From Chloroflexi bacterium GWB2_49_20 (GTDB lineage: Bacteria; Chloroflexota; Anaerolineae; Anaerolineales; Villigracilaceae): a DNA stretch of 64,000 nucleotides. The notes under the pieces are model-generated. The model saw nothing but the letters and a program-made list of their open reading frames with translations. It had not been told where the DNA came from and made no database searches. Within the stretch, counting starts at the first letter, position 1, and the number at the start of each line of letters is the position of its first letter. The stretch is taken from NCBI GenBank assembly GCA_001796335.1, contig MGMF01000023.1:62001-126000 (forward strand), read 5' to 3'. Of the stretch, positions 1-64,000 are shown in pieces. The position numbers and the translations under genes were made by a program.

Positions 1-1
1 T

Positions 2-529
2 CTTCCCAGATCTGCCGCAATCGAACCTAGCGAAGATCCCGGACTCTCCCTGATCCAGCAACTGCAAATATACAAACAATTCAAAGAAATTTCAAATTGG
101 CTGCAAGAAAGAGAAATCAAGGGTTTACGCAATTATTTACGCATTGCACCACTCCCAAAAATTGAAGGACGCTTCGATTTAAGCGATATCACATTGGATG
201 ACTTAATTTTAGCAGCTGAAGAGATCCTGCAAAAAGAACAAGAAAAACAAAGCCTGGATACTGTTATTAAAGCCCCCAAAATAACGATACGGGAAAAAAT
301 TGCTCTTATCACCAGCCGCCTCACCAAAGGGCAGCTCTCCTCTTTCAATGAAGTAATTAAGCGATCATCTTCACGGCTTGAAGTTGTCGTTACTTTTCTC
401 GCGTTGCTGGAATTAATTAAGAGATATCACGTGAATGCTTATCAGGAATCACTATTCAGTGATATTCAGATTGAACCAGTAAGCGAATTCAGTGAAGATG
501 AAGAGTTTGAGATCGAATTCGGGGAATAA
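2..529 (+). CDS. scpA: Segregation and condensation protein A, C-terminal part (5' end outside window)
   Basis: The reading frame is open from base 2 to the TAA at 527-529, giving about 175 residues with no upstream limit inside the window, so the gene starts to the left. The ATG at 194 is internal: coding sequence upstream of it (IQQLQIYKQFKEISNWLQ) continues in the same frame. The C-terminal segment VVVTFLALLELIKRYHV followed by an acidic tail is the winged-helix end of ScpA kleisins, which bridges the SMC heads and binds ScpB in chromosome condensation. scpB would be expected nearby but is not in this window. The gene converges on the hydrolase at 550-1320 with only 20 bases between stops. 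Confidence 0.85.
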   Translation, partial: LPRSAAIEPSEDPGLSLIQQLQIYKQFKEISNWLQEREIKGLRNYLRIAPLPKIEGRFDLSDITLDDLILAAEEILQKEQEKQSLDTVIKAPKITIREKIALITSRLTKGQLSSFNEVIKRSSSRLEVVVTFLALLELIKRYHVNAYQESLFSDIQIEPVSEFSEDEEFEIEFGE

Positions 530-549
530 GACAATCTATCAAAATTATA

Positions 550-1320
550 TTACTTAAGCAAAAATTCCAACAATATGCTGTTAAACTCATTTGGAAATTC
601 CACGCTGGCGGCATGGCCCGCATCAGGCATGATTACCTGGCGTGCTCCGGGAATCCAGCCTGCCATTTGAGCCTGGTGAGTCGGTTGTACAGTCGTGTCT
701 TCCTCTCCAGTTATGACAAGCGTAGGAACTTTAATCTCGCATAATCTCCTTCTCGAATTATACGTACCCAAAGAACGCATGGCGGCACGATATGCCCGCG
801 GATCTGCCTTGGTGATCTGCTGGATCATTTCATTCCGTAGCGTTTCTTGTTCAGGGCGTGCAAAAATTCGGTTTGCAACAAACTCTGCCTGAACCGGGAG
901 CCCTAATGAATGAACAAGTATAAAGCGTTGAATAAAATACCACCAGCCTCCCAATGTCGCAGGCCTAAGTACTGCAAATGTATTTGCAAGTACTAATTTG
1001 GAAACAAGATGAGGAAAATCAAAAGTGAGTTGTTGAGCGATTGTTCCCCCCATGGACAATCCAATTACATGAGTTGAATCTATATTCAATTCATTCATTA
1101 GCCCAGCTATATCCCGGGTGACGCGCTTGATGCTCCACTTCTCATTACCATAAGGTGAGCTTCCAAACCCGGGCACATCGACAGCGATCGGACGAAATCC
1201 GGCAGAGATCAAGGCAGGGAATTGCAATACCCATGAAGAGCCATCCACGCCCAGGCCATGTAACAGCAGAACTGGGGTTCCACTTTTTCCGCCTGGTTCT
1301 AAAAAATGGATATTTGTCAT
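550..1320 (-). CDS. Alpha/beta-fold hydrolase
   Basis: 256-residue single-domain alpha/beta hydrolase. The oxyanion HG motif is at residues 21-22 (HGLGVDGSSW), the nucleophile elbow GLSMGG puts Ser89 at the turn, Asp208 lies in GEEDTTV and His236 in PDAGH, so the catalytic triad is complete. There is no signal peptide, so it is probably cytosolic. The ATG is preceded by AAGGAG five bases upstream. It follows the fabF-fabH pair on the same strand but is separated by a strong terminator, so it is probably expressed separately. Family resemblance is to 3-oxoadipate enol-lactonase/BioH-type esterases. The substrate cannot be read from the sequence. Confidence 0.85.
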   Translation of the reverse strand: MTNIHFLEPGGKSGTPVLLLHGLGVDGSSWVLQFPALISAGFRPIAVDVPGFGSSPYGNEKWSIKRVTRDIAGLMNELNIDSTHVIGLSMGGTIAQQLTFDFPHLVSKLVLANTFAVLRPATLGGWWYFIQRFILVHSLGLPVQAEFVANRIFARPEQETLRNEMIQQITKADPRAYRAAMRSLGTYNSRRRLCEIKVPTLVITGEEDTTVQPTHQAQMAGWIPGARQVIMPDAGHAASVEFPNEFNSILLEFLLK

Positions 1321-1334
1321 ATATTCTCCTTAAT

Positions 1335-1369
1335 AAAAACTCCCAACCGTTTTTTGGCAGGGAGTTTTT
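1335..1369 (-). terminator. Rho-independent terminator after fabH
   Basis: On the minus strand a perfect 10-bp stem (AAAAACTCCC paired with GGGAGTTTTT) ends in a T tract. It sits about 110 bases beyond the fabH stop and just upstream of the hydrolase ribosome-binding site, so it separates the two transcription units. Confidence 0.8.
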
Positions 1370-1477
1370 CTTCCAAGTCAGTCACAATGCAAAGCATAAA
1401 TTAATAATTTTCTAAACATTACGTCAGCATTGATTATTCCCTGTTACAAAGAAATTTGCTAACATTCTGAACAATTA

Positions 1478-2584
1478 TCATGCCTTGTTTCGACCCCAAA
1501 TTATTCCTTCGATCCGCAGCCACAACCGGCGCAATAATGATCGAGTTCGAGCAAATAAACGATAGTAATTAGGTCGAATAATATGCTCTGGCTCCATTAC
1601 GCCTGTCCACTGAGCCGTCATAGCTCCCCATGTTAAACCTGCACCGAATCCTACCAATACAAATTTATCTCCTTTTTGCAATCGCCCGTCCTGAGCTGCT
1701 TCACAAATTGCAATCGGAATAGATGCCGTTGATGTATTCCCATATCGTTCCAGATTTACAACAAATCGCTCGATGGGAAGTTTTAATCCTCGTGCTGCTG
1801 CATCAATTATCCTTAAATTTGCCTGGTGTGGAATAATCCATTTCACATCATCCATAAGAATCCCGGAAGCAGCAATTACTTCACGAGTTGCATGTGCCAT
1901 AACACGCGTGGCAAACCGGAAAACTTCCCGACCATCCATGTGGATATAATGCAATCCAGATCGGATCGTTGCCTCGGTGGCAGGGTTTTTACTTCCTCCA
2001 GCAGGAAGGGTCAATAGATCCGCCCCAGATCCATCCGAGTGCATAACTGTAGACATTACGCCACCTGGGACATCGCTGGCCTGTAAAATCAGGGCACCGG
2101 CTCCATCGCCAAATAGGATGCAAGTATTTCGATCAGTCCAATCGACAAATTTGGAAAGGGTTTCTGCTCCAATTACCAGAACATTCTTTAAACTTCCACT
2201 TTTTATTGCCTGGGCAGCCATATTCAATGCATATATGAACCCCGTGCAGGCAGCCAATAGATCAAATGCACCGGCTTTGGTAGCTCCAATACGATCCTGA
2301 ACCAGGCAGGCTGTTGCAGGAAACAAGTACTCAGGAGTTGATGTTGAACAAATGATTAAGTCGATTTCAGTGGGTTTGAGTTTGGCAACAGATAAAGCTT
2401 TCCAGGCTGCTTCCACAGCCAGGCTGGATGTTGTTTGACCTTCCCGGGCGATATGCCGTTCTTTAATTCCGGTCATTTCAACAATCCATTGATCATTTGT
2501 ATCGATGATCTTTTCAAGATCGAAATTCGTCAAAATTCTTTCAGGAACCGCCATTCCCCAACCAGTAATATGCGCAAAAGGCAT
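1478..2584 (-). CDS. fabH: Beta-ketoacyl-ACP synthase III
   Basis: Condenses acetyl-CoA or another acyl-CoA starter with malonyl-ACP to begin fatty-acid synthesis. The FabH triad is intact: Cys113 in AACTGF, His253 in IPHQANLRII and Asn283 in YGNTS. The IPHQAN ACP/CoA-binding segment is also present. At 368 residues it is about 35-40 longer than usual FabH; the excess is a basic C-terminal tail from about residue 330 (HIIRPNYYRLFARTRSLLRR). The start is supported by GAGGTG upstream. It lies 43 bases downstream of fabF and is probably co-transcribed with it, ending at the terminator near 1350. No acpP lies between the two genes. Confidence 0.93.
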   Translation of the reverse strand: MPFAHITGWGMAVPERILTNFDLEKIIDTNDQWIVEMTGIKERHIAREGQTTSSLAVEAAWKALSVAKLKPTEIDLIICSTSTPEYLFPATACLVQDRIGATKAGAFDLLAACTGFIYALNMAAQAIKSGSLKNVLVIGAETLSKFVDWTDRNTCILFGDGAGALILQASDVPGGVMSTVMHSDGSGADLLTLPAGGSKNPATEATIRSGLHYIHMDGREVFRFATRVMAHATREVIAASGILMDDVKWIIPHQANLRIIDAAARGLKLPIERFVVNLERYGNTSTASIPIAICEAAQDGRLQKGDKFVLVGFGAGLTWGAMTAQWTGVMEPEHIIRPNYYRLFARTRSLLRRLWLRIEGIIWGRNKA

Positions 2585-2627
2585 GTTAACACCTCATTTA
2601 TTTACTTCAGGGTTGGTTGATGCTCTC

Positions 2628-3872
2628 TCAATCAACCATTAATTTTTTTAACACAATAGTGGCATTATGGCCCCCAAAACCAAACGAATTGGACATGACA
2701 TTCTTAATGTCTGCTTTACGGGCTTTATTCGGGACATAATCAAGGTCACATTCGGGATCTGGTGTTTCATAATTGATGGTTGGTGGAATCACCCCATCCC
2801 GGATGGTTTGAACGGATATGACTGCCTCCAGGGCTCCTGAAGCCCCCAGGAGATGACCCGTCATGGATTTAGTAGATGATACTGAAAGCTTATAAGCTTG
2901 ATCACCAAAAACTGTTTTAATTGCGGCAGTTTCACTCTTATCATTAAGGTAAGTACTCGTCCCATGCGCATTTATATAATCTATATCATTCGGACTTAAT
3001 TTGGCATTTTCCAAAGCTAATTTCATGCAAAGGGCTGCACCAGCTCCATTTTCTGCTGGTGATGATATATGAAAGGCATCGTCAGATGTTCCATAACCAC
3101 CTATTTCGGCAAGTATGATGGCATTACGAGCCAGGGCAAATTCCAGAGATTCAAGGATTAATATTGCTGCACCCTCACCCATGACGAAACCATCACGGTT
3201 CAGATCAAAAGGTCGGGAAGCTCGCTCAGGTTCAGCATTATTAGTGGATAGCGCTGTCATCGAACTCATACCAGCAATAGCGATGGGAATAATTGCGGAT
3301 TCGGAGCCACCAGAAATGATCACATCCGCTGCTCCTCGTCGGATCATCTCGGTAGATTCACCAATTACATTTGTTCCAGTAGCACAGGCAGTTACAATTG
3401 CCATATTTGGGCCGCGCACTCCCAGGTTTAATGCCACCATACCTGGCGCGGTATCTGCCAACATCATAGGCACCAAAAAAGGGCTGACCCTATCGGGTCC
3501 CCGTTGGTCCAATACAGCTTGCTGGTCAAGCAATGTTCCGATTCCACCAATTCCAGTCCCAATCACTACCCCTACCCTATCACGATTATTTTCATCAATT
3601 TTCAAACCTGATTGTCCTATTGCTTCCAATGAAGAAGCAAAAGCAAATTGTGTGAACCGATCCATTCTTCGTGCTTCTTTGCTACCGAATATGCTTACTG
3701 GGTCAAAACCCTTTACTTCTGCCGCAATTCGGGTCTTATAAGCGCTTGCATCAAACCGTGAGATCGTTGATACACCAGATTTGCCATCCAACAGGTTTTT
3801 CCAGGTAGCAGGCCAGTTATTCCCCAAAGGGCTTATACACCCGAGACCTGTCACAACAACTCTTCTATTCAT
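2628..3872 (-). CDS. fabF: Beta-ketoacyl-ACP synthase II
   Basis: Elongating condensing enzyme of type II fatty-acid synthesis. The catalytic Cys163 (TACATG), His303 (NAHGTST) and His340 (GHLLGASG) fall at the numbering expected for FabF, and the 414-residue length is normal. A GGAGG lies nine bases before the ATG. A terminator hairpin separates it from the upstream HAD-DinB gene, so the fabF-fabH pair probably has its own promoter close to the start. A 208-codon antisense frame inside this gene is a compositional shadow. Confidence 0.95.
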   Translation of the reverse strand: MNRRVVVTGLGCISPLGNNWPATWKNLLDGKSGVSTISRFDASAYKTRIAAEVKGFDPVSIFGSKEARRMDRFTQFAFASSLEAIGQSGLKIDENNRDRVGVVIGTGIGGIGTLLDQQAVLDQRGPDRVSPFLVPMMLADTAPGMVALNLGVRGPNMAIVTACATGTNVIGESTEMIRRGAADVIISGGSESAIIPIAIAGMSSMTALSTNNAEPERASRPFDLNRDGFVMGEGAAILILESLEFALARNAIILAEIGGYGTSDDAFHISSPAENGAGAALCMKLALENAKLSPNDIDYINAHGTSTYLNDKSETAAIKTVFGDQAYKLSVSSTKSMTGHLLGASGALEAVISVQTIRDGVIPPTINYETPDPECDLDYVPNKARKADIKNVMSNSFGFGGHNATIVLKKLMVD

Positions 3873-3886
3873 AATCCTTTACCTCC

Positions 3887-3917
3887 AAAAAAAACGTCCA
3901 GGCATTATCTGGACGTT
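3887..3917 (-). terminator. Rho-independent terminator after the HAD-DinB gene
   Basis: Minus-strand 9-bp perfect stem AACGTCCAG/CTGGACGTT with a 7-base loop, followed by eight T residues. It lies between the stop of the HAD-DinB gene and the fabF ribosome-binding site. Confidence 0.85.
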
Positions 3918-3955
3918 ATAACACGATTCTGTTGAAAGGGATGCGGTGAATTTTC

Positions 3956-5155
3956 TTAGCGACGAAGCTGAACAATTGTTTGGTGAATCTGTCTTATATG
4001 AGCCTTATCGTGACCGACCATAACGCCCACCAATTCAAGTAATGTACTGGCTCCAAAAATCGAATGGCGCACTGGCCGGTCCCACTCCAAAATTAAGTTG
4101 CTTGTTAAATTTATCGTTTCTTTTCGAGCTTTAATGTAACCTTGTAAGGCTTCCAAACCATTCTGCCCGGCGTAATTTCTTTCGGTAACCCATGGATCTG
4201 TGATCTCACCTGCCACAAATGGGTTATCTATGCTCAAAATCTTTTGGATACGCGGGATATTGACTTCAACTTCAACATCACGCAGGTGGCAAATCACTTC
4301 TTTGATGGACCATTCTTCAGAAGATGTACGATATCCCAATTCATCTTCATTTAAAGTTATTACAATTCCTTCCAGAACGGCAGGAATGGAACGCAATGTA
4401 GCCACCAGTGCAGTTGGTTGTTGTATGGAATGTTGAAGTGACCCGTTTGGAACAGCCTCCAACCAGGCGCGCACTTCGCTAATTTGTCCCTGAGGGATGT
4501 TTCCACGTTCATCTTTAAATATAGTTTCATCTTTCACCCAAAATACTGGCAACCCAGCCTTCATGGCCGGTTCAATATCCATTTTCAAATCATTACCCAC
4601 CATGACTACCGGATCATCCGGCCACCCTAACTTGCCAAGTATTTCAGGAAAGTAAGAAATATTTTCTTTGGTAAAGTGAAAATTTTCGTACGAAGATATC
4701 AGGGTATATGGATAATCTTCCGGAGACAGTCCTGCCCACCGGAGTCGGTGCTGAATTGCCTTTAGTGGAAAAAGGGGGTTTGTCGCAATGATTATTCGAT
4801 AGCCTTGATCAAATGCCCATTTTACAAAAACAATTGCTTCCGGGCGTTGTTTTGTTAAATAACTTAGTTTTGGAAAAATATCATCATAAAAATCGTTTAT
4901 TTTCTTCTGTAATTCTTCATGGTGAAATCCTATTTTTGTATAAAAATAATTATCAAATATTTCCTTTAAGGAATGCTCTGGGTCAATTTTTCCCAACATC
5001 CTTTTTGTTCCACCCATAAGCGCCTGGAGCATGATTTCCGGGGAAACCAAATCTTGAAGAGTCTCAGACAACGCTTGAAAATATGCGGGAATAAAACTCT
5101 CCATGTTGGAGAAAAGCAAAGTGTCATCCAAGTCCAGTAGCAAATTTAGAGTCAT
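3956..5155 (-). CDS. HAD-superfamily hydrolase fused to a DinB-like domain
   Basis: 399 residues. The N-terminal half is a HAD phosphatase: motif I LLLDLDDT with nucleophile Asp8 and Asp10, motif II IIIATN near 121-126, motif IV VGNDLKMD with Asp189 and Asp193. From about residue 245 to the end is a DinB/YfiT-like four-helix domain, with H290 in ICHLRD and H382/H386 in GHDKAHIRQ forming the usual three-His metal set. The start at 5155 is chosen because the ATG overlaps the TAA of the upstream Cys-rich gene (TAATG), a translational-coupling arrangement; a 12-residue upstream extension is possible but less likely. Substrate unknown. DinB-like domains often act in thiol-dependent transfer or detoxification, but no role is claimed here. 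Confidence 0.82.
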   Translation of the reverse strand: MTLNLLLDLDDTLLFSNMESFIPAYFQALSETLQDLVSPEIMLQALMGGTKRMLGKIDPEHSLKEIFDNYFYTKIGFHHEELQKKINDFYDDIFPKLSYLTKQRPEAIVFVKWAFDQGYRIIIATNPLFPLKAIQHRLRWAGLSPEDYPYTLISSYENFHFTKENISYFPEILGKLGWPDDPVVMVGNDLKMDIEPAMKAGLPVFWVKDETIFKDERGNIPQGQISEVRAWLEAVPNGSLQHSIQQPTALVATLRSIPAVLEGIVITLNEDELGYRTSSEEWSIKEVICHLRDVEVEVNIPRIQKILSIDNPFVAGEITDPWVTERNYAGQNGLEALQGYIKARKETINLTSNLILEWDRPVRHSIFGASTLLELVGVMVGHDKAHIRQIHQTIVQLRR

Positions 5156-5481
5156 TATTGCTCTTCGAATTCGGCAAGTCTGGGATGGCATTCGCCACAG
5201 CCAATATGAGGTTCAACAATATTCCGGTGTGTTTTTTCGCAAAAAGCGGAAATTTGAACACGCGGTTTAAAAAACGCCAAAGCTGGCTTTGTGATTCTTG
5301 CATTTAAGTGCATATATTCACAGGAATTTGCCCGTGTTATCGATGGTATGGGGCAGGTTTTGCAGAAGTTGGGTTGCCATTTTTGTGATGCTTCTTTTAA
5401 GAGCCTGCACTCTTCATTATTCCGTCCCCGATAATAATCCCCATAGAAATACTTGCATTCGATACCTGCAGGTGTGCGCAT
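5155..5481 (-). CDS. Small cysteine-rich protein of unknown function
   Basis: 108 residues with eight cysteines (9, 25, 40, 43, 54, 81, 95, 98), including CxxC pairs KTCP at 40-43 and GCGEC at 95-98, so metal or Fe-S binding is plausible. The N-terminus MRTPAGIECKYFYGDYYRG looks like a conserved block rather than a random frame. AGGA precedes the ATG. Its TAA overlaps the start of the HAD-DinB gene by one base, so the two are translationally coupled and probably act together. No function is recognised. It could be a zinc-ribbon or ferredoxin-like adaptor. Confidence 0.7.
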   Translation of the reverse strand: MRTPAGIECKYFYGDYYRGRNNEECRLLKEASQKWQPNFCKTCPIPSITRANSCEYMHLNARITKPALAFFKPRVQISAFCEKTHRNIVEPHIGCGECHPRLAEFEEQ

Positions 5482-5499
5482 GCCGCATCCTTTCCTATC

Positions 5500-5537
5500 A
5501 AAAAAAGAGAATGGGACCGAACCGATTCAGCCCATTC
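5500..5537 (-). terminator. Rho-independent terminator after efp
   Basis: Minus-strand stem GAATGGG/CCCATTC around a 15-base loop, followed by TC and seven T residues. It lies between the efp stop and the Cys-rich gene. Confidence 0.75.
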
Positions 5538-5569
5538 GTTGTCACCATATTTCATGAATTACAAAGATC

Positions 5570-6127
5570 TTACGCCCGCGTTAAGTAAGCTCCAGTACGG
5601 GTATCAACTCGGATAATATCTCCGACATTGATAAAGTTTGGGCACTGTACTTCGAGCCCATTTTCTGTTCTTACTTTCTTTGTAACCCCAGTAGCTGTGT
5701 CACCTCGAACAGAAGCTTCAGCATATTCAACTCTTAGATCGACAGAAGTTGGAATTTCGATATCAATTGCTTCTCCATCGTAAAAGGTTAATTTTACTTC
5801 CATTCCTTCAATTAGATATGAAGCAGTATCACCTAAAAGGTCTGCCTTGATACCTGGTTGTTCAAATGTCTGATTATCCATGAAATAATAAAAATCGCTG
5901 TCGGAATATAAATATTGAACATTGTGAAAATCCAGGCGGGCTTCCTGAACCTGATTGCCTGAAATAAATGTTTTTTCCAAGGTGGCACCTGTACGCAGGT
6001 TTCTTGCCTTAATTCTAATGGATGCATTGCCGCGTCCAGATTTGTTATGGCTGTAATCCAATACTTTAAAAAGTGAACCGTCCAGTTCAAATGTAACACC
6101 CTTACGAAGATCATTTACATCAATCAT
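5570..6127 (-). CDS. efp: Translation elongation factor P
   Basis: 185 residues with the three beta-barrel domains of EF-P, which relieves ribosome stalling at polyproline stretches. The domain I loop reads NKSGRGNAS, placing Arg32 at the tip where Escherichia coli has a modified lysine. The C-terminus FINVGDIIRVDTRTGAYLTRA is the family signature. The start is supported by GAGG upstream. A TATAAT box at 6168-6163 on this strand could belong to its promoter, and a terminator follows, so it is probably monocistronic. No modification enzyme (EpmA/B, EarP or YmfI type) is visible in the window. Confidence 0.95.
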   Translation of the reverse strand: MIDVNDLRKGVTFELDGSLFKVLDYSHNKSGRGNASIRIKARNLRTGATLEKTFISGNQVQEARLDFHNVQYLYSDSDFYYFMDNQTFEQPGIKADLLGDTASYLIEGMEVKLTFYDGEAIDIEIPTSVDLRVEYAEASVRGDTATGVTKKVRTENGLEVQCPNFINVGDIIRVDTRTGAYLTRA

Positions 6128-6162
6128 ACTGCCTCACATTAATTATGGAATTGCGCTTGCGG

Positions 6163-6168
6163 ATTATA
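6163..6168 (-). promoter_or_regulatory. Possible -10 box of the efp promoter
   Basis: Perfect TATAAT on the minus strand, 35 bases before the efp ATG. No good -35 hexamer is seen at normal spacing, so this is tentative. Confidence 0.35.
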
Positions 6169-6240
6169 CTGCTTAATCTAAGATTTGTTTGATAAAATAA
6201 ATTCAGGAAGGAATATGGAAAATTTCCTTTATCATAATAT

Positions 6241-6735
6241 TCAATGGTGTTTTTCCGATTCAGGATCGTTTTTCAATAGCTCCACAGCATGGAGTAACAC
6301 CGGTCGAACAACCTTGAAGTTCTCCACTGCTGCCTTGGGACTCCCAGGCAAGTTGATGATCAATACAGATCCGCGGATACCAGCAATACCTCTCGATAAC
6401 ATGGCATGAGGAGTGGATTGCAAACTTTGAGCTCGCATCGCTTCTGCAATACCTGGTGCAATACGTTCTACAACTGCCAGCGTTGCTTCGGGCGTATTAT
6501 CTCTTGGCGAAAAACCTGTTCCTCCGGTTGTTAATATCACATCCAGTTCACCCCGATCAGCCCAAACAATCAATGTTTCTCTTATTATTTGGAAATCATC
6601 TGGAATTACAGCTACACGAACAACTGTCCAATTCGCAGTCTTGATTTCATCTTCCAGTGCAGGGCTGGTTTGGTCAGATCTTTCTCCGCGAGCAGAGCGA
6701 TCTGATGCGGTCAAAATTCCAATGCGTAAAGACAT
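6241..6735 (-). CDS. Molybdopterin adenylyltransferase family protein (MogA/MoaB type)
   Basis: About 164 residues of the MoCF fold. The family signature TTGGTGFSPRDNTPEA is at residues 69-84. MogA-type proteins adenylylate molybdopterin for metal insertion in molybdenum-cofactor synthesis; MoaB-like relatives have the same motif, so the exact member is uncertain. The start at 6735 (MSLRIGILTA) is preferred over one nine codons upstream because it lies just after the TAA of the acetyltransferase gene. It follows the response regulator and acetyltransferase in a tight same-strand run. No other Mo-cofactor genes are in the window. Confidence 0.8.
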   Translation of the reverse strand: MSLRIGILTASDRSARGERSDQTSPALEDEIKTANWTVVRVAVIPDDFQIIRETLIVWADRGELDVILTTGGTGFSPRDNTPEATLAVVERIAPGIAEAMRAQSLQSTPHAMLSRGIAGIRGSVLIINLPGSPKAAVENFKVVRPVLLHAVELLKNDPESEKHH

Positions 6736-6736
6736 A

Positions 6737-7171
6737 TTACTCAATATCCTTACCCATGACAACTAAATCCAATTTATTCCAACCACGTTTTAAATAAAAA
6801 TCTAAAGCATCCTGGTTGTCTTGAGTGACCAGTAGATAACTTCGAATACAACCTTTAAGGTGTAAACGTTCTTCAAGTTCAGTCATCAATCTTTCCCCGA
6901 TTCCTTGCTTGCGAGATGGGTCTGATACTGCCAAATGATATACAATCCCTCTCCTGCCATCAAAACCACCCAAAACAGTTCCTACAATTTGTCCTTCATT
7001 CTCAGCAATCAAGAACAAGTCTGGATCGCGTAACTGTTTTTTTTCAATCTCTGCCTGGCTGTCTGAATCGCCCAGGTGAATGCCAGGGCCAGCGGATTTC
7101 CACAGACATATAATATTTTGGAAATCGTCGGGTATCTGAGCTTCCCTTATGATTATTTGCGAATTTCCCAT
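6737..7171 (-). CDS. GNAT-family N-acetyltransferase
   Basis: About 144 residues. The acetyl-CoA pyrophosphate-binding motif is RKQGIGERL, preceded by the beta-strand VYHLAVSDPS, giving a complete RimI-like GNAT core. The acceptor is unknown. An in-frame TTG at 7180 overlaps the response-regulator stop and is an alternative start; ATG 7171 is chosen for its codon. The gene abuts the mogA-like gene (TAA then ATG within two bases), indicating one operon. Confidence 0.8.
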   Translation of the reverse strand: MGNSQIIIREAQIPDDFQNIICLWKSAGPGIHLGDSDSQAEIEKKQLRDPDLFLIAENEGQIVGTVLGGFDGRRGIVYHLAVSDPSRKQGIGERLMTELEERLHLKGCIRSYLLVTQDNQDALDFYLKRGWNKLDLVVMGKDIE

Positions 7172-7176
7172 TTCTT

Positions 7177-7536
7177 TCAACCTGAAAGAGATTCTCTTAT
7201 TTTTTCCAAAAGTTCAACTGGCATATATGGTTTTTGGACAAAATCATCAGCACCAGCCATCATACATTTATCACCTAAATCCATCCCGGAAGTCATGATC
7301 ACTTTTGAATTTTTTAAATCATTTAAACCCTTAAGTTTCCTGACCACTTCCAGCCCATTTTGTTCACCAAGAAATACATCCAATATTATTAAATCAGGCA
7401 ACTCGTCCCGGGTGAGTTGAATAATATCCTGATTCTCACCCGAAAGGTGAACCACCAAGTATCCTTCCAAACCAAGAAGTATTGTTAAAAGAGATACCAT
7501 GGTGGCATCATCTTCTGCCAGCAATATCTTTTTCAT
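7177..7536 (-). CDS. Stand-alone response-regulator receiver protein
   Basis: 119 residues, a single CheY-like receiver domain without output domain. The acidic pocket is Glu8/Asp9/Asp10, the phospho-acceptor is Asp53 (LIILDVFLG), the switch Thr82 is in IMTSG, and Lys102 precedes Pro103. No histidine kinase is adjacent, so its partner is unknown. The gene overlaps the start region of the downstream acetyltransferase and lies 50 bases from lon. Confidence 0.88.
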   Translation of the reverse strand: MKKILLAEDDATMVSLLTILLGLEGYLVVHLSGENQDIIQLTRDELPDLIILDVFLGEQNGLEVVRKLKGLNDLKNSKVIMTSGMDLGDKCMMAGADDFVQKPYMPVELLEKIRESLSG

Positions 7537-7586
7537 TTTCCCTCTTTTATTATTCGCATGGGTAAATTCAAATGTACTCTACTATT

Positions 7587-10130
7587 TTAAATCGTTTTTT
7601 TAAAATCGATTGCGTTCGCCAACACTTCATTCACAGTTTCCACAAAAATAAATTTTAGGGATTTCTTGATTTCTTCAGGAATTTCGTTGATATCTAATTC
7701 GTTACGTTTGGGTAGAATCACTGTTTTTAAACCAGCCCTGTGAGCAGCAAGCATTTTCTCCTTTATACCTCCAACAGGTAATACCTGTCCCCTTAAGGTG
7801 ATTTCTCCTGTCATTCCAACACCTTTTTTTATAGAGCGACCAGTTATAAGTGACACCAAAGCCATAGCCATGGTTACTCCAGCAGAAGGACCATCTTTCG
7901 GTTGCGCACCAGAAGGGATATGCATATGAATATCCGTTTTATCGAAGAAATCTTCGGGAACACCGATTTCTACAGCATGAGATCGAACATAAGACAACGC
8001 TGCCTTGGCGGATTCTTGCATAACATTCCCAAGGGACCCGGTCAGTTGAAAACCCTTGTTACCTGGCATTCGGGTGGCTTCGATAAACAATACATCGCCT
8101 CCAAACGGCGTCCAGGCCAAACCCGCTGCAACACCTGGAATGGATGTCCGTACGTTTACTTCCTCTGGCTCAACAAAAATGGGGTTGCCAAGTAATTCCT
8201 TTGCTACTTCCCTAGAAATTCGAGCTGGAGCTTCCTGAGCTTCAGCAATTTTCATACCAACTTTTCGGCAAACTGTTCCAATCTGCCTTTCCAGGTCTCG
8301 AACCCCTGCTTCACGCGTATACAATTCAATTATTGTCTTTAACGCATCGACAGAGAATTTAATTTCAGATTTGCGCAAGCCGTTTTCCTTGATCTGCCTT
8401 GGTACAAGGTATTGTCTGGCAATCGCCACCTTTTCGCGCTCGGTGTATCCTGAAAGCCGGATCACTTCCATGCGGTCAAGCAGAGGTGCTGGAATCGTAC
8501 CGATTTGGTTTGCAGTCGTAATAAACATCACCTGGGATAGATCATAGGCCACTTCAAGATAATTGTCTCTGAACTCGTTATTCTGTTCTGGATCAAGAAC
8601 TTCCAACAGTGCTGAAGCCGGGTCACCGTGATAATCAAAGACGAGTTTATCCACTTCATCCAACATAAAAACTGGATTTTGAGATTCTATTCTCCTCAGA
8701 GCCTGCAATATTCTTCCGGGCATTGCCCCGATGTAGGTCCGCCTGTGGCCTCGGATCTCTGCCTCATCACGAACTCCACCGAGAGAAATACGTACAAATT
8801 TTCTCCCCATGGCACGAGCAATGGATTGCCCAAGTGAGGTTTTCCCAACTCCTGGTGGACCTACAAAACAAAGGATCACACCTTCGCGTTCATGGCGGAT
8901 CTTATCTTTAAACTCATTATTCGAATCATTTTTCCGTTCAATCCTTAATTTTCGAATGGCAAGATATTCGAGCACTCTTTGTTTTACATCAACCAATCCA
9001 TAGTGATCGTCATCCAGAATTTTTCGGGCATGAGAAATATCCAAACTATCGGTTGTTGTTACCGACCAGGGTAGGGACACAAGCCAGTCCAAATATGTAC
9101 GTATCACACCATACTCTGCTGCAGCCGTCGGTAAACGAGACAACCGGTCAAGTTCACGTTGTGCTTGTTTTTCTGTCTCTTCAGGCATTTTCGCAGTTTC
9201 AATTTTTTGTTTAAATTCTTCAACCTCAACAGCTTGTTCGTCACGTTCCCCCAACTCTTTTTGAATCGCTTTTAATTGTTCCCGAAGAAAGTATTCACGC
9301 TGTACTTTTTCAATCTCAGATTTGGCTTCATTTTGGATTTTTTGCCCAAGGTGCAAAACCTCACCCTCTCGAACCAGGAAGCCGATTAATTTATGTAGTT
9401 TCGCTTTTGTGGAATCCAATTCCAGTAATTTTTGGGCATCACCAAGATCGATCCGCTGAAAATTGGAGATTGTATATACTGTTTGTAGCGGATCTTCCAA
9501 AGTAGTGATGGAAGCAGCAAGTTCACGTGGAATAGATTGATTCATTTCAGCGATTTGTTCAAATTGATCTCTCGCATTTCGTGCTAAGGCGTCAATCTCC
9601 AACCCTGTCTCTATATCTTCAGGCATCATTCTTATGGCAGCCTTGTAATAAGGTTCTTTTTGTATAATTTCATCCAACTTAAAACGAACCAAACCTTGAA
9701 CGAGCAATCGAATGGTATCATCCGGTGCGCGAAAAAGGCGGTGAATGACCGCAATAGTTCCAACCGTGTATAAATCTTCAGGTTCCGGGTTTTCCATATC
9801 CGGTTTACGGGAAGCTATCAAACCAATTAATCGGTCACCTCCGGCCACATCATCCACCAATCGTATTGATCTAGGCTGACCAATGGTTAAAGGAACTGCT
9901 GTTTGTGGATAGACAACCACACCACGTAGAGGCAAAATTGGAAGTACCTCAGGGTATTTAATGGATTCTTCAGATGGTGCAGGTGGTGCATCTAATTTGG
10001 GCTCATCCTCGCTCTTCTTTGTCAAACGCGTTAATATGGAGGGCAAAAATAATTCTTCCAGTGAGGCTTCTGAATCGCCTAACCAATCAAAAAAATCAAT
10101 AATGTTTGAGTGCCATCGTGATGCAGACAT
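7587..10130 (-). CDS. lon: ATP-dependent Lon protease
   Basis: 847 residues. Order: a roughly 58-residue leader, the LON substrate-binding domain from [11 protein letters not shown] (about residue 60) to 265, a coiled-coil linker, the AAA+ module with Walker A GPPGVGKT at 424-431, and the C-terminal protease with Ser749 in PKDGPSAG and Lys790 in GGIKEK, the Ser-Lys dyad. It degrades misfolded and regulatory proteins in the cytosol. The N-terminal leader is longer than in most Lon proteins. hsp20 ends nine bases upstream and tpx precedes that, forming a same-strand stress-response run. No CIRCE or other heat-shock operator was seen. Confidence 0.96.
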
Positions 10131-10139
10131 AAATAATTC

Positions 10140-10544
10140 TTAGCCTTCGATTTGAATATTTGTAGCTTTAGTATAGGGAATGGAGATCGTCAGGAACCCA
10201 TCTTCATAATCAGCTTCCGAATTCTCTAAATCCAATCCTTTCGGAATTTCAATGGTTGCAGTGAAATCACCAAAACGTATCTCCATCTGATAATACGCAC
10301 GACGTTCAATCGATTCCTTCCTGGTTCCACTTACCACCAAGTAATTATCCTCAATATCGATGGAGATATCAGATTGTTTCATTCCTGCAATTTCAATCTT
10401 AATAATTAGACACTTATCTGTTTCAAAAACATCTGTTGGGGGGCTCCAGGAATAGGTTTTGCCATTTACCTGCCAGCCTCTCGATTGAAAACGTAAAAAA
10501 GGTGTCTCGTGCTTAGATTCAGATATTCTGGAAAATGCAGCCAT
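10140..10544 (-). CDS. Small heat-shock protein Hsp20
   Basis: 134 residues with an alpha-crystallin domain (PPTDVFETDKCLIIKIEIAG through DGFLTISIP) and the C-terminal I-x-I motif NIQIEG used for oligomer assembly. It is an ATP-independent holdase chaperone. The start at 10544 is chosen because AAGGAG lies eight bases before it; the ATG seven codons upstream abuts the tpx TAA but has no separate SD. It sits between tpx and lon with minimal spacing, so unfolded clients and the protease are probably co-expressed. Confidence 0.9.
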   Translation of the reverse strand: MAAFSRISESKHETPFLRFQSRGWQVNGKTYSWSPPTDVFETDKCLIIKIEIAGMKQSDISIDIEDNYLVVSGTRKESIERRAYYQMEIRFGDFTATIEIPKGLDLENSEADYEDGFLTISIPYTKATNIQIEG

Positions 10545-10565
10545 ATAATTACTCCTTACATTCAT

Positions 10566-11087
10566 TTATAAAGCGGTCCTGGCAGCATCCAACACAGCCT
10601 CATAATTTGGTTCGTCCCCCAGGGATGGCATATAAGCAGAATATATAACCTTATTTTCACGGTCTATTACAAAAACTGCCCGTCTTAATAAACCGACATC
10701 CTTCATCAAACATCCGTATTTCTTTCCAAAATCGCCACTCATATGATCGGATAAAGTTATAACCCGATCAATACCAGCCCCGCCACACCATCTTTTTTGA
10801 GCGTAAGGCAAATCTAAACTAACAACCAGAACAACAATATCACTATTTAAATCTGTTGCGTCCATATTGAAGCGACGTGTTTCCCGGTCACACACTTCCG
10901 TGTCCAAGGAAGTAACGGCAGCTACGATACGTACTTTCCCTTTCGTATCTTCCAAGCCACGAAAAAGCGACCAATCCACCGTATGACCAGAAAACTCAGG
11001 GGCTATATCCCCCAATTTTAGATCGTCCCCTATTACTATTACATCCTTGCCTTTGAACTTAATTAGACCGGAGCGCTCAATTTCCAT
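10566..11087 (-). CDS. tpx: Thiol peroxidase, Tpx-type 2-Cys peroxiredoxin
   Basis: About 173 residues. The peroxidatic cysteine is in SLDTEVCDRETRRFN (Cys66 counted from this start) and the resolving cysteine is in QKRWCG (Cys101), the atypical 2-Cys arrangement of Tpx. It reduces lipid and hydrogen peroxides using thioredoxin. The ATG at 11087 has GGAGG six bases upstream; a TTG two codons earlier is less likely. It is transcribed toward hsp20 and lon. Confidence 0.93.
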   Translation of the reverse strand: MEIERSGLIKFKGKDVIVIGDDLKLGDIAPEFSGHTVDWSLFRGLEDTKGKVRIVAAVTSLDTEVCDRETRRFNMDATDLNSDIVVLVVSLDLPYAQKRWCGGAGIDRVITLSDHMSGDFGKKYGCLMKDVGLLRRAVFVIDRENKVIYSAYMPSLGDEPNYEAVLDAARTAL

Positions 11088-11124
11088 ATTCAACCTCCAT
11101 CATAAAAGAAACCTATTTATAAGG

Positions 11125-11197
11125 CGCCTCTGGCGGGATTCGAACCCACAACCAACAGCTTAGAAGGCTGCTGCTCTATCCATTGAGCTACAGAGGC
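11125..11197 (-). tRNA. tRNA-Arg (anticodon TCT)
   Basis: 73-base cloverleaf on the minus strand: acceptor GCCTCTG pairs with CAGAGGC, D arm GCTC/GAGC, anticodon stem GCAGC/GCTGT with loop CTTCTAA (anticodon TCT), T arm GTGGG-TTCGAAT-CCCGC, discriminator G. The CCA is not encoded. It reads AGA codons (and AGG by wobble) and lies inside a same-strand run between the unknown 144-residue gene and tpx. Confidence 0.95.
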
Positions 11198-11207
11198 AGA
11201 TTATTTG

Positions 11208-11642
11208 CTAGACAATAAAAGGTCTGATACCCTTGTATACTCTTGGACCTGCCAAAGTTTTCAATATTGTTTCTGCCGGCCTGCTCAGATGATTACTGAA
11301 CTGTTCAGCCGACATTGGAGTATTTCCATTAGACAATAAAATGCGGAAAACCGCATCCACCAGTGTGGTATGCTCGGTAAGAAATTCGTCCTGACGAGCA
11401 CAGTGGTTTGTAACAATAAGCTGTAAACCATCCATCTGTTTTACTTCTGCAGTTTCCGGATCCACCCAGTCGATCATTTGGTCTTCCGGAAATGAACTCA
11501 ATGCTTCTTGATGTTCAGCACATAACAATCCACGTAAATCCACACGCCAATTACGATCCATTTCTTTCCACCATTCAAAATCAATGTGAAAAGGTGTATC
11601 CTTATTTGGCTTTATCAAACTCATTCTCTTAAATTCCGTCAT
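11208..11642 (-). CDS. Conserved protein of unknown function (partner of the 525-residue protein)
   Basis: 144 residues, no signal peptide or membrane segment, no motif I recognise. Features include a Trp-rich segment (DFEWWKEMDRNWRVDLRG) and a C-terminal helical region with a helix-turn-helix look (TPMSAEQFSNHLSRPAETIL). GAGG stands seven bases before the ATG. It begins 14 bases after the stop of the 525-residue unknown gene, so they form an operon. The tRNA-Arg gene follows 10 bases downstream. Confidence 0.65.
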   Translation of the reverse strand: MTEFKRMSLIKPNKDTPFHIDFEWWKEMDRNWRVDLRGLLCAEHQEALSSFPEDQMIDWVDPETAEVKQMDGLQLIVTNHCARQDEFLTEHTTLVDAVFRILLSNGNTPMSAEQFSNHLSRPAETILKTLAGPRVYKGIRPFIV

Positions 11643-11656
11643 TCCAATACCTCAAA

Positions 11657-13234
11657 TCAATTTGTTTCTTCCAAGCGGAAATGAAGATCTCCGACGTGGT
11701 TAAAATTATCCATTGTGGATAATAAACTGAACAGCGGTGCCGGAGGACAACGCAATACAATATTAACAGCGGAATACAATTCCTGTGCATGAATATGACC
11801 TTGCAGGTTTAACTTGGTCAAATCACGCATAATCGAAGTAACTCCCTCCTCAAATGATTTTTTACTCTTTGCAAATTGGTCCCTTGCAACATCCAGGCCA
11901 TCTATGTCTGGAACTGCAGCAACCATCCTTTCGTTGTAATCCGCAGAGATATTCTGTTTTAACATGGCAAATACAATGCCACCATCCCTGCCCACCAAAA
12001 CAGTGCGAACCCATTCTTTTTTGGGACGGTGTGTCTTTGCATCAATAAAAACAATTCCGGGTCTTTTGCTCTTTCGTATTGAGATCAAACTTCCAGGAAT
12101 TAATCCACATCGCTCATAGAACTCTTTTAACCCATACACATATCGGCTCTTCCTTACAACCCATGCTGGAATCTCTTCGTTAGTTTTTTCATCCACCAAA
12201 GTAAAGCGAATTCGTTCTGATTCGTAAGCATAAGGAATAAATGGATTGACCCTGCTGGAAACAGGTAAAGTACCTGCCCGCCAATGTGGATAAGCAAGAC
12301 TGATAACAATTTCAGCCTGATTGGCTTCATCCGGGTTTAAATCGCTCAACTCATCATCAAGTTCCAGTTCCAGTGCCAACATCTCGTCTGATAATACAGA
12401 TTTATCATAAGGTATGGGCGAATAGTCCAACTGCGCCGGAATCTTCCTAACACCTTCAGGTTCCAGGCGCTCGATGCACCAAAGAACTTCTCCTGCAGGA
12501 CCAATTTCATCAAACCGTTTATCTTCCTGCAGCGCATAGTTCATTGAAAATTCAAGCAGGTTTGAATTCATATTACCGGGCATTTCTATTTGTTTCAGAA
12601 TTGCGGAAGTAGATAAAGGCTTTCCATCCGCTTCATCCAAAACCGCTTCAGCTAGATTTAAATGACCAACACTAATATCAATGAGCAGGGCTTTTGGAAA
12701 CCATCTTCCAGCAATCCTTACTAATCCATCCTCTTCAACTAGAGCCTTAATTAGTTTGTTTTCAATGTCATGGACATAAAGCTTTAAAATGTTCTCTAAT
12801 CCCGAATCGTTATCATTTTTAACTGTTTCAAAAGTATTATTTAGTTTATGATCAGCCAAACATCCGGCAAATTGCCATACATGGGATCCTTCAAACTCTA
12901 CATCCAAAACGACAAACTCACCAATACCGGGATTCACACCTGGTCGTTCTCCTACAACTTTTCCTTCCTGCCAATCAAGTTTCGGGAAAACTAATTTTTC
13001 ACCAACATGATACGCCTGTCCAGGCAAATACGCTTTTCCTCGTTCTTTCTGTTTGGATAAAACCGATTGTTTCTCTTGATGGATTCGTTCTTCAATCAGC
13101 AATGGAACTAATTCACGTGCGGTTCGAGGAGTTTCGTTTTCAAAAAGGAAATTGTTGATAAAATCGATATCTTGTTTGCTTATGGAAATGTTTTTCCAAT
13201 AATCTTCTGGCAGGTTTAGAGAAGCGATGACCAT
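11657..13234 (-). CDS. Large conserved protein of unknown function
   Basis: 525 residues, soluble, no recognised enzyme motif. The N-terminal 60 residues (ARELVPLLIEERIHQEKQ) resemble a winged-helix segment; residues near 75-135 (YLPGQAYHVGEKLVFPKL, then a beta-rich stretch) look like a small barrel; the middle has acidic blocks (LELELDDELSDLNPDEA). It starts with ATG behind AAGGA and heads an operon with the 144-residue gene. Function is unknown; a role in nucleic-acid handling is possible but unsupported. Confidence 0.65.
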   Translation of the reverse strand: MVIASLNLPEDYWKNISISKQDIDFINNFLFENETPRTARELVPLLIEERIHQEKQSVLSKQKERGKAYLPGQAYHVGEKLVFPKLDWQEGKVVGERPGVNPGIGEFVVLDVEFEGSHVWQFAGCLADHKLNNTFETVKNDNDSGLENILKLYVHDIENKLIKALVEEDGLVRIAGRWFPKALLIDISVGHLNLAEAVLDEADGKPLSTSAILKQIEMPGNMNSNLLEFSMNYALQEDKRFDEIGPAGEVLWCIERLEPEGVRKIPAQLDYSPIPYDKSVLSDEMLALELELDDELSDLNPDEANQAEIVISLAYPHWRAGTLPVSSRVNPFIPYAYESERIRFTLVDEKTNEEIPAWVVRKSRYVYGLKEFYERCGLIPGSLISIRKSKRPGIVFIDAKTHRPKKEWVRTVLVGRDGGIVFAMLKQNISADYNERMVAAVPDIDGLDVARDQFAKSKKSFEEGVTSIMRDLTKLNLQGHIHAQELYSAVNIVLRCPPAPLFSLLSTMDNFNHVGDLHFRLEETN

Positions 13235-13277
13235 AAATATCCTTAATTTGAATTTTTACAGAGAAATTTGCTTATTA

Positions 13278-13308
13278 ATTATACCCCACCTTGACATGTC
13301 ATCTGCAA
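13278..13308 (-). promoter_or_regulatory. Candidate promoter for the unknown gene pair
   Basis: Minus strand TTGCAG (13308-13303), 19-base spacer, perfect TATAAT (13283-13278), 44 bases before the ATG of the 525-residue gene. The spacer is long, so confidence is moderate. Confidence 0.45.
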
Positions 13309-13319
13309 TGACTTAGCAT
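13291..13319 (+). promoter_or_regulatory. Candidate sigma-70-type promoter for yraN-miaA
   Basis: TTGACA, 17-base spacer, TAGCAT on the plus strand, about 80 bases before the yraN ATG. The -35 lies inside a perfect 10-bp palindrome TGACATGTCA (13292-13301). It faces the divergent promoter of the unknown gene pair. Confidence 0.55.
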
Positions 13320-13397
13320 TAGGGTTGTATTTTTCAATAAGTTGGGTAAAACGATGCAAAAGATTGAAAAGTAAAATAATTTGCCAGGGAATTAAAG

Positions 13398-13757
13398 ATG
13401 GGAACTAAGAAACAAGAACTGGGTAGGTGGGGAGAACAAGTGGCGTCCGATTACCTTTCACAAAAAGGGTACGAAATCATTGGGAGAAATATTCAAACAC
13501 CACATGGAGAAATTGATATCCTCGCTTCTTTGGAACAAACATTGATTTTCATTGAAGTAAAAACTCGAACAAACACGTTATACGGGGATCCTGAAAACTC
13601 CATAACATCTCGAAAATTAATCCACATGGAAGAGTCCGCAGGTTATTATATCCAGAATACAGAGTACACGGGAACATGGCAATGTGATGTCATAGCAATT
13701 CTCAAGCTTGCAACCAAACCTCACGAGATAGTTCACTTTGAAAATGTCATCTCCTGA
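13398..13757 (+). CDS. YraN/UPF0102 family nuclease-fold protein
   Basis: 119 residues. The signature GEIDILASLEQTLIFIEVKTR (residues 37-57) contains the D and ExK positions of a restriction-endonuclease-like core, the hallmark of the YraN family. Biochemical role is not established in the family. The frame runs into miaA, whose start region overlaps its last codons, so the two are co-translated. A promoter candidate lies about 80 bases upstream. Confidence 0.88.
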   Translation: MGTKKQELGRWGEQVASDYLSQKGYEIIGRNIQTPHGEIDILASLEQTLIFIEVKTRTNTLYGDPENSITSRKLIHMEESAGYYIQNTEYTGTWQCDVIAILKLATKPHEIVHFENVIS

Positions 13758-14691
13758 AATGGATAATCCGCTTATTGTTATCGTTGGACCGACCTGCGTT
13801 GGAAAAACTGAAGTTAGCATTTATCTTGCCGAAAAACTAAATGGTGAGATCATTTCAGCCGATTCAAGAACTTTCTATAGGGGAATGGATATTGGAACTG
13901 CTAAACCTACTCAAGAAGAACAAATGAGGGTTCCCCATCATTTGGTTGATGTCACCAATCCAGATCAGACTTGGAACCTGGCTGTTTTCCAACAAAACAC
14001 ACAAGCCATTATCCGGGAAATCCATTTAAGAAAGCATATTCCCTTCCTGGTTGGGGGAACTGGTCAATATATTCGCGCTGTGACAAATAATTGGTCTCCA
14101 CCAACAATTATTCCGAATCTAAAATTAAGGGGGCAACTCGAAATACTTGCCAATGAAAGGAGTAAAGAATACCTTCACCAGGCTTTGTTTCTTCTGGATC
14201 CTGAAGCTGCGAAGATGATCGATCCTCGAAATGTTCGGCGTACTATTCGAGCATTAGAAGTAATCTTTAGCTCTGGAATTCTATTTTCATCACAACGAAA
14301 AAAAGGTCTCTCCCCTTTTAGGTTAATTACGATTGGATTGACAAGACCGCGCATCGAGCTGTATGATCGCATCGATCAGCGTATTTATGGAATGTTCGCA
14401 AATGGTTTGGTTAATGAAGTTAAAGAACTGCTAAATTCCGGTTTTTCACCCTATTTGCAGTCAATGTCAGCGATTGGTTACCGAGAGTGCGCAAACGTTG
14501 TTTCCGGTTATATTACAGAAGAACAAGCAATCGAAGAAATCAAACGGAAAACTCGCATATTTGTGCGCAGGCAGTTTAACTGGTTTAAATCAACAGACCC
14601 TGAAATTCGATGGTTTAACATTTCCGAGCAACCGATTTCGGATATAGAGAATTACCTTCATTTGTATCTCAAAAGACCTCTTAACACATAA
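13744..14691 (+). CDS. miaA: tRNA dimethylallyltransferase
   Basis: About 315 residues. Transfers a dimethylallyl group to A37 of tRNAs that read codons beginning with U. The P-loop GPTCVGKT is at residues 15-22, followed by ISADSRTFYRGMDIGTAKPT, the tRNA/substrate block (SADS-x-x-x-YR-x-x-DIGTAKP), GGTGQYIRA, and SAIGYRE in the C-terminal half. The start is uncertain among TTG 13738, ATG 13744 and ATG 13759, all overlapping or abutting the yraN stop, and none has a clear Shine-Dalgarno sequence, consistent with translational coupling to yraN. Confidence 0.93.
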   Translation: MSSPEMDNPLIVIVGPTCVGKTEVSIYLAEKLNGEIISADSRTFYRGMDIGTAKPTQEEQMRVPHHLVDVTNPDQTWNLAVFQQNTQAIIREIHLRKHIPFLVGGTGQYIRAVTNNWSPPTIIPNLKLRGQLEILANERSKEYLHQALFLLDPEAAKMIDPRNVRRTIRALEVIFSSGILFSSQRKKGLSPFRLITIGLTRPRIELYDRIDQRIYGMFANGLVNEVKELLNSGFSPYLQSMSAIGYRECANVVSGYITEEQAIEEIKRKTRIFVRRQFNWFKSTDPEIRWFNISEQPISDIENYLHLYLKRPLNT

Positions 14692-14716
14692 AAACCAAAT
14701 TAGTTACGAATCCTGA

Positions 14717-14745
14717 TTGACTTTTAAGATTTTCTCCTCTATACT
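14717..14745 (+). promoter_or_regulatory. Sigma-70-type promoter of the acyl-CoA synthetase gene
   Basis: TTGACT, 17-base spacer, TATACT, ending 60 bases before the ATG at 14806. Both hexamers are one base from consensus at ideal spacing. Confidence 0.7.
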
Positions 14746-14805
14746 TATTTACGAGGTGTCATTCCCAATTCTGATAGGAAATTCTCTTTGAGGAGGAGAC
14801 TAATT

Positions 14806-16488
14806 ATGGATGAAAAACCCTGGTTAAAGCATTACGATAAAGGTGTACCCCATTCTATTAATTATCCTGCCGAACCATTATTTTATTTTCTGGAAGAATC
14901 TGCGCGGAAGTTTCCGGATCGACCTTGCACCATCTTTAAAGGCGCAAAAATATCTTTTAAGGAAATGAATGCAATTACAGATCGAGTTGCAGCTGCCGTA
15001 ACTGCACTTGGTGTAAAGAAGGGGGATCGGGTAGGGATTTTCATGCCCAATACACCCCAGTTTGTCATGGTCTATTATGGAATTCTAAAAGCAGGTGGAG
15101 TCGTCGTTGCCACCAATCCGCTTTACACGCCTCCAGAAATTGAACATCAGGCTAACGATTCCGGTATTGAAATCATGTTTGTCATGAGTAATTTTTACAA
15201 AACCATAAAAACTGCTCAGCCAAAAACCAAGATTAAAACCTTGATCGTTACAAATATCAAAGAGGCATTACCCCCTCTCCTGCGAGTTCTTTTTACGCTC
15301 GCCAAGGAGAAAAAAGGCGGCTTCCGTGTAAACTTAGAGCCAGGAGACATCTGGTTTCAAGACCTCTTGGCAAAATACAAGCCTGAAGATCGTCCCAATA
15401 TTAAAATATATCCGGATGATACTGCACTTTTCCAATATAGCGGAGGCACAACTGGTGTGTCGAAGGGTGCTGTTGCAATGCACCGAAACCTGGTTGCAAA
15501 TACCTTGCAAATTATGAATTGGATGGCAGATTTGAAAGAAGGGGGAGAAGTATTGCTGATGGCCATCCCGCTCTTTCATGTTTATGGCATGGTTGCCGGG
15601 ATGAACTTTGCTTTGGCGTCAGCAGCCACTATGGTCATGGTTCCAAATGCACGCGATTTGCACGATGTTCTCGAAAATATCAAGAAATATCAACCGAGCA
15701 TTTTCCCGGGCGTACCCACACTTTATAATGCTCTGAACAACCATCCTGATGTTGTGTCCGGCAAATATAACTTATCTTCCATCAAGGCCTGTCTTTCCGG
15801 CTCAGCTCCATTGATGCGCGAGACAAAAGAGCGCTGGGAGGCTTTGAGTGGGGGTAAATTGTTTGAAGGCTTTGGACTGTCAGAAGCTCCCACCGCAACA
15901 CACTGCAACCCTCTCCTTGGTGAAAACCGAACCGGATCCATCGGTTTGCCAATGGCAGATGTGGAATGTCGCATCATAAGCCTGGATGATGGAGTAACCG
16001 CCCTACCCATTGGCGAGATTGGCGAGTTGGTTATCAAAGGCCCTCAAGTAATGAAGGGCTACCACAACATGCCAACTGAAACGGAGAATACTCTCCGTGA
16101 TGGTTGGCTGTTTACAGGCGATATTGCTCGCATGGATGAGGATGGTTATTTCTATATCGTGGATCGGAAGAAAGAGCTGATTAAACCTGGCGGCTACCAA
16201 GTTTGGCCACGCGAAGTGGAAGAGGCTCTTGCAGCAAATCCCAAAATTGTTGAAGCTGGTGTGGCAGGGATACCAGACCCATATCGTGGCGAGACAGTGA
16301 AAGCCTGGATCGTTTTAAAACCTGGTGAAACCCTAACTGAAGATGAGATTAAAGCCTGGTGCAAAGAACGATTGGCGGCATATAAAGTACCCACCCATAT
16401 CGAGTTTCGCACTGAACTGCCCAAGACAACAGTTGGAAAGATCTTAAGACGGGAATTAGTTCGCCAACATAAAGAGGCTGGCAGCTGA
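14806..16488 (+). CDS. Long-chain fatty-acid--CoA ligase (AMP-binding)
   Basis: 560 residues, acyl-adenylate-forming superfamily. Activates fatty acids to acyl-AMP and then acyl-CoA. Motifs in order: P-loop-like YSGGTTGVSKGA, FEGFGLSEA, TGDIARMDEDGYFYIVDRKKELIK with the following GGYQVWPREVE, and the C-terminal catalytic lysine in PKTTVGKILRR. No membrane segment is obvious. The ATG at 14806 has AGGAGGAG eight bases upstream; a TTG six codons earlier lies inside that ribosome-binding site and is rejected. It has its own promoter and ends at a bidirectional terminator. FadD-like; chain-length preference cannot be read from sequence. Confidence 0.9.
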   Translation: MDEKPWLKHYDKGVPHSINYPAEPLFYFLEESARKFPDRPCTIFKGAKISFKEMNAITDRVAAAVTALGVKKGDRVGIFMPNTPQFVMVYYGILKAGGVVVATNPLYTPPEIEHQANDSGIEIMFVMSNFYKTIKTAQPKTKIKTLIVTNIKEALPPLLRVLFTLAKEKKGGFRVNLEPGDIWFQDLLAKYKPEDRPNIKIYPDDTALFQYSGGTTGVSKGAVAMHRNLVANTLQIMNWMADLKEGGEVLLMAIPLFHVYGMVAGMNFALASAATMVMVPNARDLHDVLENIKKYQPSIFPGVPTLYNALNNHPDVVSGKYNLSSIKACLSGSAPLMRETKERWEALSGGKLFEGFGLSEAPTATHCNPLLGENRTGSIGLPMADVECRIISLDDGVTALPIGEIGELVIKGPQVMKGYHNMPTETENTLRDGWLFTGDIARMDEDGYFYIVDRKKELIKPGGYQVWPREVEEALAANPKIVEAGVAGIPDPYRGETVKAWIVLKPGETLTEDEIKAWCKERLAAYKVPTHIEFRTELPKTTVGKILRRELVRQHKEAGS

Positions 16489-16506
16489 TCAGTCCAAACT
16501 TTAATC

Positions 16507-16547
16507 AAAAAAGCATCCCGCCGATAAAAGCTGGCGGGGTGCTTTTT
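16507..16547. terminator. Bidirectional terminator between acyl-CoA synthetase and ftsH
   Basis: Stem GCATCCCGCC/GGCGGGGTGC (one G-T wobble) with A residues on the left and T residues on the right, so it works in both directions for these convergent genes. The ftsH stop lies four bases to the right. Confidence 0.85.
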
Positions 16548-16550
16548 GTA

Positions 16551-18422
16551 TTACTTCGCCGAGACGACTGGTGTACCACTTTTCTTGGGAGCTGGAGTAG
16601 GAAATATGGCTTCAAACTCTTCCCGATTTAATGTTTCAACTTCCAACAAACGCTGGGCAACTTCTTCCAGCTTATCACGATAAGTGGTTAATATCTGCCG
16701 CGTCTTCTTATAAGCGTCATTAACCAACTTCCTAACTTCCTGATCAATTTGCTCAGCAATTGCTTCCGAATAATCTCTTTGCTCGGAAATTTCACGCCCA
16801 AGGAAGATCAATTCTTCTTTCTGTCCATAGACCATCGGGCCCAGATCACTGCTCATTCCCCAACGTGTTACCATGGTTCTGGCAATGCGCGTCACTCGTT
16901 CGATATCGTTGGATGCGCCCGAGGTAATATCATCAAACACAAGTTCCTCAGCAACGCGTCCTCCCAGTAAACCAACCAATTCTGCCATCATTTTCTTTCG
17001 TGATACCAACATACTGTCATCGCTGGGAAGGGCTAATGTATAGCCTCCCATCTGACCACGGGATATAATGGACACCTTCTGAACCGTGTTGGCTTCAGGG
17101 ATTACATTCATAACAACAGCATGCCCCGCTTCATGATAAGCTACCACACGTTTTTCTTCTTCGCTGATCAATCGGCTTTTGCGTTCAGGTCCGGCAATTA
17201 CGCGTTCAACTGCTTCATCCAGTTCGGATTGGCCAATTGCCTTCTTGTTTCGCCTGGCTGCCAGGATTGCAGCCTCATTAACTGTATTCTCCAAGTCTGC
17301 GCCTACAAAACCAGGGGTCGAACGTGCCAAAATACTTAAATCGACCTCAGCTTCCAGCGGTTTGCCCTTGGCATGAACTTTAAGGATTGCCTCTCTACCC
17401 TTCATATCTGGGCGATCAAGGGTGACTCTCCGGTCAAATCGTCCCGGTCGTAATAAAGCAGGATCCAATATGTCGGGGCGATTGGTAGCCGCAATTATGA
17501 TCACGTTTGTATCGGTATCAAAACCATCCATTTCTACCAAAATTTGGTTCAAGGTTTGCTCACGCTCATCGTGTGAGCCACCCAATCCAGCCCCGCGTTG
17601 ACGGCCAACAGCATCGATTTCATCCACAAATACTATACAGGGGGAATGACGCTTGGCTTGATCAAATAAATCGCGGACTCTGCTAGCACCAACTCCAACA
17701 AACATTTCTACAAATTCAGATCCAGATATTGAGAAGAAAGGAACGCTAGCCTCACCGGATACCGCTTTCGCCATGAGTGTTTTACCTGTTCCAGGAGGAC
17801 CAACCAACAATACCCCTTTTGGAATTCGCGCACCCAGGGCAATAAATTTTTCCGGTTCCCGCAAAAACTCTACAACTTCTTTCAGTTCTTCCTTGGCTTC
17901 ATCCACACCTGCTACATCTTCAAATGTAACCGTGGGGTGATCGCCGGTGAACATCCGGGCTTTTGATTTCCCAAAGGCTGCTGCGGCATTATTGGAACCC
18001 TGGGCTTGTCTGAATATGAACCAGAATAAACCTGCCAGCAACAAAAAAGGAAATACGTAACCGGCAAGGGTCATAATTCCCACCCAGGGACTGGGTGCTT
18101 GAACTTCAATTTTTACAGCGCTTGACAAAAGTTTGGAGGGCGAGACTCCCAATTTAAGTAACTGATCAACCAATGTGGTTTCTGGTTCTTTCCGTGTTGT
18201 TTGTTCCAATTTTGTATCATCGCGGTAAATTACTGTTACAGTGTTATCTTCTGCCACAACTATTCGTGCAATTGTATTTCCTTCTTCAAGTTGCGCTGCC
18301 AATTCATTTAATGTAAATATTTTTTGTGAATCACCCTGCTGATTAAGACTAAAATATAGCATTGAAGCAATGGCTATAAACAGCAGAAAGTAGATTATAT
18401 ATGACTGATTACGTGTATTCAC
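16551..18422 (-). CDS. ftsH: Membrane-bound ATP-dependent zinc metalloprotease FtsH
   Basis: 623 residues. Two transmembrane helices (about 8-25 and 117-138) flank an extracytoplasmic domain; then AAA+ with Walker A GPPGTGKT (208-215), Walker B IVFVDEID (263-270), the SRH region [20 protein letters not shown], and the M41 protease with zinc site HEAGH (430-434). It degrades membrane and cytosolic substrates. The start is GTG, with AGGAGG ideally placed five bases before it. A possible extended -10 promoter is nearby. It is a single gene convergent with the acyl-CoA synthetase and divergent from the response regulator. Confidence 0.97.
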
Positions 18423-18446
18423 TGATACCTCCTGGTAATGAAAGGG

Positions 18447-18455
18447 ATTATACCA
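18447..18455 (-). promoter_or_regulatory. Candidate extended -10 promoter of ftsH
   Basis: Minus strand TGGTATAAT (TGn plus perfect TATAAT), 25 bases before the GTG of ftsH. No strong -35 is visible, as is common for extended -10 promoters. The rest of the 171-base divergent spacer to 18593 shows no further signal I can support. Confidence 0.5.
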
Positions 18456-18593
18456 ACCTATGATAGTAAAAACCAGACCGGAAAAATATCTTATATAAAC
18501 TTCTAATAAATTAAATACCGGTTATCTTTTTCTTTTAAGTTCCTTCTACATGTATATATTTATGGTAAACTTTGATTATTCAAACGAGATGCC

Positions 18594-19007
18594 ATGGCTG
18601 ATACAATCAAGAAACGAATTTTGTGCATTGAAGACGATGACGAGATGATAGTTCTTATCCGTCTGATCCTGAGTCGTCACGGCTTTGAAGTATTGGGAGC
18701 AAGTGGCGGAGCTGCTGGCTTGGAAATGATTCAACAAGATAAACCAGACCTGATCCTTCTGGATTTAATGATGCCCGAAATGGATGGTTGGGAAGTTTAT
18801 CAACAGATAAAAGCTGTTGAAACTACCCAGAAAATTCCAATTATTGTTGTTACCGCTAAAGCCCAAAGTATTGATCGGGTTTTGGGATTGCACATTGCCA
18901 AGGTAGATGATTACATTGCCAAGCCATTTAGCCCGCAAGAGTTACTGGACAGCGTAGAATCTGTTTTAAATCGCAAGAACTCAACTGGGAACGACCAATC
19001 AAGTTAA
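18594..19007 (+). CDS. Stand-alone response-regulator receiver protein
   Basis: 137 residues: one receiver domain and a short Ser/Asn-rich tail. Acidic residues Glu13/Asp14/Asp15, phospho-acceptor Asp57 in ILLDLMMPEMDGWE, Thr87 and Lys110 (AKPFSP) are all present, so phosphorylation competence is expected. No kinase is adjacent. The MMPEMDGWE block is typical of CheY-like or polar-growth-type single-domain regulators. The 42 bases to the DUF192 gene suggest an operon with the envelope peptidase, but this is inference. Confidence 0.87.
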   Translation: MADTIKKRILCIEDDDEMIVLIRLILSRHGFEVLGASGGAAGLEMIQQDKPDLILLDLMMPEMDGWEVYQQIKAVETTQKIPIIVVTAKAQSIDRVLGLHIAKVDDYIAKPFSPQELLDSVESVLNRKNSTGNDQSS

Positions 19008-19048
19008 TTCCCAACCTCATCCTCCTTTCACCAATTTCATGCTGATTC

Positions 19049-19420
19049 ATGCTGAGAAAAATCGAAATTTCTGTTAACTATCAGCCACTCGAAAATCCAA
19101 TTCTGGCCATTTATTGTGACACGTTTTTCTGTCGGTTACGTGGTTTTATGTTTAGGCATGAAATTTCCCACGATGAAGGCCTGCTTCTGGTTCAGAATCG
19201 AGATTCTAAAGCAGATTCTTCCATCCATATGCTGGCTGTTTTTATGGATCTGGCCATTGTTTGGATAGACTCCAACTTTTCCGTGGTGGATGTCGTTCTT
19301 GCAAAATCATGGCACCCAGCTTATTTCCCTTCTCATCCCGCCAGGTATACATTGGAAATCCACCCAGATCGCATATCAGACTTTAAAGTTGGTGACAAGG
19401 TTTCATTTAATGAGATCTAA
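19049..19420 (+). CDS. DUF192 family protein
   Basis: 123 residues. The DUF192 pattern is clear: RLRGFMFRHEISHDEGLLL, then SIHMLAVFMDLAIVWID, and VVDVVLAKSWHPAY with ARYTLEI. The family is a small beta-barrel often secreted or found beside envelope genes; biochemical function is not established. No signal peptide is seen here. Its last codons overlap the ATG of the LysM/M23 gene, indicating coupled translation. Confidence 0.85.
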   Translation: MLRKIEISVNYQPLENPILAIYCDTFFCRLRGFMFRHEISHDEGLLLVQNRDSKADSSIHMLAVFMDLAIVWIDSNFSVVDVVLAKSWHPAYFPSHPARYTLEIHPDRISDFKVGDKVSFNEI

Positions 19421-20831
19421 ACGCTTGGTAATTTCATTTCTTGTGATCATTTATATTTTATACTTTTCGCAAGCCTACGCACAAACGAATGCCCCTCCCA
19501 CCGGACCTATTTATGTAGTAAGTCCGGGGGATTCTCTATTGGGCATCGCAGGCATGTTCAATGTCCGCTATGAAGACATTATGGCTGCGAACAACATAAC
19601 GGACCCAAACCAAATATTTCCGGGTGATCAACTAATCATCCCCGGTCTGGAGGGTGTAAATGGGGTTTTGGCTTCCAGGGTCGTCCCTTTTGGAGATTCT
19701 CAACGCAGCCTGTCACGTCAATACCGCATCCCCATAGACCAGCTACGTAAGCTAAATCATATTATCAGCCCAACCGAATTCTACGCTGGTGCTAATCTGA
19801 TCATGATTCAAGATGCTGATAAACCCGCCTGGACAAGTAGATCGAACCTTGATGCTGATGAAACCCTGCTCGAACTATCTATTCTACAGAATACAGACCC
19901 CTGGACGGTTACAGAAATAAATTACCTGCCTGGTACATGGGCTGCATTAACAGGTGATATTCTCTTTCACCCAGGTACCAACTCAGACGTCAAGCAAACA
20001 GGTCTGCCTTCTATTTTTCTATCAGCAATCGTCGACCCACTGCCAATTGTTCAAGGAACGACCACACAGATCCAGGTAACTACCTCTCAGGAAGTCTCCC
20101 TGGGAGGTATGTTGGTGGATCAGGATTTACATTTCTTTCCTTATGGGAATAATTCATACATATCCTTGCAAGGCGTGCATGCGCTGGCCGAACCCGGTTT
20201 ATACCCCCTCCGTTTGGATGCAAGCCTCCCAGATGGAAGTAAACAATCTTTTGAGCAGATGATCCTTGTTCAGACTGGTTACTATTCCTCCGAAGTTCTC
20301 TATGTTGACCCGAAGTCGATCGACCCTGACATAACCAAACCTGAAGAAGAATTGATCCGCTCATTTGTGAACGCTGCTTCACCGAAGCGTTATTGGGATG
20401 GAATTTTTGAAAGTCCAGCTGTCCAATACGAATCCACCAGTTATTTAACATCAAAATTTGGGAACCGACGCACATACTTTGGGATTGGGACTGATTTGGA
20501 AATTTTTGGTTTTCATTCAGGTATGGATTTTGGAGGAGGGAACGGGCTCCCCATCACAGCTCCCGCTCCAGGAGTGGTTGTTTTTGTTGGACTTTTGGAT
20601 GTACGCGGCAATGCAACGATAATCGATCATGGCTGGGGAGTCTATTCAGGGTATTGGCACCAGTCTGAAATCAAAGTTCAACCAGGTGATTTTGTAGACA
20701 CTGGACAGGTTATCGGTCTGGTTGGGGGTACTGGGCGGGTGACGGGGGCACATCTTCACTGGGAAATATGGGTTAATGGTATTCAAGTGAATCCTTTGGA
20801 TTGGTTGGAAAAGGCTTATCCGCATCCGTAA
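19410..20831 (+). CDS. Secreted LysM and M23-family cell-wall peptidase
   Basis: 473 residues. N-terminal signal peptide with cleavage likely after AYA (about residue 24). A LysM domain at about 34-78 (YVVSPGDSLLGIA...NQIFPGDQLIIPG) and a second, weaker LysM-like repeat at about 90-135 bind peptidoglycan. The C-terminal M23 domain has intact zinc ligands His369 and Asp373 (HSGMD) and His450 of HLH, with catalytic His448 and His417, so it should be an active endopeptidase. The start overlaps the DUF192 stop; an upstream extension of 40 codons lies inside DUF192 and is rejected. It probably remodels the wall. Confidence 0.9.
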   Translation: MRSKRLVISFLVIIYILYFSQAYAQTNAPPTGPIYVVSPGDSLLGIAGMFNVRYEDIMAANNITDPNQIFPGDQLIIPGLEGVNGVLASRVVPFGDSQRSLSRQYRIPIDQLRKLNHIISPTEFYAGANLIMIQDADKPAWTSRSNLDADETLLELSILQNTDPWTVTEINYLPGTWAALTGDILFHPGTNSDVKQTGLPSIFLSAIVDPLPIVQGTTTQIQVTTSQEVSLGGMLVDQDLHFFPYGNNSYISLQGVHALAEPGLYPLRLDASLPDGSKQSFEQMILVQTGYYSSEVLYVDPKSIDPDITKPEEELIRSFVNAASPKRYWDGIFESPAVQYESTSYLTSKFGNRRTYFGIGTDLEIFGFHSGMDFGGGNGLPITAPAPGVVVFVGLLDVRGNATIIDHGWGVYSGYWHQSEIKVQPGDFVDTGQVIGLVGGTGRVTGAHLHWEIWVNGIQVNPLDWLEKAYPHP

Positions 20832-20864
20832 CATTATTTTCAAAGGAAAAAGAATAATAAAGCA

Positions 20865-21479
20865 ATGGAATTATCTCTTTTGGTAAAAGGGTTGGTATTG
20901 GGTTTTTCTATCGCCGCACCGGTTGGACCGATAGGGATTCTTTGCATCCGCCGAACACTCTCCGATGGCCGCCTGGCTGGTTTATTATCGGGGTTGGGAG
21001 CAGCCAGTGCAGATGCACTATATGGTTCAGTTGCCGGATTTGGAATCACCATCATTTCCAATTTCCTTATAAGTCAGCAAAATTTATTGAGATTGATCGG
21101 GGGATTTTTTTTATGTTATCTGGGGATCAGAACAATTCGCGCAATCCCCGCCGCGTTGATTGATAACCTCCCGAAAAAAGATTTGTCATCCATATACCTC
21201 ACGACATTTTTCCTTACACTCACCAACCCAATGACAATCATTTCTTTTGCAGCCATCTTCTCAGGGCTGGGGTTGGTGAATGCCAATATGAATTACTTAT
21301 CTGCTTTTTTGCTGATCATTGGTGTTTTCTTTGGATCAGCCTTATGGTGGATTTTGCTCAGTCTGTTTTTAAGTACTTTTCGTTTAAAATTCAATTTGTA
21401 TTTAATGAAATGGGTTAATAGGCTTTCCGGCCTGATTATTCTTGGCTTTGGGGTTTTTGCACTGGTCAGTCTGATTTAA
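20865..21479 (+). CDS. LysE/RhtB-family amino-acid exporter
   Basis: 204 residues, about six membrane segments. The N-terminal GFSIAAPVGPIGILCIRRTLSDGR is the LysE signature (G-x-x-x-A-x-x-P-GP). It exports amino acids or related metabolites across the inner membrane. It lies 33 bases after the M23 gene and before a 344-base gap leading to livK, so it may be read with the envelope genes or serve as an overflow valve for the importer downstream; the sequence does not decide. Confidence 0.88.
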   Translation: MELSLLVKGLVLGFSIAAPVGPIGILCIRRTLSDGRLAGLLSGLGAASADALYGSVAGFGITIISNFLISQQNLLRLIGGFFLCYLGIRTIRAIPAALIDNLPKKDLSSIYLTTFFLTLTNPMTIISFAAIFSGLGLVNANMNYLSAFLLIIGVFFGSALWWILLSLFLSTFRLKFNLYLMKWVNRLSGLIILGFGVFALVSLI

Positions 21480-21663
21480 AAATTCATATTCCATTATTCC
21501 AAAAAACAAACACCAACCTTGCTGGGTTTTCTGGCAATCATATTATGGAGCGCAATATAAAGCTGGCGGTCACTGGAAGATTAATGATTTCTCTGCGAAA
21601 TATACCGTTTTTCTTGTTATATATTAAAGTTTTATCAATTGCTATTTTTTATCAATCCAGTGC

Positions 21664-21692
21664 TTGACTATAATATTAATCTATTGTAAGAT
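21664..21692 (+). promoter_or_regulatory. Sigma-70-type promoter of livK
   Basis: TTGACT, 17-base spacer, TAAGAT. Expected start near 21699. The preceding part of the gap (21480-21663) holds no gene or hairpin I can support. Confidence 0.6.
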
Positions 21693-21701
21693 GGTTTGAA
21701 T

Positions 21702-21720
21702 TGCACAAGTAACTTGTGCA
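21702..21720. promoter_or_regulatory. Perfect palindrome at the livK transcription start (operator candidate)
   Basis: TGCACAAG, spacer TAA, CTTGTGCA: an 8-bp perfect inverted repeat centred about 12 bases past the predicted start. The geometry fits a repressor operator; in RNA it would also form a 5'-terminal hairpin. The regulator is not identifiable from the window. Confidence 0.55.
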
Positions 21721-21823
21721 TAATATCATTTGATCGGAGGTGACGCCTTCCGCTTATTATAAATATCTGCCCCGTACCACACAATTAAGTCCAATCAGTT
21801 TTATTCCACGAGGAGGAAGAAGT

Positions 21824-23044
21824 ATGTCTAAGCGTTTGTTGTTTGTTTTTGCTGCCTTAATAATTGCCACCATGGTGCTTTCCGCATGTGGGCCAAAGGC
21901 TTCAACTTATGAATGCACCGATGCAATCGGTTGTGTAACGGTTGCCCCCGGCGATCCAATCCATCTCGCCTATGATATGGTTATTAATGGCCCAGATGCA
22001 ACCCTGGGTATTGACTCCCGGAATGGTGTCGAGATCGCTATTGCTGAAAAAGGCCAACTTCTCGGCCATGATGTCCAGCTAACTGGTGAAGACGATGGTT
22101 GTTCAGCAGAAGGCGGTCAGGCAAGCGGTACCAAACTCGCTGCTGACACGACAATTGTTGCAGTTTTTGGAACATCCTGCTCAAGTGCAGCCCGCGTTGC
22201 TGTGCCCTTACTTTCACAAGCAGGCTTCGTCATCATATCTGCTTCCAATACAGCTCCAGATCTAACCAAAGCCGGCGATCCCAATAACTGGCCAGGCTAT
22301 CTGCGCACAGCCCACAATGATACCATCCAGGGCGCCGCAGCTGCTCAATTCGCTGTGGATTTTCTCAAGGTAACAAAAGCTGCCACAATTCACGACGGCT
22401 CATTGTATGCTGAGAGCTTGGCCAACCAATTTGCAAAAGTCTTCCAGGAATTAGGTGGTACCATCACTGCTCAAGAAGCAGTTGATCCCAATCAAACTGA
22501 CTTCAAGTCCGTTCTCACCAGCCTGGCTCCAGGTGGCCCTGAACTGATCTACTACCCGATCTTCGTCAAAGCCGGCAGTTTGATCACCCGTCAGGCCAAG
22601 GAAACCACTGGTCTGGAAAACACCTCCCTGATGGGCGCAGATGGCATGTTCTCACCTGACGTTACCGCAGGGGCAGGCGATGCAGTTGAAGGTCTGTTCG
22701 TATCCAGCCCCGATACTTCATCCTTCAGCCAGAAGTACAACGATTACTTCCTGCCGAAGTACCAGGAATTGTTTGGATCAGAACCTGTCAGCATCTTTCA
22801 CGCCCATGCGTATGATGCCACTTGGATGGTTATGAATGCTATAGAAGCCGTAGCAGTCAAGGATGCCGATGGCACCCTCCATATTCCACGACAGGCTCTG
22901 CGCGATGCCATGTATGCAACCAAGGATTTCCAAGGTCTGACTGGCGTCCTGACTTGCGGACCCACTGGCGACTGCGCCAACCCCAAGATCGCCGTGTACG
23001 AATATCACGCCGGCGAGTATCCTCCAATCAAGGTCTGGCCGTAA
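21824..23044 (+). CDS. livK: Branched-chain amino-acid-type ABC transporter, substrate-binding lipoprotein
   Basis: 406 residues. Type II signal peptide ending in the lipobox LSAC (Cys22), so it is lipid-anchored outside the membrane. The rest is a periplasmic-binding-protein fold type I (Peripla_BP_6): LGIDSRNGVEIAIAEKG, FGTSCSSAARVAVPLLSQAG, PGYLRTAHNDTIQG. The ATG at 21824 has GAGGAGGAAG upstream; a GTG 28 codons earlier lacks a signal peptide in place. First gene of the liv operon; a long hairpin separates it from livH. Substrate may be branched-chain amino acids or other amides. Confidence 0.92.
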   Translation: MSKRLLFVFAALIIATMVLSACGPKASTYECTDAIGCVTVAPGDPIHLAYDMVINGPDATLGIDSRNGVEIAIAEKGQLLGHDVQLTGEDDGCSAEGGQASGTKLAADTTIVAVFGTSCSSAARVAVPLLSQAGFVIISASNTAPDLTKAGDPNNWPGYLRTAHNDTIQGAAAAQFAVDFLKVTKAATIHDGSLYAESLANQFAKVFQELGGTITAQEAVDPNQTDFKSVLTSLAPGGPELIYYPIFVKAGSLITRQAKETTGLENTSLMGADGMFSPDVTAGAGDAVEGLFVSSPDTSSFSQKYNDYFLPKYQELFGSEPVSIFHAHAYDATWMVMNAIEAVAVKDADGTLHIPRQALRDAMYATKDFQGLTGVLTCGPTGDCANPKIAVYEYHAGEYPPIKVWP

Positions 23045-23080
23045 ACCTGTTTGTCAATCCATTATTAATGTAACATAAAA

Positions 23081-23108
23081 GGGAGGGGCGAGTATACTCG
23101 CCCCTCCC
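23081..23108 (+). terminator. Intercistronic stem-loop between livK and livH
   Basis: 14-bp perfect inverted repeat (GGGAGGGGCGAGTA, then its complement) with essentially no loop, not followed by a T tract in the plus direction. This is more likely an mRNA-stabilising or partial-attenuation hairpin that favours livK over the membrane genes than a full terminator. Confidence 0.6.
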
Positions 23109-23142
23109 TGAGTAAAAATCCCCTTGATACAGGAGTGAAATT

Positions 23143-24204
23143 ATGTTGCGTACCTGGCGCCAACGAATTACAATCGCGGATGTTGTCGTTTGGATTATCG
23201 GCCTTTCTATTGCTTTTGTTGTGGTTTATGGCTCGATAAAAACGATAGAAGTGGGAAAATATAATACCCGGGTCTGGATCGACCTTACCATCACAGGTCT
23301 CGCCTTAGGGGGTGTCTATGCACTCATCGCACTTGGTTACACAATAGTATACGGCGTTCTCAAGATGATCAATTTCGCTCACAGCGAAATATTTATGTCA
23401 GGTCCCTTTACAGCTGTCTTCCTGGCTCTTGCCTTATATAAAAACGGATTTTGGAATTCTCATCCTTATATTAGTTTATTATTGGTCACACTCCTGGCAG
23501 TGACAGTATCCAGCACACTGGCTGTTCTTCTTGAACGGATCGCCTATCGCCCGCTTCGCACCGCTCCCCGTTTGGTCCCATTGATCACAGCCATCGGGGC
23601 ATCTTTTTTTCTGCAATACGCCTTCCGAGGTTTTTTCGGTTCTGGCTTGCAGGCATATCCAGAATTGGGATTTCTCAAAGGCACCTGGACATTTGGTTCG
23701 ATCCCGGTTTATAAGACTCAAGTCGTTGTTATTATCAGTGCATTAATTATGATGCTTATTCTGTATGGTTTTGTACAATTAACAAAAATGGGGAAGGCCA
23801 TGCGGGCTGTTTCAGAAGATAAAGAAGTTGCCGGATTAATGGGGATCGATGTTGATAGGATCATCATGCTGACCTTTGCCCTGGGTGGCGCATCTGCCGG
23901 TTTGGGCGGCATCCTGTATATTCTCCTTTTCCCGGTTGTACACTTTTTTATGGGCTTTATTCCAGGTCTAAAAGCCTTTACAGCAGCCGTACTTGGCGGT
24001 ATTGGTAATGTTCCGGGAGCCTTTTTAGGAGCCATGATCCTTGGTATCCTGGAAGCTGTTGGCCCAAGCCTTTTTCTGGATGGAATGGGAATAGCCGCTC
24101 CTTATCAACTTAAAGATGCTATTGCTTTCATCATCCTCGTATTTATCCTGATCATTCGTCCTTCGGGTATTCTGGGCGAGAGAATCACCCAGACAAAGGC
24201 CTGA
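23143..24204 (+). CDS. livH: Branched-chain amino-acid-type ABC transporter permease
   Basis: 353 residues, about eight to nine membrane segments. The BPD_transp_2 core begins GLALGGVYALIALGYTIVYGVLKMINFAH, with the conserved ALGGASAGLGGILYI near residue 250 and VLGGIGNVPGAFLGAM near 285. An N-terminal extra helix (VVVWIIGLSIAFVVVYG) precedes the core. AGGAG lies before the ATG. It pairs with LivM as the channel, powered by LivG and LivF. Confidence 0.93.
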   Translation: MLRTWRQRITIADVVVWIIGLSIAFVVVYGSIKTIEVGKYNTRVWIDLTITGLALGGVYALIALGYTIVYGVLKMINFAHSEIFMSGPFTAVFLALALYKNGFWNSHPYISLLLVTLLAVTVSSTLAVLLERIAYRPLRTAPRLVPLITAIGASFFLQYAFRGFFGSGLQAYPELGFLKGTWTFGSIPVYKTQVVVIISALIMMLILYGFVQLTKMGKAMRAVSEDKEVAGLMGIDVDRIIMLTFALGGASAGLGGILYILLFPVVHFFMGFIPGLKAFTAAVLGGIGNVPGAFLGAMILGILEAVGPSLFLDGMGIAAPYQLKDAIAFIILVFILIIRPSGILGERITQTKA

Positions 24205-24216
24205 GGAGGTATTACG

Positions 24217-25911
24217 ATGACAAATAAATCCACTTTGAAGCAATTGTTTTCTGCAGGTTTGATCAATGGAGGAATCATAATCTTCCTGGGTCTGGTGGGT
24301 ATGATAGAAACATTCAGCCAAAGGGATATTGTATCCGGGTTGGTATCCATGGGTTTTATCCTTTTATTCCTGCCATTCTTCGTATTTGGTTATTCAATTG
24401 CGAAAAAAGAACCGGATCAATCCCTAAGAACTGTCCTTTTTGCAGGAGGTTTGACAGGTTTGGTTGCAGGATTCACTACTGCTTTATTACCTATCTTGGG
24501 TCAATTCGTAAACATTCGTGATATGTTCATGAATGCTTCACCTACACTCTATTCAATCCTGAATTTTAACCAGGGAATTTACCTGGGTGGATTGATCTTG
24601 ATGATTGTTTCAGGAATTATTGGTGCACTTGGGGCGGGTTTCCTGCTCATTCCGCCCAGGTTAAGGAATGCATTCTTGCAAGCAGTTGTGTGGACTGTCT
24701 TACTCGGCTTGATGAGAGATCTTTTGATCGTAATGATTGCACGGTGGGGAGCAATCTCCTATATTTTTCGATGGATTTTTGCAAGTAGTGGGTTAACAAT
24801 TACCGGTGCATTGGTCATTTTCTTCCTGGTAGGAGTTGTTTACTACTGGCGTTCCGGTAAAAAACAAGATCTCCCTGTTAAAAAAATCCTGTCTAAAAAA
24901 CAAAAAAATATTCGGTTTGGCAAGCTAGTAGCAGCAGTCATCCTGATGCTGTTGCTTCCACAAATTTTGGGAATATATTTCAGTGAAATTCTCGACAATG
25001 TTGGCATTTATATCCTGATGGGTCTTGGTTTGAACATTGTAATTGGGTTTGCTGGTCTGCTAGACCTTGGATATGTTGCCTTCTTTGCAATCGGTGCTTA
25101 TGTTGTAGGTGTTCTCACATCTCCCGAGATGGGTGTGATCCAAATTACCTTTTGGCAGGCTTTACCTTTCGCTCTCCTGGCATCAGTAACTGCCGGTGTG
25201 ATTTTAGGCTTACCGGTATTAAAAATGCGAGGTGATTATCTGGCCATTGTCACCCTAGGGTTTGGAGAGATCATCCGACTTCTGTCTTTATCTGATTGGC
25301 TGCGTCCATATCTGGGTGGAACCCAGGGCATTCAACGAATTGCACGTCCTTTTATTGGCTCCCTTGAACTTAAAACTCAGGGGCAATTATATTACTTGAT
25401 TGTCGCCGCAATCCTGATCGCAGGTTTTATCGCCTGGCGTTTGAAGGATTCACACATGGGGCGATCGTGGATGGCAATGAGAGAAGATGAAGATGTCGCC
25501 CAGGCCATGGGAATTAACCTGGTGGCTACAAAATTATCGGCTTTTGCCACAGGTGCTTTCTTTGCCGGCCTGGCAGGTGCAATTTTCGCGGCCAAATTAT
25601 CCTCTGCCTATCCTCAAAGCATGAATCTAATGGTCTCGATCAATGTACTCTGTTTGATCATCGTAGGCGGCATGGGTAGCATACCAGGTGTGTTTGTTGG
25701 CGCCCTGGTGCTAATGGGATCGCCTGAGTTATTGCGTGAATTTTCTGAGTTCCGCTATCTTGTGTATGGTGCACTTCTTGTTGTCATGATGCTTGTCCGC
25801 CCCGAAGGTTTATGGCCTGAGGCCCGCAGAAAACTTGAGTTACACGAATCCATGGAGCCGGATGCACTTCCAAATGATATTCCAACCGTGACGGAGAACC
25901 CAGCTGGGTAG
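24217..25911 (+). CDS. livM: Branched-chain amino-acid-type ABC transporter permease with long N-terminal membrane extension
   Basis: 564 residues, much longer than the usual 300-420. The canonical LivM core begins near residue 260 (YILMGLGLNIVIGFAGLLDLG) and contains LKMRGDYLAIVTLGFGEIIR and GGMGSIPGVFVGA. The first 235 or so residues add about six hydrophobic segments (e.g. GFILLFLPFFVFGYSIA, GLILMIVSGIIGALGAGF). GAGGAGG precedes the ATG. The extension is continuous with the core and contains no internal stop or obvious second start with an SD. Function of the added helices is unknown. Confidence 0.9.
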   Translation: MTNKSTLKQLFSAGLINGGIIIFLGLVGMIETFSQRDIVSGLVSMGFILLFLPFFVFGYSIAKKEPDQSLRTVLFAGGLTGLVAGFTTALLPILGQFVNIRDMFMNASPTLYSILNFNQGIYLGGLILMIVSGIIGALGAGFLLIPPRLRNAFLQAVVWTVLLGLMRDLLIVMIARWGAISYIFRWIFASSGLTITGALVIFFLVGVVYYWRSGKKQDLPVKKILSKKQKNIRFGKLVAAVILMLLLPQILGIYFSEILDNVGIYILMGLGLNIVIGFAGLLDLGYVAFFAIGAYVVGVLTSPEMGVIQITFWQALPFALLASVTAGVILGLPVLKMRGDYLAIVTLGFGEIIRLLSLSDWLRPYLGGTQGIQRIARPFIGSLELKTQGQLYYLIVAAILIAGFIAWRLKDSHMGRSWMAMREDEDVAQAMGINLVATKLSAFATGAFFAGLAGAIFAAKLSSAYPQSMNLMVSINVLCLIIVGGMGSIPGVFVGALVLMGSPELLREFSEFRYLVYGALLVVMMLVRPEGLWPEARRKLELHESMEPDALPNDIPTVTENPAG

Positions 25912-25921
25912 GAGATAAATC

Positions 25922-26713
25922 ATGGCTGTATTAACCGCAAAAAATGTTACCAAACGCTTTGGAGGCTTGGATGCCCTGCAAAAAGTAGATTTGGAAGTAA
26001 AAGAACATGCAATCCAAAGTATTATCGGCCCGAATGGGGCAGGAAAAACCACCTTTTTCAATTGCATTACCGGATTCTACAACCCCGAAGAGGGCGAAAT
26101 TTTACTTGAGAATAAATTAATTACCGGTTTATCCTCAGATCGCGTTACCCGTCTTGGAATTTCAAGAACTTACCAGAACATTCGCTTGTTCAAGAATATG
26201 ACAGCCGTTGAAAACATCTTGGTGGGTATGCACCCTCATCTGAAATCTGGAATGCTTGGTGGGATCTTACGCGATTCCCGTACCAACCGTGATGAAAAGC
26301 AAGCCCTGGATGAAGCCAAACGGATTTTGCAGTTTGTGGGTTTGGCTGGCAAAGGTGATATGATGTCGAAGAACTTGCCTTATGGTGCTCAGCGCAGACT
26401 TGAAATTGGCCGTGCGCTGGCAAATAAACCGAGATTATTGCTGCTCGATGAACCCACCGCAGGCATGAATCCCAGCGAAACCCAGGAGATGACCAACTTC
26501 ATCGGCCATCTCCGTGATTCATTGGGAATAACGATCTTGCTGATTGAACATCAAATGCGTGTTGTGATGGGTATCTCTGAGTTGATTACCGTCCTGGATT
26601 TTGGTCAAAAAATCGCTGAAGGAACTCCGGCTGAAATTCAAAAGAACACCCGTGTGATTGAAGCATATCTGGGTCGCGGTGCAGCCAGCGGTCTTTCTGA
26701 AGCCACAGCCTGA
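25922..26713 (+). CDS. livG: Branched-chain amino-acid-type ABC transporter ATPase 1
   Basis: 263 residues. Walker A GPNGAGKT (36-43), ABC signature in LPYGAQRRLEIGRALA (an atypical YGAQRR in place of SGGQ, as is usual in LivG), Walker B LLLLDEPTAGMNP, and the C-terminal BCA transporter segment ending EGTPAEIQKNTRVIEAYLG. Ten bases after livM, 15 before livF; same operon. Confidence 0.94.
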   Translation: MAVLTAKNVTKRFGGLDALQKVDLEVKEHAIQSIIGPNGAGKTTFFNCITGFYNPEEGEILLENKLITGLSSDRVTRLGISRTYQNIRLFKNMTAVENILVGMHPHLKSGMLGGILRDSRTNRDEKQALDEAKRILQFVGLAGKGDMMSKNLPYGAQRRLEIGRALANKPRLLLLDEPTAGMNPSETQEMTNFIGHLRDSLGITILLIEHQMRVVMGISELITVLDFGQKIAEGTPAEIQKNTRVIEAYLGRGAASGLSEATA

Positions 26714-26728
26714 GTTGGAGATGACATT

Positions 26729-27442
26729 ATGCCGATGCTAGAAGTTGAAAACATTCATTCATACTACGGTAACATTCATGCCTTAAAAGGTGTATCTTTG
26801 ACCGTAGAAAAAGGGGAAATTGTGACCCTGATCGGTGGAAATGGCGCTGGAAAAACAACCACCTTGAGGAGCATCTCCGGGATATTAAAACCTCTTGAAG
26901 GAACTGTGAGGTTCGAAGGAGAAGATTTGGCACCGTTTAAACCGCATAAACTGGTGGCAAAGGGTATTTCCATGGTACCCGAGGGCCGGGGAATATTCTC
27001 CCGCCTGACAGTTGCAGAAAATCTGGATATGGGCGCTTATGTTCGCTCAGACAAAGCCGAAATCAAGGTAGACCTTGAACGGGTTTTTACACTCCTACCT
27101 CGGCTGAAAGAGCGTCGCTCACAGGTCGCTGGAACACTTTCAGGGGGAGAACAGCAAATGCTGGCAACCGGGCGAGCTCTGATGGCACGTCCCCGCTTGC
27201 TTTTGATGGATGAGCCATCCATGGGTTTGGCTCCCGTTCTTGTGGAAAGCATCTTTGAGAAGATCGTTGAAATTAACCAAGAAGGTATGACCATTTTGCT
27301 GGTTGAACAGAACGCCCTTATGGCGCTTAGCATTGCGCATCGCGGTTATGTCATGCAAACAGGTGAAATTGTTTTGCATGATAAGGCTTCTAATTTGCAA
27401 ACCAATAAGATGGTTCAAAAAGCTTACCTCGGTATGGAATAA
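26729..27442 (+). CDS. livF: Branched-chain amino-acid-type ABC transporter ATPase 2
   Basis: 237 residues. Walker A GGNGAGKT (36-43), signature LSGGEQQMLATGRALM, Walker B LLLMDEPSMGLAP, switch His replaced by Gln in VEQN as usual for LivF. GGAG is placed before the ATG. Last gene of the liv operon proper; a hairpin at 27470-27500 follows. Confidence 0.94.
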   Translation: MPMLEVENIHSYYGNIHALKGVSLTVEKGEIVTLIGGNGAGKTTTLRSISGILKPLEGTVRFEGEDLAPFKPHKLVAKGISMVPEGRGIFSRLTVAENLDMGAYVRSDKAEIKVDLERVFTLLPRLKERRSQVAGTLSGGEQQMLATGRALMARPRLLLMDEPSMGLAPVLVESIFEKIVEINQEGMTILLVEQNALMALSIAHRGYVMQTGEIVLHDKASNLQTNKMVQKAYLGME

Positions 27443-27469
27443 TGAAATTCTTTGTATTATAATAACGAA

Positions 27470-27500
27470 GAAACCCGTTTTCTTTTTGAAAACGGGTTTC
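27470..27500 (+). terminator. Hairpin after livF
   Basis: 12-bp perfect stem GAAACCCGTTTT/AAAACGGGTTTC with a 7-base loop. The stem ends in TTTC but there is no long T tract after it, so termination may be partial; the next gene starts 37 bases on. Confidence 0.6.
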
Positions 27501-27537
27501 ATGTCAAATCCACTCATTTTTTGTCAAACAACAAGAT

Positions 27538-28527
27538 ATGAAAATATTAACCGCAAACGATGTAAAAAAAGCATTGCCCATGAAAGATTGTATAGAGGCG
27601 ATGAAACGTGGGTATATTGCCCTGGTAAATGGAAATGCAGAAGTGCCTTTACGCACACGCATACCCATTCCGTCACAGAATGCTGTCAACCTATTTATGC
27701 CAGCATATGTTCAGGATAAAACTGGAAATGCGCTTGCGGTAAAAATTGTATCCCTCTATCCAAACAACCCAGATCTTGGCCTGCCTTTCATTCAGGCAGC
27801 CGTATTAGTTCTGGATCCCGATACAGGAAAACTTGTTGCCTTATTGGAGGGTAGTTCACTAACCGCTATTCGTACTGGTGCAGCTAGTGGTGCTGCCACT
27901 GATTTGCTTTCTAGGGAAGATAGCCGGGTTGCGGCCATTTTTGGAGCTGGCGCTCAGGGACGGACACAACTTGAAGCGATCTGCACTGTAAGAGATATTG
28001 AACAAGTATGGCTATACGATACAGATTCTACTCGTGTTAAATCCTTTATTGAAGAAATATCTGGAAGATCGCCAATACATGCCGATCTTCGCATTGCAGA
28101 AAGTCCCTATCAGGCTGTCTCAAATGCAGACATCATATGCTGTGCCACAACAGCAACCTCCCCTGTTTTTTCGGATGCCGATCTCAAACTTGGCGTTCAT
28201 ATCAATGCCATCGGATCATATACGCCCAATATGCAGGAAATTCCCTCCGCAACAATTGTCAGAGCCTTGGTGGTTGTGGACTCTCTCTCAGCGACACTTG
28301 CTGAAACCGGTGATCTCCTGCGTCCAATTCAAGAAGGCTTGATCGATCAAGACCACATCTACGCAGAATTAGGTGAAATTGCACAAGGAAGTAAACCTGG
28401 GCGCGCTAATGCCGATCAGATCACCTGTTTTAAATCTGTTGGGCTTGCTGTTCAGGATGCTATGGCAGCTCAATTGGCTTTACAAAACTCAGAAAAGATG
28501 GGTTTAGGACAAACAGTCCCATTTTAA
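27538..28527 (+). CDS. Ornithine cyclodeaminase / mu-crystallin family protein
   Basis: 329 residues, NAD(P)-dependent. The Rossmann motif IFGAGAQG is at 134-141; Lys69 (AVKIVSLYP) and Arg112 (LTAIRTGAASG) match substrate-site residues; HINAIGSYTPNMQEI is a family block. Members include ornithine cyclodeaminase, alanine dehydrogenase, ketimine/pyrroline-2-carboxylate reductase and ectoine-utilisation EutC, and I cannot choose among them. It lies between the liv operon and an FAD amine oxidase, which points to imino/amino-acid catabolism. No good Shine-Dalgarno sequence precedes the ATG. Confidence 0.88.
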   Translation: MKILTANDVKKALPMKDCIEAMKRGYIALVNGNAEVPLRTRIPIPSQNAVNLFMPAYVQDKTGNALAVKIVSLYPNNPDLGLPFIQAAVLVLDPDTGKLVALLEGSSLTAIRTGAASGAATDLLSREDSRVAAIFGAGAQGRTQLEAICTVRDIEQVWLYDTDSTRVKSFIEEISGRSPIHADLRIAESPYQAVSNADIICCATTATSPVFSDADLKLGVHINAIGSYTPNMQEIPSATIVRALVVVDSLSATLAETGDLLRPIQEGLIDQDHIYAELGEIAQGSKPGRANADQITCFKSVGLAVQDAMAAQLALQNSEKMGLGQTVPF

Positions 28528-28545
28528 TCCAAGAGGTAATCAATT

Positions 28546-29700
28546 ATGACATTCCCAAAAACAGCAGATATCATCATTATCGGAGGAGGGGTCATGGGCG
28601 CAAGCACAGCCTATCACCTTGCAGCTCGTGGCCAGAAAAATATCCTTTTACTTGAAAAAGAAGAATTTTTTGGCCTGGGTGCGACCGGTCGTTGCGCCGG
28701 AGGAGTTCGATATCAGTTTTCGACTGAGATCAATGTTGAGCTTTCCAAGAAGAGCTTACCCATGTTTGAGAATTTCAAGGCTGAGATTGGACAGGATATA
28801 AATTACCAGAAATGCGGCTACATTTTTGCGCTTACTCGCCCTCAAGATGTGGATTATTTTCGCCATAATATTGAACTTCAACAGCGTTTGGGTGTTCAAA
28901 CAGAATGGTTGACCGGAGATGAAATCAGGCAGCGCTTACCTTTAATGCGTTTTGAAGATGCCATCGCAGGTACATTCAATTCGAAAGATGGATTGGTTGA
29001 CCCAAACAGCGTAGTCATGGGGTATATCAATGCCGGACTACGGATTGGCGTAATAGCAGAAAACAATGTAGAGGTAACAGGGATTCAGGTTGTGAATGGT
29101 GAAGTTCGCGGTGTAATCACCAATCAGGGGATTGTATCATCACCTATCATTGTAAATGCTTGTGGTCCATGGTCCGGCTTGATAGGTGACATGGCTGGTG
29201 TAAAATTACCCATCACCCCATTACGCCGTCAAATGTTGACAACTTCCTCGCTCCCGGAAGTACCAGAAGATTTTCCATTTGTGATTGATTTTGCCCAATC
29301 GCTTTATTTCCATCGCGAGGGAGACGGCTTACTTACAGGGATGTCCAACCAGAATGAGCAATCTGGCTTTGACCAGAATGTAGATGAAGAGTTCGAGCTG
29401 GTAAACTTGGAATCAGCTATTTCTCGTATGCCATTGCTTGAGCATGCTGGTTTGGCTTCTCATTGGGCGGGACTTTATGAAGTCACCCCGGATGCACACC
29501 CGATATTCGGAAGGACTCCAGTCAAAGGTTTCCATGTTGTGGCTGGTTTTTCTGGTCACGGTTTCATGCATGGTCCAATTTCAGGAAAGCTGATGGCTGA
29601 GTATATTCTGGATGGTAAATTTGAAACCCTGGATGTCTCCATGTTAGATTTGGCTCGGTTCGAAGAGGATCGTTTGATAAAAGAATATAATGTTGTTTAA
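28546..29700 (+). CDS. FAD-dependent oxidoreductase, DAO family (sarcosine/glycine/proline oxidase-like)
   Basis: 384 residues. Dinucleotide-binding motif IIIIGGGVMGAS at residues 9-20, then GATGRCAGGVRYQF, and the C-terminal FAD segment TPDAHPIFGR...VVAGFSGHGFMHGPISGKLMAEYI. It oxidises a primary or secondary amine to an imine, the class of product an OCD-family reductase acts on. AGAGGT lies before the ATG, 18 bases after the OCD-family stop. It most resembles the beta subunit of heterotetrameric sarcosine oxidases, but no alpha, gamma or delta genes are present, so a monomeric or homomeric enzyme is more likely. Confidence 0.87.
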   Translation: MTFPKTADIIIIGGGVMGASTAYHLAARGQKNILLLEKEEFFGLGATGRCAGGVRYQFSTEINVELSKKSLPMFENFKAEIGQDINYQKCGYIFALTRPQDVDYFRHNIELQQRLGVQTEWLTGDEIRQRLPLMRFEDAIAGTFNSKDGLVDPNSVVMGYINAGLRIGVIAENNVEVTGIQVVNGEVRGVITNQGIVSSPIIVNACGPWSGLIGDMAGVKLPITPLRRQMLTTSSLPEVPEDFPFVIDFAQSLYFHREGDGLLTGMSNQNEQSGFDQNVDEEFELVNLESAISRMPLLEHAGLASHWAGLYEVTPDAHPIFGRTPVKGFHVVAGFSGHGFMHGPISGKLMAEYILDGKFETLDVSMLDLARFEEDRLIKEYNVV

Positions 29701-29743
29701 TTTTATGGTTAATTGGAAAAGCGAACTCATATAAAGGGTATAA

Positions 29744-30907
29744 ATGCCAATTGCTGAGATAATAGCCATAGGCACAGAATTATTACTTGGCGAAATTCCT
29801 GATACCAACACACAATACATTGCCCGAACTATGAGAGAATTGGGTATTAATCTATTTCGAACAACAGTTGTTGGTGACAATAAAGACCGGATAGCTGCGC
29901 TCGTTCGCGAAGCCATGGGACGCTCAGAAATAATAATTACCACCGGAGGGTTGGGACCAACCGTGGATGACCCCACCCGTGAAGCTCTGGCTCAGGCAAC
30001 TGATTCAGACCTTATGTTCCATCCCGAATTGTGGGAAAGCATTTCTAAGCGCTTTATTAAGGCAGGACGCACGCCAGGCGATAATCAAAAACGTCAGGCT
30101 TATATTCCTCATAACGCAATTATTATCAATAACCCTGTAGGAACAGCACCAGCTTTTATTATCATCACAGAAAAGAACGCTGTTATTTCTCTGCCGGGAG
30201 TTCCCGCAGAAATGAAAACGCTCCTGGACATATCGGTTATTCCTTTTCTGCAACAGCACTATAACTTGAAAGAGACCTTGAAGGTTCGCACTCTTCATAC
30301 CAGCGGCGCAGGGGAAGGATGGATTGATGAAAGAATAAGCGATCTTGAAACTCTAGTAAATCCTACTGTTGGATTGGCAGCTCATTCGGGGATGGTGGAT
30401 ATCCGCATCACAGCCAGGGCTGCCAATGAAATTGAAGCAGAAAAACTAATCATTAATCTGGAAACAGAGATCCGCAATCGATTGGGAGATTTTATTTACG
30501 GTTCAGATAAGGCTACCTTAGAAGAAACAGCGCTGGATGCTTCTGCGCAATGTGGATGGAAAGTCTTCTGTGTCGAGGCTGGAACTGCTGGCTTGTTAAA
30601 CCAACGTCTTTCAACATTGCAAAACCCGACTTACCTGGGTGGTTGTCAACTACCCGATAACACGAATTCATTACATGAAAACGTGGAGGTTTTTAGAAAA
30701 GATGGAAAAGCTGATGTAGTTTTAGGATTATCGGTTACCTTAAAAGATAATTCTTCTTTGATCCATCTGGTAATTCTTGCGCCTGAAAAAGATTATGACC
30801 ATCAGGTTAATTATATCGGCCACCCAGACAACGCGCCCATCCTGGGTGTCAATCTTATGCTGGACCGATTACGACGACTGAAAGGGATTGAACCCACATC
30901 CAAATAA
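29744..30907 (+). CDS. cinA: CinA family protein with degenerate C-terminal amidase domain
   Basis: 387 residues. The N-terminal MoCF-like domain is intact: EIIAIGTELLLGEIPDTN and TTGGLGPTVDDPTREAL. The C-terminal nicotinamide-nucleotide amidase (PncC) domain, which should carry AESCTGG, reads VEAGTAG near residues 283-289, so the catalytic serine is missing; later conserved parts of the domain are also hard to see. The N-terminal domain (COG1058) may keep ADP-ribose pyrophosphatase-type activity while the deamidase half is probably dead. It lies 43 bases after the FAD oxidoreductase. Confidence 0.82.
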   Translation: MPIAEIIAIGTELLLGEIPDTNTQYIARTMRELGINLFRTTVVGDNKDRIAALVREAMGRSEIIITTGGLGPTVDDPTREALAQATDSDLMFHPELWESISKRFIKAGRTPGDNQKRQAYIPHNAIIINNPVGTAPAFIIITEKNAVISLPGVPAEMKTLLDISVIPFLQQHYNLKETLKVRTLHTSGAGEGWIDERISDLETLVNPTVGLAAHSGMVDIRITARAANEIEAEKLIINLETEIRNRLGDFIYGSDKATLEETALDASAQCGWKVFCVEAGTAGLLNQRLSTLQNPTYLGGCQLPDNTNSLHENVEVFRKDGKADVVLGLSVTLKDNSSLIHLVILAPEKDYDHQVNYIGHPDNAPILGVNLMLDRLRRLKGIEPTSK

Positions 30908-30956
30908 CTGTTTACTCAGCAAAGTTTTCCAGAGAAGGCTGACCTAAAGGAAAAAC

Positions 30957-32951
30957 ATGGAACAAACAGTCGATGTATTATTTATAAACGCCCATGTATT
31001 GACCATGGATGAGAATCTGCATCAATACTCACCTGGTGCAGTTGCAGTAAAAGGCGATTCCATTGTTTCTATCGGTTACGAAAAAGATCTCAAGAGTAAA
31101 TTTATCGCCAGCGAAACCATCGACTGTGATGGAAAGATATTGATGCCCGGGTTGATAAATGCCCATACACATGTACCCATGACGCTCTTGAGGGGTTTGG
31201 CAGATGATCTTCGTCTGGATGTCTGGTTGCTTGGGTATATAATGCCCGTGGAACGTGAATTTGTGTCATCGGATTTTGTCCAATTGGGCACGAAATTGGC
31301 TTGTGCTGAGTTGGCTCGATCAGGTGTTACATGCTTTGCCGATATGTATTATTTTGAAGATGATGTTGCCCTGGCAACGTCACAAGCCGGTTTGCGGGCA
31401 GTATGCTCACAAACAGTCCTGAAATTCCCCACACCAGATGCAAAATCATACGAAGATTCACTGGCTTATGCGCGTGATTTTATCCGTCGCTGGAAAGGGC
31501 ATCCATTAATCGAACCTTCGGTAGCTCCACATGCACCTTATACTTGTACGAACGAGATTCTCCAGGCAACCTCTCTATTGGCACAGGAATTTGATGTCCC
31601 ACTCCATACTCATTTGTCAGAGACTGTTCTCGAAGTTGAAAACATACGCAGAGAAACCGGTATGCCGGTTATTCCTTATGTAAAGAAACAAGGACTTTTT
31701 GATGCAAAAGTACTGGCAGCCCATTGCGTCCACATAGACCCGGGAGAAATTCGAACTCTGGCGCACGCAGGTGCTGGAATTGCTCACAACCCATCTTCAA
31801 ATCTAAAACTTGGTTCTGGTATTGCACCAGTATTACAGATGCTGGAAGCCGGTCTCAATGTAGGAATAGGGACAGATGGTCCTGCTTCAAATAACGACTT
31901 GGATATGTTTGAAGAAGTGCGTCTGACCGCTTTTCTTGCAAAAGGAACCTGTGGTGATCCAACTGTCATCCCTGCTGCAACCGCTCTAACAATGGCAACC
32001 CGCCTCGGCGCGAAAGCCATGCACCTCGGGCACTTGACCGGATCCCTGGAGCCTGGCAAACGGGCTGACTTGATCTTGATAGATATCAATCCCATTCACA
32101 ATTCCCCCCGCTTTAATCGAGAACCCGATAATGCTTATTCCAGTATTGTTTATGCAGCAAAATCAACAGATGTTACGGACGTGATGGTTAACGGGAACTG
32201 GGTTTTAAGAAACCGCAATCTTCTAACTCTTGACCAGAAAGACCTTTTATACCATGCTGCCCAATATGCTAAAAGAATAGATTCATTCTTGATCCAGCGC
32301 GAACAATCTGTTTACTCCAAATTAATTGCACTGGGTGGATCAAGCGAATCTGAATCTTTTGAAATACAAATCAAGGTTAAAATTGCTGATAATTCTGCAA
32401 CCCTAAAAGCACTTCAAAACTCGCAAATTGACATCCTTTACCATAAACATTACCATCAACACGATGCTTATTTTATCTTCTCCGATCCATCCCAGGGCAG
32501 ACTGCGCTACCGGGAGGATGAGTTCATTGATGAAAAGGGGCAAATTATTAATGTTCGCTCCCGTTTAACCTTGCTTGGACCAGCCCGTGAGAGCAATTTA
32601 AAAAACGACGTATTGCTTTCCCGCAGCCGGTATCTTGCACCTGCCACCAATAGTTTAAGGTTTTATCGGGAATATTTTAAACCTTCATCAGAAATTTTAG
32701 TCGATAAGGATCGTTTACGTTGGTTGGTCAAGTACAAAAACACGGAGTTTTACATTAACCTGGATACCTTTGAAAAACCTGCCTTGGGCATTTTTCTGGA
32801 AATTAAAAGTCGCACCTGGAGCTTAAGAGATGCTGAAAACAAGGCTCGCCTGACCAGTGAACTTATTACTTTGCTGGAAGGTTCGTTGGATAAGACAATT
32901 ACTCAGGATTATATAGAAGTTATACAGGATCAAAACACTGGGAAACCGTAG
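30957..32951 (+). CDS. MTA/SAH-deaminase-like amidohydrolase fused to a CYTH domain
   Basis: 664 residues. Residues 1-445 are an amidohydrolase of the 5'-methylthioadenosine/S-adenosylhomocysteine deaminase type: HTH at 70-72, APHAPYT (His192), HTHLSET (218-223), AAHCVH, GTDGPASNNDLDMFEE with Asp307, and TGSLEPGKRADLILID. Residues about 465-660 look like a CYTH triphosphate-tunnel domain: FEIQIKVKI (ExQxK rather than ExExK), GRLRYRED, VRSRLTLLGP, and a C-terminal INLD...LGIFLEIKSR block. The C-terminal half is in one frame with no stop. The N-terminal half should deaminate adenine nucleosides; the CYTH half might bind or hydrolyse a phosphorylated or triphosphorylated compound, but two tunnel acids are replaced. 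Fusion intent unknown. Confidence 0.85.
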   Translation: MEQTVDVLFINAHVLTMDENLHQYSPGAVAVKGDSIVSIGYEKDLKSKFIASETIDCDGKILMPGLINAHTHVPMTLLRGLADDLRLDVWLLGYIMPVEREFVSSDFVQLGTKLACAELARSGVTCFADMYYFEDDVALATSQAGLRAVCSQTVLKFPTPDAKSYEDSLAYARDFIRRWKGHPLIEPSVAPHAPYTCTNEILQATSLLAQEFDVPLHTHLSETVLEVENIRRETGMPVIPYVKKQGLFDAKVLAAHCVHIDPGEIRTLAHAGAGIAHNPSSNLKLGSGIAPVLQMLEAGLNVGIGTDGPASNNDLDMFEEVRLTAFLAKGTCGDPTVIPAATALTMATRLGAKAMHLGHLTGSLEPGKRADLILIDINPIHNSPRFNREPDNAYSSIVYAAKSTDVTDVMVNGNWVLRNRNLLTLDQKDLLYHAAQYAKRIDSFLIQREQSVYSKLIALGGSSESESFEIQIKVKIADNSATLKALQNSQIDILYHKHYHQHDAYFIFSDPSQGRLRYREDEFIDEKGQIINVRSRLTLLGPARESNLKNDVLLSRSRYLAPATNSLRFYREYFKPSSEILVDKDRLRWLVKYKNTEFYINLDTFEKPALGIFLEIKSRTWSLRDAENKARLTSELITLLEGSLDKTITQDYIEVIQDQNTGKP

Positions 32952-33015
32952 GCGATTCTCATAAAGGTTTACAACCTCTGAACAAAATAAATGCTAAACA
33001 CCAAAAAAGTCTCCC

Positions 33016-33043
33016 TTGCGCTTGTACAGAATTTCACTATAAT
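33016..33043 (+). promoter_or_regulatory. Candidate promoter of the CBS-pair gene
   Basis: TTGCGC, 16-base spacer, perfect TATAAT, 29 bases before the ATG at 33073. Confidence 0.55.
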
Positions 33044-33072
33044 TTAATAAACAAAATTTTGGAGGCTGAGCT

Positions 33073-33516
33073 ATGAAAACAATTCGTCAAGCGATCAAAG
33101 AGAAAGATTCAGAAATATGGTGGACGACACCCGATACGCATGTTTTTAATGCTCTGAGCTTGATGGCTGAAAAAAGCGTGGGCGCCTTGCTTGTTATTGA
33201 AAAAGGGAAGATTGTTGGAGTTTTTTCGGAGCGTGATTATGCCCGTAAAGTTATCCTTAAAGGAAAATCATCCAAGGATATTTATGTTCGCGAAATTATG
33301 ACGACAAATGTGCGTTTCATTACGCCTGAGCAAACTTGTGAACAAGCACTGGCTTTGATGACAGATAAGCATATTCGCCATCTTCCAGTTCTTCAGGACG
33401 ATCAACTAATCGGAATAGTGTCCATTGGCGATCTTGTCAAGGCAGTTATCGATGATCAGAAGAAAACCATAGATAAACTGGAAAAATATATTCTGGCAAA
33501 TACCAGCATTACTTAA
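33073..33516 (+). CDS. CBS-domain-pair protein
   Basis: 147 residues, two tandem CBS domains (about 10-65 and 75-135) and nothing else. Motifs VGALLVIEKGKIVGVFSERDYARKV and RHLPVLQDDQLIGIVSIGDLVKA are the usual strand-helix cores. CBS pairs bind adenosyl ligands (AMP, ATP, SAM) and regulate partner proteins. GGAGG precedes the ATG and a separate promoter lies upstream, so it is probably monocistronic. It converges on mltG. Confidence 0.9.
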   Translation: MKTIRQAIKEKDSEIWWTTPDTHVFNALSLMAEKSVGALLVIEKGKIVGVFSERDYARKVILKGKSSKDIYVREIMTTNVRFITPEQTCEQALALMTDKHIRHLPVLQDDQLIGIVSIGDLVKAVIDDQKKTIDKLEKYILANTSIT

Positions 33517-33566
33517 CAAAAACACCTGAAATAAACATCCTTCTTTCGTTAATTTTTAAGGGCGCA

Positions 33567-34682
33567 TCATTTACACGCGTTTTGTAAATGTTGTTCAAAC
33601 GTTTCTGCAAAGGCATGAAGACCTGATCCATCGCACCTTGCGCGAAAATAAAAATATGGGGTTTCAGCTGGAAAAGCTACAGCTTGAATCGCGCTTAAAT
33701 TAGGATTACTTATAGGGGCAGGGGGTAGATCAGAATATTTATACGTATTAAAGGGGGAATCGATGGTTAGATCATCCAATGTCAAAGGATTCTTCCACCA
33801 GGTACCATTTAAATTGTCGTAACCGATTGCATATTGAACTGTTGGATCGCTATCCAATTTCATACCATTGTTCAAGCGATTGAAAAATACTGATGCGATC
33901 ATTGGTTGTTCATCTGGAACGATAGCTTCTCTCTCTATGATGGATGCCAGGATTACCGTATTATAAATATCCAAACCTTGCCTTGAAATATTTCCTTGTA
34001 AATCAGAGGACATATTTACGGAGAAATTTTGGAGCAGGGTTGAAACCAATTGATCGGCAGTCATATCTCGCGCTAATGAGTAGGAACCGGGAAAAAGAAA
34101 TCCTTCAGCAGAAGCACCTTCTGGAAAATAATCTAAAGGATGATTTGGATTTCTTACAGCTTCAATAAATTCCTCAGGAGTCACCTTCAATCCTGAGGTT
34201 GGCAGTGATGCAGCAATCTCTTCCAAGCGCCATCCAGCCAGAATATTGAATATAACTTCCGAAGGAGTGGCATCCTGTAATGCGGATGCAATCTCTATTC
34301 CATTCATACTCGACTTAAGTTTATAGCTTCCAGCTTGAACAGTTGTGTCGAGACCTTTCCAGACAAGATAGATACGAAAGATATTAGAATTTCGAATCAA
34401 ACCCATTGATTCAAGTCGATTACTGATCTGAACGACAGAATCGCCAGTTTCAATAACAAAGATTTGCTCCTCGCCAACTGTTTGAACAGGATTGGTGAGA
34501 TCCTCCGCGCTCCATAATAATGATATGGAATAGGTATAATGATCCACCACACTAAGAACAGGACTAGCCTGGCCATAAGTTTTTTCTGCAAGAACTGGAA
34601 TATAAATTATGACAGCGACAACAAGAACTGTAAGTACTATCAATAAACTCAACAATGCACAGGATATTTTTTTTTGTTTCAT
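33567..34682 (-). CDS. mltG: Endolytic murein transglycosylase MltG (YceG-like)
   Basis: 371 residues. One N-terminal membrane helix (about 8-30), a LysM-like segment (VIETGDSVVQISNRLESMGLI), then the YceG domain with catalytic Glu250 in ASIIEREA, and KLDSDPTVQYAIG. It cleaves nascent glycan strands in the wall and sets their length. The ATG overlaps the ruvX stop (ATGA), so the two are coupled. The ruvX-mltG order is common in bacteria. Confidence 0.92.
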   Translation of the reverse strand: MKQKKISCALLSLLIVLTVLVVAVIIYIPVLAEKTYGQASPVLSVVDHYTYSISLLWSAEDLTNPVQTVGEEQIFVIETGDSVVQISNRLESMGLIRNSNIFRIYLVWKGLDTTVQAGSYKLKSSMNGIEIASALQDATPSEVIFNILAGWRLEEIAASLPTSGLKVTPEEFIEAVRNPNHPLDYFPEGASAEGFLFPGSYSLARDMTADQLVSTLLQNFSVNMSSDLQGNISRQGLDIYNTVILASIIEREAIVPDEQPMIASVFFNRLNNGMKLDSDPTVQYAIGYDNLNGTWWKNPLTLDDLTIDSPFNTYKYSDLPPAPISNPNLSAIQAVAFPAETPYFYFRARCDGSGLHAFAETFEQHLQNACK

Positions 34683-35110
34683 TCGGATTTTTCTTTCTCA
34701 AGAGCTTTTGCGTCCAGGTAAGATTGTAAAATTACAGTTGCAGCTAAATCATCCAAATGGCCTGCCCGTTTTTTTCTTGAAGTTCCCATTCTGATACGTG
34801 CGTTTCTGGCATCTTGTGTGCTGAAACTCTCATTCCAGAATATCACAGGAACAGAGACTTTCCGGGCTAAAACATTAGCAATACGTACAGAACGCCTTCC
34901 TTCGAAAGTCGGCATGCCATCATCATCCAATGATTGCCCTACAACAATCAAATCGACATAATTGTTCAACACTTGCCGGGCAATCGTATCGGTATCAAAT
35001 TCTCTGGATTTGTGAGATAGAATCATCAACGGATTTGCAATTGTTCCCGTTGGGTCACTTATTGCCAATCCAACATGTTTGGATCCCGGATCAACAGCTA
35101 AAATTCTCAA
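34679..35110 (-). CDS. ruvX: Holliday-junction-resolvase-like RuvX/YqgF
   Basis: 143 residues, RNase H-like fold: LAVDPGSKHVGLAISD at the N-terminus with Asp7, and the C-terminal GHLDDLAATVILQSYL. Family members act in 16S rRNA 5'-end processing or junction resolution. The start is TTG at 35110 (reads TTG AGA ATT), with GAGG about five bases upstream; no nearer ATG fits the conserved N-terminus. It overlaps mltG by four bases and follows the baseplate-J-like gene by six. Confidence 0.9.
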   Translation of the reverse strand: MRILAVDPGSKHVGLAISDPTGTIANPLMILSHKSREFDTDTIARQVLNNYVDLIVVGQSLDDDGMPTFEGRRSVRIANVLARKVSVPVIFWNESFSTQDARNARIRMGTSRKKRAGHLDDLAATVILQSYLDAKALEKEKSE

Positions 35111-35116
35111 ATTTCC

Positions 35117-36613
35117 TCAATTCGATATGACTATGCGCAACGCAACGATTGGCAGTCGCGGCCACCAGGAAGGCGCTATTTCAATAACAGGTTTTGTATC
35201 TTGGCCAAATTTTTTCTCCAAAATTCTATATGCCTCTTGGACAGATAAACCTTGAACCAGGCGGGATAAGTATACTGTGTCAACCCCTTCACGAATCTTC
35301 TGACTCACAATTAAATTCAGGTTAGTTATACCATATGGATTTGTTGTTGGTTTTTTTAGTATCTCAATATTCATAGTGCTATCCGCAATTGGTTCAAATC
35401 CTGCAGGTAAATCAGCATTTATAGCAGGTTCTGCAACTCTAATTAGGTCAGAATATTCCGCATATTGCATGGAATAGGATAGTTTAAGATATAGGGACAA
35501 ACTATCACCAGGTTGACCTGCTGCTGGAACATAATTTTCTTGTAAGTTAACCCCAATTATTAAAGTATCAGGAAAAATTATATCTCCTTCTGGGAGAAAC
35601 ACCAGAGCTTTCTGTATTGCATTGAGTCGCAATTCGGTCTCCAAAGAGCTGAATAAATCACTTCTATCGCTTTTGGTGGCCATGGTTGTAAAACGGTCTG
35701 TGCCACCGATAGTCGGGGTTGGATTGGTTACCAACAGGCTGGTTCCCAGATCGCCTACCAATGAGCCAAGTGAATTTGCCTCCATATTTCCAGCTTCGCC
35801 AGGAGTTAATGCGCGAACCGGCAAATCTATTGCTTCTCCAATTCTTGCAACCAATTCCCCTTTTTCGATGGTTTCGAACCGGATTCCTGCATTATCCAGC
35901 CTTGTGACAATCGTCCCTGCTGGAATCACAACCTCAGTTTCAGTCAGATTTGTAAATGTGATTATCCCTGTAGCAAATTTATCTGGCACTTTCGTTTTGG
36001 AAATAATTTTAACCAATCTGCTTCCTTCAACATCGACCGATATCGTATGAGCAGGAATTTTCCCCGAAAGGTTGACCCCCGCAACTTTCTCGTCCGCTTC
36101 AACCAGCATGGAAATACTTTGCATACGATCGCTCAACTTAAGGTGAATAACAGCCGAAGGAACAAACAAAAGAGATAAAACCAGCACTGCTAATACCCCC
36201 AAAGAGAAAAAGCTTAACCGAACGCCTATGTGGGATTTCCATTCCGGTTCTTTAAGTTTTGCCTCCTGCCCCATACTTCTTAAATCTTTAAGTGGTTTCC
36301 GTTCAAAATTCTTCTTTTTCCCAGGATCCTCACCCATCCATGTCCTGCGCTGTGCAGCTTTGATTGATTTGAATACTGGAATATTGAGCTCGCCCGCTAA
36401 CTTTCTAACACCTTTAGACCTGGAAACCAAGCCAATTGAAAAGCCCATTTTTTTAGCTGCTCTTTGTATCATGAGCAGGTCAATTCTTTGCAAAATTAAT
36501 ACTTTCGAAGGTGGATACACCAACAGAACACGCTTAGTTTTTCCCCACGATAATTTATCGGTTATTGATATAACATTATCATAGCGTTCCAAATGGATGA
36601 TGTGCGTCTTCAT
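35117..36613 (-). CDS. Membrane-anchored baseplate-J-like protein of unknown function
   Basis: 498 residues. An N-terminal cytoplasmic domain of about 95 residues with alternating strands and helices (VLLVYPPSKVLILQRIDLLM, then KLAGELNIPVFKS), a linker rich in Lys/Glu, a single membrane helix at about 133-154, and an outer part. The outer part has baseplate-J/gp47-like features: ATGIITFTNLTETEVVIPAG, then AIDLPVRALTPGEAGN. No phage gene is near, and the gene sits with ruvX, mltG and alaS, so this is chromosomal. Function is unknown; similar single-span proteins occur in several bacterial groups. Confidence 0.7.
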   Translation of the reverse strand: MKTHIIHLERYDNVISITDKLSWGKTKRVLLVYPPSKVLILQRIDLLMIQRAAKKMGFSIGLVSRSKGVRKLAGELNIPVFKSIKAAQRRTWMGEDPGKKKNFERKPLKDLRSMGQEAKLKEPEWKSHIGVRLSFFSLGVLAVLVLSLLFVPSAVIHLKLSDRMQSISMLVEADEKVAGVNLSGKIPAHTISVDVEGSRLVKIISKTKVPDKFATGIITFTNLTETEVVIPAGTIVTRLDNAGIRFETIEKGELVARIGEAIDLPVRALTPGEAGNMEANSLGSLVGDLGTSLLVTNPTPTIGGTDRFTTMATKSDRSDLFSSLETELRLNAIQKALVFLPEGDIIFPDTLIIGVNLQENYVPAAGQPGDSLSLYLKLSYSMQYAEYSDLIRVAEPAINADLPAGFEPIADSTMNIEILKKPTTNPYGITNLNLIVSQKIREGVDTVYLSRLVQGLSVQEAYRILEKKFGQDTKPVIEIAPSWWPRLPIVALRIVISN

Positions 36614-36704
36614 ATACCCAGATTATAAAGCAAATAGTGCTGGGCTCGAGCACCCTAGTGCATCAAACTAATCCCCACATTAAGAAAGATCGCCAGATAA
36701 TCAT

Positions 36705-39458
36705 TTATTTCAGGTTAGTCTCGATATAATTGATTACACCTTCCAGGGCATCTCCCAGCCTGGATGGATCTTTTCCACCAGCTTGTGCAAGGGTGGGTTT
36801 TCCACCGCCTGACCCACCGAGAATTTGTGCTACATATTTAACCAGGTCACCAGCTTTAACGCCTCGTTTTATAATATCCTCAGTTACTGTAGCAACAACA
36901 ATCGGGCGCCCATTGATTACTGTTCCAAGTACGGCAATACCGCTGGAATATTTCTGCCGGAATTGGTCACACATATTCCGAAGCACTTCGATCTCAGCGC
37001 CATCCACTATCGACCTCATAACCTGAACGCCTTTTATCAAAGGAACATTTTCCAATAATGAATTAAATTTTTCCATCAGAATATTATTCCGTAATTCAGT
37101 CGTTTGCCGGCGCATTTCATTCAAATCATCCAGCACGGTACTGACCTTGCTTACGATTTCACGCGAAGAACTGGATAACATTTTGGATAGCTGCCTGATA
37201 TATTTAAGTCTCTCTGAAACGATTTGACTTGCAGCCCGACCAGTGGCAGCTTCGATCCTGTGGACTCCTGCTGCAGCCGAACCTTCGCTAAGGATCACAA
37301 ATGTGCCAATATTTCCAGTGTGATCCAGGTGTGTTCCGCCACATAATTCATAGGAGTATCTGGCCAGATCATCGCTTCCAGATGCTTGTGCATTAATTAA
37401 GATCGTCCTGACCACATCACCATATTTTTCGCCAAATAGTGCGGTCGCACCTTCCGATATAGCCTGATCCCGGGTCTTGGAAGTGGCAATCACGGGCATA
37501 TCAGCAAGGATAGCCTTATTAACGCCCATCTCAATTTGTTCCAATTGATGTGTTGTAATTGTTTCATTATGGTTAAAATCGAATCTAAGCCTTTCTGGCG
37601 CCACTAGTGATCCAGCCTGTCTAGCATGCTCTCCAAGAACTTTATGTAGCTCTGCATGCAGTAAGTGTGTCGCTGTGTGATTGCGCATGATATCTCTTCG
37701 CCGCTCAAGATCTACCAGCGCAACAACTTCATCACCGACTTTAGGATTTCCACGTGTCACTTCCCCAACATGGGTGATCATTCCAGCAGCAGGTTTGCGC
37801 ATCTCGTGGACTTCAATCTCCCAGGTCCCTTTTGCATCGCACATGACACCGGTATCTGACAGCTGTCCACCAGACTCTATATAGAAACCTGTCTTTGGCA
37901 CTATAACTGCGACATTGGCTCCCAAATACACTTCCTCAACCGGCTGCCCCCCTTCTACGAGTGCCAATACTTTTCCATCGGTCGCCACAGTTTGATAAGG
38001 GTCATAAACGACTCCATCTTTCCCAAGGCTGCCTTTATTTATTAATTTCTGAGTTAACTGGTTATACATCTCAGCGTCTTCACCGCCAAGCTCACCCATC
38101 GCCTTTCCACCACCTGAAGCAAGCCGATGATTGTCCATGGCTGACCGAAATCCATATTCATCAACTTCCAATGAATGTTCATGGGCAATATCCCGGGTAA
38201 TTTCATATGGCAGACCATAAGTGGCGTACAACTCAAATGCTTTATCACCAGGTAAAATATTGTTATTTGATTTATTAAGATCTTCCAGCAACCCGTCAAG
38301 CACAGCTGTACCGCTTTCTATGGTTTTAGCGAATCGCACTTCTTCGCGGGTAAGGTTATCAATGATATTTTGGCGATTCTGCGACATCTCTGGAAAAAAT
38401 TCAGCATACTTATCTACAAAAGCATCAGCCACCCTTGCAAGAAATGGTTCGTAAAGTCCAATTTTCGTTCCGAATCGTGCAGCCCTCCTAATAATCATTC
38501 TGCACACATAATTTCGTCCGGTATTTCCAGGAACCACCCCATCCGCGATTAAGAAAGCGGCAGCCCTGGCATGGTCAGCGATTACCCGGTAGGGAGTAAA
38601 ATGCGCCAGCATTTGGCCTTCACTCTCGCCAGTCATCGAACGGATAACATCCAAAGCTGGTGTAAACAAATCTGTCTTATAGTTTGAGTCAACTTCCTGG
38701 AGAACCGATACAATCCGCTCAAAACCCATGCCTGTATCTACGTGAGTAGCCGGGAGTGGGTTTAGTTGTGTGGGGCTAAGCCGGTTATATTGAATAAAAA
38801 CCAGATTCCACAACTCAAGGAAACGTTTGCAATCCCCATTTACCTTGCATTGATGACCTTCAATGGATTGTAAATCACAATACTTTACTCCACGGTCGAT
38901 GTGAATCTCAGAGCAGGGTCCACATGGACCGGTTTCAGCCATCTCCCAAAAATTATCTTTACGTCCAAAATAAAGAACATGTTCCGGGAGCATTCCCGTT
39001 TGTTTGCGCCAATTTTCAGCCGCTTCCTCATCCGACGGGATATCACCTTTATCGTCTTTAAAACAAGTGGCATACAATTGAGATTTCGGGAGTCCCCATA
39101 CATCAGTTAGCAATTGCCAGGCCCATTCAATCGCTTCTTTCTTGTAATAATCGCCAAATGACCAGTTTCCCAACATTTCAAAGAATGTATGGTGGGAATC
39201 ATCTGTTCCTACATCTTCCAGGTCATTGTGTTTTCCAGCAACCCGCATACATTTTTGTGAATTGGTTGCACGTTTATAAGATCGTTTGTCAGTTCCAAGA
39301 AAAACATCTTTAAACTGAACCATACCAGCATTTGTGAACAACAGGGTGGCGTCACCACCAGGTACCAGGGATGCAGACGGCACGAATGTATGTCCCTGTT
39401 CTAAAAAATAATCCAGGAAGGATTTTCGAATTTCCGCTGCACTCGGTTTGCTTTGCAT
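36705..39458 (-). CDS. alaS: Alanyl-tRNA synthetase
   Basis: 917 residues, full length. Class II catalytic core from residue 1 (RKSFLDYFLEQGHTFVPSASL, TNAGMVQFKDVFLG), editing domain with HTATHLLHAELH and CGGTHLDHTG as the zinc-binding His/Cys set, and the C-terminal DHHA1-like domain ending GGSGGGKPTLAQAGG. It charges tRNA-Ala and clears mischarged Ser/Gly. ATG 39458 has GGAG five bases upstream; a GTG two codons earlier is part of that SD region. It sits 91 bases before the baseplate-J-like gene on the same strand. Confidence 0.97.
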   Translation of the reverse strand: MQSKPSAAEIRKSFLDYFLEQGHTFVPSASLVPGGDATLLFTNAGMVQFKDVFLGTDKRSYKRATNSQKCMRVAGKHNDLEDVGTDDSHHTFFEMLGNWSFGDYYKKEAIEWAWQLLTDVWGLPKSQLYATCFKDDKGDIPSDEEAAENWRKQTGMLPEHVLYFGRKDNFWEMAETGPCGPCSEIHIDRGVKYCDLQSIEGHQCKVNGDCKRFLELWNLVFIQYNRLSPTQLNPLPATHVDTGMGFERIVSVLQEVDSNYKTDLFTPALDVIRSMTGESEGQMLAHFTPYRVIADHARAAAFLIADGVVPGNTGRNYVCRMIIRRAARFGTKIGLYEPFLARVADAFVDKYAEFFPEMSQNRQNIIDNLTREEVRFAKTIESGTAVLDGLLEDLNKSNNNILPGDKAFELYATYGLPYEITRDIAHEHSLEVDEYGFRSAMDNHRLASGGGKAMGELGGEDAEMYNQLTQKLINKGSLGKDGVVYDPYQTVATDGKVLALVEGGQPVEEVYLGANVAVIVPKTGFYIESGGQLSDTGVMCDAKGTWEIEVHEMRKPAAGMITHVGEVTRGNPKVGDEVVALVDLERRRDIMRNHTATHLLHAELHKVLGEHARQAGSLVAPERLRFDFNHNETITTHQLEQIEMGVNKAILADMPVIATSKTRDQAISEGATALFGEKYGDVVRTILINAQASGSDDLARYSYELCGGTHLDHTGNIGTFVILSEGSAAAGVHRIEAATGRAASQIVSERLKYIRQLSKMLSSSSREIVSKVSTVLDDLNEMRRQTTELRNNILMEKFNSLLENVPLIKGVQVMRSIVDGAEIEVLRNMCDQFRQKYSSGIAVLGTVINGRPIVVATVTEDIIKRGVKAGDLVKYVAQILGGSGGGKPTLAQAGGKDPSRLGDALEGVINYIETNLK

Positions 39459-39595
39459 GATCACTCCATAAAATCGGATGAAATTAGATTAGTTAAAAAT
39501 ATAGGGTACAGTAAACAGTACCCCACGACACTTTTAATATGAAAATTTATTATCCAAGAATTATACGCGATGTAAGAAAAAGCAGCAATATAATA

Positions 39596-42223
39596 TTATC
39601 TTGAACCTGGACTCTGTTGCTCGTTTTTAACAATCTCTTCCAATAAAACTGCTTCTTCCTCCGGGGAATTTATTTCTCCATCCAACCAGGCAGCCCTTAA
39701 TTGCTGCAAGATTTTTTGATAAACCTGGCTTGGAGGTAATCCTAGCTTTTTTAATTCATTTCCAGTAGTTCTGGGAGTTATTTTTTTCCATGTTACTACA
39801 TATTTATCCAGGATTTCTGCTGCCCGCGAGTCAACTTTCAGGAACGCAATAAATATAGCCATAATCGGCATGTCTTCCAATTCCTGGTACACCTTTGATG
39901 GTAGACTATCCTCCAATCCTGGCATGATTGTGATAATGTGTTTTATAGCCTGAATGTTCTTCTTAATAAATTCGGATAATTTTAATCGTTTACAAACTGA
40001 AATCACATCTCCAACAGGTACTTGGGACAACCAGAGTAAATAAACCATAGTCTTATTGTCGTAGACTATCTGCCCTTTAGTTGCTGCGCTCCACGTTTTT
40101 GGAGGTATTTTTCCAATATTTACTGATATCTCTGAATTGATCGTTTGGTTCCATGGTAATGACGTGTGGATCGCGTTTAACAATCCCAACTCTGCCAGGC
40201 GAGAGATAATTTGTAAAAAATTTCCTTCATCCAGAATTAAATCAATTTCATGACGAATTCTATCTCCGGAAAGATTGCCAAGTAAACCTTTTGCATCCAG
40301 CATCAACTGGAGAGTACGATCTTCAATTCGAAATCCGAATCGTTGTTCAAATCTGATGGCACGAAGCATCCGGGTCGGGTCATCGACAAAGGAAAGCGAA
40401 TGTAATACACGGATTAGATGATCCCTTATATCGCTTAAACCACCCCAAAAATCATACAATTCACCAAAATACCTGCCATCCAATCGAAGCGCAAGGGTAT
40501 TAATTGTAAAATCGCGCCTGTGAAGGTCAAATTTTATACTGCTGCGCTCGACTGTTGGTAAAGCTGTCGGATGAGCATAAAATTCCAACCTGGCCGTTAT
40601 AAAATCCAGAAATTCAGGTACATCTTCCCCCTGAAATTCAGATTGGTCCAGGTACCATTTTGCGGTTCCAAACCGTGTATGTACTGTAACTCTACCGCCA
40701 TGTTTGGCTGCAACAATTTTAGCCATCAAAATGGCATCCCCCTCCACAACAATATCAAAATCAATACTCGGCCGATCGAGCATTAGATCCCGGACAAATC
40801 CACCTACAACATAAATGGGAAGTTTTTGTTGAACTGCTTCCGCGGCAATTGTCCGAATGATAGCTAAACGATTTAATGGCAATGCTTTTGTCAGCTGAGT
40901 TTCAAGGTTTTCGCGATTATTTTTTGAGGCCTTCGGAGAGAGCGTTTTCAGAAGATCGGTTCGTGTGACTATTCCAATCACGGCGCCTGAGACCGGGTCA
41001 ATCACAGGAATTTGTCCCCATCCACTATCCGTCATACGTGATTGTAAATGTTGAATCGAATCGTCTGGTTGCACCCAAATCTTATTCGCATCCATTAAAC
41101 TTTTTGCAGTCAAATTTAGATTGTGATTCAAGGCTTTATCAACAACCTTGCGGGTTAGCAAACCGACCACTTTTCCATTTTCTACGACCGGATAACCTTC
41201 ATAGCCGTAGTTTCGCATCAAGCGGGATGCTTCTGCCACAGATGTATCCGGAGATAGTACATGGGGGCTCTCAGACATTATCTGTGCAACAGTGATCGAT
41301 GGTCGCACATACTTCGGTAAAATATCCAATAGCTGCTGGTAAATCAAATTACAAGGATCTTTATCCTTTTTCGTTTCAGATTTTCGAATAAGGGCTGCAG
41401 CAGCTCTGTCGTGCCCACCGCCTCCAAAAAAAGCTGCAATCGACCCTACATCAATATGATCTGTAGTAGAACGGGCTACCAGGCGGATTCCTTCAATTGT
41501 TGAAACGATTACGAACAAACCATCTGGATCAAAGAAATCACGCAATTTGTGTGCTAATGTTGAAATTTCTTCATTAAACTCATCCATATTTCCAGATGTG
41601 ATAATAATTCGATGCCCATTTATATGATGTATTCTGGCATTAGCTGATAATCGATCATAGAATATTCTTTGTTCTGCTGAAAGTGGAGGGTTTAAGAAAT
41701 TTGTAGCGATTTCCAGGTTGGCTCCTTGATCTATAAGGTAAGCCGCAGCGCGCCCATCCCGACCAGTGGTACTTGAATACGTTAAAGACCCGGTATCCTC
41801 ATAGATCCCTAATAACAACAATGTTGCATGTACTACCGAAAGAAATGCATGTTCTTCGGATATTTGTTCAGCAAAATATGCTGTAGCGGAACCGGTTTCG
41901 ACTTGTTTCACATCCCAGTTGGATGGGATCCCCTGCCGAAGAGGATGATGGTCAATTACCCTGACGCTGGTTTTATTGTTCATACCTTTAACAGTGATCA
42001 AAGATTGGGTGTCTACCAGAGTAACTGCTTCAACCTTACCCGGTGGTAAATCCTGAGCATCTACAAAAGGTAAATCTGCCCCATAAAGTGTCACAAAGGA
42101 GCGGACATTTCGATTAAGTTTGCGCGGCAAAACCGGTAAGGCACCGGTGTCTAACAAATAGGCGCCCAACAAGGATGCCATCGCATCAAAATCAGCTTGT
42201 TCATGCGTCAAAATTAGGCGCAT
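39596..42223 (-). CDS. DHH phosphoesterase-CBS-tRNA nucleotidyltransferase fusion
   Basis: 875 residues. Order: a DHH/DHHA1 phosphoesterase (DFDA at 11-14, VDTQ at 70-73, DHH at 91-93, EDTG near 142, GGGGHDRAAAA at 267-277), two CBS domains (about 312-430), then a class II polymerase head GGFVRDLMLDRPSIDFDIVVEG with catalytic Asp488 and Asp490, and neck/body segments (RAIRFEQRFGF). Proteins with this architecture belong to the CCA/A-adding or CC-adding nucleotidyltransferases of deep-branching bacteria. Whether it adds CC, A or CCA cannot be told here; no second such enzyme is visible. The tRNA-Arg above lacks an encoded CCA, so such an enzyme is needed. Confidence 0.88.
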   Translation of the reverse strand: MRLILTHEQADFDAMASLLGAYLLDTGALPVLPRKLNRNVRSFVTLYGADLPFVDAQDLPPGKVEAVTLVDTQSLITVKGMNNKTSVRVIDHHPLRQGIPSNWDVKQVETGSATAYFAEQISEEHAFLSVVHATLLLLGIYEDTGSLTYSSTTGRDGRAAAYLIDQGANLEIATNFLNPPLSAEQRIFYDRLSANARIHHINGHRIIITSGNMDEFNEEISTLAHKLRDFFDPDGLFVIVSTIEGIRLVARSTTDHIDVGSIAAFFGGGGHDRAAAALIRKSETKKDKDPCNLIYQQLLDILPKYVRPSITVAQIMSESPHVLSPDTSVAEASRLMRNYGYEGYPVVENGKVVGLLTRKVVDKALNHNLNLTAKSLMDANKIWVQPDDSIQHLQSRMTDSGWGQIPVIDPVSGAVIGIVTRTDLLKTLSPKASKNNRENLETQLTKALPLNRLAIIRTIAAEAVQQKLPIYVVGGFVRDLMLDRPSIDFDIVVEGDAILMAKIVAAKHGGRVTVHTRFGTAKWYLDQSEFQGEDVPEFLDFITARLEFYAHPTALPTVERSSIKFDLHRRDFTINTLALRLDGRYFGELYDFWGGLSDIRDHLIRVLHSLSFVDDPTRMLRAIRFEQRFGFRIEDRTLQLMLDAKGLLGNLSGDRIRHEIDLILDEGNFLQIISRLAELGLLNAIHTSLPWNQTINSEISVNIGKIPPKTWSAATKGQIVYDNKTMVYLLWLSQVPVGDVISVCKRLKLSEFIKKNIQAIKHIITIMPGLEDSLPSKVYQELEDMPIMAIFIAFLKVDSRAAEILDKYVVTWKKITPRTTGNELKKLGLPPSQVYQKILQQLRAAWLDGEINSPEEEAVLLEEIVKNEQQSPGSR

Positions 42224-42286
42224 TGATAGTTCTCCATAATTCCCAAATTAATTCAACTTGTTTCATCACACCATAATTGTAGCATA

Positions 42287-42314
42287 TTGCGAAAACATTG
42301 CTTTCAGGTATAAT
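42287..42314 (+). promoter_or_regulatory. Candidate promoter upstream of the MazG-like gene
   Basis: TTGCGA, 16-base spacer, perfect TATAAT. A transcript starting near 42321 would have a leader of about 130 bases ending in the hairpin described next. Confidence 0.6.
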
Positions 42315-42400
42315 ACAGACATGTTTATTGCCCATTTCCCGGCTCCTATTAATATTTATTCTATCAGGTCTGGTTAGATCTCGTTCGCCATAACAATCGG

Positions 42401-42430
42401 CGGCTCCCAGACATATGGTGAGCCGTTTTT
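42401..42430 (+). terminator. Terminator-like hairpin in the leader of the MazG-LOG-proS genes
   Basis: CGGCTC(CCA)...(TGG)T GAGCCG followed by TTTTT, 22 bases before the ATG at 42453 and about 85 bases past the predicted start. An upstream second copy of CGGCTCC lies at 42349-42355. It may attenuate the downstream genes. I do not recognise a known riboswitch or T-box. Confidence 0.55.
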
Positions 42431-42452
42431 ATTTATCAAAGGGAAGATTTAT

Positions 42453-42755
42453 ATGGATATAAAAACCCTGACAATAAAAATGCATGATTTTGTTCAGTCT
42501 AAGGGTTGGTATGAACCCGATAGCCTACGGGAGCAATCCTCCAGAAATTTAGCCATTTCTCTGAATTTGGAAGCATCAGAAGTTCTTGAGCATTTTCAAT
42601 GGTCAGATAAATGTGACAATATGGAAGACCTTGCAGGCGAACTGGCGGATGTTTCATTATACTTGCTACAACTTGCATCTGTTTCCGGGATCAACCTTGA
42701 GGAAGAAATCCTAAAAAAACTATCAATCAATGCAAAACGTAAGTGGAATGGATAA
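42453..42755 (+). CDS. MazG-like nucleotide pyrophosphohydrolase
   Basis: 100 residues, all-alpha NTP-PPase. The metal-binding motif is split into LNLEASEVLEHFQW (ExxE) and ELADVSLYLLQLA (ExxD). The family hydrolyses non-canonical or excess (d)NTPs to monophosphates. TAA is followed two bases later by the ATG of the LOG gene, so the two are coupled. Confidence 0.88.
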   Translation: MDIKTLTIKMHDFVQSKGWYEPDSLREQSSRNLAISLNLEASEVLEHFQWSDKCDNMEDLAGELADVSLYLLQLASVSGINLEEEILKKLSINAKRKWNG

Positions 42756-42757
42756 TC

Positions 42758-43288
42758 ATGAATATTACAATTTTTGGAGGATCCTCACCAAAACCTGGGT
42801 CTCAAGCATACCATCAGGCTTACAAATTGGGGCAAATACTTGCCCAGGCTGGTCATTCAGTTTTAACTGGTGGATACATTGGTACCATGGAAGCTGTCTC
42901 CCGAGGCGCTTCTGAAGCTGGTGGTCACGTTATAGGGGTTACATGTTCTGAGATCGAAAATTGGAGACCAGTAAAAGCCAATGCCTGGGTTCAAGAGGAG
43001 CGGTGCTTTTTATCTTTACAAGACCGTTTGCACGAACTGATATACACTTGTGATGCAGCATTGGCACTTCCCGGCGGACCCGGAACATTAACAGAAATTG
43101 CCCTGACCTGGAATCTTATAACCATCCAGGCTATTCCCGAAATACCCCTAATTCTGATTGGTGAAGAATGGCCGATGGTTATTAATTCAATGTTTATCGC
43201 CTTTAATGAATATATTCCCATGTCCCAACGCAAGTTCCTTCGTTTTGCAAAAGATATTGAGACAGTCTGTTCCATGTTGGTGTTATAA
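42758..43288 (+). CDS. LOG-family (lysine-decarboxylase-like) protein
   Basis: 176 residues. The nucleotide-binding signature PGGPGTLTE is at 105-113, preceded by GGYIGTMEAVSRGA near 38-51. The LOG family cleaves nucleoside monophosphates to base and ribose-5-phosphate (cytokinin-activating type in plants); bacterial members often act on AMP-like substrates. The catalytic Arg and Glu of the PGGxGTxxE site are kept. It is coupled to the MazG-like gene, both handling nucleotides. The start at 42758 is chosen over a GTG five codons upstream. Confidence 0.87.
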   Translation: MNITIFGGSSPKPGSQAYHQAYKLGQILAQAGHSVLTGGYIGTMEAVSRGASEAGGHVIGVTCSEIENWRPVKANAWVQEERCFLSLQDRLHELIYTCDAALALPGGPGTLTEIALTWNLITIQAIPEIPLILIGEEWPMVINSMFIAFNEYIPMSQRKFLRFAKDIETVCSMLVL

Positions 43289-43376
43289 GAGCAACAATCT
43301 TTATTTCAACACTTATGTAATTTACATAAAATTCTATTTATTATTTTTCATAATCAGAATAAAATTCGAGGTAATG

Positions 43377-44810
43377 ATGGCTGAAGAAAAACTTCCCACC
43401 CGCGCAGATGATTTCGCAGAATGGTATAACCAGTTGGTTATAAGAGCTGAAATGGCTGATTATGCACCTGTGAGAGGCTGTATGGTTGTAAGACCTTATG
43501 GCTGGGCACTATGGGAAAATATTCAGCAGGCTCTTGATAAGCGCTTCAAAGCCACCGGCCATATGAATGCTGCCTTTCCTCTACTTATTCCAAAATCATT
43601 CCTTGAGAAGGAAAAAGAACACGTTGAAGGATTTTCCCCAGAGCTGGCAATTGTAACCATTGGTGGTGGTGAAATACTGGAGGAACCTCTCATTGTAAGA
43701 CCCACATCCGAAACAGTGATTGGATATATGTACGCGAAATGGATAAAATCCTATCGCGATTTACCGGTCTTGATCAACCAATGGGGTAATGTTGTCCGTT
43801 GGGAACTGCGCACCAAACTTTTTTTAAGAACCCTCGAGTTCTATTGGCAGGAAGGTCACACGGCTCATGCGACTGCACAAGAAGCGCAAGAAGAAACCCT
43901 TCGCATGTTGGATGTCTATGCTGATTTTGCCATCAATGAAGCTGCTGTTCCAGTAATTAAAGGCATAAAAAGCCCAACAGAGAAGTTCGCAGGAGCGATT
44001 CAATCTACAACCATCGAAGCAATGATGGGAGATACTCGTGCGTTGCAATCCGGCACATCCCATTTCCTTGGACAAAATTTCGCAAAGGCATTTAATATTC
44101 AATACCTGGATGTCAATAATACGCTCCAACATTGCTGGACAACATCCTGGGGGCTTTCCACACGCTTTATTGGTGCCATAATCATGACACACGGAGACGA
44201 TCAAGGACTGGTTCTGCCACCCAGGCTGGCTCCAATTCAAGTTGTAATTATTCCCATATATAAAAATGATGTCGAAAGAAGCGCAGTCACGGAAGTTGTT
44301 GAGAAACTAAAAAGCGAATTAGGCGCGTTCCGTATCAAAATAGATGACCGCACCGAAGTAACCCCCGGTTTTAAATTTAATGACTGGGAAATGCGTGGCG
44401 TACCCCTGCGAATTGAAGTCGGTCCAAAAGACGTGGAAAAAGGCACCCTGGCGTTATCCCGCCGGGACCACCCCGGGCGCGCAGGCAAATCTTTTGTCCC
44501 GCAGACAGGCATCGCATCCAATGTTGCAGATACGCTGGATGATATACAGAAATCCCTGCTTGCGCGCGCCACTGTGTTTCGTGATGCAAATATTCATGAT
44601 CCTCAGAATTACGAAGAGTTAAAAGAAGTCGTAACAAAAGGCTGGGCATATTCCTGGTGGTGTGAAAGTCCCGAATGTGAAGCTCGCGTAAAGGAAGACA
44701 CCAAAGCTTCAACCCGGTGTATTCCCATTGATCAAACTTCTGGTTCCGGAACTTGTGTTGTTTGTGGCGAAAAGGCAACCAAAAAAGTTTATTATGCCAA
44801 ATCATATTAA
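43377..44810 (+). CDS. proS: Prolyl-tRNA synthetase, archaeal/eukaryotic type
   Basis: 477 residues. Class II motifs: TSETVIGYMY, NVVRWELRTKLFLRTLEFYWQEGHTAHA (motif 2), and GDDQGLVLPPRLAP (motif 3). No INS/YbaK editing insert. The C-terminus carries a Cys4-type zinc set: CESPECEARVKED, RCIP and CVVCGE. The second ATG (43377) is five bases after GAGG, which sets the start; the in-frame extension to 43158 lies inside the LOG gene and is rejected. It charges tRNA-Pro. A bacterial-type ProRS lies immediately downstream, so the two probably overlap in function. Confidence 0.93.
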   Translation: MAEEKLPTRADDFAEWYNQLVIRAEMADYAPVRGCMVVRPYGWALWENIQQALDKRFKATGHMNAAFPLLIPKSFLEKEKEHVEGFSPELAIVTIGGGEILEEPLIVRPTSETVIGYMYAKWIKSYRDLPVLINQWGNVVRWELRTKLFLRTLEFYWQEGHTAHATAQEAQEETLRMLDVYADFAINEAAVPVIKGIKSPTEKFAGAIQSTTIEAMMGDTRALQSGTSHFLGQNFAKAFNIQYLDVNNTLQHCWTTSWGLSTRFIGAIIMTHGDDQGLVLPPRLAPIQVVIIPIYKNDVERSAVTEVVEKLKSELGAFRIKIDDRTEVTPGFKFNDWEMRGVPLRIEVGPKDVEKGTLALSRRDHPGRAGKSFVPQTGIASNVADTLDDIQKSLLARATVFRDANIHDPQNYEELKEVVTKGWAYSWWCESPECEARVKEDTKASTRCIPIDQTSGSGTCVVCGEKATKKVYYAKSY

Positions 44811-44858
44811 GATTTTCTGGGTTCAAATGCACCCAACCTTGTCTATGGAATCCATGTT

Positions 44859-46631
44859 ATGAGAACAACTCAATTATTCGGACAAACATTACGGGAAGCT
44901 CCTGTAGAGGCAGATGTCACCAGCCATCGGCTTTTAGTCAGGGCTGGTTTTATCCGTCAACTGGGAGCTGGCATCTTTACCTATCTGCACCTGGCAAAAC
45001 GTTCGATCACGAAGATCGAAAATCTTATTCGCGAGGAGATGGATGCCATTGGAGGACAGGAAATCAGTATGCCTGTTGTCCATCCAGCTGATATTTGGAA
45101 AGAAACCGGCCGGTGGCATCAAATCGGCTCCGAGATGGGCCGCTTTAGAGATAAAAATGAACACGACATGGTGTTAGCCATGACCCATGAAGAAGTAGTT
45201 GGAGACCTGGTTCGGCGAGAAATCCAATCCTATAAACAACTCCCCCGCTTGATCTACCACATCCAGACAAAATGGCGCGACGATCCGCGTCCACGTGCCG
45301 GCTTGATCCGCGTCCGGGAATTCACAATGAAGGACAGCTATAGCCTCGACTCAGATGGTGGTGGACTTAATCATCAATACTGTGCTCATTACCAGGCATA
45401 TTTTAATATTTACAACCGTTGTTCACTGCCGGTAACTGCAATTAGATCAGACACCGGAATGATGGGTGGAAGCATGGCTCACGAATTTATGTATCTTACC
45501 GATATCGGAGAAGATACTTTATTAATCTGTGACCAATGCGGTTACAAGGCAAATCGCCAGGTTGCTCGATTCAACAAGGAGCCTCTTCCAGTGGAAGAGG
45601 CAAAAGAGATCGTAAAAGTCTCCACTCCTGGAACCCACTCAATAGATAGTCTGGTGAAGTATTTAAATATTCCCAGGGAAAAAACAGCCAAAGCTGTATT
45701 TTTGGTAGCCCAATTCCAGGACAATTCGGGGATAAATGAAAAATTCATTTTTGCTGTTGTACGTGGGGATATGGAACTTAATGAGACAAAACTTTTGAAT
45801 GCCATCAAGGCCAAAGAGTTACGCCCGGCGAGAGATGATGAAATTCTAGCCATCGGTGCGGTTCCCGGGTTTGCATCTCCAGTAGGGTTAAAAAATGTCT
45901 TGATCATCGTTGACGACATCATCCCTGTCTCCCCCAATCTGGTAAGTGGTGCTAATGAAACCGATTATCACTTTCTAAACGTCAATTACCAACGTGATTT
46001 TTCATCTTCCCAGGTGGTTGATATCGCCAGCGCCAATGAGGGCTGTGGTTGCCCCGACTGTGGATCTCCTCTCACTGCTTCTCGTGGAGTTGAAGTCGGG
46101 AATATCTTTAAACTTGGAACCCATTACAGCGAATTGTTAAATTGTAATTTCCTCGCCAGTGACGGGAGTTTAAAACCTGTATATATGGGATCATATGGTA
46201 TTGGTATCGGTCGCCTGCTGGCCTGTATTGTTGAAGAACATCACGACCAGAATGGGATTATTTGGCCGGTTTCAGTAGCACCTTATCAAATTCACATGGT
46301 ACTTCTTCGAGGCAAAGGTGATGAAAAAAGCGAAATCATTGCCGAGCAGTTGTATAAAATATTAATAAAAGCGGGGTTGGAAGTTTTGTATGACGACAGC
46401 CTTGATAGCCCGGGAATAAAATTTAATAACGCTGATCTGATTGGCTGTCCTATTCGCATTACAGTCAGCGACCGTGCTGCCACCCAGGGTGGAATAGAAA
46501 TTAAATTACGAGGACAAGAAGATAAATCAATAATTCCAATGGACAATATCGTACAATATTTGACTACAAAGTTAAATACGCTTCTGGTCGAAATTTCCAA
46601 CAAAGCAACAGTTGTTCCGTATGCTAATTAA
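44859..46631 (+). CDS. proS: Prolyl-tRNA synthetase, bacterial type with editing insert
   Basis: 590 residues. Class II motifs are present: SHRLLVRAGFIRQLGAGIFTYL, the motif 2 region RDDPRPRAGLIRVREFTMKDSYS and motif 3 GSYGIGIGRLLACIVEEHHDQNGIIWPVSVAPY. Residues about 230-385 correspond to the INS (YbaK-like) editing domain (KTAKAVFLVAQF, then ELRPARDDEILAIGAVPGFASPVGL) that clears Ala-tRNA-Pro. Unlike the upstream ProRS, it belongs to the bacterial branch. It begins 48 bases after the archaeal-type gene and shares its strand; both look intact. Confidence 0.95.
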   Translation: MRTTQLFGQTLREAPVEADVTSHRLLVRAGFIRQLGAGIFTYLHLAKRSITKIENLIREEMDAIGGQEISMPVVHPADIWKETGRWHQIGSEMGRFRDKNEHDMVLAMTHEEVVGDLVRREIQSYKQLPRLIYHIQTKWRDDPRPRAGLIRVREFTMKDSYSLDSDGGGLNHQYCAHYQAYFNIYNRCSLPVTAIRSDTGMMGGSMAHEFMYLTDIGEDTLLICDQCGYKANRQVARFNKEPLPVEEAKEIVKVSTPGTHSIDSLVKYLNIPREKTAKAVFLVAQFQDNSGINEKFIFAVVRGDMELNETKLLNAIKAKELRPARDDEILAIGAVPGFASPVGLKNVLIIVDDIIPVSPNLVSGANETDYHFLNVNYQRDFSSSQVVDIASANEGCGCPDCGSPLTASRGVEVGNIFKLGTHYSELLNCNFLASDGSLKPVYMGSYGIGIGRLLACIVEEHHDQNGIIWPVSVAPYQIHMVLLRGKGDEKSEIIAEQLYKILIKAGLEVLYDDSLDSPGIKFNNADLIGCPIRITVSDRAATQGGIEIKLRGQEDKSIIPMDNIVQYLTTKLNTLLVEISNKATVVPYAN

Positions 46632-46659
46632 CAAACCTATCAGTGGTAATAACTAATTT

Positions 46660-47472
46660 ATGCCAGCTATCAACCTAACAAGATTAAAAAATCAATCAGA
46701 TTTATTGGTTGACCTTTTTGACCAGCCGGATGCTTTTTTGCATAAATTGGAAGAAATTCTTGAATATTATACAAACTACACTCTTCGAGCCAGTCAGGTC
46801 ATTCAAAAATCAAATCTGGCAACCTATAATACACCTCGACCAGTTTTGCTTCAAATTGAAAACGCTATTGAAAAACTGGCCGATCAAAAGCCCCATGCAG
46901 CTGTTAACTTGATAGATGCTCTTTGGAAGGCATCATTTTATGAAACCCGGCTATTGTCAGCCTTCTTGTTAGGTACAATCCCGCCTGCCTTAGCAATGAG
47001 TTTATTAACCAGGTTGCCGGAAAGACTATATGAAACCCAAGATCAAGGGATTAAAAATGCTCTGCTTACATCTGCCTTTGCGCGTTTACGCAGAGAAAAT
47101 CCGCATATCTTAATGATGATGATTTCAGAATGGTTGAACGCTCCTGGTCCAAAAACCCAATCCTGGGGCTTGCATGCTCTTATACCCTTGATACAGCAAC
47201 TGGGATATGATGATCTCCCTAAAATTTTTAAAATACTTCGACCAGCAATTGAGACTGTTTCTACATCCACCGAAATGGATATCCAGGTTTGTATTAATGC
47301 CTTATATCTCATTTCTCCAATAGAAACAATCCATTATTTAAACGAAATCCTCCAAGAAACAAAAAACCCACAAGTAGTAAGGATTTTCATTCGCTATATG
47401 AGAGGCTTTCCGCCAGAAAAGCAAAAAGAGCTGGGTATTACAATTAAAAATAAAACGAGTTCAATTTCTTAA
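46660..47472 (+). CDS. HEAT-repeat-like protein of unknown function (AlkD-like possibility)
   Basis: 270 residues, entirely helical, no membrane span. Repeating helical pairs such as AAVNLIDALWKASFYETRLLSAF and LMMMISEWLNAPGPKTQSWGLHALIPLI resemble the HEAT-like scaffold of AlkD-type DNA-alkylation-repair proteins. I see no confident catalytic Asp/Trp pair, so the function stays open. It follows the second proS by 28 bases and may be read with it; rpsO has its own promoter downstream. Confidence 0.65.
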   Translation: MPAINLTRLKNQSDLLVDLFDQPDAFLHKLEEILEYYTNYTLRASQVIQKSNLATYNTPRPVLLQIENAIEKLADQKPHAAVNLIDALWKASFYETRLLSAFLLGTIPPALAMSLLTRLPERLYETQDQGIKNALLTSAFARLRRENPHILMMMISEWLNAPGPKTQSWGLHALIPLIQQLGYDDLPKIFKILRPAIETVSTSTEMDIQVCINALYLISPIETIHYLNEILQETKNPQVVRIFIRYMRGFPPEKQKELGITIKNKTSSIS

Positions 47473-47516
47473 TCTTTCGAGACAACGGAAATCATATCTA
47501 AATAATACAAAAATTC

Positions 47517-47525
47517 TGGTATAAT
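47517..47525 (+). promoter_or_regulatory. Extended -10 promoter of rpsO
   Basis: TGGTATAAT: TGn plus perfect TATAAT, about 80 bases before the rpsO ATG. No strong -35 is visible. Confidence 0.6.
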
Positions 47526-47529
47526 TCTA

Positions 47530-47573
47530 CTCCGTGACTGGACCTATTAGTGGCGAAAGCTGCTGATATGGAG
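47530..47573 (+). promoter_or_regulatory. Structured rpsO leader, candidate S15 autoregulatory element
   Basis: A 10-bp hairpin at 47545-47568 (TATTAGTGGC, GAAA tetraloop, GCTGCTGATA) is flanked by CTCC and GGAG that can close it from outside. The stem contains G-U next to G-C pairs near the loop, the kind of motif ribosomal protein S15 recognises. It ends 33 bases before the rpsO ATG. Confidence 0.45.
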
Positions 47574-47606
47574 ACCTGCGAATAATCATAAGGAGAAGCA
47601 TACGTC

Positions 47607-47879
47607 ATGCCATTATCTAAAGAAGTAAAAACCAAATTGGTTGAGGATTACCATCGCCACGAAAGTGATACTGGTTCACCAGAAGTTCAAATAGCCATTC
47701 TGACAAATCGGATCGCCCAACTTACAGATCATTTACGAACCAATAAACATGATGAATCCTGTCGACGAGGATTACTCATGCTGGTTGGGCAGCGTCGGAG
47801 ATTGTTGGCGTACCTGAGAAAATCTGAGTACCAACGTTATCTGGCGCTTACCGAAAAATTGAACCTGCGACGCAAATAA
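47607..47879 (+). CDS. rpsO: 30S ribosomal protein S15
   Basis: 90 residues, normal length. The signature [23 protein letters not shown] and the C-terminal [16 protein letters not shown] are clear. It binds 16S rRNA and organises the platform of the 30S subunit. AAGGAG lies before the ATG. A strong terminator separates it from pnp, the usual neighbour. Confidence 0.97.
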
Positions 47880-47895
47880 TAGATAGTTTACCCGA

Positions 47896-47927
47896 GTAGA
47901 TGGGTGATTACCCATCTACTTTTTTTA
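47896..47927 (+). terminator. Rho-independent terminator between rpsO and pnp
   Basis: 11-bp perfect stem AGTAGATGGGT/ACCCATCTACT with a GATT loop and seven T residues (the first closes the stem). Read-through to pnp is possible, as is common for rpsO-pnp. The following 94-base pnp leader also holds a bulged stem around GTGCTGCCAAC/GTTGGCAC. Confidence 0.9.
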
Positions 47928-48021
47928 TGAAAGTTCCAGTTGGGAATTGAACAGTGCTGCCAACATATGGTTGGCACCTCTTTTCAGTCCCTGACTGGGC
48001 GGAAAATAGGAGAAATATACA

Positions 48022-50256
48022 ATGCATCCCGAATTTAAGCGTTACACCACTAAAGTGGGTAGCCAGGAAATTGCTATTGAAACAGGCAAACTGGCAGCAC
48101 AGGCAGGTGGTGCTGTGACTGTGCATCTTAATGACACAATCATTTTTGCATCTGCAACCATGAGCCCAAATACCCGTGAGGGTATCGACTTTTTCCCCCT
48201 CAGCGTTGAATATGAAGAACGCATGTATGCTGGCGGGAAAATTCCCGGCTCTTTCTTCCGACGTGAAAGTAGGCCAAGCGGTGATGCCATCCTCACCTCA
48301 AGACTTACAGATCGCCCCTTGAGACCTCTTTTCCCGGAAGGAATGCGCAACGATGTCCAGATAATCATATACTCACTCTCTTCAGATGGAGAAAATCCTC
48401 TGGATATTCTTGCGATTAATGCAGCTTCTGCTGCACTAATGATCTCAGATATTCCTTGGAATGGCCCTATTGCTGCTATCCGCGTTGGTCGGATAAATGG
48501 ACAGTTCATTATCAATCCAACCTATCAAGAATTGGAAGAATCTGATCTCGATCTACGGCTAGCTGGCACACGTGATGCCATCTCAATGGTTGAGTGTGGC
48601 GCAAAGGAAGTTCCTGAAGAAGTCATGGTTGCTGCTCTCGAATTAGGACATAAATCCATCCAGCCGCTAATTGAGCTGCAAATGAAAATGGCAGAAGAAA
48701 TTGGGAAATCCAAGAAGTCTGTTGTCACAACCAATCTCAATCCAGACTTGGTTAATAAAGTTTACAATCGATCCCTGCAACCTATGACTGACCTGCTTGA
48801 AAAAACTCTCGCAAAATCTGAGTTTTATGCTGGCGTAGCATCTTTAAGTGAAGAGATTGTTGCAGAATTCACTGAAGGTGGCGAGGCTGATAAAGTTGCA
48901 CCTGAAGTTGTTAAGTCAGCCTTTTCTGAAGCTGAAGCACGAATTATTCGTGATCGGATTCTTAAATTAAACAAACGTATTGACGGAAGAACCACAACTG
49001 AAATCCGACCAATTTGGTGCGAAGTGGGTTTTAGCCCACGCACTCATGGATCAGCAATTTTTACACGTGGTGAAACCCAGGTACTCACAACAGCTACGCT
49101 TGGCACATTGGGAGATGCCCAATTATTGGACACTCTCAACCCGATGAAAACAAAACGATACATGCACCATTATAATTTCCCCCCATTTTCAACAGGAGAA
49201 GTTAAACCACTGCGCGGGCAAAGCAGGCGGGAGATTGGACATGGAGCGTTGGCCGAAAGGGCTCTCGAACCAGTCATTCCAGACAAGGTGGACTTTCCAT
49301 ATACCATTCGCCTGGTTTCAGAAGTAATGGCTTCAAATGGCTCTTCTTCCATGGCATCAGTCTGTGGATCCACCCTGGCTCTTATGGATACTGGTGTCCC
49401 GATCAAGGCTCCGGTTGCCGGTGTTGCCATGGGATTGGTAATGCAAGGCGAAAAATATGCCATTCTTACTGATATCCTCGGCACTGAAGATCATCTCGGC
49501 GATATGGATTTCAAGGTCACCGGCACAACCCGTGGCATTACCGCCCTCCAGATGGATATCAAGGTCAGCGGTGTAAGCTCCGATATCATGTCGCAAGCGC
49601 TTGAGCAGGCGCGTATTGCGCGCCTATCCATATTGGATAAGATGCTGGCAGTACTCCCTGCTCCACGCCCCGATTTAAAAGAACACACTCCACGCATCAC
49701 CATCGTGAAGATCCCGGTGGATAAGATTGGTGCCATAATCGGCCCCGGCGGTAAAAATATTCGCGCTCTCCAGGAAGAAACGGGAACTAAAATTGATATT
49801 GAAGAAGATGGAACAATATATATATCATCTACAGATGGTGTTGGAGCAGAAATTGCCAGGGAGAGGATCGAATCTATAACTGAAACTGCTCAAATTGGTC
49901 GTATCTATACCGGTAAAGTTGTTCGTCTGGCAGATTTTGGTGCTTTTGTGGAGATCCTCCCCGGAACGGATGGATTGGTTCATATTTCTCAACTGGATAG
50001 CGAACGTGTCAACAAAGTTGAGGATTTAGTTCAGATGGGAGATGAAATTACCGTCATGGTCATCGGAATCGATCCCATGGGAAAGATTCGTCTCTCAAGA
50101 CAGGCTGTTTTGGAAGGATGGACCGCCGAAGAAGCCCAGGAACGCGATAAGAAATCTAGTGGGGGCAGCCGCCCAGGTGGCGGAGGACGTCCCGGAGGCC
50201 ATCGCCCGGGTGGTCGGGATAACGACCGCCGTGGGGGCAGCAATAATCGCAGATAA
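48022..50256 (+). CDS. pnp: Polyribonucleotide nucleotidyltransferase (PNPase)
   Basis: 744 residues. Two RNase PH domains, including FFPLSVEYEERMYAGGKIPGSFF in the first and EVMASNGSSSMASVCG in the second; KH domain with GPGGKNIRALQEETG near 575; S1 domain GRIYTGKVVRLADFGAFVEI. It degrades RNA from the 3' end with phosphate. After the S1 domain is a low-complexity Gly/Arg/Pro tail of about 33 residues (SGGSRPGGGGRPGG, later RRGGSNNRR), resembling RGG tails. AGGAG lies before the ATG. Confidence 0.97.
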   Translation: MHPEFKRYTTKVGSQEIAIETGKLAAQAGGAVTVHLNDTIIFASATMSPNTREGIDFFPLSVEYEERMYAGGKIPGSFFRRESRPSGDAILTSRLTDRPLRPLFPEGMRNDVQIIIYSLSSDGENPLDILAINAASAALMISDIPWNGPIAAIRVGRINGQFIINPTYQELEESDLDLRLAGTRDAISMVECGAKEVPEEVMVAALELGHKSIQPLIELQMKMAEEIGKSKKSVVTTNLNPDLVNKVYNRSLQPMTDLLEKTLAKSEFYAGVASLSEEIVAEFTEGGEADKVAPEVVKSAFSEAEARIIRDRILKLNKRIDGRTTTEIRPIWCEVGFSPRTHGSAIFTRGETQVLTTATLGTLGDAQLLDTLNPMKTKRYMHHYNFPPFSTGEVKPLRGQSRREIGHGALAERALEPVIPDKVDFPYTIRLVSEVMASNGSSSMASVCGSTLALMDTGVPIKAPVAGVAMGLVMQGEKYAILTDILGTEDHLGDMDFKVTGTTRGITALQMDIKVSGVSSDIMSQALEQARIARLSILDKMLAVLPAPRPDLKEHTPRITIVKIPVDKIGAIIGPGGKNIRALQEETGTKIDIEEDGTIYISSTDGVGAEIARERIESITETAQIGRIYTGKVVRLADFGAFVEILPGTDGLVHISQLDSERVNKVEDLVQMGDEITVMVIGIDPMGKIRLSRQAVLEGWTAEEAQERDKKSSGGSRPGGGGRPGGHRPGGRDNDRRGGSNNRR

Positions 50257-50262
50257 TTCAAT

Positions 50263-50288
50263 AAAGGGCGACCCCGAGGTCGCCCTTT
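50263..50288 (+). terminator. Terminator hairpin after pnp
   Basis: 11-bp perfect stem AAAGGGCGACC/GGTCGCCCTTT with a CCGA tetraloop; the descending arm ends TTT and is followed by ATAATT. It lies six bases past the pnp stop. Confidence 0.75.
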
Positions 50289-50315
50289 ATAATTCTAATT
50301 AACTATCTATTTGCT

Positions 50316-51518
50316 ATGCTGCAGCAATTGCAAATTACCCGTCGTAAATATCCAAGTCAATTTTGGTTGATGCTGATGGGGGTTTTCATCAGCTCTTCCG
50401 GATCAAGCATGATCTGGCCTTTCTTGATGATATATGTTAGTGGAAAACTAAATCTATCTTTAAGTACAGTTGCCACTTTAGTCACGATCAATGCCAGTAC
50501 AAGTCTGGTGTCATCACTTTTTGCTGGAACTATCGCCGATCATCGCGGCAGAAAAATCGTTATGGTTATCAGCCTGTCCACCAATGGACTGATTTATTTA
50601 TTCATGAGTCAGGCAAATTCCTACTTTGCATTTGCAATTCTGATGTTTCTCACCGGAGCCTCCAATCCCCTCTATCAGGTTGGTGCAGATGCCATGCTGG
50701 CTGACCTGATTCCTGAAGGCGATCGTTCACAAGCTTATGCCATTCAGCGCATGTTTAACAATGCAGGCATCGCCATTGGACCTGCAATAGGAGGGTTTAT
50801 AGCGTCCCGTTCCTACACTATTGCTTTCATAGGAGCTGCAGTTGGGATGCTCACTTACAGTGTTCTACTCATCTTTCGAGCCAGGGAAACTCTCACCCCT
50901 GACAAAAAAGGGGATTTCAAGCATACTTCCATAAAATATGGCGGTTATGAACAGGTTCTAAAAGATCGCCGATATATTATATTTGTATTTCTGATTGCGC
51001 TGGGACTGATTGCCCCATCTATGATGTGGGTGCTGTTGGCAGTCTATGCAAAATCGAATTTTGGATTATCAGAAAGTCTTTTCGGGTGGATTCCAACTAC
51101 CAATGCATTAATGTGCGTGTTTATACAGGTGTTTGTCACACGCTATTCCCGGCGTTTTGCAAGCCTATCCATTGCCACAGTTGGAATGTTCGTATACGCC
51201 GTTGGAGTTGGAAGCATTGCATTGATGAGTCATTTTTGGGGTTTTTGGCTAAGCATGGTGATTATCACATTTGGAGAATTGATTCTGATCCCAACAACTA
51301 CGACCTTCATCGCAAATCTTGCACCCCCCAATTTACGTGGTCGTTATTTGAGTATTTACTGGTTTGGCTGGGGAATAGCCAGGGCTTGTTCTCCTCTTAT
51401 TGGTGGTTTTTTAAATGATAATATCTCCCCGCGCGCAATCTGGGTTGGTGGTCTAGCCATAGGTTTAACAAGTTCGTTAGGATTATATCTTTTCAAGAAA
51501 TTGTATGCTGTAAGCTGA
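50316..51518 (+). CDS. Major facilitator superfamily transporter
   Basis: 400 residues, about 12 membrane segments. The loop 2-3 motif A is GTIADHRGRKIVM, typical of drug/metabolite H+ antiporters. Substrate unknown. No convincing Shine-Dalgarno precedes the ATG. It starts 28 bases after the pnp terminator and converges with the acetyltransferase; AGCTGA...TCAGCT forms a short hairpin over both stop codons. Confidence 0.88.
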   Translation: MLQQLQITRRKYPSQFWLMLMGVFISSSGSSMIWPFLMIYVSGKLNLSLSTVATLVTINASTSLVSSLFAGTIADHRGRKIVMVISLSTNGLIYLFMSQANSYFAFAILMFLTGASNPLYQVGADAMLADLIPEGDRSQAYAIQRMFNNAGIAIGPAIGGFIASRSYTIAFIGAAVGMLTYSVLLIFRARETLTPDKKGDFKHTSIKYGGYEQVLKDRRYIIFVFLIALGLIAPSMMWVLLAVYAKSNFGLSESLFGWIPTTNALMCVFIQVFVTRYSRRFASLSIATVGMFVYAVGVGSIALMSHFWGFWLSMVIITFGELILIPTTTTFIANLAPPNLRGRYLSIYWFGWGIARACSPLIGGFLNDNISPRAIWVGGLAIGLTSSLGLYLFKKLYAVS

Positions 51519-51529
51519 CTTAAATCAGC

Positions 51530-52123
51530 TCAGCTCAACTTCTCTTCGAGATCACTTTTCACTTTACTCCACTCATTGTCTAATATACTGTAGTAAACAC
51601 TGTCTCTAATTACCCCCTCCGGTGTGATCATGTGATTGCGGAGGATTCCTTCTTTTAATGCCCCCAATCGTTCAATTGCTCTTTGAGAGCGTATATTGCG
51701 AAGATCAGTTTTAAATTGAACACGAATGCACCCCAAGTCTTCAAAAGCATATTTTAATAATAAATACTTACTTTCTGTATTTACACCGGTACGTTGAAAG
51801 TCCACCGAGTACCATGTTCCACCGATTTCCAATCCTTTATGTTCTGGTCTCATATCCAAATATCTGGTCGCCCCCACAACCTTTCCTGAAGCCAGATGGA
51901 TTACAGCAAAAGGTAGATCGCTGCCCATGTCCTGACGTTTTAAAATATCCCGCACCCAGCCTCGCATATTCTCCTCGGTGATCGGCTCGCCATACAGCAT
52001 GTATTTCCAAATGCTAACATCTTTCCCTGAAATCGCCAACTCTTCTACATGATCTTCTGACAAAGGTTCCAAGCGGACAATTTCTCCAAACAAAGTTACT
52101 TGCTTCTGCCATAGCCCTCTCAT
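51530..52123 (-). CDS. GNAT-family acetyltransferase, RimJ/RimL type
   Basis: 197 residues. N-terminal strand VRLEPLSEDHVEEL, then the ribosomal-protein-acetyltransferase-like core with GTWYSVDFQRTGVNTESKYLLLKYAFEDLGCIRVQFKTDLRNIRSQRAIERLGAL. The second half fits RimJ/RimL and related small-molecule acetyltransferases. It starts two bases after the murE stop, so it is co-expressed with murE. Acceptor unknown. Confidence 0.83.
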   Translation of the reverse strand: MRGLWQKQVTLFGEIVRLEPLSEDHVEELAISGKDVSIWKYMLYGEPITEENMRGWVRDILKRQDMGSDLPFAVIHLASGKVVGATRYLDMRPEHKGLEIGGTWYSVDFQRTGVNTESKYLLLKYAFEDLGCIRVQFKTDLRNIRSQRAIERLGALKEGILRNHMITPEGVIRDSVYYSILDNEWSKVKSDLEEKLS

Positions 52124-52125
52124 GT

Positions 52126-53688
52126 TTATTCATCCTGAGTAGGCAAGTAAGGCATTTCAGGTCCTGCGATACATAAATACTCGGCAAGTGCTGCGCGCAG
52201 TGCGGTACGGTCATCCCACGCATATTCTTTCGTTTCAAAACACATGGATTGCTCATGTCCTTTTCCGCAGCAAATAACCAGGTCACCCGGCAGCGCCATT
52301 TTGACGCCTTGTCGGATTGCATTTCTCCGGTCAGGAATACACAAGTAATTCTCTCCCAACTCAGCTTTCTGGGATTGCGCGCCTGCTGCCATCTCGGCAA
52401 GAATATTTTCCAGTGATTCGGTTCGGGGGTCTTCAGCCGTGAAAATGGAAAAATCCGCCAATAAAACCGAAGTTTCCGCCATCAGTCTTCGTTTTTCCCG
52501 ATCTCGCAAACCAGCTGATCCAAATACCACAATTACTTTTCCCTTCGTCAGTTTCCTGGCTGCTTGCAAGGCAACTATTAAGGCATTGGGGGTATGTGCA
52601 AAGTCCACGATTGCAGTGAAATTCTGTCCAGAATCTATCCTTTCCATTCGGCCAGGTACGCCTTTCATGGCAGCGATCCCGCGTGCTGCAACGGAAGGAT
52701 CTATACCCAACCCAACTACCCCTGTTGAAAACGCAGCCAGGCAGTTTGAAACATTAAAAGCACCAACAAGGCAACTCGTAACCTTGGTTTTCTTCTTTCC
52801 AAAAGCGCTAATGTTGAACTCCAATCCTTCTTCATTGAAGTTGATATCCTTCGCAAGAATGTCTGCTTCTGTATCGACCGCATAGGATATGGTTTTTACT
52901 TTGGAAATTTCCTTCAAATATTGGTAGGAAGAATCATCCCGGTTCAATACCGCCAGCCCGATATTATTAAACTTTTTATTCTTCGTCTCTGCCAAGGATG
53001 CAAAAAGGCGTCCTTTGGCAGCCCGGTAATTTTCAAAAGAACCATGGTGGTCCAGATGCTCATGCGTTATATTGGTGATAACACCAATATCAAAATTGCA
53101 GGCATCCACCCTGAATTGTGCCCATCCATGCGATGTTGTCTCCAACACGACATGCGTTATACCGGCTTCATTCATCATGGCAAGATACTGTTGAACCTCT
53201 GGCGCATCCGGAGTGGTTACGTGAAAGCCAGTATCAAGGACTATATCTCCAATAACAACGTTAACGGTCGAGATCATTCCTGTATTAAAACCCGCAGCTT
53301 GCAGTATATTATAAAGAAGATTGGCGGTTGTCGTTTTTCCATCCGTGCCGGTTATACCGATCATTATCATTTTGCGGGAAGGGTTATCAAAAAAAGCCGC
53401 GGCCAGGAATGCCAGGGCTTGCCTGGAATTTTGAACTCGAATATAGGGCACCTCACATCCAGATATATCCTTTTCTCCGACGATTGCAACAGCACCCCCC
53501 TCCACAGCTTTATTAATATAATCGTGTCCGTCCACATACTCGCCAGGACAGGCAACAAATAATGATCCCGGAATTACCCTTCGAGAATCCCCTGTAATTT
53601 TATGGATATCCAAATCAGGAATCTTACCGATTTCAAAATGAAAAGGGAATTCTGCGAATAATCCTTTAAGTGTCTCAATCCGATCCAT
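52126..53688 (-). CDS. murE: UDP-N-acetylmuramoyl-tripeptide synthetase (MurE type)
   Basis: 520 residues, three-domain Mur ligase. ATP loop GTDGKTT (114-120), carbamylated-Lys region YRAAKG (Lys225), NITHEHLDHHG, VDFAHTPNAL and FGSAGLRDREKR. It adds the third residue to UDP-MurNAc-Ala-Glu. The usual mDAP-specificity motif DNPR is replaced by EDPR at 419-422, so the amino acid added is uncertain. The start at 53688 is chosen because GAGG lies six bases upstream; in-frame ATGs at 53703 and 53700 have no separate SD. It is read with the downstream acetyltransferase gene; no other mur genes are in the window. Confidence 0.92.
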   Translation of the reverse strand: MDRIETLKGLFAEFPFHFEIGKIPDLDIHKITGDSRRVIPGSLFVACPGEYVDGHDYINKAVEGGAVAIVGEKDISGCEVPYIRVQNSRQALAFLAAAFFDNPSRKMIMIGITGTDGKTTTANLLYNILQAAGFNTGMISTVNVVIGDIVLDTGFHVTTPDAPEVQQYLAMMNEAGITHVVLETTSHGWAQFRVDACNFDIGVITNITHEHLDHHGSFENYRAAKGRLFASLAETKNKKFNNIGLAVLNRDDSSYQYLKEISKVKTISYAVDTEADILAKDINFNEEGLEFNISAFGKKKTKVTSCLVGAFNVSNCLAAFSTGVVGLGIDPSVAARGIAAMKGVPGRMERIDSGQNFTAIVDFAHTPNALIVALQAARKLTKGKVIVVFGSAGLRDREKRRLMAETSVLLADFSIFTAEDPRTESLENILAEMAAGAQSQKAELGENYLCIPDRRNAIRQGVKMALPGDLVICCGKGHEQSMCFETKEYAWDDRTALRAALAEYLCIAGPEMPYLPTQDE

Positions 53689-53734
53689 AAATTTCCTCAT
53701 CATCTATTATCGTAACTTCTCAATGAAGTGGGAT

Positions 53735-53777
53735 GTGGGGGAATGCAAGCGAGCTACACTCGCTTGCATTCCCCCAC
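53735..53777 (-). terminator. Long perfect hairpin between the atp cluster and murE
   Basis: 19-bp perfect inverted repeat with a 5-base loop (arms 53735-53753 and 53759-53777, GTGGGGGAATGC... and its complement). No T tract follows on the minus strand, so it may be an RNA-processing or protective structure rather than a simple terminator. Confidence 0.65.
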
Positions 53778-53828
53778 TTTCCGCACTTTTATTGAAATAA
53801 TACCCATTATCTCACTAAACTTAAATAA

Positions 53829-53866
53829 TAAGAGAGTTTCGGTTTGAATCAACCAAAACCCTCTTA
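53829..53866 (-). terminator. Terminator after atpF/H
   Basis: Minus-strand 16-base arms (about 14 pairs) TAAGAGGGTTTTGGTT/AACCGAAACTCTCTTA followed by TTATTT, 18 bases past the atpF/H stop. Confidence 0.75.
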
Positions 53867-53883
53867 CATTTTATTATTCGTCT

Positions 53884-54621
53884 TTACTGAAGATTCTGAC
53901 GCAGGTTATCCAACTTACCGGCTACTGAACCATCCAGAACTTTGTCACCAACCCGGACCACCAACCCACCCAGGATGGAAGGATCTATTCGGAATGCAAC
54001 TGCGCTTTGTGAACCCATTTTAAGAAGGATCTCTTTCTTGACAGTAGCCTGCTCATCTGCTGTCAGTGGTAGAGCGCTGATCACCTCGGCAGAAGATCCA
54101 CTCAAGCTTTGTTCTTCAAGGACAACAACCTTACCTTCTTTAACACCCGAGAAAAACTCAGCTAATAAAACATGCTGGCGCTTTTCATCCAATGTTTCAC
54201 CAACCAGTTTCTGCGCAGCAGCAATTGCCAGCGCGGCCACCTGCCCCCGCAAATCACCCAGCATGCGGGCTCGTTCATCTTCAACTTCTGCCAGGGTTGT
54301 AGAACGTTCTTTGTTGATCTCTTGCTCTGCTTCCGCTTTTACTTCCAGAACAACTTTTTCAGCACGGTCGGTGGCTTCATTAACAATATGCGTAGCCTTG
54401 GTTTGAGCTTCCACAGTTATCTTGGCAGCATCTTTTTCTGCATTCGTGCGGGCTTCTTCAGCAACCCGGGCATCTTCCAAACCCTGAGCAATAGTATTTC
54501 GGCGTTTTTCCAGCATACCCATCAACGGTTTGTATACCCATGCCCGCAAGACTACAAACAAAGCCAGGAAGTTGAAAATCTGGACAAGTATATAACCTAA
54601 ATTTAGGCCTAATTTTTCCAA
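53884..54621 (-). CDS. ATP synthase F0 subunit b fused to the C-terminal part of subunit delta
   Basis: 245 residues. The N-terminus has the b-subunit membrane helix (about 8-27) and a long charged coiled coil to about 160 (AEAEQEINKERSTTLAEVEDERARM). From about 165 to the end it resembles the C-terminal domain of delta (SALPLTADEQATVKKEILLKMG, DPSILGGLVVRVGDKVLDGSVAGKL). The N-terminal six-helix domain of delta is missing, unlike the longer mycobacterial AtpF-H fusion. The start is TTG at 54621 with AGGAGG eight bases before it. A terminator follows, and no F1 genes (atpA, G, D, C) come next. Confidence 0.85.
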   Translation of the reverse strand: MEKLGLNLGYILVQIFNFLALFVVLRAWVYKPLMGMLEKRRNTIAQGLEDARVAEEARTNAEKDAAKITVEAQTKATHIVNEATDRAEKVVLEVKAEAEQEINKERSTTLAEVEDERARMLGDLRGQVAALAIAAAQKLVGETLDEKRQHVLLAEFFSGVKEGKVVVLEEQSLSGSSAEVISALPLTADEQATVKKEILLKMGSQSAVAFRIDPSILGGLVVRVGDKVLDGSVAGKLDNLRQNLQ

Positions 54622-54644
54622 TGTACTTTCCTCCTGTCTCAGGT

Positions 54645-54884
54645 TTAGAACACAAATAGAATCAAGAGAGCTACAACCAGACAATAAATAGCCACCGCTT
54701 CTGCGAAGGCGATCCCAAGGATCATGTTAGTCTGGATGGTACCTGTAGCATCTGGATTACGACCCATTGCCTGAACCGCACCGCTGGTTACTATACCAAT
54801 ACCTGCACCAGCACCGATGGCGCCGATCATTGCTAGACCAGCACCAATTAACTTTCCAAGAATTTGAGCAGCTTCGAAATCCAT
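54645..54884 (-). CDS. atpE: ATP synthase F0 subunit c
   Basis: 79 residues, two membrane helices joined by the polar loop RNPD. The ion-carrying Glu62 is in IAFAEAVAIY. The residues around it lack the Gln and Ser/Thr pattern of Na+-type c subunits, so a proton ring is expected. GGAGG precedes the ATG. It forms the rotor ring of F0. Confidence 0.95.
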   Translation of the reverse strand: MDFEAAQILGKLIGAGLAMIGAIGAGAGIGIVTSGAVQAMGRNPDATGTIQTNMILGIAFAEAVAIYCLVVALLILFVF

Positions 54885-54981
54885 TTTTAATCATCCTCCA
54901 GATTAATTTCGGGCGGGGAAACCGCCACTATAATGGTTTGTTTACCCGGGCGTTACCACCCGAAGACTTACAATTAAATAA

Positions 54982-56061
54982 TTATGCGTGCGCTTCTTCT
55001 TTGTGCTCGCCGCCATGACCTTGAGTAGCTTGCGCCATGAAAGTCATCGTCAGCATACCAAACACAATAGCCTGGATCATACCAACAAAAAATTCCAGCA
55101 TTAAGAAACCTGTCTGTGCAAAAACTGGAACAAGGGAACCGATCACAAATAAAAGGACTGAACCGGCAAAAATATTACCAAACAACCGGAAGGCAAACGA
55201 GAGTATTTTTGAAAACTCTGAAACCAATTCGAGGAGGCCGACGCCAAAATCAATTACCCCAAAAATCGGTTTACTAAAGAGCGTCTTTGTATTCCAGAAT
55301 TTAGTAAAGTAAGCCATTCCTTGTGCCCGGATACCGGTGACCTGGACCATCACAACCGCGATCAAAGCCAGGGCAACCGTGAAGTTTAGGTCCGTAGAAA
55401 CCACACGAACGAAAGGAACTACTACATAACCTTCCCCTGCAGGAACAGTCCCAACAGGAGATTTAATAACCGTAGCAATTCCAGAAGTCAAATTCTGGAT
55501 GTTACTACCGCCTACCGATACTTTTTCCAGAAGGCCAATGCTATCCACGCCCGGTATTAATTCTGTCCAGTTGGATACCAGGACCAGCAGAGTTATCGTG
55601 GCAAACCAGGGGAATACGAATTTAGCCCATTTTCCTGCGGTGGTCTGGGTCAGATTATAAATGACTTCCAATAAGGCTTCCACAGCCCCGGAAAATCCTT
55701 TTGGAACCAATGACCCGGTCTTAGTAAACCGATAATATCCAAAAGCAATCAGTAACAGAATAATATCGGATATGAACATGGCAACCATTGTATTCGTCAG
55801 ATATAAGCCAGTGACGGATGCGCTGGCTCCATTTCCTTCCAAGCCAGCGTCGCCTTCTAGACAATATTCTGGTGGAACATCACCAAAAGGTTTAGGCAGT
55901 GCAAGGATAGGTGTACAGGATAGTTTTTCAGCTGGTAGTTTGACATCGGGTCGAACTGGTTGATACATGCGTGCTGTAACTATGCTGCCAATAATAAATA
56001 GCAGGATAAACCAGCGATTGACACCCCAACGCCACCATTTCTTCTTAGGGGGTTTTTCCAC
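54982..56061 (-). CDS. atpB: ATP synthase F0 subunit a
   Basis: 359 residues. Conserved C-terminal core with Arg292 in FAFRLFGNIFAGS, the arginine that faces the c-ring, and a MYQPVRPDVKLP segment after the first helix. About six membrane segments; the N-terminus and a 171-215 loop are longer than in E. coli. It overlaps the atpZ-like gene by 17 bases, so the two are co-translated. Confidence 0.94.
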   Translation of the reverse strand: MEKPPKKKWWRWGVNRWFILLFIIGSIVTARMYQPVRPDVKLPAEKLSCTPILALPKPFGDVPPEYCLEGDAGLEGNGASASVTGLYLTNTMVAMFISDIILLLIAFGYYRFTKTGSLVPKGFSGAVEALLEVIYNLTQTTAGKWAKFVFPWFATITLLVLVSNWTELIPGVDSIGLLEKVSVGGSNIQNLTSGIATVIKSPVGTVPAGEGYVVVPFVRVVSTDLNFTVALALIAVVMVQVTGIRAQGMAYFTKFWNTKTLFSKPIFGVIDFGVGLLELVSEFSKILSFAFRLFGNIFAGSVLLFVIGSLVPVFAQTGFLMLEFFVGMIQAIVFGMLTMTFMAQATQGHGGEHKEEAHA

Positions 56062-56350
56062 TATTTACTTCCTCCTCTAATTGATTTGTTGTTGTAGATG
56101 GTTTAATTCTTGCAGTTGCTGTTTTTACAAAATAAAACATAATGACAAGCGTAAGTGGAACACTGGCAAGAATTAATCCGATTGTAAAATTATGATTTGT
56201 ATCGAATTTATTATCCAGCCAAATCCCAGCAAACATCGCCACCAAAACGATCACCAGGGTGATGACACCCGCCAAGCCTGCCACACCTGCCAGCGTCAGG
56301 TTAATGGCATATTGCCGGGTATTTTTCTGCTGATCATCGACCGTTTTCAT
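56045..56350 (-). CDS. AtpZ/AtpI-family ATP synthase assembly protein
   Basis: 101 residues, two membrane helices (LAGVAGLAGVITLVIVLVAMF and TIGLILASVPLTLVIMFYFV) with the small GIWLDNKFDTN linker typical of AtpZ/AtpI. These proteins assist c-ring assembly. The ATG follows the predicted promoter's start by only one to three bases and has no Shine-Dalgarno sequence, so translation may be leaderless. It overlaps atpB by 17 bases. Confidence 0.85.
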   Translation of the reverse strand: MKTVDDQQKNTRQYAINLTLAGVAGLAGVITLVIVLVAMFAGIWLDNKFDTNHNFTIGLILASVPLTLVIMFYFVKTATARIKPSTTTNQLEEEVNSGKTP

Positions 56351-56358
56351 GGTTGCGG

Positions 56359-56388
56359 ATTATAACATACCGATTAAAGGTTCGTCAA
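56359..56388 (-). promoter_or_regulatory. Strong promoter of the atp cluster
   Basis: Minus strand TTGACG (56388-56383), 18-base spacer, perfect TATAAT (56364-56359). The predicted start lies at about 56352, within two bases of the atpZ ATG. The -35 begins right at the nuoN stop. Confidence 0.7.
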
Positions 56389-57825
56389 TTAGAACAGGTT
56401 TATGGCTGCACTATTGGCTATTGCATACCATGGGCCAAAGAAAGCACCTACCAGAAGAATTCCTAATGACAGCACTGTTAAAGCAATGGCATACGGGCGG
56501 GATAAAACGATCGGATGTTTTTCTTCTTCTTCACCTTCCATACGATACAAATAAACGTATTTTAGAACCGTGAGGTAGTAGTAAACACCTACGATCGAGT
56601 TCAACACACCCACAACTGCCAGCCATATCCAACCTTGCTCGATGGCGGCATTGAAAACGAAAACCTTCGCGACAAAACCACCGAAGGGAGGCATCCCGGC
56701 AAGGGATAGGAAAGCTACCAGCATTACCAATGCAAGTCCTGGTGCCCGGCGTTGTAAACCGTAGTAAGCCTTCATATCATCTGATCCGGTTACACGTCCC
56801 ACCACTGCAACCGCACCAAAAGCTGCCAGGTTGGTTAATATATAAGCGATCAGATAAAAAGCCGTTCCAGTTACGCCTAACTTCGAATATGCCACAACAC
56901 CGATCATGGCATAACCAGCATGCGCAATTGAAGAATACGCCAGCATACGTTTGATATTCTTCTGAGCCAGTGCCAGGAAATTGCCAACTGTCATAGTCAA
57001 TGTCGCCAGGATAGCCAGGATCAAGGTCCAATTTACAGCAATCCCAGGGAATACAACAACGAACAATCGCAGAATTACTACGAAACCCGCTGCTTTGGAT
57101 GCTGTCGATAAAAAGCCTGTCACAGGTGTAGGTGCACCCTCATAAACATCAGGAGCCCAAAAATGAAACGGAACCATCGAGACTTTGAACGCCAGGCCAA
57201 TCAAAACCAATAATAAGATGCCCAATGCCAGAGGATTGAACGCTGTAAATAGGCTGCCAAGATCATACAAATTTGTTTTCCCGGTCAGGCCATACAACAA
57301 GCTGAAGCCATATAGCAAAATGGTGGAGGTCAGTGCGCCAAACAGCAGGTATTTAAATCCAGCTTCTGTTGAGCGATCATCATCCTTTAAGAAGCCAGCC
57401 AGCACATAAAGCGGGATTGAAGTCGTTTCAATGGACAGGTAAAGCATAATCAGGTCTGCCGCGGAAGCCATCAATGTCATACCTATCGTTGCTGCTATCA
57501 GAAGCAAGTATGCTTCAGCCCGCCGACCAACATGCTCGATGTCCATCATGAACATGGCCGTGATGGCTGCGCTAAAGATAAAGAACATTTTGAAGGAAAA
57601 TCCCATCCAGTCATATCGGACCATACCGCCAAAAACAAGTTGAGCATCACCGGGGCGGGCAACCAGAATGCTAACAACTGCCACAACAGCCAATCCTCCA
57701 GAAGTTAACCAGCCCAGGTTGACTCGCCTGTTATCCTCTTTCCAAAAAGGATCGACGACTAAAATCAGTATTCCAAGAACCAGCAAAAGGATCTCAGGTA
57801 AAATTGCCATCAAATTCCCGGACAC
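56389..57825 (-). CDS. nuoN: NADH-quinone oxidoreductase subunit N
   Basis: 478 residues, about 14 membrane helices, antiporter-like subunit of the complex I membrane arm. Typical blocks: VPFHFWAPDVYEGAPTPVTGFLSTASKAAGF and NIKRMLAYSSIAHAGYAMIG, which holds the discontinuous helix and channel lysines. It abuts the first nuoM (stop/start adjacent), so they share a transcript. Confidence 0.95.
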   Translation of the reverse strand: MSGNLMAILPEILLLVLGILILVVDPFWKEDNRRVNLGWLTSGGLAVVAVVSILVARPGDAQLVFGGMVRYDWMGFSFKMFFIFSAAITAMFMMDIEHVGRRAEAYLLLIAATIGMTLMASAADLIMLYLSIETTSIPLYVLAGFLKDDDRSTEAGFKYLLFGALTSTILLYGFSLLYGLTGKTNLYDLGSLFTAFNPLALGILLLVLIGLAFKVSMVPFHFWAPDVYEGAPTPVTGFLSTASKAAGFVVILRLFVVVFPGIAVNWTLILAILATLTMTVGNFLALAQKNIKRMLAYSSIAHAGYAMIGVVAYSKLGVTGTAFYLIAYILTNLAAFGAVAVVGRVTGSDDMKAYYGLQRRAPGLALVMLVAFLSLAGMPPFGGFVAKVFVFNAAIEQGWIWLAVVGVLNSIVGVYYYLTVLKYVYLYRMEGEEEEKHPIVLSRPYAIALTVLSLGILLVGAFFGPWYAIANSAAINLF

Positions 57826-59298
57826 TTATGCACCTCCCAGGAGACTTAAAACGTTTTGTACGCCGCTTTGCACCCAGGGTACCATCAAGGATGGGAATAA
57901 TCCGATGCTTATCATGATCAAACTCAGGAATACAAGTGCGACTTTATCCAAAGGAGAAACGTTTCCAATATGACCTTCCAACTCGGCAGGTACTTCACCG
58001 AAGAAGGTTTTCCGAATGACCAGCATAATATACGAAGCAGTGATAATAATGGATATCGACGCAAGGATGGCAACCCAGGGTTTTACCTGCCAGGCGCCCA
58101 TGAAGATGGGGAATTCCGCCACAAACCCAGAAAAGCCCGGCATACCCATTGACACCAGACCTGCAACGATGAATGCCAGGGCTACCCAAGGCAATGGTTT
58201 GGCCATACCTCCCAGTTTGGAAATTTCGCGAGTATGCGCCCGGTCATACACCATGCCAACAGCAGCAAAGAGTAGAGCTGTCATTACTCCGTGTGAAAAC
58301 ATCTGAACTCCGGCGCCAATCATTCCCTGCTCGTTCAGGGTTGAAAAGCCAAGCATTACCAATCCCATGTGCGATACAGATGAAAACCCGATAACATACT
58401 TCAAGTCAGTTTGTACCATGGCAATAAATGCTCCATAGACCACGTTGACCAAGGCCAAACCCATGATCCAGCCAGCCCAATGTTTTGCTCCAAGCGGTAA
58501 AAGCATGATGCCAACACGCAGGGCAGCAAAAGCGCCCAATTTCATTAATACACCTGCATGGAACATGGATACAGCTGTTGGAGCTGCAACGTGGCCATCT
58601 GGTGACCAGTTGTGAAAGGGGAAAATACCTCCTAAAACAGCAAACCCGAGGAACACAAAAGGGAACCATAGTATTTGGAATTCAGCTGGGAAATTAGCTT
58701 TCTGCAAAACCAACATATCAAAAGTATGAATACCACTTTGCCAATACATGGCCAGTGCACCGACCAGGGCGATCACCGATCCGATGAACAGGTAGAGGGT
58801 CAGTTTCATGGCCGCATATTCGCGCGTCTTGATCCATCCCCAGATTGCTATCAGGAGGTACATCGGAAATACAGCTATTTCATAGAAGAAGAATAATTGG
58901 AAAAGATCCAAAGCTACGAAAACTCCGAATACGCCGCTCGCCAGGATAAATAAGAAGGAAAAGAACTCACGCGGGCGGTCATCAATTCCCCAAGAGATCA
59001 AAACACCCGTAACCATTACGATACCGGTAAGTAATACCAAGGGGGCACTCAAACCATCCACGCCTACCTGGTAGCCAATCCCCAGGGATGGCATCCAGTT
59101 ATATTTTTCCAAAAACTGGTAACCCGCAGCGACTTTGTCATAAGTAAAATAAACCCAAACTGATAGAATTAATTCGAAGACAGCAGCAGCCAGTGCAGCA
59201 ACCCTGGCCTCAGTTTTCCGCTCCGGTTTGATCAATAGAAGCAGGAGAGCCGCCACCAGCGGGGTAAAAACGATGACACTCAAAATCGGAAATTGCAT
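57826..59298 (-). CDS. nuoM: NADH-quinone oxidoreductase subunit M, first copy (downstream, next to nuoN)
   Basis: 490 residues, about 14 membrane helices. The channel Glu is in FFFYEIAVFPMYLL and the Lys in HAGVLMKLGAF; NVVYGAFIAMVQTDLKYVIGFSSVSHMG is the second-half block. The TM7 region reads HNWSPDGHVAAPTAVSM, differing from HTWLPDAHTEAPTAGSM in the paralogue upstream. It follows that paralogue by 12 bases. Two M-type subunits in one operon are unusual. Confidence 0.95.
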   Translation of the reverse strand: MQFPILSVIVFTPLVAALLLLLIKPERKTEARVAALAAAVFELILSVWVYFTYDKVAAGYQFLEKYNWMPSLGIGYQVGVDGLSAPLVLLTGIVMVTGVLISWGIDDRPREFFSFLFILASGVFGVFVALDLFQLFFFYEIAVFPMYLLIAIWGWIKTREYAAMKLTLYLFIGSVIALVGALAMYWQSGIHTFDMLVLQKANFPAEFQILWFPFVFLGFAVLGGIFPFHNWSPDGHVAAPTAVSMFHAGVLMKLGAFAALRVGIMLLPLGAKHWAGWIMGLALVNVVYGAFIAMVQTDLKYVIGFSSVSHMGLVMLGFSTLNEQGMIGAGVQMFSHGVMTALLFAAVGMVYDRAHTREISKLGGMAKPLPWVALAFIVAGLVSMGMPGFSGFVAEFPIFMGAWQVKPWVAILASISIIITASYIMLVIRKTFFGEVPAELEGHIGNVSPLDKVALVFLSLIMISIGLFPSLMVPWVQSGVQNVLSLLGGA

Positions 59299-59310
59299 GG
59301 TTCACCTCAA

Positions 59311-60831
59311 TTAAAACAGCATGGTTACGGCTTTATTGATAACTTCCAGGATCCAGGCTGGCCAGATACCAATTACCAGGATTAAGGCCATGAGCGGTAC
59401 CATAACAACGATTTCCCGGGTGTTTATTTCAGTCATGTGCCCAACCCAGTGTTCATTTAAAGGTCCATGTAAAACTTTTTTAATTCCCTTTAGAATGTAA
59501 GCACCGGTAAATAACAAACCGATCATAGCGATTACGGTATACACGGTCAGAATTGGGAAGGATCCTCGAACTACCAGGAACTCTGAAACAAAGCCATTCA
59601 AACCTGGCAATCCCAACGACGCCATGGATGTAAAGATAAGGATTCCACCATAAACGGGAGCCAGGGGGAATAGCCCACCCAATTCATCCAGGTTGCGTGT
59701 ATGGGTTCGCTCATAAACTACACCAACCAGGAAGAACATCCCGGCTGCTGAAAGACCATGATTGAACATTTGTAAAATCGCACCATTCAAGGCGAATGTT
59801 GCATTCATGGTCCCCATTGCCCTGGCAGCGGCAGCAATTCCAAGCAATACAAATCCCATGTGATTAATGGAAGAATATGCCACCAGACGTTTGAAATCCG
59901 TTTGGCCATAAGCTGCAAATGCCCCGAAAACGATCGCCATCACAGCCAGGAAGGCTAGCGCCCCAGCATATTGTTGTGCCTGGGCAGGATAAAGAGGCAG
60001 AACAAGGCGAAGGAAGCCGTAGGCTCCCAATTTCAAGAGAACACCTGCCAGGATCATTGACCCGGCAGTTGGGGCCTCGGTATGGGCATCGGGTAACCAG
60101 GTATGGAAAGGCCAAACAGGTACTTTGATCGCAAATGCAATAACAAAAGCCCAAAATGCAACTGCCTTTACTGTTTCAATGGGCAAACCAAGTGGAATGT
60201 TCTTAAGTTCTGAGGCTACAGGCCATAATTTGAATAACTCAGGTAAATTGTATGTCCCAAAGCTGACTCCGATCATCTGGATAGCCAACAGAAGTCCCAA
60301 GGAGCCTGCCATCGTGTAGATCATGAACTTCATCGAAGCATAGTTTCGGTTGGCACTGCCCCACTGATTAATCAGGAAATACATCGGCACCAGGCCAATT
60401 TCCCAAAAGACAAAGAATATTAGCAAATCCAGGGAAAGAAATACCCCGAGCATGCCTGTCTCCAGCATCAGGAACAGCATCATAAATGCCTTGACGCGAT
60501 CTGTGATTTTGAAGGATGCCAGGATTGCCAGCGGGGTCAGCAAAGTTGTCAACAACACCATCGTCATCGACAAGCCATCCACACCAACAAAAAATGATGA
60601 ATTAATGGCTTGATACCAGGGATATTGCTCGGTAAATTGAAAACCTGCTGCGTTTGAGTCAAACCTTAACCACAACCACACTGAAAGCGCAAATGGGATC
60701 AGGCTGGCAAAGAAAGCAGCCCAACGGATTACCTTTATCTCATCCCTGGGCAGGAACAGGATGATTACTGCCGCCAGGACGGGAAACAACAGGATTGTTG
60801 TCAGCATATGATAACTAATGAAGTCCATCAT
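59311..60831 (-). CDS. nuoM: NADH-quinone oxidoreductase subunit M, second copy
   Basis: 506 residues, about 14 membrane helices. Channel Glu is in FFVFWEIGLVPMYFL; TM7 block HTWLPDAHTEAPTAGSMILAGVLLKLGAYGFLR has the conserved Lys; TDFKRLVAYSSINHMGFV is the second-half lysine block. It is closer to ordinary NuoM than its neighbour. It starts 15 bases after the nuoL stop with GGGAG upstream. Confidence 0.95.
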   Translation of the reverse strand: MMDFISYHMLTTILLFPVLAAVIILFLPRDEIKVIRWAAFFASLIPFALSVWLWLRFDSNAAGFQFTEQYPWYQAINSSFFVGVDGLSMTMVLLTTLLTPLAILASFKITDRVKAFMMLFLMLETGMLGVFLSLDLLIFFVFWEIGLVPMYFLINQWGSANRNYASMKFMIYTMAGSLGLLLAIQMIGVSFGTYNLPELFKLWPVASELKNIPLGLPIETVKAVAFWAFVIAFAIKVPVWPFHTWLPDAHTEAPTAGSMILAGVLLKLGAYGFLRLVLPLYPAQAQQYAGALAFLAVMAIVFGAFAAYGQTDFKRLVAYSSINHMGFVLLGIAAAARAMGTMNATFALNGAILQMFNHGLSAAGMFFLVGVVYERTHTRNLDELGGLFPLAPVYGGILIFTSMASLGLPGLNGFVSEFLVVRGSFPILTVYTVIAMIGLLFTGAYILKGIKKVLHGPLNEHWVGHMTEINTREIVVMVPLMALILVIGIWPAWILEVINKAVTMLF

Positions 60832-60846
60832 TCTCTCCCATTCGCC

Positions 60847-63003
60847 TTAAGCCAGCAAGAAGTAATAGAGTACAGCGACAATTATTGCCACTGCCAGCGA
60901 AGCGAGCATGTAGAACTGGATACGCCCTCTTTGAATGATTGGCGCCATGGTCTTGCCTATTCTTTTGGCGCTTTCACCGACCAAATCACCAAATCCATTG
61001 ACAACCGGGGCATCAAAGTATTTCCTGAAGGCACGCCCAACCCCTTGTGCAACCCCGCCAATGCTGTTGAGAAATCCGTCAATAATAGTCTGATCAAGGA
61101 ATTTATATGCGAATGTCTCAGCAAACCAATAGGCCGGTTTTACAAACAGGAAGTCGTAAATCTCATCAAAGTAATACTTATTCATAAGAACTTTGATCTG
61201 AAGCTTATCTTCTTCAACCGATTTCACATTCCGGTAGACTAGCCAACCCACCAACAAACCTCCCAAAGCCACGATTAAAGATGTCAGCAAAGGCATTATA
61301 TTAAATGGGAGGATTTCAGGGTGTTCCGCCAATGTCCCACCCACAAATTCGTGCAGCCAGTTCGGTAACAGCCCTCCCAATAATGGGAATTCCTCAGGAA
61401 TTCCTACCCATCCAAAACCTATCGCGAAGACAGATAAGATGACAAGCGGCAATGTCATTGTCCAGGGTGTTTCTTGGGCATGTTCAGCAGATTTCGTGCG
61501 AGGTGTGCCCAGGAATGTAAGCGTGATCTGACGCATGGTATAAAAAGCTGTCAGAAAGGCGGCTACTGCCAAGGTAATAAAAACAGCCATATGCCCGTTG
61601 GCAAAAGCATCTGCCAGGATCTCATCCTTCGACCAGAAGCCAGCCGTCAACACCGGAAAACCGGATAGGGCAAAGCCTCCGATCAGGAATGTCCAGAATG
61701 TGATTGGCATCTTCTTTCTCAATCCACCCATGTTGAACATATTTTGTGGATCAATAGAGTGGTCGCCTGTATGCAATACACCGTGTTCCATACCATGAAT
61801 TACCGAACCGGAACCCAGGAAGAGCAAGGCTTTGAAAAATGCATGGGTAACCAGGTGGAATATCGCTGCCACATATGCCCCAATCCCCAAAGCCGCAATC
61901 ATAAAGCCGAGTTGAGAAATTGTTGAATAAGCAAGGACACGTTTGATGTCATTCTGAGCGACTGCAATGGTGGCTGCAAACAAGGCTGTAAATGCACCAA
62001 TAAATGCAATTATGCTCATGGTTGTGGTCAGACCGTGGCCAGTGAAATCAGCTGTGATCAGGGGGAACATGCGGATTACAGCGTAAACACCAGCAGACAC
62101 CATTGTTGCCGCATGGATCATCGCAGAAACCGGTGTAGGACCTTCCATTGCATCAGGCAGCCAGACATGCAAAGGCCACTGTGCGGATTTACCTACTGTG
62201 CCGATGAAGAGCAGTAACCCGATCAAACCCGCAGCCGATAGGCCTAAAATTGGCGTCGCGGTTGAAGCCAGGACCGATAAAACACGTTCAGTGAAAATTT
62301 CCCGGTAGGATAGTGTTCCTGTTGCCGAATATAGGAATGAAATTCCCAACAACATGAAAACATCACCAATACGAGTGGTCATGAAAGCTTTTATGGCAGC
62401 ATTCCGGGCAGACGGTTTTCCATACCAGAAACCGATCAACAAATAAGAACACAAACCCATGATCTCCCAGCCAACAAACATTGTCAGCAGGTTGTCTGAA
62501 ACCACCAGGGTAAACATACCAAATGCGAACAAACCTATGAATGCAAAAAATCGCGAATACATCGGTTCAATGGATGGGACTGTGTGCTTATGCCCATGTT
62601 CATCAACGGTTGTCGCTCCATGCGGTGGAAGACCCGGTCGATCGTGGTCACCCTTTGGCTGTCCATAGTTATGATATCCAACACTATAGATGAAGATCAT
62701 AAGGACAGTCCACGCCACAAAAAAGAGGGTGATTGCCGAAAGTGGATCGATTAATACGCCAATCTTAAGCCAGGTATCTCCGGTAGGGAGCCAGTTGATT
62801 GAAGATTGAAATACTTCCTTTCCAAAATGCTCCACGCCCACCGCACGAAAGAAAACGACCATGCTGCCCAGCCAGGATAACGCTGCTGCGCCTATGGCGA
62901 TGCTGTGACTCAGCGCTTTGCCTTTATTGGTGAAAAGCACGATCAAGAAAAACGCCAACAGGGGTGGAAGAGGTATAAGCCAGATGATTGTTTCAGTCGA
63001 CAT
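60847..63003 (-). CDS. nuoL: NADH-quinone oxidoreductase subunit L
   Basis: 718 residues, about 100 longer than E. coli NuoL. N-terminal antiporter core with DNLLTMFVGWEIMGLCSYLLIGF, PLHVWLPDAMEGPTPVSAMIHAATMVSAGVY and NDIKRVLAYSTISQLGFM; the C-terminus has the amphipathic lateral helix and a final membrane helix (FYMLASLAVAIIVAVLYYF). It is the distal proton-pumping subunit of complex I. A His-rich loop (HGATTVDEHGHKHT) after the third helix is unusual. Confidence 0.95.
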   Translation of the reverse strand: MSTETIIWLIPLPPLLAFFLIVLFTNKGKALSHSIAIGAAALSWLGSMVVFFRAVGVEHFGKEVFQSSINWLPTGDTWLKIGVLIDPLSAITLFFVAWTVLMIFIYSVGYHNYGQPKGDHDRPGLPPHGATTVDEHGHKHTVPSIEPMYSRFFAFIGLFAFGMFTLVVSDNLLTMFVGWEIMGLCSYLLIGFWYGKPSARNAAIKAFMTTRIGDVFMLLGISFLYSATGTLSYREIFTERVLSVLASTATPILGLSAAGLIGLLLFIGTVGKSAQWPLHVWLPDAMEGPTPVSAMIHAATMVSAGVYAVIRMFPLITADFTGHGLTTTMSIIAFIGAFTALFAATIAVAQNDIKRVLAYSTISQLGFMIAALGIGAYVAAIFHLVTHAFFKALLFLGSGSVIHGMEHGVLHTGDHSIDPQNMFNMGGLRKKMPITFWTFLIGGFALSGFPVLTAGFWSKDEILADAFANGHMAVFITLAVAAFLTAFYTMRQITLTFLGTPRTKSAEHAQETPWTMTLPLVILSVFAIGFGWVGIPEEFPLLGGLLPNWLHEFVGGTLAEHPEILPFNIMPLLTSLIVALGGLLVGWLVYRNVKSVEEDKLQIKVLMNKYYFDEIYDFLFVKPAYWFAETFAYKFLDQTIIDGFLNSIGGVAQGVGRAFRKYFDAPVVNGFGDLVGESAKRIGKTMAPIIQRGRIQFYMLASLAVAIIVAVLYYFLLA

Positions 63004-63012
63004 AACGTTCTC

Positions 63013-63321
63013 CTACCACTTCAGCAAGTCGAGTTCATCGGCAATCACAGTAGTGCGACGACGATAGACTGAGATGATTAAAGCCAGGCCAACAGCCACT
63101 TCAGCTGCAGCCACAGCAAATACGATGATGGCAAAAACCTGTCCGGCAATGGAACCGCTGCCATATCGCCAGAAGGCTACCAGGTTGATATTGACCGCAT
63201 TCAGCATCAGCTCAATTCCAAGCAGGATGGCAACGGCATTTTTCCGCGCCAGCACACCGAACAAACCAATGCTAAAAAGCGCTGCAGATAAGATCAGGTA
63301 CCAAGAAAGAGGGATACTCAC
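63013..63321 (-). CDS. nuoK: NADH-quinone oxidoreductase subunit K
   Basis: 102 residues, three membrane helices. GLFGVLARKNAVAILLGIELMLNAVNINLV holds the channel Glu, and VFAVAAAEVAVGLALI the second conserved Glu. Normal length; nine bases from nuoL and nine from nuoJ. Confidence 0.96.
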   Translation of the reverse strand: MSIPLSWYLILSAALFSIGLFGVLARKNAVAILLGIELMLNAVNINLVAFWRYGSGSIAGQVFAIIVFAVAAAEVAVGLALIISVYRRRTTVIADELDLLKW

Positions 63322-63330
63322 GTCTGCCTC

Positions 63331-63843
63331 CTATTCCTTACTCGATGTTGCGATATAGACTGCGCCAACTAATGCTGCCAGCAAGAGTATTGAAGCAACT
63401 TCAAAAGGCAGTACATAAGCATCTGGGGATACCAGCGCTTTACCCAACATCATCAATGTGTCCGTCCCTGCAGGGATCGCTTTTGCTGTGCTTGAAAAAC
63501 CCACCCAGCTCGATAGAATGAAAGCCAGGCCTCCAAAGGTCAATAATGCCAACAAGGCTGAAATCCCCCAATTATGATTGACTTGTGTTCCCTTGTCTCT
63601 CATTTCACGGCGTGTCAGCATGACGGCAAAGATGAACAAAACGGCAATTGCACCAATATATACAACCACCTGCACCAAAGCCAGGAAACCTGCTTGCAAC
63701 AAGCCATATAATATTGCCACACCAAATAACGTGGCTACCAGCCAGAGCGCAGCATGAACTAAATTTTTAGTCGTAACAACCATTAAGGCTGAACCAACTA
63801 TCAATGCTGCACAAAGTAGAAAGATGATTTGATCAGGAGTCAT
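63331..63843 (-). CDS. nuoJ: NADH-quinone oxidoreductase subunit J
   Basis: 170 residues, five membrane helices. ALMVVTTKNLVHAALWLVATLFGVAILY and LVQVVVYIGAIAVLFIFAVML are NuoJ blocks, including the pi-bulge helix. GAGGAG precedes the ATG. It follows the partial upstream gene by 17 bases; nuoI is not between them. Confidence 0.94.
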   Translation of the reverse strand: MTPDQIIFLLCAALIVGSALMVVTTKNLVHAALWLVATLFGVAILYGLLQAGFLALVQVVVYIGAIAVLFIFAVMLTRREMRDKGTQVNHNWGISALLALLTFGGLAFILSSWVGFSSTAKAIPAGTDTLMMLGKALVSPDAYVLPFEVASILLLAALVGAVYIATSSKE

Positions 63844-63860
63844 TTCAACTCACTCCTCAC

Positions 63861-64000
63861 TTAGTGATGCGCTGCCTGGATTACAGGTTCAGCGGGTTTT
63901 TCTTGTTCAATGCGTTCACGTTTTGAATATTTTCGCAAGATTTCAATCACGATCCAGGCAAGGAGAATGTTGCTTAAGAACATTCCCGGGACATAGAATT
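63861..64000 (-). CDS. C-terminal end of a membrane protein, probably NuoH (5' part outside window)
   Basis: Open frame entering from the right edge and ending in TAA at 63863-63861. The visible 46 residues are one membrane helix (FYVPGMFLSNILLAWIVIEIL) and a charged tail (RKYSKRERIEQEKP). The helix could be the last one of NuoH, which usually follows a Trp-Lys pair just outside the window, and the position before nuoJ fits. It is clearly not NuoI, which is a soluble 4Fe-4S protein. Identity is inference. Confidence 0.5.
   Translation of the reverse strand, partial: FYVPGMFLSNILLAWIVIEILRKYSKRERIEQEKPAEPVIQAAHH

Follow-up and report, generated by a model that had tools for sequence, protein, structure and literature searches.

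A conserved Chloroflexota fusion of an MTA/SAH/adenosine-deaminase-like amidohydrolase and a triphosphate-tunnel domain with an altered metal site

What might a deaminase of adenine nucleosides gain from carrying, on the same polypeptide, a tunnel domain of the kind known mainly from triphosphate enzymes? The question is raised by a gene at positions 30957-32951 (forward strand) of the window, the stretch of 64,000 nucleotides from Chloroflexi bacterium GWB2_49_20 that was analysed here. The gene, stop included, is one open frame of 664 amino acids running from an ATG at 30957 to a stop at 32949-32951. The reverse strand holds many stops in the frame shown, and the longest ORF listed within the gene is 103 amino acids. 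Its product consists of an MTA/SAH/adenosine-deaminase-like amidohydrolase (approximately residues 1-441; 30957-32279), a linker (residues 442-462; 32280-32342) in which F444, R448, E449 and K455 are present in 117 of 117 aligned rows, and a CYTH, or triphosphate-tunnel-fold, domain (approximately residues 463-660; 32343-32936). A preliminary description of the DNA had claimed a single frame joining amidohydrolase and CYTH, and this is borne out by the one 664-residue frame, a match to PF01979 and a tunnel fold.

Spread and origin of the fusion

The fusion of these two known domains is real and conserved. All 41 genomes searched (the organism's own, its family and its order) matched, and the presence of the whole fusion in 40 of them makes it more than a chance joining; in G008 it is split over two contigs. 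At wider ranks, a profile of the C-terminal domain matched 115 of 199 class genomes, with a frame of at least 600 amino acids in 111 of the 115, and 40 of 201 phylum genomes, with such a frame in 39; 18 of these 40 belong to four families beyond the class. Exactly the same 40 of the 201 phylum genomes were recovered with the N-terminal domain (E 1e-60 or better) at 49% identity or above, 39 of them in frames of 659-824 amino acids and one, G361, cut to 347 amino acids by a contig end, with the others at no more than 41% identity among the matches listed. Several short pieces start at contig base 1-3. Of 40 loci from the wider searches, 39 proved to be single-frame fusions, L140 being cut by a contig end. 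The shorter class frames are in G207 (581 amino acids), G061 (572), G147 (507) and G168 (100); apart from G168 and G207:C248, where a standalone copy may exist, no convincing standalone C-terminal domain emerged. Other deaminase fusions were likewise set aside, the long frames L234-L236 looking, by eye, like upstream read-through.

The two halves appear to share a history. N-terminal domains of 23 fusions, out of 41 available for this comparison, group in a single clade (support 1.0) apart from 40 other amidohydrolases of the phylum, and distances in the N- and C-terminal halves correlate (r 0.84; 780 pairs from 40 proteins). In a genome-contig scan, the best 80 of at least 563 matches carry the names Anaerolineales, Anaerolineae, Anaerolineaceae, Anaerolinea, Chloroflexi/Chloroflexota or Desulfolinea and are mostly metagenome assemblies. 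Beyond Chloroflexota, where plasmids and viral contigs were covered, plasmids yielded 946 records with the deaminase half, none spanning 80% of the protein at a single site, and no match to the C-terminal half; none of 43 pattern matches in viral contigs was a relative. The fusion would most likely have arisen once within Chloroflexota and then been inherited.

The preliminary description had also called the fusion undescribed, which holds within one library of open papers only: no description of a deaminase-CYTH fusion was found there, subscription papers and domain-architecture databases fall outside that scope, and some database may well list the architecture already. The excerpts of PMC8233210 drawn on here name CHAD, HD, exopolyphosphatase and nucleotidyl kinase as CYTH partners, amidohydrolase not being named in them. 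The kinase-tunnel protein AtTTM1 (7z67) likewise pairs a tunnel with an enzyme that handles nucleotides or phosphate, and AtTTM1 and AtTTM2 also lack the ExExK and ExE motifs considered below.

The deaminase half and its substrate

Residues 61-416 match PF01979 (Amidohydro_1) with an E-value of 1.3e-70, and the solved proteins closest to the N-terminal half are MTA/SAH/adenosine-type deaminases (3lnp, 4dzh, 4f0r, 4dyk, 4f0s and 4gbd). In Foldseek the top seven chains reach TM 0.94-0.96 on target at 35-39% identity, and TM0936 reaches TM 0.91-0.92 at 32% identity. Among the nearest solved folds one holds methylthio-coformycin and another inosine. The whole-protein model has a pLDDT of 88.5 and a pTM of 0.87, with loops 82-89 and 309-313 modelled uncertainly. 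Fold, metal ligands and catalytic residues are common to these deaminases and the fusion, but the C-terminal tunnel is found in the fusion alone.

The residues that mark the deaminase group, an HxH, a His, an Asp and a catalytic His and Glu, are all present. The metal ligands H70-x-H72 (31164-31172) and H219, together with the general-base-type E222 (31611-31622), all four assigned by homology, are kept in all 116 rows that have a residue at the position, as are the active-site residues His192 (31530-31532) and His256 (31722-31724) and the metal ligand D307 (31875-31877). The ligands first proposed, HTH at 70-72, His192 and Asp307, stand; the second HTH lies at 217-219 rather than 218-220, and of its two histidines only His219 is conserved (in each of the 116 rows that have a residue there), His217 occurring in 91 of 117 rows. 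Because H70, H72, H192, H219, E222, H256 and D307 are intact, the deaminase half should be active, and from its sequence it should be an adenine-nucleoside deaminase. It falls below the NCBIfam equivalog cut-offs for named deaminases, the best being NF006549 (458.8 against 540 bits), with NF012037 at 317.6 against 779.

Three positions set the fusion apart from its solved relatives. K156 (31422-31424), just past the third barrel strand, is K in 103 and R in 7 of 116 aligned rows; K or R occurs there in none of 40 other amidohydrolases by the better alignment and in two of 20 by a cruder one, and the residue is D or E in the solved MTA/SAH deaminases compared (D140 of TM0936). Since strand 147-154 directly precedes it, K156 probably lies near the pocket. 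The fusion further has R, Q or K at position 86 and D at 88, where five solved deaminases have P or A, and M, and TM0936 has S and E. Positions 86, 88 and 156 are thus offered as leads to candidate substrate determinants.

The likely substrate would be adenosine, 5'-deoxyadenosine, MTA or a related compound whose 5' side is charged. Adenosine, 5'-deoxyadenosine or another adenine compound would be likelier than SAH and, with the usual route present, likelier than MTA. The usual routes for MTA and SAH do appear mostly present, since MTA phosphorylase (over cut-off in 20 of 25 relatives), MtnA (19 of 25) and SAH hydrolase (matches in 24 of 25) were found in most relatives; the first two counts led us to reject absent MTA salvage as the purpose of the enzyme. 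Membership of the MTA/SAH deaminase type might suggest that the fusion serves as the SAH deaminase of a DadD/SIH-hydrolase pathway, taking SAH to SIH, which we consider highly improbable. Arg136 of TM0936 presumably grips the SAH carboxylate, and the equivalent position of the fusion is Q in 100 and E in 16 of 116 rows. SAH is also unlikely as the main substrate because the SAH hydrolases at 50 of 50 loci (48 genomes) carry HxTxE or HxTxQ, described in the portion of PMC10978960 cited here as the SAH-preferring motif, and none carries HxExK. In this sample 41 of the 50 loci come from fusion-bearing genomes, the 30 phylum loci are the best-scoring ones and some second copies were left out.

A tunnel with an altered metal site

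The C-terminal half of the window protein scores below the Pfam CYTH (PF01928) cut-off of 23.2 bits, at 14.2 within the whole protein and 17.9 alone. Among 30 relatives CYTH is matched by 17 (best 5.3e-8) and cyaB, TIGR00318, by 26 (best 1.5e-7; the window copy reaches 22 bits against a cut-off of 57.95), and other families in these searches are matched by one to four members each, with a best E of 0.01 or worse. When 25 genomes were searched, four fusion loci (G005, G006, G007 and G025) scored above the CYTH cut-off. A PDB sequence search with residues 463-660 gave no match, the similarity being seen by fold only. The model was built from the window protein and 76 homologues, four of 80 loci having been dropped as cut by a contig end, and folds the C-terminal half into an eight-stranded tunnel with a C-terminal helix (mean pLDDT 87, pTM 0.82). 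Foldseek places it with Yersinia pestis CyaB, SaTTM and PH1819 (2fjt, 7ns9 and 2een; E about 1e-7, probability 1.00), and VIA-align superposes it on 2een_A with Z 17.7 (2.5 A over 170 residues) and on 7ns9 with Z 16.6 (2.4 A over 169 residues), the matches to PH1819, SaTTM and CyaB together falling at Z 16-18. The preliminary description had named fold prediction beforehand as the check that could refute a CYTH-like C-terminal half, and the prediction returned the eight-stranded tunnel.

Conservation was read from an alignment of 117 rows, 114 of them distinct proteins, with a lowest identity of 42.5%. The catalytic hallmarks of CYTH are replaced in all 114 distinct proteins. At the position of ExExK stands E469-x-Q471-x-K473 (32361-32375; aligned to both ExExK and NxExK), and at that of ExE stands E615-x-K617 (32799-32807), in which the metal-1 Glu is kept and the metal-2 Glu has become Lys; both departures, reported earlier as ExQxK and EIK, are as claimed. 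Around them, D503-x-Y505 (32463-32471) occupies the DxY position of SaTTM (the motif as given in part of PMC8233210), R517-x-R519 (32505-32513) is taken as the phosphate-binding RxR from the NxExK alignment and strand order, and K584-x-R586-x-R588 (32706-32720) places K584 and R586 on the KxR of other CYTH proteins; these three motifs are present in 117 of 117 rows. Y652 (32910-32912), the tyrosine of the last, or plug, helix, is Tyr in 114 of 117 rows and falls on the conserved Tyr of separate CYTH proteins. E469, Q471, K473, D503, Y505, R517, R519, K584, R586, R588, E615 and K617 are unchanged in all 114 distinct proteins, among 23 invariant residues of the C-terminal half.

Separate CYTH proteins provided the comparison. 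A separate CYTH match lies over the cut-off in 22 of 25 relatives, so the fused tunnel is not the sole candidate for the cell's triphosphatase. Twenty of these separate loci, all from the order, were read, and 16 were aligned and have invariant ExExK and ExE glutamates; of the remaining four, three (L199, L201 and L203) have NxExK with ExE kept and one, L204 (161 amino acids), has ExExK by eye. The NxExK-type proteins, with Asn for the first Glu and the second Glu retained, are unfused in the frames read, and their nearest solved structure is PH1012 (2dc4). They give the best profile match to the fused tunnel and share with it an altered hallmark. The fusion is not alone in departing from the hallmark, as these three of 20 separate loci show, which is a counterpoint to any reading of the altered tunnel as a sensor.

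Profile alignment of the fused tunnel to the 16 ExExK-type proteins was weak (E 4e-4, probability 34%) and that to the three NxExK-type proteins better (E 5.6e-6, probability 86%). In both, the second Glu and the Lys of ExExK correspond to Q471 and K473, the ExE glutamates to E615 and K617, KxR to K584 and R586, and the end-helix Tyr to Y652. E469 is aligned to Glu in the ExExK profile and to Asn in the NxExK profile. The two differ in the placement of RxR, at R517/R519 by the NxExK profile (strand 515-524) and in the region of R534 by the ExExK profile, and they also disagree on the strand carrying R556 and R558. An acidic-to-Arg change at R558, suggested by the ExExK profile, was dropped as the better NxExK alignment does not support it, and loss of the TxK lysine was dropped as a hallmark of the fusion since the NxExK-type proteins share it.

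These substitutions fall on one side of the CYTH mechanism. According to the sections of PMC4641920 relied on here, an invariant glutamate of the ExE region holds metal 1 together with the substrate, and metal 2, which activates water, is held by both ExExK glutamates and the second Glu of ExE. The alignments thus point to a fused tunnel that would have kept the substrate-metal Glu and the basic residues and lost two of the three metal-2 glutamates. The Gln and Lys at two site-2 positions make the family a natural variant for testing the two-metal mechanism. The C-terminal half is best classed with the CYTH fold rather than among the CYTH enzymes.

Set against known members of the fold, the fusion shares the eight-stranded tunnel and end helix, the metal-1 Glu and KxR with SaTTM, AtTTM3, ygiF and thiamine triphosphatase and, by the better alignment, DxY and RxR; it differs in having ExQxK and ExK. 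The W/YxRxR motif of thiamine triphosphatase, one of the motifs for cyclases and thiamine triphosphatases in the material used from PMC8233210, is absent from the window protein (R515); position 515 is R in 75, Y in 12 and W in 11 of 117 rows, and 23 members would pass on this single feature. Vtc4p, as presented in the parts of PMC4641920 cited above, likewise combines metal site 1 without site 2 and basic residues at the acidic patch. The position of its catalytic Lys458, mapped through Y168 of SaTTM and K200 of AtTTM3, seems to be Y652 in the fusion (114 of 117 rows), and Vtc4p is not fused to a deaminase.

What the tunnel may do for the deaminase

We favour, at about an even chance, an adenine-nucleoside deaminase that carries its triphosphate tunnel as a ligand-binding regulatory domain. 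In such a protein the metal-dependent deaminase half would act on an adenine nucleoside, E615 would hold a substrate-bound metal and the Arg and Lys residues would grip phosphates, with Q471 and K617 standing in place of glutamates for the catalytic second metal. The tunnel may then hold, but not cleave, a triphosphate-like anion complexed with Mg (ATP, PPPi or polyphosphate), and the bound anion may tune the deaminase. Binding without hydrolysis is to be expected because E615 and the basic residues are kept and two of the three site-2 glutamates are missing. For the same reason, that two of three catalytic-metal ligands are replaced and the substrate-metal Glu and basic residues stay, a sensor is favoured over a triphosphate-degrading enzyme; both roles had been put forward in the preliminary description. 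What the sequences and the model establish is the two domains, their fusion, the predicted fold and the conservation; from these we infer what individual residues do, that a ligand is bound and not hydrolysed, that the deaminase is regulated and what its substrate is.

The alternative that survives best is a bifunctional enzyme in which the tunnel, with altered metal chemistry, is still catalytic beside the deaminase, for instance on pyrophosphate or another phosphoanhydride. The 23 invariant C-terminal residues in 114 distinct proteins are conservation of the strength expected of an enzyme, and AtTTM1/2-type proteins are, in the account that PMC8233210 gives in the part cited, still pyrophosphatases: neither ExExK nor ExE is present in them, and AtTTM2 nevertheless cleaves pyrophosphate, which also speaks against a sensor. 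However, two of three site-2 glutamates are replaced in the fusion, and mutation of Glu-2, Glu-4 or Glu-169 in AtTTM3, or of Glu-6 or Glu-160 in ygiF, strongly lowers activity (PMC4641920, as far as cited). We regard continued catalysis as possible, if rather doubtful.

Less probable again is a tunnel that binds no ligand and serves only as a structural or oligomerisation module, like Mediator subunit Med18. The fold itself is found in Mediator chains, with Z 11.8 for 3c0t_A (Med8C/18) and 11.7 for 2hzm_B (Med18/20), and Med18 is, to our knowledge, not an enzyme. However, the invariant residues of the C-terminal half are mainly charged and align with tunnel-lining residues of enzymes, and we consider a purely structural role improbable. 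The least tenable reading of the tunnel is a cAMP-linked enzyme, in which a class IV adenylyl cyclase tunnel would feed, or be fed by, the deaminase: TIGR00318 is the curated family with the most matches (26 of 30 relatives) and CyaB structures (2fjt, 3n0z) with the same fold are among the top hits, but there is no HF at 463-464, where the cyclase motif that lies four residues ahead of ExExK would fall (position 464 is E in 88 and Q in 19 rows, R in 6, and otherwise A, L or P, over 116 of 117 rows), the second Glu of ExE is Lys where Ala is the rule, and the first Arg of RxR, lost in cyclases, is present if it is R517 (rules from the part of PMC8233210 cited). The cAMP synthesis raised in the preliminary description is thus disfavoured because the class IV cyclase HF motif is absent, and a link to cAMP would be very surprising.

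Returning to the tunnel as a ligand-binding regulatory domain, a bolder and more tentative version, which we think rather unlikely as a whole, is that a triphosphatase-type tunnel became, once in Chloroflexota, a non-hydrolysing sensor through which ATP, tripolyphosphate or polyphosphate would switch a nucleoside deaminase. The tripolyphosphate of SAM synthetase would be a tempting ligand because SAM chemistry yields the compounds on which the closest relatives of the deaminase half act. If a sensor is indeed present, energy or polyphosphate state would directly set the breakdown or salvage of purine nucleosides. Tunnel domains being known mainly as enzymes, a conserved altered tunnel would exemplify a triphosphate or polyphosphate receptor. 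A deaminase that 40 of the order's 41 genomes carry also comes within reach of direct assay.

The gene neighbourhood offers no tie to phosphate or SAM metabolism in the loci examined. At 115 loci the gene was located (121 were given, some genomes twice), and in 61 of them a CinA-like gene lies upstream of it on the same strand. Within the 115, an M14-peptidase-like gene is a neighbour in 39 and a membrane protein in 38, all three being named by eye. Neighbours differ in other families, for example with a CoaE-like gene at +1 in four loci.

SAH hydrolase lineages and the pairing with mtnA

SAH hydrolase in the phylum comprises two lineages: its motif reads HxTxQ in longer frames of 475-541 aa at five of the 50 loci read (L256 and L259-L262) and HxTxE at the other 45. 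An mtnA gene and an SAH hydrolase gene (the latter read as locus L239) are paired at a distance of ~1.2 kb at positions 16173-19557 of contig C10 in genome G000, and the same pairing is present in genomes G005, G010, G012 and G014. In G010 the pair lies ~8 kb away from the fusion; in the window's genome the two are on different contigs.

Separate CYTH proteins with an NxExK motif

A second type of CYTH protein in the order, encoded separately, carries NxExK instead of ExExK and retains ExE (L199 on G012:C13, L201 on G003:C61 and L203 on G008:C176). This type, whose closest solved protein is PH1012 (2dc4, 1.5e-14), may have a different activity too.

Genes upstream of the fusion and an amidohydrolase-rich genome

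Just upstream of the fusion in the window, and on the same strand, lies a gene named by eye as CinA-like (29744-30907); a gene of the cluster to which it belongs precedes the fusion at 61 of 115 loci. Ahead of it on that strand (25922-29700) are genes named by eye as two ABC ATPases of branched-chain-amino-acid type, an ornithine-cyclodeaminase-like gene and an FAD-oxidoreductase-like gene. Elsewhere in the phylum, genome G250 (loci L219, L220 and L230) yields 46 first-look candidates, and its amidohydrolase matches with an E of 1e-60 or better number eight.
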